DNA of 26,500 nt from a virus. Positions within the stretch are counted from its first letter, which is position 1. Every line of letters starts with the position of its first letter. Both the position numbers and the translations under genes were made by a program. Below the pieces are notes generated by a model. It did no database searches. It was not told where the DNA came from and saw only the letters and a program-made list of their open reading frames with translations. The DNA lies in IMG/VR virus record IMGVR_UViG_3300034375_011142, positions 1 to 26,500 of that record. One strand, 5' to 3'. Positions 1 through 26,500 of the stretch are shown here, in pieces.

Positions 1-29
1 GGAGGCTAAAGGTATTATTTAATTTTTTA

Positions 30-761
30 TCAGAGCAGATCCACCACTTCAGCAAGAGCAGGAGTTGCTCCGGCAGGAATTGTACCGGCGTTATCAAGTG
101 CAAGAACAACAATATCCCCAACAGAGTAATCTGCACCAGGTACCGCAACACCAAGAGGATCAGCTGAAGCGACAACTGCGCCACCAACAACAGAAAGACC
201 AGCTGCAGTAGATGCGTTACCGTCACCACCACCGGAATCTTCAGTGCTAACAAAGAAGAAGTTAGTTGCGCCGTCAGCAGCGTTGGTGTAGCCGGAGCCT
301 CCATCAAGTAGGCTGATGGTAAGAATTCCGCCCTCAGGAGCCGAGCCTTCAACAACTTCAGTTTCTGTCTCACCAGAGATACCAGAGATCACTTCACAAA
401 GATTGAATGTAGCAACCATGAAATGAAAGTCTTCTTCTCCTTCAAGGCCTACATAACGAGTAACGTTAACTAATTCGGAGGTAAGCGCAGTTTTGTCCGC
501 GGCGGGGACATTTGCATTAGCCTGAAGAGCAAGGACAATTTGCTCAAGGCACGCATAAGCATTGCGCTTTGTTTCAAAACCCATAGAAGGGCCGCAGCTT
601 TTAAACTTATTAAGAGCCACAAGAGCGGCAGCAGCTTCGCCAGCCTGTGCTTGGACGAGAGGATCGGCCTGAAACTCAGTTAACAGAGTCTGTAGCTTTA
701 GTTTGAATTCAAATTCAATACCGAGGGTACGAGATAAACCCTCGTTTAGAATATTAGCCAT
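30..761 (-). CDS. Structural-like hypothetical protein with a Gly-rich C-terminal beta segment
   Basis: This 243-residue protein is of unknown function and I do not recognise the family by name. Residues 1-125 look alpha-helical and Ala/Leu-rich, with a cysteine-containing stretch (KFKSCGPSMGF). From about residue 140 the character changes to Gly/Ala/Val-rich beta sequence with a GGSGYT motif near 153 and a second half-match (GADYSVGDIVVL) near 210. That G-x-G-Y...G-D-x-V pattern is common in phage virion and fibre proteins, and a similar one occurs in the 650-residue protein at 7090-9042. There is no signal peptide or membrane segment. The start is the ATG at 761, preceded on the minus strand by GTTTAAAG at 28 nt and by TACTATG at the start itself, with no clear Shine-Dalgarno sequence. 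It lies just downstream of the kinase gene, whose stop codon is inside that GTTTAAAG. A virion component is likely but inferred. Confidence 0.75.
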   Translation of the reverse strand: MANILNEGLSRTLGIEFEFKLKLQTLLTEFQADPLVQAQAGEAAAALVALNKFKSCGPSMGFETKRNAYACLEQIVLALQANANVPAADKTALTSELVNVTRYVGLEGEEDFHFMVATFNLCEVISGISGETETEVVEGSAPEGGILTISLLDGGSGYTNAADGATNFFFVSTEDSGGGDGNASTAAGLSVVGGAVVASADPLGVAVPGADYSVGDIVVLALDNAGTIPAGATPALAEVVDLL

Positions 762-789
762 AGTATTGTTTTATAACAAATCTAGTTAT

Positions 790-797
790 CTTTAAAC
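790..797 (-). promoter_or_regulatory. GTTTAAAG element overlapping the kinase stop codon
   Basis: On the minus strand GTTTAAAG contains the TAA stop of the kinase gene and ends 28 nt before the ATG at 761. It is followed by AT-rich sequence with TTATAAA. Promoter function is inferred from recurrence. Confidence 0.4.
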
Positions 798-1355
798 CAG
801 GACGTAATCCAGAACAGACTCCCCGAGTTTAGGCTTGATTATTTGATATGGCAGAGTGGAAATGTTTTCGAGATAGTTCTTCATATAAGCATAGTATTGC
901 TTATGTTCTTCCTCTCTTACAAGGAGTTGGTTACGCTTATAGTACGGAGTTGCATTAGGGAATAGCTCGTCGATTTCTTTAATATGGTTTTCTTTCGCCC
1001 ATTCCCAATCTCTTTTCACAACAAGAATATCAAGAGACTTACTTACAGCAAAGAAATACGACTCTGCTGCCACAGCCCACTCTGGAGAGATGATGATGTT
1101 CCTACGAAACTTTTCATAGAAGCAAACTTCAGAGAACCCTCGGTCACAAAGGATATATTCTGCGGTGTTCCGTGTGGTAACTTTATTTAGAGGCTCAATA
1201 TATTGTTCAATAGGGCTATTATGGTGAGGCTGAGGTCCAGAGAAATGAAGCTTTTCTACGTTAGCAAACTCATTAATTACATTATAGCTATTTTCAACGA
1301 GGGTGCTTTTTCCAACACGATCGGGACCAAGAACAGCAATAATACGTGGGAGCAT
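792..1355 (-). CDS. P-loop nucleotide kinase, thymidylate-kinase-like
   Basis: This 187-residue protein is probably a (deoxy)nucleoside monophosphate kinase or a related P-loop kinase. A Walker A motif GPDRVGKST sits at residues 10-18, directly after the first beta strand, as in thymidylate kinases. YILCDRGFSE at about 68-77 resembles the DR(G/S) segment after strand 3 in that family. A basic/acidic segment (KRDWEWAKENHIKEID) near 118-133 could serve as the lid. The length is slightly below the usual 200-240 residues. The reading frame can be extended upstream to a TTG at 1382, but the first ATG at 1355 puts the P-loop at the normal distance from the N-terminus, so I use it. No good Shine-Dalgarno sequence is visible. 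The gene is divergent from the fibre-like gene at 1438. Nucleotide kinases support phage DNA synthesis, but the substrate cannot be read from the sequence. Thymidylate kinase is the best guess, with a generic AAA/P-loop protein as the alternative. Confidence 0.8.
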   Translation of the reverse strand: MLPRIIAVLGPDRVGKSTLVENSYNVINEFANVEKLHFSGPQPHHNSPIEQYIEPLNKVTTRNTAEYILCDRGFSEVCFYEKFRRNIIISPEWAVAAESYFFAVSKSLDILVVKRDWEWAKENHIKEIDELFPNATPYYKRNQLLVREEEHKQYYAYMKNYLENISTLPYQIIKPKLGESVLDYVLV

Positions 1356-1402
1356 TAGAGAGAATAAGGTGTATGTATACAATTATATCATGGATGGCTG
1401 AA

Positions 1403-1410
1403 GTTTAAAG
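1403..1410 (+). promoter_or_regulatory. GTTTAAAG element upstream of the fibre-like gene
   Basis: An exact GTTTAAAG ends 27 nt before the ATG at 1438, followed by an AT-rich stretch containing TTATAG. The same element recurs at similar distances before several other genes in the window. A promoter element is inferred from position only. Confidence 0.4.
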
Positions 1411-1437
1411 CTAAATTAGATATTTTGTTATAGTCAC

Positions 1438-2010
1438 ATGACAACTCCGAATCATAGGTGGGGGATTAGATACTCCTCCGATTCTGCTAAAAACTTGGCG
1501 TACATTCAAACGCAATATACCAACGACAACACTTTTGCTAAGCCCGGTGAGCTCTTCCTAAACGAAAACCTCCAAGAAATCTACTATGTAGACCATTCTG
1601 ACAATACTGCTAAAAAGCTCGCTGGAGTCTGGGCCAAGACTGGATCAGATGCTTATTACTCAGCAGGTAAAGTAGGGATAGGTCTATCAGCCCCGACCGC
1701 TCCACTTGAAGTCGCCACTACATGGAACGACGTAAACGTTACTCATTATGGTGTTAAAATCACCGTCACCGACACGGAATCGGCTGCTGCTTCTAAACCC
1801 CTTGAGATCACAGTAGGTGGGTCTTCTAAGCTATCTGTTTCTAAGGCCGGGGATCTTACTGTTGCTGGAAAAGTCACCCTACCCTCACAGCCTCCGGCAT
1901 CTGCCACAGCTAACGGTTCTACCGGAGACATTGCTTGGGACACCGACCATATCTATATTTGTGTAGCGACCAATACTTGGAAGCGTGCTGCACTTGCAAC
2001 CTGGTTATAA
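1438..2010 (+). CDS. Short tail-fibre-like virion protein
   Basis: This 190-residue protein is probably a fibre or other particle protein. The N-terminal part (residues 1-60) contains PGELFLNENLQEIYYVDHSDNTAKKLAGVW, a style seen where phage fibre proteins describe repeated beta units. Residues 78-91 (GKVGIGLSAPTAPLEV region) match the VGIGT-xPtxxLxV signature found in phage fibre shafts, often upstream of S74 chaperone domains, but no S74 domain follows here. The C-terminus (STGDIAWDTDHIYICVATNTWKRAALATW, about 161-189) resembles a small beta cap common at the end of marine phage fibre proteins. The start is the ATG at 1438; no Shine-Dalgarno sequence is visible. It is a single gene between the divergent kinase and a strong stem-loop at 2085. 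I am confident of the structural class but not of its exact place in the particle. Confidence 0.8.
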   Translation: MTTPNHRWGIRYSSDSAKNLAYIQTQYTNDNTFAKPGELFLNENLQEIYYVDHSDNTAKKLAGVWAKTGSDAYYSAGKVGIGLSAPTAPLEVATTWNDVNVTHYGVKITVTDTESAAASKPLEITVGGSSKLSVSKAGDLTVAGKVTLPSQPPASATANGSTGDIAWDTDHIYICVATNTWKRAALATWL

Positions 2011-2012
2011 AA

Positions 2013-2020
2013 GTTTAAAG
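2013..2020 (+). promoter_or_regulatory. GTTTAAAG element upstream of phoH
   Basis: An exact GTTTAAAG starts 3 nt after the stop codon of the fibre-like gene and lies 115 nt before the phoH ATG, much farther than at the other genes. If it marks a promoter, the phoH transcript would carry a leader of about 80-90 nt that includes the hairpin at 2085-2114. Confidence 0.3.
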
Positions 2021-2022
2021 TT

Positions 2023-2046
2023 ATATGAACATTAGTTAATTCATAT
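2023..2046 (+). other. AT-rich hairpin after the fibre-like gene
   Basis: ATATGAA (2023-2029) pairs with TTCATAT (2040-2046) around a 10-nt loop. No T-tract follows, so it is not a standard terminator. It may protect the 3' end of the upstream message or be part of the phoH leader. Confidence 0.3.
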
Positions 2047-2084
2047 CTTGATGTTCCGACACTTTATTATTAGTTTGAGCAGGG

Positions 2085-2119
2085 TCCCTTAAGCGCAGCA
2101 ATGTGCTTGGGGGATTTTT
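2085..2119 (+). terminator. Strong stem-loop with GCAA tetraloop and T5 tract in the phoH leader
   Basis: Bases 2085-2097 pair with 2102-2114 over 13 positions, three of them G-T wobbles, around a GCAA tetraloop (GNRA type). TTTTT follows at 2115-2119. This has all the parts of a rho-independent terminator. Only 16 nt separate the T-tract from the phoH ATG, too little for a separate promoter, so the element may be an attenuator or leaky terminator and not only the end of the upstream gene. Confidence 0.75.
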
Positions 2120-2135
2120 GCTATATGGAGACCCT

Positions 2136-2867
2136 ATGGCACGTAAAGTAAAAAACACTCGTAGACAAAAAATCCGTACCGAACAAATCTATATGCCACA
2201 GAATCGAGAACAAGACCAAATAAAAATTATTATGCCTCGTAACCCATCTCAAGTAGATGCGTTAAATTGCCTAAAAACAAAGACTCTTACGATTCTAACA
2301 GGACCTCCAGGCACAGCAAAAACCCTTCTCTCTGTTTATGCTGCTTGCCAAGCACTTCAAAAAAGAGAAATTGACAAGATTTATTATGTAAAACCCATCG
2401 TTGATGTGGTGGGTGAACAAGGCCTCGGTTTTTTGCCAGGCGAAGTTGATGAAAAAACTGCGCCCCATATTGCTCCGTTAAAAGATGCCTTATCTGTATT
2501 TATGCCAAAAGGCAAAGCAGATTATCTCATTGAAAAGAAAATAATTGAATTTGTTCCTCTAGAGCACCTCAGGGGCAGAAGCTTAGCTAGATGTTTTATC
2601 ATTGCTGACGAAATGCAAAACGCAATCCCCCACTCGGTGCTAACTGTACTTACTCGATTAGGAAATGATAGCAAGGTGGCTTTACTTGGTGATGTTGTAC
2701 AACGTGACCTTGACGGAAAGTTTGGTCGCGATGGACTCTCTGATGCAACAAAAAGGTTGGCCAAGCTTAATGAGGTTGGTCATGTTGAGTTCTCCTTTAG
2801 TGAAATTGTAAGATCTGGGTTTGTAAGGTCTGTAATTAGAGAGTATGCGGATCTATACGCAGCGTAG
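2136..2867 (+). CDS. phoH: PhoH-like ATPase
   Basis: This 243-residue PhoH-family P-loop ATPase is a gene found widely in marine phages. Its biochemical role in phage is unproven; the host family is linked to phosphate stress and RNA metabolism. Walker A is GPPGTAKT at residues 56-63. Walker B with the family-typical continuation is FIIADEMQNA at 154-163. A sensor-like GDVVQRDL lies at 184-191, and an arginine-containing VRSGFVRSVI segment at 225-234. The length matches stand-alone phage PhoH proteins. An in-frame GTG at 2103 would add 11 residues, but it lies inside the terminator-like stem. The ATG at 2136 has GGAG at 2127-2130 with good spacing and starts the charged N-terminus MARKVKNTRRQK, so I chose it. 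No regulator site such as a pho box is convincing upstream. Confidence 0.95.
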   Translation: MARKVKNTRRQKIRTEQIYMPQNREQDQIKIIMPRNPSQVDALNCLKTKTLTILTGPPGTAKTLLSVYAACQALQKREIDKIYYVKPIVDVVGEQGLGFLPGEVDEKTAPHIAPLKDALSVFMPKGKADYLIEKKIIEFVPLEHLRGRSLARCFIIADEMQNAIPHSVLTVLTRLGNDSKVALLGDVVQRDLDGKFGRDGLSDATKRLAKLNEVGHVEFSFSEIVRSGFVRSVIREYADLYAA

Positions 2868-2868
2868 A

Positions 2869-2894
2869 GTTTAAAGTAACTATATATTATAGTT
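2869..2894 (+). promoter_or_regulatory. GTTTAAAG element and AACTATA/TATAGTT inverted repeat before the 1396-residue gene
   Basis: GTTTAAAG (2869-2876) ends 26 nt before the ATG at 2903. It is followed by AACTATA (2878-2884) and TATAGTT (2888-2894), which form a 7-bp inverted repeat with a 3-nt centre that also holds TATA-type sequence. No T-tract follows, so a promoter reading is preferred over a terminator. Confidence 0.4.
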
Positions 2895-2902
2895 GCAGTA
2901 CT

Positions 2903-5900
2903 ATGCCTGGTAAGCTACCTGGGGGAAAATTAAGAATATCTAGAGTTGTTCCCCCTCTTTCTACAGTTGCGGATCCTACGGACACTGAAGTTAAATACTT
3001 TGGTCTTATAAGAGACGACGCTCTTAGTGATCTTGAGTCTAGCACGGAAGCGTTGCAAGAAGTGCTAAAGGACATTCAGTCTGTCTCTGAAAGAGAGACG
3101 GAAGGGGTATTTAACTTAAAAGACGTTTCGATTCTAGACGGCATTGAGGTTTTTGGAGTCGCAAAAGAAGACCTTTCTCCGCTTCAAGGTGCTGCCTTAA
3201 CAGACGGTGCTGGTGAAGCTATTGTAAATCCTCGCCAAAGACTACAAGATAGAATTACTCATTTTGAATCTTTTGCGGGGCGAGGTACTCCGTTCTTCGG
3301 ATCTGGGCCTATAAAATATATGTATTACGCCGATCCTATCGGTACAGACCTTCCAGGGATTGTTTCTGTTGCTGCTAATGGAACTGTAACAGGTAACAGT
3401 ACTAACTTTAATGGATCTACGGGTGCAAATGATCCATTTACTCCCCATGTTTTAACAAATGGCGACTATGTAGATGCATATAATTCAAACAACGAAAGGG
3501 TCGGAAGATATATAGTTAGCGGAAATCCATCTAGCAAGACGGCAATGACCGTTACAAATGCTGACACAGGCGCTATTACCGCTGTGTCTAACGTGTCATT
3601 AAAAGTAATATATTCTCACACTAGCCCACCTCCATTTTTTACAGAGCCAATAACCTCTACAGCATTTAACGCCCCAGATCATATTCCCAATATCTCACAA
3701 CTCGAATATACTCATAGAATAGGTAGTAGCTCTACAGGAAGCTTTGTGCCTACAAAGTACAAAGAAGATTGGTGGGAAGGAGATTATGAAAGAGATTTCA
3801 AAAACCCTATTAGTAACCCCTATCAAGCATCTGGAGAAAATGCAGATAACGATCCAACTTTTAACATCATTAAAGACGGAAATAAAAACTATGGGCTATT
3901 ACTCAATGACTTTCCTATTGATAAAAATCTAGGAATAAGATACGACTTTTATTTAAAAAAAGATTTTGTCGGAGAGTATTTTAAGTGGGCTGTACAAAAG
4001 TACGGAGAGGTTAAGATCGATGTTTACAAGCAAACAGGAATTGCTTCTAACGGCAATCCTCAAGGGTCTTGGATAACTGTTTTAGATACAACTGATGAGA
4101 GCACTTATCACGTATTTATTGACAAAGAAGAAAGTACACAAAACTTTGCAGAATTTAGAGAAGTGTATATGAACGGCGGCTCTAATTTTGAAGCATTAGC
4201 CACTACTTCTGAAGCAGCATTTTTAGATACAAGAGATACTTATACAGACTTAGAAGATACCGAGATCTCTAATTTTGACAACGAGTTTATTCCTGTTATT
4301 ATTAGATACTGGTACGGACAAAATACTTTTAACAAAAATATAACAACTATTCCTGAGCAATCAAGATTAACACCTGGTGGAACAACTCCTTCTGTTAACT
4401 TTGATCTTAGAGAGTTTAATCTTTCTGAAGTTAACCTAGGTGGAACTATAAGCACATTAACAACTGCAGGAGTAGTTACAGGAGTTGGAACTGCATTTAC
4501 TACAGACCTTGCAGTTGGAAGCAGAATAACTATAAATAGCAAGTCTTATAAAGTAGTTTCTATAGACAGTGACGTAAGCTTAATTATAAGAAATCCTGCA
4601 GAAGATAATTTCACAGGGCAGAGCTATATAGCTTCAACTGACAGAACCCATAAGCAAGCATGGAATAATTACTATACCCACGTTAAGGGTACTTTTGCAG
4701 GTGGTGTAGTAACATTAGATAATAATTATACAGGAGCAGGAACACAAAATAGTTTAGCCAATATGAATCGTAGATTTGATATTGTTGCATATACTATCGC
4801 AGGAAATGCTCCCACAGGCTTAAGTAATACAAAAAATATTTTAAACTATAAATCTGAATCTCAAACCAAATATGACTTCGGTCCTTCTAAGAGTAATTTT
4901 TACGAGGGAATAAGAGTAGATGGCGGAAGTGGCGACTGGACTGATCTTACTTTTACAGTATCTGGTATTTCTATAGCAGAAAATGCTATAGTTCACATGA
5001 TGATTCAAAATAATCCTCTCAAAACTGAACCTCCAAGAATAGTACCTGCCAGTAACTCTAATTTTACAGACGTTGATGAAATTGATAATGGTAGCGGCCG
5101 GGCTCTTTGGGTTGAATTTGTTTATTATCCCGATGAAAAAGGTACATACGAAGACGCAGGCGATCTCTTATCTAATGGAGCAGGGTATTCAGAAATAGAT
5201 CCAGAAAAGCAAGCTCTAGAAGAAAGAAGCGTTTATTTTGGGTATAAGTACGGCGTGCTCCCTGAAACAAATCAATATACCTCTGCAAGGTACGATGGAT
5301 TTTTAAGAAACACAATTACAAATGCTGTTACGAACAGAGACTATGATTATAACCATCCCAAACTTCTTGCAATAGGAAGGCAGAAAAAAGACACGGCCAT
5401 TAAGCCTTTGCAAACAGGAGAAATAAGACCTGATGGCGCTAACTACACTTTCTTCATGTATGAGGCTGACGCATTCAATAACGGAGGTAGGGTTCAAATT
5501 CTTGCCGGGCCTGTTAATAGCTTAGCCGCAATATTTGCTCCAATAGCAGCTGGAGTAGACGCATCTTCAAGTCCTGGTAAAATACTTCATAGCACAGACA
5601 ACGTTAATACTTTTTCAAATACAAATAAGCAAAACATAACAGCAGCTGCTTCTGTTGTTACTCAAGGTAGTGGGTCTAATAATTACGGCATCTATCAAGA
5701 GGAATTTTTAGGAGGCCCGATTCTAGTTGCAAGAGGAAGCGGTACAGCAGGAGACTACAGCGCCGTTTGGTCTATTTCAAACATGGGAGACCCAGAAGGC
5801 AGAAACACTATCAACAAGACCTTATTCCTTGCTTATGTTTCTCAGGGGGCTGGGATCAACGCCTATTTTCGCGAGTTAATTAACGCGGAAAGACCTAGCG

Positions 5901-7093
5901 TCAAAGCCTCTTCTATCACATTAATAGGAGGAGGTCCGACACCGTCAATCCAAAATGCTGGTTTATTTGCCGCGGACTCTTCTAACTCATCTAGAACAAA
6001 TCAAAACGCCGTTCCTTATATAAGCTCTAGGGTTGCCCTATACGCCTCAACGGATTCTGCTTATGCTACTGTCTTAGCAGAATATGACGTTACATCCTAT
6101 ACTGCTAGTTCTACTACAGTAGCTTTAAATAGAATAACAGGAACAGACCAGCCCGCCGGAACTTATAGAGCAATAGTTTATTACAACTACTTAAAACTAC
6201 CACAAGCTCTTCATACTTTAGATTGGACTGACGAAAACGGAATAGACAAAACAACTACCTCTATACAAGACTCCCCGACGTATAGCGGAACTAGCAACAA
6301 CATGATTATTAACGGAGTGTATAGCACTTCGGCAACCTACTCTAGAGTTGATAACGGATCAACTTTGTCGTTTGGCGACGCACTGCTAATCGAGCCAGGA
6401 AGCAACACTAGCTCTGCTATAAGTCCTTTTAGCTCACAAACAGAACTTCCCTTCCCGCCTTCTGCAGCAGTAACACCCTTCGGGTTTGATAAGTCTTCTA
6501 ATGATATAAACAACCCAGGATTGGGAGGTATTTGCTATCCTCCTATTGATGCTCCAGCAGATCCTGCACTTTCAACTCTTGCTATTGAAGATGCTGATCT
6601 ATATGGCCGATCTGGCGGAACATTAAGAAAAGACGAGGGACATTATGATACTTACTTTGGAGGTAAAAATTTAACTAATATTGGCTTGGCGTCTATAACA
6701 GTGACAAGAGGGTTTGTGTTTGATTTCCCTACAGACAGCTATAACGATATCATCACAACGCCTTCCTCTGCACAATTACCTATATTTTCTTCCAACTCCT
6801 ACACTCATAAATTAAGAGTAGAACTTACTCCGTACATTGGAGAGCCTAGTACTACTTTTGCTAACGCTACAGGGTTGTTTTTAAGATCAGAACTTTATAA
6901 TAATCCTACGGGTGCAAGTCCACTGACTTCTTCTGACCAAAACCCCCATATTTACAACGACGTAACTACGTACTACTCAACTCAAGAGGCTGTAAAAGAA
7001 GCAGTGTACTTATTTACTAAGTCTTCCTCTATCAATCCTACATCAGAAACTGACGTTAGCCTAATATCAACAAGTTCTATAAACTTTGTTTAA
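2903..7093 (+). CDS. Very large virion structural protein, fibre or baseplate type
   Basis: This 1396-residue protein has no catalytic motif that I recognise. After a Pro-rich N-terminus there is a short helical stretch (about 38-68, LESSTEALQEVLKDIQ). FESFAGRGTPFFGSGPIKYMYY follows at 121-142, which reads like the N-terminal attachment part of marine myovirus structural proteins. Two small beta modules of the type VTGxxTxF...L..GD/S.I...V follow, at about 152-236 and 515-570. The second (GVGTAFTTDLAVGSRITI) is a typical phage structural micro-domain. The rest is Asn/Ser/Thr/Tyr-rich beta sequence with few cysteines, as in fibres. The ATG at 2903 follows TACT, with no Shine-Dalgarno sequence. 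The gene runs head-on into the minus-strand block and its TAA shares bases with the opposing stop codon. The structural role is inferred from length, composition and neighbours. Confidence 0.85.
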   Translation: MPGKLPGGKLRISRVVPPLSTVADPTDTEVKYFGLIRDDALSDLESSTEALQEVLKDIQSVSERETEGVFNLKDVSILDGIEVFGVAKEDLSPLQGAALTDGAGEAIVNPRQRLQDRITHFESFAGRGTPFFGSGPIKYMYYADPIGTDLPGIVSVAANGTVTGNSTNFNGSTGANDPFTPHVLTNGDYVDAYNSNNERVGRYIVSGNPSSKTAMTVTNADTGAITAVSNVSLKVIYSHTSPPPFFTEPITSTAFNAPDHIPNISQLEYTHRIGSSSTGSFVPTKYKEDWWEGDYERDFKNPISNPYQASGENADNDPTFNIIKDGNKNYGLLLNDFPIDKNLGIRYDFYLKKDFVGEYFKWAVQKYGEVKIDVYKQTGIASNGNPQGSWITVLDTTDESTYHVFIDKEESTQNFAEFREVYMNGGSNFEALATTSEAAFLDTRDTYTDLEDTEISNFDNEFIPVIIRYWYGQNTFNKNITTIPEQSRLTPGGTTPSVNFDLREFNLSEVNLGGTISTLTTAGVVTGVGTAFTTDLAVGSRITINSKSYKVVSIDSDVSLIIRNPAEDNFTGQSYIASTDRTHKQAWNNYYTHVKGTFAGGVVTLDNNYTGAGTQNSLANMNRRFDIVAYTIAGNAPTGLSNTKNILNYKSESQTKYDFGPSKSNFYEGIRVDGGSGDWTDLTFTVSGISIAENAIVHMMIQNNPLKTEPPRIVPASNSNFTDVDEIDNGSGRALWVEFVYYPDEKGTYEDAGDLLSNGAGYSEIDPEKQALEERSVYFGYKYGVLPETNQYTSARYDGFLRNTITNAVTNRDYDYNHPKLLAIGRQKKDTAIKPLQTGEIRPDGANYTFFMYEADAFNNGGRVQILAGPVNSLAAIFAPIAAGVDASSSPGKILHSTDNVNTFSNTNKQNITAAASVVTQGSGSNNYGIYQEEFLGGPILVARGSGTAGDYSAVWSISNMGDPEGRNTINKTLFLAYVSQGAGINAYFRELINAERPSVKASSITLIGGGPTPSIQNAGLFAADSSNSSRTNQNAVPYISSRVALYASTDSAYATVLAEYDVTSYTASSTTVALNRITGTDQPAGTYRAIVYYNYLKLPQALHTLDWTDENGIDKTTTSIQDSPTYSGTSNNMIINGVYSTSATYSRVDNGSTLSFGDALLIEPGSNTSSAISPFSSQTELPFPPSAAVTPFGFDKSSNDINNPGLGGICYPPIDAPADPALSTLAIEDADLYGRSGGTLRKDEGHYDTYFGGKNLTNIGLASITVTRGFVFDFPTDSYNDIITTPSSAQLPIFSSNSYTHKLRVELTPYIGEPSTTFANATGLFLRSELYNNPTGASPLTSSDQNPHIYNDVTTYYSTQEAVKEAVYLFTKSSSINPTSETDVSLISTSSINFV

Positions 7094-9042
7094 GGTAGAT
7101 ATCTAAATAGAGGTACTAAGTAAGTATTAACGTTCCCGCTACCATTTTGAGCGGGGAGAGCTACTGTTGATACTGATGGGGCATTTTCTTTATGGAAATA
7201 AAACGCTCCGTCCGCGCCTAGATAATGTGATTCGCTATTGGCTGTTCCTAAGCTAACTGGTTGAATGCGTTGTCCCAAGGTCGCAACTTCTGTGTTAAAC
7301 GCGTAGGCTGTGTTTGAACTATCAGTATCCTGAGCAGAAACAGCGTACGTACTGCCAAGGTCTGGATTTGTAATATTGCCGGCATTATTAAGAGTAAGGA
7401 AAGGTTTGTCTTTTGTAGAAAACGCTCTTTTATACTCAGTACCCACCTTAATAAATATTCCAGGAGCTCTGTACTTAACGTTATTATGGAGTATTTCAAA
7501 TCTTCTCCCCCCTTCAAATGCAGTTTTTAATTTTGCTCCTGTTATCCAGGCATTATTAGGATTTAGTATGTAGTCTTGGTCTCTAAGTACGAGCCTCTGT
7601 CTAAATCTTGCGCTAACTCCTACAAACCTATTAAACTCAAATCCTAGATTGTTTCTGCTGTCTGTTTCGGTAAGAGGTAGCCTTGTATTTTGAATAGATA
7701 GCTCAGCGTCACTTGTAAGTCGGGCAGCAAGTTCTTGTAGTCCATTTATCTCTCCGACAATTCGACCTCCTAACTGATATCTGTTTACATATTGTTCCAA
7801 CGCTACAGCAGAACCAGAAAATCTTAAGTTAAATATATTTCTAACATCTACTCCATCAAATCTTGCAATTCTAATTTGCCTATCTTCTACGCCCTCATTA
7901 AACTGCGTTTCATCTTTTTCTTTATCTAAAAATATGTATTTTGATTCTAAAGAGTCATATAAATAAAACCCATCAGGGCCGCCTTTTACAACATCATATA
8001 GATAATTTACAACAAAAATACTTGGTTTGTTTCCAGAATATAGATAATCTTCTTGTTTCTCTAAATATAAAGCACCGTTACCTGATGTGTTAGAGACAAC
8101 GCCTTCTTTTACTAATAGTCGTTCTCCTAGAATATACCCTGTTCCTCTAGAAGTAAATGTAATAGAGGCAATCTTAAACCTTCTTGTATAGAATCCTGTA
8201 TAGTACGATAGTTCTTCGGGTGCGTTGGTGGGGGGTAGTAGTAGTGTTCCAGACTGGTTCTCGCTGCTTTGCTGAGGAGTTACAAGCGTATATTCTTTAA
8301 CTACATTATTAGCAAAAGTAACTTTTACAAGTACATTAGTACTTAACGGGCTACTACCAGAATCCGCTGTATAGTTCCAAGTACCATTTGCATTCATCTG
8401 GAAGTCGTGGCCTGTTCCAAAAATGTTATTAGCAGGAGAACCAGCAGCATAGTCTGAGCCATTTAGTCTATAGGTAGTGACATTTGCTGTAGCGTAAATA
8501 GTTGGGTCTATTACAAATTCTACTGTTGCTAGGGCATTATTTGCTCCGCTTTTCTCCCCCTCTAAAACAACTCCTGAAACAGTTACATTAGAAATTAAAT
8601 TTTCAACTTCTCCTTGAGAGTTTGTTTGTCTAAAGAAAAATCCGTCTCCAGAGTTATTAATTTTAATTTGAGGTATAGATCCGTTCTCAGAGTATATGGG
8701 ACCATAAGCCTCGGCGTCACCCCCTACCCCCAGAGTATAAGTATCAAAAAATACTTTATTTCCAGTAGCAAAAGTGTAGTCTTTTGTAATAAATTTTGTT
8801 CTCTTTACTGCTTGATCTTGGTTATTAACTTTAGTTTTAAAAGTTTGAGAAGCAAGCGCTATAAGTTGAGCAGAAGGATTTGACTGAGACTCCGTACCGC
8901 TATTTACAAGAGAATTAATCTGAGAAGATAAAGAAAACAATTCTATATCATTTTCAATTCCCGGCGCATCTAATTTTTGAAGGGCCTCTTTAAGGTTAAT
9001 GTCTCTTTCAGAAAGATTTAATTTTTTACTTAATCCTGCCAT
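7090..9042 (-). CDS. Large virion structural protein
   Basis: This 650-residue protein belongs to no family that I can name. The N-terminal 50 residues are predicted helical and Leu-rich (LNLSERDINLKEALQKL), and may dock to a partner. After that the sequence is beta-rich. A GYI motif in a TSRGTGYILGERLLV segment near 297-310 resembles the G-x-G-Y pattern of the protein at 30-761. ALEQYVNRYQLGGRIVGEINGLQELAARL near 410-440 is a likely helical linker. The C-terminal 60 residues are Ser/Ala/Asn-rich. It is the last gene of the minus-strand structural block. The start at 9042 is well supported by AGGAGA 8 nt upstream and a TATAAATA late-promoter match just before that, within the short gap after the LRR gene. 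A tail or fibre component is likely, but the exact role is unknown. Confidence 0.85.
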   Translation of the reverse strand: MAGLSKKLNLSERDINLKEALQKLDAPGIENDIELFSLSSQINSLVNSGTESQSNPSAQLIALASQTFKTKVNNQDQAVKRTKFITKDYTFATGNKVFFDTYTLGVGGDAEAYGPIYSENGSIPQIKINNSGDGFFFRQTNSQGEVENLISNVTVSGVVLEGEKSGANNALATVEFVIDPTIYATANVTTYRLNGSDYAAGSPANNIFGTGHDFQMNANGTWNYTADSGSSPLSTNVLVKVTFANNVVKEYTLVTPQQSSENQSGTLLLPPTNAPEELSYYTGFYTRRFKIASITFTSRGTGYILGERLLVKEGVVSNTSGNGALYLEKQEDYLYSGNKPSIFVVNYLYDVVKGGPDGFYLYDSLESKYIFLDKEKDETQFNEGVEDRQIRIARFDGVDVRNIFNLRFSGSAVALEQYVNRYQLGGRIVGEINGLQELAARLTSDAELSIQNTRLPLTETDSRNNLGFEFNRFVGVSARFRQRLVLRDQDYILNPNNAWITGAKLKTAFEGGRRFEILHNNVKYRAPGIFIKVGTEYKRAFSTKDKPFLTLNNAGNITNPDLGSTYAVSAQDTDSSNTAYAFNTEVATLGQRIQPVSLGTANSESHYLGADGAFYFHKENAPSVSTVALPAQNGSGNVNTYLVPLFRYLP

Positions 9043-9050
9043 GTGTTATT

Positions 9051-9063
9051 TCTCCTATTTATA
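9051..9063 (-). promoter_or_regulatory. T4-type late promoter TATAAATA plus Shine-Dalgarno
   Basis: On the minus strand TATAAATA (9063-9056) is followed directly by the ribosome binding site AGGAGA (9056-9051, sharing one base) and, after 8 nt, the ATG at 9042. TATAAATA is the T4 late promoter core recognised by the gp55 sigma factor. The short distance to the ATG (13 nt from the end of the motif) is tight but seen in T4-like phages. Confidence 0.6.
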
Positions 9064-9065
9064 CA

Positions 9066-12000
9066 TTAAACGACGGGAACATCAAACAAGTCTATGGTTA
9101 TCCTACTCGAGTTTAATTCTCTTAATTTTGTTTTTAATGGGTCCTCTGCTCCACCGGAAAGAGTATCAAAGATATCGTTTAACTGCCAATTACTATAAGT
9201 TCCTGCAGAGATATCTGGTTTTGTTGCTTTAAGTTTTATTCTGAGATCTCTTAGTCTATTATCACCCATAATTTCATATACATCATAAGCGTCTTGAATA
9301 ATTCTTCTGATAGACAATCTACTTAGCGGATTATTTTCTAAGTTAATGGTTACTATTTCTGCTCTACCTGTAAACCCAGCATTTGAAGCTCCTGTTATAT
9401 TTTGAAGGGTCCCCGTCCTATAACAAGTAAGCAAATTACTTTGTAAATCTAAAATTCTTAACCTTCCCTGCCCAGTGTTTTTAAAATTAGGAATAAAGCC
9501 GCCTAAAGAGCAATCCTTCATGTAAATATACTCTACATTAGGACATCCGTTAAAGAACCCATCGCATTCAATGGCCTTTCTTCTAAAAGTAACAGATGTG
9601 TCTGAACTATAATTTAATGTTATACCTTCTCCTGTAGAGTTTGCTCCTACTACTACAATATACTCGTAGCTAGGATCTTCATTAAATACGGATCCAACTC
9701 TGCCTTTTAGTTGCCCACCAATATACACTTCATCACCGACTCGAACATATTTTTGCAAGTTAGTAACGCCTGCAGTTTTAAGAAGTATATTTCCAGCAGA
9801 TTGCGGGGCTCCTTTATAAGCCCTAGATTTAAATGTAGTAGAGCCTGAAACCCACTGTTCTTGTGAAATATTCCCGTACTCAGAGGTAGTACTCTTGTCA
9901 TCCCAGTTTAATGGCGCAAGAGCACTAAACACTGGCTTATTTTGCTTAGACGTATCTTGTGCCCAGCTTGATGGATACTTCGAAAGTAGAGAATCTGTTG
10001 TATAGAATCTTTTTAATATAGTGCTTCCGCTATTAATATTTAATGGGGCCATGTCTGGAACAATTGCTCCACCAACGTTTGTTCCAGAATACCTGATATA
10101 GATTTCCTGTACTCTTTTTGTTGATTTCACAGATAAAGCGCTTAGATCAAAGAATCTATTATTTTCAGCGCGCATTCTAAGCGCTAACGACTCACTTGCG
10201 CCCTGGGCTACTCCTGGAATTCTGGGGAAACGTCCTGACCAGCGCCCTGAGCTAATCGAAAGAAAAGCCATTTTAGTAAGCTTATCAAAGTCGTTATACC
10301 TAAACTTCATTTCATAATTTCTATTATTATTGATTTCTAAGGCCCTAATTACGGTCTCTGTAGTAGGGTGGAAGAAATTGAGCGGAAATATATATTTACC
10401 GGGTTCATTGGCTCCTGTGCCTCCCTGCGAGATTGAAAGACTACCTTCTGCGTAGCCCTCCCAATCAATTGCGCCAATATTTATATAATCTAATTTTGGG
10501 CAATCTTTAACGCTAAATAGTCTGCCGGTCCATCCACTGTTATAAGAAGCAATCGTTCTTAATTCCGACGCTTTTACAAAATCGTTCGAGTCGGTTGTGG
10601 TGGTAGTCGTACCAGGATTATATCTAATTTTTCTTTCTGGTCCATGAGCCCTAGTGTAAGTAAGATTCAATGATTCTAGTTTTTGCCAAATAAGAGAAGA
10701 TCCTGTTGCTAAGTTAAAAGCTATGTCGGTTTGGACGAAATCAATAACTTTAGCGTTAGTCAACCAGCCGGACCATGCCGTTGCCGCGCTAGTAGCTGCG
10801 TGACTGTATCTATTAAGAGCCGTTCCTCCGATAGTATCTGTGACGTTCATAACGCGTGCGGTGGTATTGGCCGGGTCGTTAATATTTCCAACCATTGTAT
10901 CATCTGTGCAAATGCCTCCAGCAAAGTTATTACTGTTGTAACCTAGATGGTCGACATTCCATGTAATTACTTTAAATTGTCCTATGAATTGTTGTTGTTG
11001 ATCGGCTGTATCTCCAGATGCCCATTGAATATTATCGCCGACATCCCGCATACTCCCACCAACTTGTGTCTGCCAAGAATAGTTTATCGAAAACTCCTGG
11101 TTGTTATTATTTAATTTAGGAATATTTCCGTATAGGTTTTTAACCCCGTTTTGAGATGTTGATATATCTATCTCTCCAAGATTGGGGAAAATAACAGAAA
11201 AATCTGGATTTGCAACTTTAAACCTTGAGCCTAATCTCAATATCCTTAGAGCAGTGAATCTTCTGATACCATTTGCAAGACCTGCTGCTCCGGTAAATGA
11301 GCCGTTATTGCCAGGGTTTAATCTTGTTTGATGGAGGAGGTGGCTTCCGGCCGTTGCAGTTGATAAAGTTCCGTCATACGAAGCTTTCTTTACTCCGCCA
11401 CCGCCTGCTTCAAATCCGCTATATGCTAGTATCTGTACCCCGGTCTGAACGGGAATGTTGGTGCTATTGTAGCTATTATATAGGTTTGGGTTAGTTTGCC
11501 AGTCGAACCATTCAATAATACCTTGGTCCCAAAATCTATTACCACGCAAATCTAGTTCTTCTAAAGTAAAGTGGTTTACCTTTAGCCACGTAGGAATGGT
11601 GGAAAGTCTATTATTCCGACAAGAAAATACTTTTAAGTTGTCGAACCCAAGTAAGCCTAGATCAGGAGTATTATCGTCCTCTTCTATTCCTAGTCCTTCC
11701 AACCTTAATTCCTCTACAATAGAAGGAGCACAATAGATATATAAATAAGCATCCTGGTTATTTCCAGTCTTTCCGGTGGTATTTATACTTCTAGTCATTG
11801 TGTTTCTAGAAGCTTCTAGAGAATTATTAAAAGTTTCTCCTGTAATTTTATAATTATCGCTTTTTCTTCTAAGCTCGTATCCAAAATAATATGGAGAAGG
11901 AGCGTTCCGAGTAAAGATTGTAAAGCTTGCAGAGTTGTTAATCTTAACTGGGACTCTTAGCGGAGAGTTTTTAGAGGCAAGAGCGTCTACAACCTGCAAC

Positions 12001-12653
12001 GAAGGACTAGACGTGTTAGGCGTTTGCATATAAACGGGAACCTTCACAATATTTGTAGGGCTTTCCGTAATACCGCCTTTAGGAACAAATAAATTTTTTG
12101 CTAATTTGAGACTAGAGTAGTGGCCTCTTCTTCTTACTCTTAGGGTTCCTCCATAGGAAGCATTAGTATATCTTCCATTTGTGTCTCTTTCTGCATTAAA
12201 TAAACTTTCTCTAGAGGTAGATACTGTTGCTGTCGAAAGGTTTCCTTTTTTGTCTTTAAATTTATATTCTATTGCGTTAGCGGCTATTCCGCCATGAAGC
12301 ATTATAATGTTATCAGAGTACTCGGAAGTAAGAAGGCTGCTTTTATCATTTTCTCCTATGTCTTTATTACTTCTAATCTGATTTTGAACGTCAATAGTTA
12401 CTGCCTCGTCTGTTTGTTCAAATAACGCAAGGCTATCGATCACTCTTTGATCAAGCCCAGCAATAAGTCTAATGTCTTCTTTACCCAGTCCTTCTGCAGC
12501 TAATCCTCTAATCTCATCTAAAGACTCTGGTGGCAAGAGCAAATTTCTTAAAGCTCTGTCCTGGTCTTCGGGATAAATTTCCGATAAGTTTAAACGATCA
12601 ACAAAACCGATTTTTGGCCTTGTTGCTTGCAAGAAACTAAAATATTCTGACAT
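9066..12653 (-). CDS. Giant leucine-rich-repeat virion protein
   Basis: This 1195-residue protein is probably a tail-fibre or adhesin-type structural protein built on irregular leucine-rich repeats. LRR-like units include LKVFSCRNNRLSTIPTWL (about 346), LEELDLRGNRF (about 366), LRILRLGS (about 470), LESLNLTYT (about 657), LDYINIGAI (about 719), VEYIYMKDCSLGGFIPNF (about 1041), LRILDLQSNLL (about 1066) and INLENNPLSRLSI (about 1100). They carry the LxxLxLxxN spacing in degenerate form, separated by Asn/Ser-rich loops. The N-terminal 90 residues are non-repetitive and partly helical (LNLSEIYPEDQDRALRNLL), likely a particle-docking region. The ATG at 12653 lies 6 nt after the stop of the upstream gene with no good Shine-Dalgarno sequence, so it is probably co-transcribed and coupled. 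LRR domains bind proteins or glycans, so a role in host contact is my inference. An LRR-containing baseplate protein is the alternative. Confidence 0.85.
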   Translation of the reverse strand: MSEYFSFLQATRPKIGFVDRLNLSEIYPEDQDRALRNLLLPPESLDEIRGLAAEGLGKEDIRLIAGLDQRVIDSLALFEQTDEAVTIDVQNQIRSNKDIGENDKSSLLTSEYSDNIIMLHGGIAANAIEYKFKDKKGNLSTATVSTSRESLFNAERDTNGRYTNASYGGTLRVRRRGHYSSLKLAKNLFVPKGGITESPTNIVKVPVYMQTPNTSSPSLQVVDALASKNSPLRVPVKINNSASFTIFTRNAPSPYYFGYELRRKSDNYKITGETFNNSLEASRNTMTRSINTTGKTGNNQDAYLYIYCAPSIVEELRLEGLGIEEDDNTPDLGLLGFDNLKVFSCRNNRLSTIPTWLKVNHFTLEELDLRGNRFWDQGIIEWFDWQTNPNLYNSYNSTNIPVQTGVQILAYSGFEAGGGGVKKASYDGTLSTATAGSHLLHQTRLNPGNNGSFTGAAGLANGIRRFTALRILRLGSRFKVANPDFSVIFPNLGEIDISTSQNGVKNLYGNIPKLNNNNQEFSINYSWQTQVGGSMRDVGDNIQWASGDTADQQQQFIGQFKVITWNVDHLGYNSNNFAGGICTDDTMVGNINDPANTTARVMNVTDTIGGTALNRYSHAATSAATAWSGWLTNAKVIDFVQTDIAFNLATGSSLIWQKLESLNLTYTRAHGPERKIRYNPGTTTTTTDSNDFVKASELRTIASYNSGWTGRLFSVKDCPKLDYINIGAIDWEGYAEGSLSISQGGTGANEPGKYIFPLNFFHPTTETVIRALEINNNRNYEMKFRYNDFDKLTKMAFLSISSGRWSGRFPRIPGVAQGASESLALRMRAENNRFFDLSALSVKSTKRVQEIYIRYSGTNVGGAIVPDMAPLNINSGSTILKRFYTTDSLLSKYPSSWAQDTSKQNKPVFSALAPLNWDDKSTTSEYGNISQEQWVSGSTTFKSRAYKGAPQSAGNILLKTAGVTNLQKYVRVGDEVYIGGQLKGRVGSVFNEDPSYEYIVVVGANSTGEGITLNYSSDTSVTFRRKAIECDGFFNGCPNVEYIYMKDCSLGGFIPNFKNTGQGRLRILDLQSNLLTCYRTGTLQNITGASNAGFTGRAEIVTINLENNPLSRLSIRRIIQDAYDVYEIMGDNRLRDLRIKLKATKPDISAGTYSNWQLNDIFDTLSGGAEDPLKTKLRELNSSRITIDLFDVPVV

Positions 12654-12659
12654 TTTAAA

Positions 12660-15600
12660 TTACTGTTCTTTATAGTTAAGAGTAACGGACATTCTTCCAG
12701 TACCGGCTTCTCCGGCTAAGTTAACATCTCTTGCTATCATAAATAAGGCCTTATTACCCCAGAAAGTAGGAGAAACAGACTCTGCGTTAATATTAAAGAG
12801 TTCTTTTAGGCTAATCTCTGTAGGAGTATCTTTAGAGATAAAGAAACTTCCTGCTGGGTCTCCTGAATCTTTAAACTTAAGGAACCTGAGTGGATAATCC
12901 CCAACACCTGAAAAGCCTGCTCCTGAAAGGGTAGTACGGCTAATAAAGCTTGCGCATTTTTTAGGCTTATATTCTGGGTCAGAACCAGTTGTTCCATCGG
13001 TTACATCGTAGTAAGAATTGTTTAAGACCGGAACTAATGCGTCAGGTTGAGAGAAAAGTTGAAGATGTTTTGTTGCAGCGTTTGACTTGTCTGAGCCTCC
13101 GCTATGAACTTGGTCAGAAAGGTCTGTACTAGTGCTAACAGTACATCCATGCGGAGTAAAAGGAAGCTGTACAATACCGTTTGAAGTATTTTTTCCAATA
13201 ACTATAGATCCGATTTCGGCCCCATCTTTAAATCTTGCAAAGACTCTAAATGGGAACGCTGTTGCTGGGACGACTTTTGATGCTTGGAGTTCCGCTGTTT
13301 TAGTTACCAGAGAAGTTTCATAGATACTCAACTGATTCCAAGCTGCTTCTACTGTTAGTCCGTTTGTTAATGCAAGACTATTAGGATTAGTAATTCTTAA
13401 TTTGTATAGTACTTGATTACCTGTACCTACAGTTCTTTGTTGCTTACCACCAGAAAAAACAGTACCTAGGAATACTTCGCCGGGGTCTGTACTTAGATTA
13501 AGTGTAAATGCAGAATTAGGATTTGGTGTACTTGCATTGTTGACTAATGCACCAAGCTCATCAGGCCATCTATCTCCAGATACTAAGTATAGAGCGGTGC
13601 CTTCAACACTAACGGAACAAGATCTTAATTGACGTTCTACTTTGCAGAATAAAGCTCTACAAGATCCTCCGTCTTCTCCTGGGACACCTGGTAGTTGAGT
13701 ATCAATTTCACCTAGATAGTCCCAGAATATTTCATTAACTTCGAGTCCGTCGGGCGACCTATTTGCCCTTCCATTTTGATTTAACATCAACACGTTAGTT
13801 TCTAAGGCCGGATCCTCAAAATCAACAGGAAGCCCTTCGTAATAAAGATAATCGTCTGGTTTTGGATTTGCCTTATCTTTTACAGCCCATTCATCATTGC
13901 TATTTTGAACAACAGCAACAGGTAAGTTTGAGTAACCAGCACCAGTGTCATCATTGCTATTATAAGTATTAGCGTAAGTTTCGTTAGGATTTAACACCCC
14001 AAACTCTGGTCCGTCTAAGGCACGATTTAGTAGAGACTGAGGATAAACAAAATTACTTGCGCTTGCCACTGGGTCTTCAGTGGCTATATCTCTAGGGAAA
14101 GTAATTCCAATCTGATAATCTGCAATGTGTCGGTTATCGCATCCAGGTGCGCCCTGAGAACAAGCAACTGTGTCTAAAATAGCATTTGCCGCACTAACAC
14201 TATCGTAATTTTTACCAGATCTAGAGGTAAAGAAAATATAAAACTCGTCGGCCTCAATAGGTACCGTAGAGATCATTGTGGTATCTTTTCTGAAGTTGGA
14301 AAGTTTTGTTACTATTTGCTTAGAAACAGTATCGCCATTGCCATCTAGCTCTTTATATTTATAGAGAAGTTGAGATTCCTTCCAGTCATTGTCTCTGTAC
14401 GAACCTTCCCAAACTGAATCGTTATCAGTTCTTAAAAGTATTGCTTCTGTGCTATTATAACCTTGAGGACTATTCTTATATTGATCCTTTGGATTTACAT
14501 AGGCTCCGTAAACGTCTTCTGCAATAATATGGCTAGCAAATAACGTGCCTTCGTTTCTTTCCCATCCACTATCGCCTCCTACGCCCCAGTTGTTAAGTTC
14601 AGGAAGGTTATCGTAAGAGTCTGGGTAAGTTGCAGAATCTACTCTTCCTGCATAGGAAATTGTAGGAACCGGGGAAGTTTCGTCTCTACCAAGAGACTGT
14701 AAAGCGCCGGGGTCTCTTTGATAATAATTAATTGAAAATTTTCCTCTAAAGGTTTGGGATTCTTTAACATCGCATCTATAGCTTTCTTGGAAAGTATATG
14801 CGTGCTCGCTGCATCCAAATTGATTTACAAACTTAATTTCTGTGTCTCTTGTTGAGTATATCGAAGCACTTACAGGAAATATCTCTTTTTTATTAGGTAA
14901 TACGGATCCTTCGTTATTTACAATTTCTTTTTTAGACTTAATTCCAAGCACAGTTCCCCATTTAGATATGGGAAATTCTGCAGTTGTAGGAGGAAAGTCA
15001 GCAGATGTTACCTCAGGTAAAAATCTTCCAGAGGCATTTCCAGACTCAATACTTACAGTGCCTTCGTCGCCACCATCGATGTAATAAGAAGCGCCGTACT
15101 TTTCAACAAACTGAGGTAGCTTTAGAACAGCGGGGCTTTCAACAAATACTCTGTACTTAAAAAAGAAGAAAGGATCTTGCAAGCAAGGTTGACCGATCTG
15201 GTTCTCAATAACTAAAGTATGAAGAGTTACCCATCTTGATTCGCCAACCTCTTGAGGAATGTAAGCATAGAATCTAGCTCCGATAGCGCCGTACCATCCA
15301 AACTCGATCTTATACATGGTGACCGTGTCGGGGTTGTAAATATATCCGCTATCTCCTGTAGAGTTAAGAGGGTCGCCGTTCATATTTCTTTGAGAAATTA
15401 CTGTCTCAAAAACTTTATAAACCTCGCCTTCTTCAACTCGATTTTCTAATGCGTTTGTTTCGTCTTCAGTTAGCTCATCTACATATTGTGCAATACCAGT
15501 GATCTTATCAATGAAGGCTTCTCTTTCTATGTACCTTGCCGCACTAAATAGCTCTGTGTTACCTAGAGAAACTGTAGATCTTCTAACAATAGAAAAGTCT

Positions 15601-17072
15601 GTTCCGTCTTTAAATCTAAAGAAATAACCATCAGAAAAGTTTTCTACACCAAACTCAAGAACTGTACCCGGCCCGGCGCCTTCTTCTGACACTCTAACAC
15701 CGTACGTAAATCCGCTAATTCTACCAGGTTGATATCTAAATGCTCTTTGAGACTGCAGGAACAGACCGGCATAACTAGATGGTCTAGACCCAATTATATT
15801 TCCTTCAGTTAGTTTATTACCTACCTGAGCAATTCTGTCATCGCTTTGTGACTTGGGCCAATCACTTCCAAAAATTAGAGACGTATATGATTGTGTCTTA
15901 TCTGTAATTAAATAATAAGGAAGCTTGTATTTATACTCTGGTGTGTTTACTCCAGGCTCTGATTCTAAAACCCTAAACTCCCAGTCTTTAAGATCTTGAG
16001 GTAAAGAATTATAGTCAATACCCCAGTACTCTTGCCAAATTTCTGTGTTATTATTGGTTTTTAATCTGTAGTGGCCCTTATTAGGCTCTTCCCAAGTGTA
16101 TCTTGTTGTTGCAAAGAAAAGTTTTCCTGGATACACATCAACTTCTTCAAACTCCGGTCCTTCAAGAATAGAGTTCCAGGGTGCTTGAGTTATATCAATT
16201 TTTATAACTTGATTTGCATCGTCTTCATTAGATTCATCAGCACTAAAGTTACGAAGCTCTCCTAAAGGCAAAGAAGGGATAAAAGAATCTGGTATCCTTG
16301 ATTGGTCGACATCCGTCCAAATTTGGTCCCAATAAAGCGGATCAAAATTTCCAGAGGCATCTTTAGGATAACCAAAGTCTATGTAGTTTACATTAAATCT
16401 TTTTTTCTCAACGTCGGTAAAATTATTTACCATGTGAGCAATAATGTATTGAGCTATTAAAGTCTGTAAGTATTGACCTTGGTTTCTAGATATATCTCCG
16501 GTGTATACTCCTCGTGTTAAATTTTCTAAAACTCTGTTGCCCGGGTTTCTATAAGGTACTGCATAAGAAGTTAAAACAATCGAAGACCCAGAGGCATTAT
16601 CGCGATTAATAGCGGCACGGTGAGGTCCTGCAGGAGAGTTCTTGAATTCCCAGTAATTTTCTTGTTGATTGTCTGGAAAAAAGTCATAGGCTACCCAATC
16701 TTTTTTATCTAGTCCGTAAGACGAAACATTTCCAAATATACCTTGTTGTGTTTCAGCTCTATTAACTCCTAAAAGAGACCTACTAACTTCACTTTGTAAG
16801 GGAAACTGCTCTCCGATGGGTAGAGTAGCGGGGAAACCTTTACTAAATTTATTTTTACTAGAAACTCCGAGTTTTTTGTACGTGTCAGGATCAGTAACAA
16901 CTGCTAGAGATCCGTCCTTAGAATAGTCTTTAGGATAATAGACTTTCTTTTCGCCTAAAAGTACTGCTCCTGATTCATTAAATAAAGAGCCACCAGCATA
17001 GCTAATTAATTGTAGCTCTTTGGTAAAGCTTCTCGGCGATTGCTGATGAGCTTTGATCTTTTTAAGCGCCAT
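12660..17072 (-). CDS. Very large virion structural protein, paralogue of the next gene upstream
   Basis: At 1470 residues this is the longest protein in the window. It shares four blocks in the same order with the 1059-residue protein encoded at 17076-20255: SEVxxSLLGxxRAE (here 94-107), FRYQPGR followed by GV (about 443-460), EFxWYGAxGA...RWV (about 588-620) and KYGASYYIDGGDxGTV (about 656-672). Between the first two blocks it carries about 330 residues, against about 65 in the paralogue, including a helical segment (QYLQTLIAQYIIAHMVNNF). The remainder is beta-rich with several cysteines in the second half (CRALFCKVERQLRSC). The start is supported by GGGAGGA about 11 nt upstream, which lies across the stop of the preceding gene. 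I do not recognise an enzyme. A baseplate or tail-periphery protein of T4-like marine phages is the best guess. Confidence 0.85.
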   Translation of the reverse strand: MALKKIKAHQQSPRSFTKELQLISYAGGSLFNESGAVLLGEKKVYYPKDYSKDGSLAVVTDPDTYKKLGVSSKNKFSKGFPATLPIGEQFPLQSEVSRSLLGVNRAETQQGIFGNVSSYGLDKKDWVAYDFFPDNQQENYWEFKNSPAGPHRAAINRDNASGSSIVLTSYAVPYRNPGNRVLENLTRGVYTGDISRNQGQYLQTLIAQYIIAHMVNNFTDVEKKRFNVNYIDFGYPKDASGNFDPLYWDQIWTDVDQSRIPDSFIPSLPLGELRNFSADESNEDDANQVIKIDITQAPWNSILEGPEFEEVDVYPGKLFFATTRYTWEEPNKGHYRLKTNNNTEIWQEYWGIDYNSLPQDLKDWEFRVLESEPGVNTPEYKYKLPYYLITDKTQSYTSLIFGSDWPKSQSDDRIAQVGNKLTEGNIIGSRPSSYAGLFLQSQRAFRYQPGRISGFTYGVRVSEEGAGPGTVLEFGVENFSDGYFFRFKDGTDFSIVRRSTVSLGNTELFSAARYIEREAFIDKITGIAQYVDELTEDETNALENRVEEGEVYKVFETVISQRNMNGDPLNSTGDSGYIYNPDTVTMYKIEFGWYGAIGARFYAYIPQEVGESRWVTLHTLVIENQIGQPCLQDPFFFFKYRVFVESPAVLKLPQFVEKYGASYYIDGGDEGTVSIESGNASGRFLPEVTSADFPPTTAEFPISKWGTVLGIKSKKEIVNNEGSVLPNKKEIFPVSASIYSTRDTEIKFVNQFGCSEHAYTFQESYRCDVKESQTFRGKFSINYYQRDPGALQSLGRDETSPVPTISYAGRVDSATYPDSYDNLPELNNWGVGGDSGWERNEGTLFASHIIAEDVYGAYVNPKDQYKNSPQGYNSTEAILLRTDNDSVWEGSYRDNDWKESQLLYKYKELDGNGDTVSKQIVTKLSNFRKDTTMISTVPIEADEFYIFFTSRSGKNYDSVSAANAILDTVACSQGAPGCDNRHIADYQIGITFPRDIATEDPVASASNFVYPQSLLNRALDGPEFGVLNPNETYANTYNSNDDTGAGYSNLPVAVVQNSNDEWAVKDKANPKPDDYLYYEGLPVDFEDPALETNVLMLNQNGRANRSPDGLEVNEIFWDYLGEIDTQLPGVPGEDGGSCRALFCKVERQLRSCSVSVEGTALYLVSGDRWPDELGALVNNASTPNPNSAFTLNLSTDPGEVFLGTVFSGGKQQRTVGTGNQVLYKLRITNPNSLALTNGLTVEAAWNQLSIYETSLVTKTAELQASKVVPATAFPFRVFARFKDGAEIGSIVIGKNTSNGIVQLPFTPHGCTVSTSTDLSDQVHSGGSDKSNAATKHLQLFSQPDALVPVLNNSYYDVTDGTTGSDPEYKPKKCASFISRTTLSGAGFSGVGDYPLRFLKFKDSGDPAGSFFISKDTPTEISLKELFNINAESVSPTFWGNKALFMIARDVNLAGEAGTGRMSVTLNYKEQ

Positions 17073-17075
17073 AGA

Positions 17076-20000
17076 TCACTGTTCCTCCCAGGTAATGGCA
17101 GTATTTACATAGAATGGATTGATGTTAGTTAGAGTCGGTTCAGAATTAATATTGTAATGTCCGTAAACGTTAATAATATCAACCTCGTCTGTTAGAGGGA
17201 AAGAAAGATATTCTTTATTGTATGCAAAATAGTCTTGGAGATCGAATTGATATCCGCCGGCGTTAGCATAATAAGAAAGAACCTCGACGCCTGTATTTGT
17301 AACAGGGGTTAATTTTAAATCTTGTCCGATTCTTACTCCAGATAGGCGGGTGATTTCCTCCCAAGTTACAAAAGAAGAAGTATTAGAGGTATCCAGCTTA
17401 TCCCATTTTGTTTGGTCTCCGTAGTCTGTGTGTGTTTGAAGAGTGGTGTTTGCGATCTCTGTAAACATTTCCCAGCCGGTACCGGCATATGTTGCGGGAT
17501 ACTCAGTAACCTGGAGATGTCTTTCAGGTAAGAAAGATCCGGCAATTCTTACTTCGTCTGGGTAGGAGTAATACTTGGAGAAGTAATAATTATTTCCCTC
17601 TCTATAAAGTCTTCCAAGAACAGGGAACCAAGAAGTTTGTACAATATCGCTATCGGTAAAAACGCCATTTGTTGGTATTGCCTGGCTTGCAGATGTGGTG
17701 CCTAAGAAATAACCATAAGTGTATTTTCCATCTGCTAAATAAGTACTAGGATTAGTACCGGTATTCCACTCAACTTCAACCGGCGCAGTAGATCTTCCGG
17801 TGCTTACAACGTTGTTAGTTCCACCAACTTCTTTGACTGTTGCAGTGGCTCCAGAGCCTCCGTAAATATGAGTAGTTCCAAGAGAACCAATATTACTTAC
17901 AATCTTAAGAGGGTTCTTAACTGTACGGAGATTAAGAACATCTCCTGTTGTTCCACCAGAGCATCCAGCACCAAGTTTGATAGGATAGATCTGAAGTCTA
18001 TTTCTTACACCCTGGCCTTCTCTATTAACAATAAAATCTTTTGCTCTTAGGCTCATTAGAGATTGCTGAGCTCTAGGTACAACTAGTTTTACATTAGCAG
18101 TATTGGAACTTCCTGGAATTCCGTTTTCAAAATATAACTTAATGTCACCGTTGCTATCTTGGGTTATCCATTTAACCTTCGAGGTAATATCTCCCTCGAT
18201 ATAAGCGCCCATAAGGCCAATTGCAGTGTCCTTGTCAAAGCCGTATCTTGCATCAACGTCAGTCATGCCGCTTCCAGCTTTAATTGTTAGGAACGCGTTC
18301 GAACCAGATCTTGTGTAACCGCCATCGGCAAGATTTGCCCCTCCAAGAAGATTTACAAATCCAGGTGCCACTTCGCGGCGATAATCAGAAGCCTTAGAAA
18401 GCAGTCTTACGGTTCCTTTGTCCCCGCCATCAATATAGTAAGAAGCACCGTACTTGACAAGTGAATTACCTTCTGTCGGTTGAGTGCCTATCGGAGATCC
18501 GTAAACCAAGTACGTAATTGGCAGGGTTGCGTTACCAAGAGACGCCACTGCGTGCTGGTTAGAAGCTCTGATGTGGTGTACTCTTACCCATCTTGCTTCG
18601 CCATTTTCGATGGGTACGTAGCAGAGGAACAAAGCACCAACAGCACCATACCAGGAGAATTCTGTCTTCCACATGGTGACTTTTGTAAAGTCGATGTTGT
18701 AAGCGGAAGTTGTTTCAAATGGAGTTCCGTTTGCTAAATTGATCTGTTCTCCTGGGCGATTAATACCATCGATGCTTCCAGTAAAAGAGTCAGTGGCCGC
18801 AGTGTTAATGTCACTCTGTCTAACTACTCTGGTTTGCCCATCGAGTTTATCACCAGAGAACATTGCTCTAACTGGTCGCCACTCGTAGACCATGCGGTAG
18901 GGCTTAGGAACACAAAGGTTATACCACTCTTTAAGAGTTACGTTGCCATATTGAGCTCCGTCTGTTCTGTCCCTTACTGCCTGAGGAAGAGCATTATTGC
19001 CATTTGTAAGCTCACTACTAGAGATCCTGGTGCCAGCAGTACCGCCAGCAGCTCCGGCGCCTTGAATATTAACTAAAAGGTGCCAAATCTTTTTCTTAGT
19101 GTTATTTGTTAATGTGCTTTGCGCTCCGGTTTCCCAATAATTTCCGTTTGTATAAGCGTAGTTACCCGAGGAATCCCAGAAATCAGAAACTCCCTGAAGA
19201 CCAGTAAAATCAGATGGGAAAATATTATTACTTCCCTTTCTATTAAAGTTAGAGATTATCTGATAGAAGTTACAGTGTGCGTCTGCTCTGATATATCCTC
19301 TAGAAACAGAAGTATCTTCAGGAGTTAAAGGCTCAACAGTATCTTGGTCAAATGGGAACATGTGCTTTCTGTTCTCCATGTGCTCTTGCCAATCTGTACC
19401 GTCGTCATAAGCTAATCTAACAGCATAATCGGAGTTAAAATTTTTATTTTTTAATTCATTTTCTGGAGATGAAGCGTTATCAATAGCTCTTACATCAGCA
19501 GGAGAATAAACAAGGCTAGGATCGTTGATGGCAGCGGCAACATAGATAAGACCGTCTCTAATGATTACTGGATCTACTCCAACCTCGCCAAAGTTGGTAT
19601 TGGTGTGGAAGGTTGTATCGGGGCTACCTGCAAGAGGATTACCTAACCATCCCCCGGTTGTTCCATAACCGGCAGGCTCTTGAGGGATAATAGCCTGAGT
19701 CCTTCTTACGCATCTAAAATTATTTTCTACTCCGCTGTTTGCTACTTCAAAGTAATATCCGTCAAACTTATCAAAAATTCCCCACTTTTTAATAGAAGGT
19801 GCGCCTTTCATCTCATCTGTTTCAGCGCCAGTAAGATTCATCTTCACACCCATCGTAGAAGCCGAAACTCTACCCGGCTGGTAGCGGAAGAAACGCTTTG
19901 AGGTTAAAATTGTGGTATTACCATTAGAAGAAACTAGTCTTGCTCCGGCCTCTTCTGGAATATGCTCTACACCGTCTGTAGCAACACCGTTGCTATTTAA

Positions 20001-20255
20001 AGTAGGATCTAAAGGTATAGATGCCCATTCTGTTGGGTTTACATCGTAAGTATTAACGTCTGCAAAAATACCTAGAGCAACCTCAGCTCTAGGGATACCT
20101 AGGAGCGAAAGAGCAACTTCTGACTTAACTAAATTTTGTTCTTCAACGGGTATTGGCTGTTGGTCTTCTGCAAAAACAACAGGCAGCGAATTAGCCGCTG
20201 GTTGTTGCCCCAAGGGCACTGGGGCAGTTTTTCCTACGGATACTTTTGAAGCCAT
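17076..20255 (-). CDS. Large virion structural protein sharing modules with the downstream gene
   Basis: This 1059-residue protein is probably a structural part of the tail or baseplate. The N-terminus has SLPVVFAEDQQPIPVEEQ (23-40), of the LPVVxAxDQ-P-I-P-V style common in phage virion proteins. SEVALSLLGIPRAE (45-58), FRYQPGRVSASTMGVKMN (123-140), KFDGYYFEV (163-171), EFSWYGAVGALFLCYVPIENGEARWV (about 530-557) and KYGASYYIDGGDKGTV (about 599-615) follow. The conserved blocks are shared in order with the 1470-residue protein encoded next. The stop codon is 3 nt from the start of that gene, and its last codons carry the downstream ribosome binding site, so the two are translated from one message. 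Upstream on the minus strand is GATTAAAG, 43 nt before the ATG, with AGAAGA as a weak Shine-Dalgarno sequence. Function in the particle is inferred from composition and context. Confidence 0.85.
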   Translation of the reverse strand: MASKVSVGKTAPVPLGQQPAANSLPVVFAEDQQPIPVEEQNLVKSEVALSLLGIPRAEVALGIFADVNTYDVNPTEWASIPLDPTLNSNGVATDGVEHIPEEAGARLVSSNGNTTILTSKRFFRYQPGRVSASTMGVKMNLTGAETDEMKGAPSIKKWGIFDKFDGYYFEVANSGVENNFRCVRRTQAIIPQEPAGYGTTGGWLGNPLAGSPDTTFHTNTNFGEVGVDPVIIRDGLIYVAAAINDPSLVYSPADVRAIDNASSPENELKNKNFNSDYAVRLAYDDGTDWQEHMENRKHMFPFDQDTVEPLTPEDTSVSRGYIRADAHCNFYQIISNFNRKGSNNIFPSDFTGLQGVSDFWDSSGNYAYTNGNYWETGAQSTLTNNTKKKIWHLLVNIQGAGAAGGTAGTRISSSELTNGNNALPQAVRDRTDGAQYGNVTLKEWYNLCVPKPYRMVYEWRPVRAMFSGDKLDGQTRVVRQSDINTAATDSFTGSIDGINRPGEQINLANGTPFETTSAYNIDFTKVTMWKTEFSWYGAVGALFLCYVPIENGEARWVRVHHIRASNQHAVASLGNATLPITYLVYGSPIGTQPTEGNSLVKYGASYYIDGGDKGTVRLLSKASDYRREVAPGFVNLLGGANLADGGYTRSGSNAFLTIKAGSGMTDVDARYGFDKDTAIGLMGAYIEGDITSKVKWITQDSNGDIKLYFENGIPGSSNTANVKLVVPRAQQSLMSLRAKDFIVNREGQGVRNRLQIYPIKLGAGCSGGTTGDVLNLRTVKNPLKIVSNIGSLGTTHIYGGSGATATVKEVGGTNNVVSTGRSTAPVEVEWNTGTNPSTYLADGKYTYGYFLGTTSASQAIPTNGVFTDSDIVQTSWFPVLGRLYREGNNYYFSKYYSYPDEVRIAGSFLPERHLQVTEYPATYAGTGWEMFTEIANTTLQTHTDYGDQTKWDKLDTSNTSSFVTWEEITRLSGVRIGQDLKLTPVTNTGVEVLSYYANAGGYQFDLQDYFAYNKEYLSFPLTDEVDIINVYGHYNINSEPTLTNINPFYVNTAITWEEQ

Positions 20256-20298
20256 ATTCTTCTATGTAATAACGGAAAATCGTAATATCTATAAGTAT

Positions 20299-20306
20299 CT
20301 TTAATC
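20299..20306 (-). promoter_or_regulatory. GATTAAAG element upstream of the 1059-residue gene
   Basis: On the minus strand GATTAAAG followed by ATACTTATAGATATTACG lies about 43 nt before the ATG at 20255, in the gap after the beta-helix gene. It is a variant of the GTTTAAAG element seen elsewhere, so its promoter role is tentative. Confidence 0.3.
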
Positions 20307-20309
20307 TAA

Positions 20310-22679
20310 TCAATCAGATACGTAGACATTTCCGTCAGCAATGAAGTAATTATCTCTTACAATTTTAATTGAGGCTCCTCTGGTAATTAATGTTTCGTTT
20401 CCGTTAGGGAACGCGCTACTTACATCGGAAGGAATAGCCAAGGTAAGACTAGAATCAGCAGCAGTAGTTCCTAATATGGAATATTCGACGTTTTGATCGT
20501 TCCAGTTCTCAAGGTCGTTATTGCTATTTGCTACTCCAAAGGTAACAATCTTATCATTAGATCCTCCAGCTCCTCCTACAAAGAATAAGAATTTAAGGAA
20601 ATCAGAGGTAGTTTCAAAGAAAAGCTTGATTTGAGTAGAGGAGATTGCTTTAATTTGCTTGAGAGGGAAATCTCCTAATCTTACTTTACCAGTAATTCTA
20701 TACGAATAACCATAATGAGGATTAGAGCCATCAACGTCAATTAATTTATAGTTGCTGGTGCCTAAAATTGCGTTGCCGGCATTTGCATCTCCGTTGATAG
20801 TGTTTTCTCCTGCTGCAATATTAGCTATAGGTGCAGTTACACCAAAAATACCGGCTCTTAGCTGATCGACACTTTCAATAACTTTGAGATACGTTGTTGG
20901 AGAGTTTACATTAGGTATTGCATAATTTGCGTTTAATGCGTATACTTTTGCTTCCAAAGTTCCAACGGCAATGTCGACAGGAAGCTGGCCTTCTGTTACT
21001 GTAAAGTAGTAAGGGGCCATAGGAGTGCCTCTCTTAATTGCAATAGAAGCTCTGCTATAGTCATTTTGATATAGGTCAACAGACTGAATAACACTTCCAG
21101 AAGAGTTAAAGGTCAAGTTACCAGTAGCATTCCAGTTATCAGAGGCTCTTAGTAGTAATCCGGTATCGCCACAATTGTTAATGATATTATTGTTGATTAC
21201 CGAGACATCAATACCTGTAAAGTCTGCAACCCCCGTGCAATTCTCAAATAAGTTACCTTGCGCAATGACCTTGTCAGTCTCTCTAATCTTAACAGGAGGC
21301 ACATTGGGCTCGTAAGGCTTAGACATCTGGAAGATCTTAGAGTTCGTAAGATTTAGTTTTTCAGAGTCTATAGAATAAATTGCAGTTCCAGCGCCATTAT
21401 AGAATGAACAGTTATCTATAGTTAGTAGATCTACATGTTCTAAAGCAAGCATGTCTTGGTATTTGCTAGAGATTCCATAAATGTCATTTGCAGGACTCTT
21501 TGTAGCAAATGTTTCTGTTTTGTTGCCATCAAATGCAAGATTGCTAAAGCTAATACCAGTAACTCTGTCGCTAGGATTACCCATAATACCTACCGAGCCG
21601 TACTTATCTTGAGTGTTAATAAACAAAGGGCCTCTCTTAATAATCGAAGATGTACCAACTCCTCTTAAAGAAATGCCATTATATGCGTCGTTTGTTCCGT
21701 TTTCGTTGTATAGTTTAACGTGGCCGACATTATAAGTTCCAGATGGGAAGAAAATATCTTTGATGATAAAGTCTTTTCCATAGTCAATTGCGTCTTGGAT
21801 GGCCTTTGTATCGTCAAACTTAAATTTGACTGTAGTGTTTCCTCCGAATAACGGAGAAAGGTCTGCCTGGTTATTAAATGCGTCAACAAGCTCAAGAGCA
21901 CCTGTAATCTCGTTTTTATATCTAATTTCTAAAGTTCTTTTTCCTGTTACTACTTTAATAGTAGGTCCAGCGTCGTTAGCAGCATAAGAAATTTGGTCGC
22001 TTAAAGAATCTGGAATAAAGAATCTAGAGTTACCTGCAACATAGTCTTCGTCCCAAGAAGCAATTTGAACAGCACCTCTATCTTGGAAGGTAATTGTAGA
22101 CCCTGTTCCTACAGCATTATTTCCTGGTATACCGAGAAACTTAAGTACGCCATTATATCTTCTAAAAATTAAAGGTAGGTATTGGTTGCTAGATCTTTGA
22201 AGAGTAAACTGAATATAATTTTGCTCGTCAAAAGTAGTGTCTGGATTTGATAAAATATTATTCTGAGTAATTTCCGATCCGTAGGGAGATAGGACTCCTG
22301 TTTGTGGATTGAAAGGATATACAAAGTATTTAACTTCTGAGCCTGCTGCTCCTGTGCTGTCGTATATTGCGCCTACTGGAGTTGCATTAGGGCTTGTAAA
22401 AATAAAATTGTACAACGCCGAAGATGGCGTAGAAGTATTTTCGTAGAAAAATGCAGTAATCCTTCTACCGATTATAAAGTAGTCTTTTTCATACTCGTAA
22501 AAATCAGAAATTCCATTAAAGTAAATAGAGGTTCCTGCAGAATTAACACCGGAGACCGAACCGGTAAAATAACGATCGAGTCCTGTTGCTCCAAAAGATT
22601 TTACGTTAATGTACTGACTTTTGTTCCCATCAATTTGGACTACTGTATTTCTATAAGGGTCTAGACCAATATACCTCAT
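20310..22679 (-). CDS. Pectate-lyase-superfamily beta-helix tail fibre or tailspike
   Basis: This 789-residue protein carries a right-handed parallel beta-helix, a common fold of phage tailspikes that bind or cut surface polysaccharides. INVKSFGATG (24-33) is the opening half of the Pectate_lyase_3 signature, and DDTKAIQDAIDYGKD (289-303) followed by IFFPSGTYNVGHVKL (309-323) is the second half. Normally these are adjacent, but here about 255 residues of other beta-rich sequence separate them. Beta-helix rungs follow from 335 to about 540 (ISLRGVGTSSIIKRG, ISFSNLAFDGN, LTIDNCSFYNGAGTAIY, KVIAQGNLFENCTGV, VSVINNNIINNCGDTGLLLRASDN). The C-terminal 240 residues are a separate beta region. I see no secure catalytic acid set, so it may bind without cleaving. 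It heads the minus-strand block, with the ATG at 22679 and GTTTAAAG 33 nt upstream. Confidence 0.88.
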   Translation of the reverse strand: MRYIGLDPYRNTVVQIDGNKSQYINVKSFGATGLDRYFTGSVSGVNSAGTSIYFNGISDFYEYEKDYFIIGRRITAFFYENTSTPSSALYNFIFTSPNATPVGAIYDSTGAAGSEVKYFVYPFNPQTGVLSPYGSEITQNNILSNPDTTFDEQNYIQFTLQRSSNQYLPLIFRRYNGVLKFLGIPGNNAVGTGSTITFQDRGAVQIASWDEDYVAGNSRFFIPDSLSDQISYAANDAGPTIKVVTGKRTLEIRYKNEITGALELVDAFNNQADLSPLFGGNTTVKFKFDDTKAIQDAIDYGKDFIIKDIFFPSGTYNVGHVKLYNENGTNDAYNGISLRGVGTSSIIKRGPLFINTQDKYGSVGIMGNPSDRVTGISFSNLAFDGNKTETFATKSPANDIYGISSKYQDMLALEHVDLLTIDNCSFYNGAGTAIYSIDSEKLNLTNSKIFQMSKPYEPNVPPVKIRETDKVIAQGNLFENCTGVADFTGIDVSVINNNIINNCGDTGLLLRASDNWNATGNLTFNSSGSVIQSVDLYQNDYSRASIAIKRGTPMAPYYFTVTEGQLPVDIAVGTLEAKVYALNANYAIPNVNSPTTYLKVIESVDQLRAGIFGVTAPIANIAAGENTINGDANAGNAILGTSNYKLIDVDGSNPHYGYSYRITGKVRLGDFPLKQIKAISSTQIKLFFETTSDFLKFLFFVGGAGGSNDKIVTFGVANSNNDLENWNDQNVEYSILGTTAADSSLTLAIPSDVSSAFPNGNETLITRGASIKIVRDNYFIADGNVYVSD

Positions 22680-22712
22680 GCCGAGAAATGGTGGATAATA
22701 TAACTAATATAT

Positions 22713-22740
22713 CTTTAAACAGCAACCTTTTGGGTTAAAG
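22713..22740. promoter_or_regulatory. Divergent promoter region with paired GTTTAAAG-type elements
   Basis: CTTTAAAC (22713-22720, GTTTAAAG on the minus strand) and GGTTAAAG (22733-22740, plus strand) face away from each other across 12 nt. They lie 33 nt and 28 nt from the two divergent ATGs at 22679 and 22769. AT-rich, TATA-like sequence follows on both sides (TATATTAT on minus, TTATTTTAG on plus). The symmetry supports a two-way promoter, but the element's function is inferred. Confidence 0.45.
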
Positions 22741-22768
22741 GATATGGAGATTATTTTAGTAGTATACT

Positions 22769-22945
22769 ATGAACAAAGCAAGTTTTGCTCAGTTGATTGA
22801 CGCTTACGCAGATGCAAAAGTAAGTGGTAATAAAATTCTTGTAAAAGCAATGATTGGAGAATTAGAAGCCGCTTTAAATTCTATTTTCCCAGAAGAACAA
22901 GCCGAAGAGCCTACTCTTGGAGAAGTCGAAATCACTCCTGAATAA
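22769..22945 (+). CDS. Small acidic hypothetical protein, first gene of a three-gene operon
   Basis: This 58-residue protein starts MNKASFAQLIDAYADAKVSG and ends in an acidic tail rich in Glu (PEEQAEEPTLGEVEITPE). Residues 5-40 read as one or two amphipathic helices (VKAMIGELEAALNSIF). No family is recognised. The ATG at 22769 sits in TACTATG, 28 nt after GGTTAAAG, and the TAA overlaps the next ATG by one base (TAATG), which indicates translational coupling. Codon use and the coupled operon make it a real gene despite its size. It lies divergently next to the beta-helix fibre. A small particle-assembly or chaperone-like role is conceivable, but nothing in the sequence shows it. Confidence 0.75.
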   Translation: MNKASFAQLIDAYADAKVSGNKILVKAMIGELEAALNSIFPEEQAEEPTLGEVEITPE

Positions 22946-23274
22946 TGAAAATTACAAGGTTACCAAGGGGCAATGCTCAGTTCCCCAAAGAAAAAGACCC
23001 AGGTGATGTTGTAATGTTATCTAACGGAGACATCTTTACCTGGAGCGGAGGGCTATGGGCATTGCTCGGTGGAAGATTTATCAACGATGAAGTAAAAGAG
23101 TGGGTTTTAGGCTATTTAAAGAACGGCTGGCCTACTCTTTCGGAGGCTGGATTTGACCTACCTCAAATGCTAACTCTTACGGAAAATACCGAGGAAGATG
23201 AGAGATGGATTCGACTAATGTTAAATAATATGTTAAAATTAGCAGGTAGTCTAGAATCGGAGAAAATCTCTTAA
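22945..23274 (+). CDS. Hypothetical protein, second gene of the coupled operon
   Basis: This 109-residue protein belongs to no family that I can name. Residues 18-45 (DPGDVVMLSNGDIFTWSGGLWALLGGRF) form a short beta-hairpin-like segment with Trp and Gly, similar in look to small cell-surface or fibre-tip modules. The second half is helical and ends with a Leu/Met-rich helix (RWIRLMLNNMLKLAGSL). No signal peptide or transmembrane helix is seen. The start codon overlaps the stop of the preceding 58-residue gene, and its own TAA overlaps the ATG of the following gene (TAATG at both joints), so all three are made in linked amounts. There is no independent ribosome binding site. The role is unknown. 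Confidence 0.85.
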   Translation: MKITRLPRGNAQFPKEKDPGDVVMLSNGDIFTWSGGLWALLGGRFINDEVKEWVLGYLKNGWPTLSEAGFDLPQMLTLTENTEEDERWIRLMLNNMLKLAGSLESEKIS

Positions 23275-23534
23275 TGGGTAAAGCAAAAGTAAGGCTCGTC
23301 GGAGAGAAAATAGAAGTCGATAAGATTGACTTATCAAGGCTTACTGTTGATTGCCACGGAGTAGAGTACACCTCTGAAAACAACCTAGTATTTACGGATG
23401 TTGTCCGATCACATACAATGGTAGATATATTTGATCTATACTACGATGATGGCAAAACAATCAATAAAATCTGGGTGTTAGGGGGAAAACTAAATCCGAA
23501 ACTAACCGAACCAGAGCTTGTATTTAGAGACTAA
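23274..23534 (+). CDS. Hypothetical protein, third gene of the coupled operon
   Basis: This 86-residue protein is of unknown function. It opens with MGKAKVRLVGEKIEVDKIDLSRLTVDCHGVEY and has mainly beta character, with a single Cys and a His. An acidic Tyr/Asp segment (DIFDLYYDDGKTINKIWVLGG) near 51-72 follows. There is no membrane segment or recognised motif. The ATG overlaps the previous stop (TAATG). The gene ends 3 nt before the stem of a bidirectional terminator, which closes the operon. It is a compact single-domain protein, and its partner may be one of the two upstream gene products because their production is coupled. Confidence 0.85.
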   Translation: MGKAKVRLVGEKIEVDKIDLSRLTVDCHGVEYTSENNLVFTDVVRSHTMVDIFDLYYDDGKTINKIWVLGGKLNPKLTEPELVFRD

Positions 23535-23575
23535 AAAAGCGGGTAGGGATTAAGTTCCCCGCCCGCTCTTCTTTT
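23533..23575. terminator. Bidirectional rho-independent terminator
   Basis: AGCGGG (23538-23543) and GGGA (23546-23549) pair with TCCC (23556-23559) and CCCGCT (23562-23567), with one G-T wobble and one A-C mismatch between the two blocks and a 6-nt loop. CTTCTTTT follows on the plus strand, and on the minus strand the stem runs into a T6 tract (complement of 23533-23538). It therefore suits both the plus-strand operon ending at 23534 and the minus-strand genes ending at 23614. Confidence 0.85.
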
Positions 23576-23586
23576 ATGAGTTGGAT

Positions 23587-23610
23587 CAGATGGGCCATCG
23601 GCCCTATCTG
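23587..23610 (-). other. GC-rich hairpin just downstream of the coiled-coil gene
   Basis: CAGAT and GGGCC (23587-23596) pair with GGCCC and ATCTG (23600-23604 and 23606-23610), with one bulged T and a 3-nt loop. It starts 3 nt beyond the stop codon of the minus-strand gene at 23614. No T-tract follows on either strand, so it probably stabilises the 3' end of the message or helps the terminator at 23533-23575. Confidence 0.5.
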
Positions 23611-23613
23611 CTA

Positions 23614-23853
23614 TCAGGCTGCAGGGACTTCATCTACGACTTCGGTAGGAGTAGCAACGGCCTCTTCGACTGCTTCGCCCTCGCCGCCTTGACCGGGCTC
23701 TTCGCCTAGCTGGAGCTGCATTGCCTCAACAGCTCCTTGGAGCTTGAGGGCGAGTTCTTGGCGTTGGGCCAAGGCGGCGCGGAGCTGGGAGATCTCCTTT
23801 TCGAGCTTTTCAAGCTGGGCGGTAAAGTTTTGCTTCAGATCTTGTGGTTCCAT
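23614..23853 (-). CDS. Small coiled-coil protein with acidic tail
   Basis: This 79-residue protein has residues 5-50 in a regular heptad pattern (LKQNFTAQLEKLEKEISQLRAALAQRQELALKLQGAVEAMQLQL), so a coiled coil is confident. Residues 51-79 are Gly/Glu/Val/Ala-rich, acidic and probably disordered. Small coiled-coil proteins of this build recur in T4-like cyanophages without a known function. The ATG at 23853 lies 25 nt after the TAA of the methyltransferase gene, and that stop codon sits in GTCTAAGG, a variant of the recurrent upstream element. The Shine-Dalgarno sequence is weak (GAG). Base composition is visibly richer in G+C than in the fibre genes. It may act as an oligomerisation or assembly adaptor, which is my inference. 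Confidence 0.8.
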   Translation of the reverse strand: MEPQDLKQNFTAQLEKLEKEISQLRAALAQRQELALKLQGAVEAMQLQLGEEPGQGGEGEAVEEAVATPTEVVDEVPAA

Positions 23854-23875
23854 AAATAGTTCTCAGTACGCTATA

Positions 23876-23883
23876 TCCTTAGA
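23876..23883 (-). promoter_or_regulatory. GTCTAAGG element overlapping the methyltransferase stop codon
   Basis: On the minus strand GTCTAAGG followed by ATATAG lies 22-23 nt before the ATG at 23853, and the TAA inside it is the stop codon of the preceding gene. The same overlap of a stop codon with this element occurs at the kinase gene (790-797). Confidence 0.3.
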
Positions 23884-25159
23884 CTAAAAAATAATCTTTG
23901 ATGTAATTCGCCCCTGTTTCTGGAGTTGAGTCGATGATCATTCCCAGCTCTCTAAGCCGATCCATATCCACCAATTCAGGCTTCACCCACCAGTCCTCAA
24001 ATGGGTACCAGTCGGTAGGACCGACGTCAGGGACAATAATCTCATAGCCAAGGGACCTTAGGTATCTGCGAGATTTTTCTCTGTATGTTTTTGAGATATC
24101 TACAGCGTGATCGTGTTCAAAAGTAATCACCCTAAACTTATACTCCTCAAATGGAATAGAGATAAGCACTTCAAAAGACGTAGAGGAGGGCTCAGTATCA
24201 ATCTGTAAGTAATCAACTACGTTATCAAACTCTCCTTCTTTGAGTACTTTTTTATAATTGAGCTTAGTTGCATCGGCGCAAATCACAGGGTTGGAGCGCT
24301 CGGCCCTAAATTTTTGTACCTCGGGCATATCGATTTCAATGCTGGTGCCCTTCCACCCAAACTCTCTTTCGAGGATGCATGTATTGCTAAAATAAACCGG
24401 GTCTTCTGATCCGATTTCTAGGTACGTTCCGTTTTTCTTTCCATTGAGAACAGAAAGGATGAACATATCTTGGTAACATTGAGAATGGTTTCTTTTGAGC
24501 TTTTCTACTCCGTCAAACTTTACTCGGAGAGGCGAAAGATCTGTTTCAGCAATGTAAGGCACCCCGGCTACAGATGCCGGACCTACTCCCCAACGTTTAA
24601 TATAATGGTCAAGAGCCTCTACGTCTTTGTAGTTGAGACAATCTTGGTGGTTATTTGCGAGATCTTGGAGAATCTTTCTAGATTCCACTGTTCGGCCCCA
24701 TTCATAGGCTGAAATTGCCATGAGGAGGAGAAAGTTGCCAGGTGCCTTGTATCCAAGGCCCCCGCAGACATTCTCTGGAGTTGGGAGCGCATAGCCTATT
24801 TTGCTAAGCATGTACACCTCTGGCCAGGATTGTTTCTTTGCGTATATCTTAGAGAGGAGGAAATATGCTTCGGGACGTGTAGGGTCGATAGAGACTGCAT
24901 ATTTTAATATGGACTCGCAAGTGATGTCTCTACTTGGGTACTTGCTCATGCAAACAAATGCTCGGCATAGCGAGTTGTAAGCGATATTAAGCACGTGGGG
25001 ATTATCTAATCCTTCTTCTTCGGAAAATTCTGACGCCCTGAGATAGAATGAAAACGCCGCGGAAAACTGATGTTGTTTTTCATACCACCAGGCTAACTCA
25101 AAATTTGCGTCAGGAAGCCTAGTAAATTTAATGTATTTTTGTAGCGGGGTTAGTTGCAT
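23879..25159 (-). CDS. TPR-like domain fused to an FkbM-type SAM methyltransferase
   Basis: This 426-residue two-part protein has TPR-like helical repeats in residues 15-170 (FELAWWYEKQHQFSAAFSFYLRAS at 20-43, PEAYFLLSKIYAKKQSWPEVYMLSK at 96-120, GNFLLLMAISAYEWGRTVESRKIL at 141-164), of the kind often joined to glycosyltransferases. Residues 225-375 form an FkbM-type methyltransferase: SQCYQDMFILSVL (226-238), SAM-binding YLEIGSEDPVYFSNT (246-260), LEREFGWKGTSIEID (263-277), YLQIDTEPSSTSFEVL (317-332) and FEHD (347-350). FkbM enzymes O-methylate sugars or other small molecules. The C-terminal 50 residues are extra. The start at 25159 overlaps the end of the propeller gene by 10 bp, so the two are coupled. 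Methylation of a glycan handled by that partner is my inference. The SAM fold is clear, the substrate unknown. Confidence 0.88.
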   Translation of the reverse strand: MQLTPLQKYIKFTRLPDANFELAWWYEKQHQFSAAFSFYLRASEFSEEEGLDNPHVLNIAYNSLCRAFVCMSKYPSRDITCESILKYAVSIDPTRPEAYFLLSKIYAKKQSWPEVYMLSKIGYALPTPENVCGGLGYKAPGNFLLLMAISAYEWGRTVESRKILQDLANNHQDCLNYKDVEALDHYIKRWGVGPASVAGVPYIAETDLSPLRVKFDGVEKLKRNHSQCYQDMFILSVLNGKKNGTYLEIGSEDPVYFSNTCILEREFGWKGTSIEIDMPEVQKFRAERSNPVICADATKLNYKKVLKEGEFDNVVDYLQIDTEPSSTSFEVLISIPFEEYKFRVITFEHDHAVDISKTYREKSRRYLRSLGYEIIVPDVGPTDWYPFEDWWVKPELVDMDRLRELGMIIDSTPETGANYIKDYFLV

Positions 25160-26166
25160 AGCGATAGGACCTCGGAGAGCGCAATTTTAAGCATAAATGC
25201 GGTATTGTCTTGGAAGCCAAAAGTTATGAGAACTTTGGAAGGATCGGTGGGGTCGGTGGCCATTCCACAGCAAAATTCTACCCGTGCATCGGCAAAATTA
25301 AACGGATCGGATTTTGCCAGGAGGTCTAGGGAATTTGGATCGAGGAGGAGAACTCTGTGCGTATATACGGCGTTTTTACGGTTCTTCTCTGTGAAGAATA
25401 GATCGGTTTCGTGGACGATGTACATATACACCTCGCCCCATTGCTCGGTGGAAACACGGATTACTTGGGATCCGCCACGCAGATCATGGTGGGAAATACC
25501 AGGCATGAATCTACCGCTGTGGATTGTTCGAGTGGGTAGGCCGGAGGGGTTTACTTTTACTACTTCGAGAGGGTTTGACCACTTGATGAATTCGTATTGG
25601 CGGTCAAGAATTGGTACCCAGTTTTTCTCGCAGTAGGAGGCATTGGGGTCGGGGCCGGGGATGGGAATGCGATAGCGGGATACCTCGGAAACTTTATGGG
25701 AGTGAGTGTCGATGACTAACTCACTAAGCTCCATACGTCCTACTCCATTAGGAGTAGTGTCACGCCGGACTCCACAGAGATACATCTTATTACCCCATGC
25801 CACCAATCTCCCGTCTTCTAGGCCATGGAATTCCCACATCGGATCTGCATCGAGAGCAGATGTGTCCACAACGCTGTGCCATTCAACCCCAGACAAGTCT
25901 CTTTTCATTTTGCACAGGATGTTTGTGGTTTTGAGCTTTATGTCGTTTTCGGGATGGACGTATACAATTGGTCCCCAAGGATGCTCGAAATTGTTGTGCT
26001 CTGAGTGGTAGAGGATGTAGTTTATGTTACGTAGATTGACCCATACAGAGTTGGTGTTTGGGTCGGTGAGGACGGACGGGTTGGTGAGAGATGGGCCAAG
26101 GCTAGGGCCGATCGGCACGAGGAGGGGGATTAGGTCGCCCTTTGCTGAGAGGGGGGATATGGCCAT
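25150..26166 (-). CDS. Five-bladed beta-propeller, GH130-like glycoside phosphorylase or hydrolase
   Basis: This 338-residue protein resembles the GH130/GH43-type propeller in its order of motifs. WEFHGLEDGRLV (111-122) matches the ExDxR-containing blade of GH130 mannoside phosphorylases. YCEKNWVPI (178-186) falls where a K-N-W/F-x-P/L blade motif is expected. SHHDLRGGSQVI (225-236) resembles the Arg-Gly-Gly phosphate or substrate loop, and VEFCCGMATDP...LITFGFQDN (296-321) matches the closing xGxxxx...YG/FGxxD signature. There is no signal peptide. Related proteins in phages and bacteria are often annotated only as glycosidase-like. The ATG at 26166 follows a GTCTAAAG element without a Shine-Dalgarno sequence. 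The methyltransferase gene overlaps the 3' end by 10 bp. G+C is high compared with the fibre genes (37 of 60 bases at 25621-25680). Fold is likely, activity unproven. Confidence 0.75.
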   Translation of the reverse strand: MAISPLSAKGDLIPLLVPIGPSLGPSLTNPSVLTDPNTNSVWVNLRNINYILYHSEHNNFEHPWGPIVYVHPENDIKLKTTNILCKMKRDLSGVEWHSVVDTSALDADPMWEFHGLEDGRLVAWGNKMYLCGVRRDTTPNGVGRMELSELVIDTHSHKVSEVSRYRIPIPGPDPNASYCEKNWVPILDRQYEFIKWSNPLEVVKVNPSGLPTRTIHSGRFMPGISHHDLRGGSQVIRVSTEQWGEVYMYIVHETDLFFTEKNRKNAVYTHRVLLLDPNSLDLLAKSDPFNFADARVEFCCGMATDPTDPSKVLITFGFQDNTAFMLKIALSEVLSLCN

Positions 26167-26184
26167 GGGATATTATTTTTATAT

Positions 26185-26192
26185 CTTTAGAC
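26185..26192 (-). promoter_or_regulatory. GTCTAAAG element upstream of the propeller gene
   Basis: On the minus strand GTCTAAAG followed by ATATAAAAATAATAT ends 18 nt before the ATG at 26166. It is a variant of the recurrent upstream element. The distance is shorter than at other genes, so its role is less certain here. Confidence 0.3.
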
Positions 26193-26226
26193 CGTTTATT
26201 TTTATTTTTTGAGTGACTTAATAACT

Positions 26227-26243
26227 TTTTAGCCGGGCTAAAA
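26227..26243 (-). other. Small hairpin over the stop codon of the LamG gene
   Basis: TTTTAGC (26227-26233) pairs with GCTAAAA (26237-26243) around CGG. It covers the TAG stop of the edge gene. There is no clear T-tract after the stem on the minus strand, so it is at best a weak terminator. Confidence 0.35.
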
Positions 26244-26500
26244 GTCAGGGAACGGCGCAGTTGGTGGGGTGAAGTTCTGGGTATAGCGAGCGACACCTTT
26301 GGTGATGCGGAGGTCGTCGATGTATCCGTTCATAAAACCACCTAAAAGAGTACCATTGTATTCAAAAACACCCACTTTTAACGTTGACTGCGTAGAATCA
26401 TTAGAGGTTTGGGTGTTAAAAGTAGTCGAACCTACCAAGGTGCCATCAACGAAAAGTCTAAAAGTTGACTGATCGTAGGATAAAGCAATGTGATGCCAAC
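26238..26500 (-). CDS. C-terminal part of a LamG/concanavalin-like fibre protein, cut by the window edge
   Basis: About 87 residues of the C-terminus are visible; the start lies beyond 26500. The reading frame is open to the window edge, and the first complete codons give WHHIALSYDQSTFRLFVDGTLVGS, the typical central strand pair of concanavalin A-like/LamG domains (W-x-H-I-A...F-x-x-F-V-D-G). GFMNGYIDDLRITKGVARY and a Pro-rich end (FTPPTAPFPDF) follow, which match the closing strand (GYIDDxRITxGxARY) of LamG domains in phage structural proteins. Such domains bind carbohydrates, so an adhesin or fibre is likely. The protein ends shortly after the domain. The internal TTG at 26438 is not a real start because the domain continues upstream of it. 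Confidence 0.85.
   Translation of the reverse strand, partial: WHHIALSYDQSTFRLFVDGTLVGSTTFNTQTSNDSTQSTLKVGVFEYNGTLLGGFMNGYIDDLRITKGVARYTQNFTPPTAPFPDF

Follow-up and report, generated by a model that had tools for sequence, protein, structure and literature searches.

The window analysed here spans an entire IMG/VR virus record (26,500 bases), in which two overlapping minus-strand genes form a putative sugar-modifying cassette. The upstream gene (25150..26166, minus strand) encodes a GH130-fold propeller of 338 amino acids, assigned from its open reading frame, a predicted model, fold matches and invariant residues. The downstream gene (23879..25159, minus strand) encodes a protein of 426 amino acids which combines a TPR domain with an FkbM-like methyltransferase part, as indicated by its open reading frame, Pfam, a predicted model and relatives. 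As the initial annotation of this DNA had stated, the two open reading frames overlap by 10 bp (25150..25159, minus strand), and overlaps of similar size, most commonly 11 bp, are found in relatives. Upstream of the propeller gene and separated from it by 71 bases lies a LamG-domain (ConA-like lectin) gene truncated by the contig end (26238..26498, minus strand; Pfam Laminin_G_3, E 3.2e-11), whose product is a possible fibre or acceptor. A 79-residue gene of unassigned function (23614..23853, minus strand; phrog_580) directly follows the cassette, and further left the window carries a beta-helix protein identified by Pfam search (20310-22679), two proteins that match virion-structural PHROGs, and PhoH. 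The LamG-domain and beta-helix genes bear out the fibre-gene and virion setting proposed initially. Three open reading frames in the structural region (2903-7093, 7090-9042 and 9066-12653; 1396, 650 and 1195 amino acids) had no PHROG match at E <= 0.001. Rfam and tandem-repeat searches of the window gave no match, nor did defence-system models run against four proteins.

The window propeller had no match at E <= 1 in Pfam, PHROGs or NCBIfam. A model built from an alignment of 43 viral sequences is a five-bladed beta-propeller (pLDDT 88.8, pTM 0.90) for which GH130 enzymes top both the Foldseek and the VIA lists (Z 21-24). The best GH130 match had a Foldseek E of 2.0e-9 and a Z of 24.1 (3.4 A, 282 residues aligned), followed by Leishmania mannosyltransferases (Z 18.5) and GH43 (Z 18.3). 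At the sequence level, PF04041 was matched by 14 of 39 propeller relatives at E <= 1 (best 1.3e-4), the window protein itself giving no hits, and the NCBIfam beta-1,2-mannobiose phosphorylase model was matched by 2 of the 43 sequences (best E 0.0014). Aligning the propeller family with cellular GH130 by hhalign gave a probability of 5% and an E of 0.0075, pairing the motifs of N29, R46, E117-D118, H252, Y268 and D320. An hmmsearch of solved structures with the 39 relatives found no GH130, single-protein searches of solved structures returned nothing at E below 0.5, and among 116 ORFs from cellular loci, several of them on the other strand but all read in six frames, the phage-family HMM gave no hit. 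The only profile matches, to Photorhabdus lectins (best E 0.0021), were taken as chance repeat similarity. Since the profile misses solved GH130 enzymes, we refer to the propeller as a GH130-fold relative and not as a GH130 member; the earlier description as GH130-like is right at the level of the fold, though the window protein has no family match.

Nine residues (N29, R46, E117, D118, K181, R230, H252, Y268 and D320) do not vary among 9 divergent propellers, which include two paralogues 24-25% identical. Going by motif and spacing, N29, R46, E117, D118 and D320 would correspond to Asn74, Arg89, Glu141, Asp142 and Asp363 of BT3780, in which the mutants E141Q, D142N and D363A are reported to have no activity (PMC4599007). 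Invariance and motif suggest that D118 is the catalytic-type Asp. By eye, K181 may be the counterpart of Lys199, the beta-1,2 determinant of BT3780, although hhalign places K181 elsewhere. In the GH130 phosphate pocket, H252 fits the His according to hhalign, while by eye and without superposition R230 or D228 could stand for the Lys and K195 or W196 for the third residue, an Arg that is not clearly kept; for this comparison we used what we take to be the phosphate-binding residues of UhgbMP. The catalytic-residue check against GH130 suggested at the outset thus turned out mixed, with an invariant D118 and phosphate-binding residues that are at best partly kept. Overall, the propeller resembles the GH130 beta-mannoside phosphorylases Teth514_1788, UhgbMP and BF0772 in its five blades, its Asn, Arg, Glu-Asp, Tyr and C-terminal Asp motifs and its conserved His, but differs from them in its low identity (ca. 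12-18% in structural alignments), the missing profile match, the third phosphate residue, its viral origin and its coupling to a TPR domain. The ratio dN/dS was 0.036-0.077 in 7 of 8 propeller pairs (one was saturated, and dS exceeded 1 in several) and 0.059-0.142 in five pairs of the TPR gene, the remaining pairs being saturated or lacking a TPR model. These ratios show purifying selection.

The predicted model of the 426-residue protein (pLDDT 86.3, pTM 0.67) shows helices across residues 5-190, followed at about 240-393 by a Rossmann-like part. From the modelled helices and fold matches we place the TPR superhelix at residues ~5-191 (24588..25147, minus strand), and from the strand and helix pattern together with a sub-threshold Methyltransf_21 match at residues 287-373 we place the FkbM-like Rossmann part at residues ~222-405 (23945..24496, minus strand). 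The best Pfam TPR hit of the window protein (E 8.8e-4) is below the Pfam cut-off; the fold is supported by the antiparallel helix pairs of the model and by the fold search, and Pfam TPR models score above cut-off in the relatives at L075 and L001. SPINDLY and O-GlcNAc transferase occupy the first Foldseek rows. In the fold search ranked by Z, which the TPR part dominated, several TPR proteins unrelated to one another share the top, so the TPR fold matches are generic. The FkbM part (PF05050) reaches 13.4 bits in the window against a cut-off of 22.7 bits, which is exceeded by a relative (L265, 23.4 bits), by L002 and by a stand-alone protein (L010). Invariant residues of this part in 15 sequences include G240, G244, E248, G250, D321, E348 and H349, while an hhalign comparison with stand-alone FkbM was weak (probability 9%). 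Regarding the TPR-FkbM methyltransferase named in the initial annotation, the TPR domain is therefore real and the FkbM assignment falls below the Pfam cut-off in the window, with L265 passing it.

Propeller and TPR domain are found together across phages. IMG/VR scans met 141 relatives with the propeller and 529 with the TPR, 80 being kept from each; the two sets share contigs. The TPR directly follows the propeller in 75 of the 80 kept viral relatives, lies less than 1.5 kb away in 4 and is cut off by the contig end in 1, and after dereplication at 85% the corresponding figures were 35, 2 and 1 of 38. In the reverse direction, the propeller is directly upstream in 65 of 66 TPR loci with 1 kb of upstream sequence and further off in the last one; where there was less room, it was visible in 13 of 14. 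FkbM is located downstream of the TPR in 71 of 74 loci with room (TPR-side scan). A separate FkbM gene is present in 62/80 propeller loci; the window has its FkbM-like domain fused instead. The TPR protein exceeds 230 residues in 15/80 propeller loci, four of which also have a separate FkbM, and 7/80 have neither, three of them cut short. Scanning with the fused TPR-FkbM protein yielded 13 loci, with the propeller upstream in 12 and a contig end in the other. The suggestion that the propeller and a sugar-type methyltransferase belong together thus held up, the pairing being strongly conserved in phages and near-universal in both directions and the putative catalytic Asp being kept. The initial annotation overlooked that the constant partner of the propeller, as read from gene neighbourhoods, is the TPR domain, while most relatives have the methyltransferase as a separate gene or have something else in its place.

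Among the relatives, two are annotated: Synechococcus phage S-SCSM2R, which has both genes and the collagen-like pattern, and DSL-LC02. The TPR-methyltransferase of S-SCSM2R (L001, 12932-14797) carries the annotation 'cytochrome c-type biogenesis protein CcmH/NrfG', a label that probably stems from its TPR repeats only. Two more propeller paralogues of 24-25% identity, without recognised Pfam domains, are encoded on the contig of L063 (L436, 4946-6022 and 10754-11683) near genes that by eye resemble thymidylate synthase and ribonucleotide reductase. At L010 (9446-12067) and its relatives, the cassette directly adjoins portal and MuF-type head genes, in either relative orientation.

The domains fused to or neighbouring the cassette comprise FkbM, GT17, GT25, Methyltransf_24, radical SAM with SPASM, NAD epimerase and DUF6445, the nature of the latter being presumed here; a GT2 match in L057 is sub-threshold (21.8 vs 23.3 bits). 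L012 joins the propeller to FkbM, and L092 joins it to a GT25-like part, again sub-threshold (17.4 vs 24 bits). On the TPR side, GT25, TPR and an FkbM-like methyltransferase form one protein in L086, TPR-GT17 fusions occur in L068 and L014, and L002 is a TPR-FkbM-radical SAM fusion. An epimerase gene lies beside the cassette in L076, and the metagenome-assembled genome DSL-LC02 is reported to also encode a GDP-mannose 4,6-dehydratase (PMC10611076). In L068 (2142-7313), the five genes after the propeller are Methyltransf_24, a TPR-GT17 and, by eye, three more GT17-like genes; L069 repeats this gene order.

Because these partner domains are exchangeable and biosynthetic, we consider the setting of the cassette to be biosynthetic and set aside the trimming of glycans that had been part of the original proposal. 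A propeller borne on the particle and cleaving host glycans at entry would fit its position next to fibre and LamG genes, hydrolases do exist among GH130 enzymes according to PMC4599007, and D228, which is invariant within the main propeller family, is readable at the position of the hydrolase Glu. However, the paralogues keep R230 and have lost D228, the partners are methyl- and glycosyltransferases, and the Glu pair typical of GH130 hydrolases was not seen in the propeller, weak as the residue mapping is, so that we regard trimming as unlikely. The unit might also glycosylate or methylate phage DNA or serve host metabolism by acting on small molecules, in keeping with the frequent assignment of phage glycosyltransferases to DNA protection in the sources consulted (PMC12619734, PMC10611076). 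With the cassette often embedded in fibre and head modules and with FkbM and GH130 being sugar-acting families, such a role appears very improbable.

The cassette occupies an exchangeable slot. Alignment of the window with the syntenic record G107 stops at position 23854 despite 5.3 kb of further sequence in G107; the alignment with G111 stops at the same position, but G111 ends 652 bases later. The edge of the homologous block common to all three is marked by the 79-residue gene. Beyond it, the window has the cassette and next to that a LamG-domain gene, whereas in G107 a 78-residue gene is succeeded by two small genes, with a LamG-domain gene after them; the two LamG genes were compared by position and domain. 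Of 23 PhoH-lineage records, many of them fragmentary, 22 lack the cassette. The separate acquisition suggested initially is supported in the form of exchange at this place. The higher G+C advanced as a hint of it is real (0.436 and 0.501 for the cassette genes, GC3 0.445 and 0.56, compared with a GC3 of 0.28-0.34 in the six further genes for which it was measured, all on the left of the window), but the pair is not alone in this, since the flanking LamG and 79-residue genes are G+C-rich as well (GC3 0.46 and 0.56).

In a cellular collection of 84,980 species, we found 6 loci (L098-L103), all with a TPR partner. They are on short contigs in bins assigned to Chitinophagaceae, a cyanobacterium, Verrucomicrobia, Rhodobacteraceae, Pirellulales and Woesearchaeota. 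Five (L098-L101 and L103) carry further genes resembling neighbours at viral loci and L102 has the cassette genes alone; a PF04041 search of three of these six genomes gave no match. The loci are probably phage contigs in genome bins. An origin as a host gene set was rejected because there are just these six cellular loci, all with the TPR and five with virus-like neighbours. The propeller-TPR cassette is thus apparently virus-borne and widespread.

Co-occurrence with collagen-like genes provides a link to the virion. Gly-X-Y runs of at least 8 triplets are present in 60 of 95 cassette loci (one of the loci, L097, being a partial cassette), and at several loci they are in the gene adjoining the cassette. 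Among portal-related loci, some of which are contigs already in the propeller set, runs were found in 7/8 with the propeller vs 0/32 without it at lengths of at least 9 kb, and in 9/14 vs 0/66 at all lengths. At the record level, the collagen-like pattern was present in 25 of 30 cassette records, picked for length (22-244 kb), and in none of 15 shorter cassette-free portal relatives (22-43 kb), which also had no propeller; when restricted to records of at most 45 kb, the counts were 10/15 vs 0/15. Two of the 5 cassette records without the exact pattern (L056 and L057) show Gly-X-Y runs. Conversely, among at least 80 collagen-pattern loci picked irrespective of the cassette, the propeller was found in 2 and TPR plus FkbM in one more, so collagen-like fibres are common without a cassette nearby.

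The Gly-X-Y repeats of cassette phages are Thr-rich and nearly Pro-free. Among the matches listed, Thr at X amounted to 0.32 in 48 cassette loci vs 0.036 in 64 others (p 2.4e-12) and Pro to 0.01 vs 0.11, while Thr at Y did not differ (p 0.077). As the search pattern favours Gln at Y, we rely on the X and Pro figures, and the p-values come out too small because phages that are related do not count as independent samples. Not even 4 consecutive Gly-X-Y triplets occur in the window, and the pattern was found in 0/23 records of its PhoH lineage, though one of these (G123) has the cassette. Together with the 5/30 cassette records lacking the exact pattern, this led us to reject collagen-like fibres as the sole acceptor. 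The cassette co-occurs with collagen-like repeats in several, not all, lineages.

In many lineages the cassette is linked to virion genes, collagen-like ones among them, which favours the particle as target. This linkage also weighs against a transfer of methylated sugar onto host LPS or another surface glycan, which would block competing or sister phages. The Pfam description of GT25 as an LPS biosynthesis family points in that direction, FkbM and epimerase genes would equally suit surface polysaccharide synthesis, and the GDP-mannose genes of another cyanophage are assigned to cell-wall synthesis in PMC9602691. However, neither a flippase nor a membrane anchor was seen among the neighbours scanned, which are a part of all neighbours, and we consider modification of the host surface rather doubtful.

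The pairing, the fold and the context of the cassette are strongly supported; reaction direction, sugar, donor, acceptor, activity and benefit are what we infer. In our preferred reading, which we give a probability of about 0.5, the cassette is a phage glycan-building unit that places methyl-capped glycans on fibre or head-surface proteins of the phage itself. The propeller would work towards synthesis, either as a phosphorylase or as a transferase like GT108, and attach a sugar that is probably beta-mannosyl. Holding the protein acceptor or docking the enzymes would be the role of the TPR domain, like the TPRs of O-GlcNAc transferase, and the FkbM-like domain would O-methylate the added sugar and thereby cap it. 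The benefit may be fibre stability or masking from recognition. More tentatively, the GH130-fold/TPR unit could attach beta-mannosyl sugars, or ones like them, to Thr at X of the nearly Pro-free Gly-X-Y fibres for methylation by FkbM, so that the sugar replaces Pro as triple-helix stabiliser and leaves the fibre surface capped and inert. Where a lineage has no collagen-like repeats, as is the case for that of the window, other fibre proteins, e.g. the LamG neighbour, would serve as acceptors.

Several known systems share parts of this arrangement. The BclA collagen-like protein of the Bacillus exosporium has Thr-rich Gly-X-Y repeats bearing O-glycans with O-methylated sugars; the Thr-rich repeats are alike in cassette phages, whereas BclA is cellular and relies on other enzymes. 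Leishmania MPT enzymes (GT108; GDP-mannose transferase or mannose phosphorylase) share the fold (Z 18.5) and work in synthesis, but they score lower in Z than GH130, are eukaryotic and are compared here at the level of the fold. O-GlcNAc transferase and SPINDLY likewise join a TPR superhelix to sugar transfer; the cassette differs in its catalytic fold and in its TPR, which is short and in most relatives has a gene of its own. Phage enzymes are known to glycosylate virions (Freeman 2023, as cited in PMC12619734 and PMC10877033): in mycobacteriophages, they put glycans on capsid or tail proteins, as proposed here, but those enzymes are others and the modification is proven there.

In the open-licence literature searched, we found neither a description of the cassette nor a GH130-fold enzyme tied to virion glycosylation. 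The cassette is a recurrent phage enzyme unit, with the 141 propeller and 529 TPR relatives coming from overlapping scans. The analysis also names a testable acceptor, the collagen-like fibres of phages, whose stability is hard to explain almost without proline. If the proposed function is true, the cassette would bring a new enzyme fold to virion glycosylation and serve as a source of enzymes for sugar transfer.
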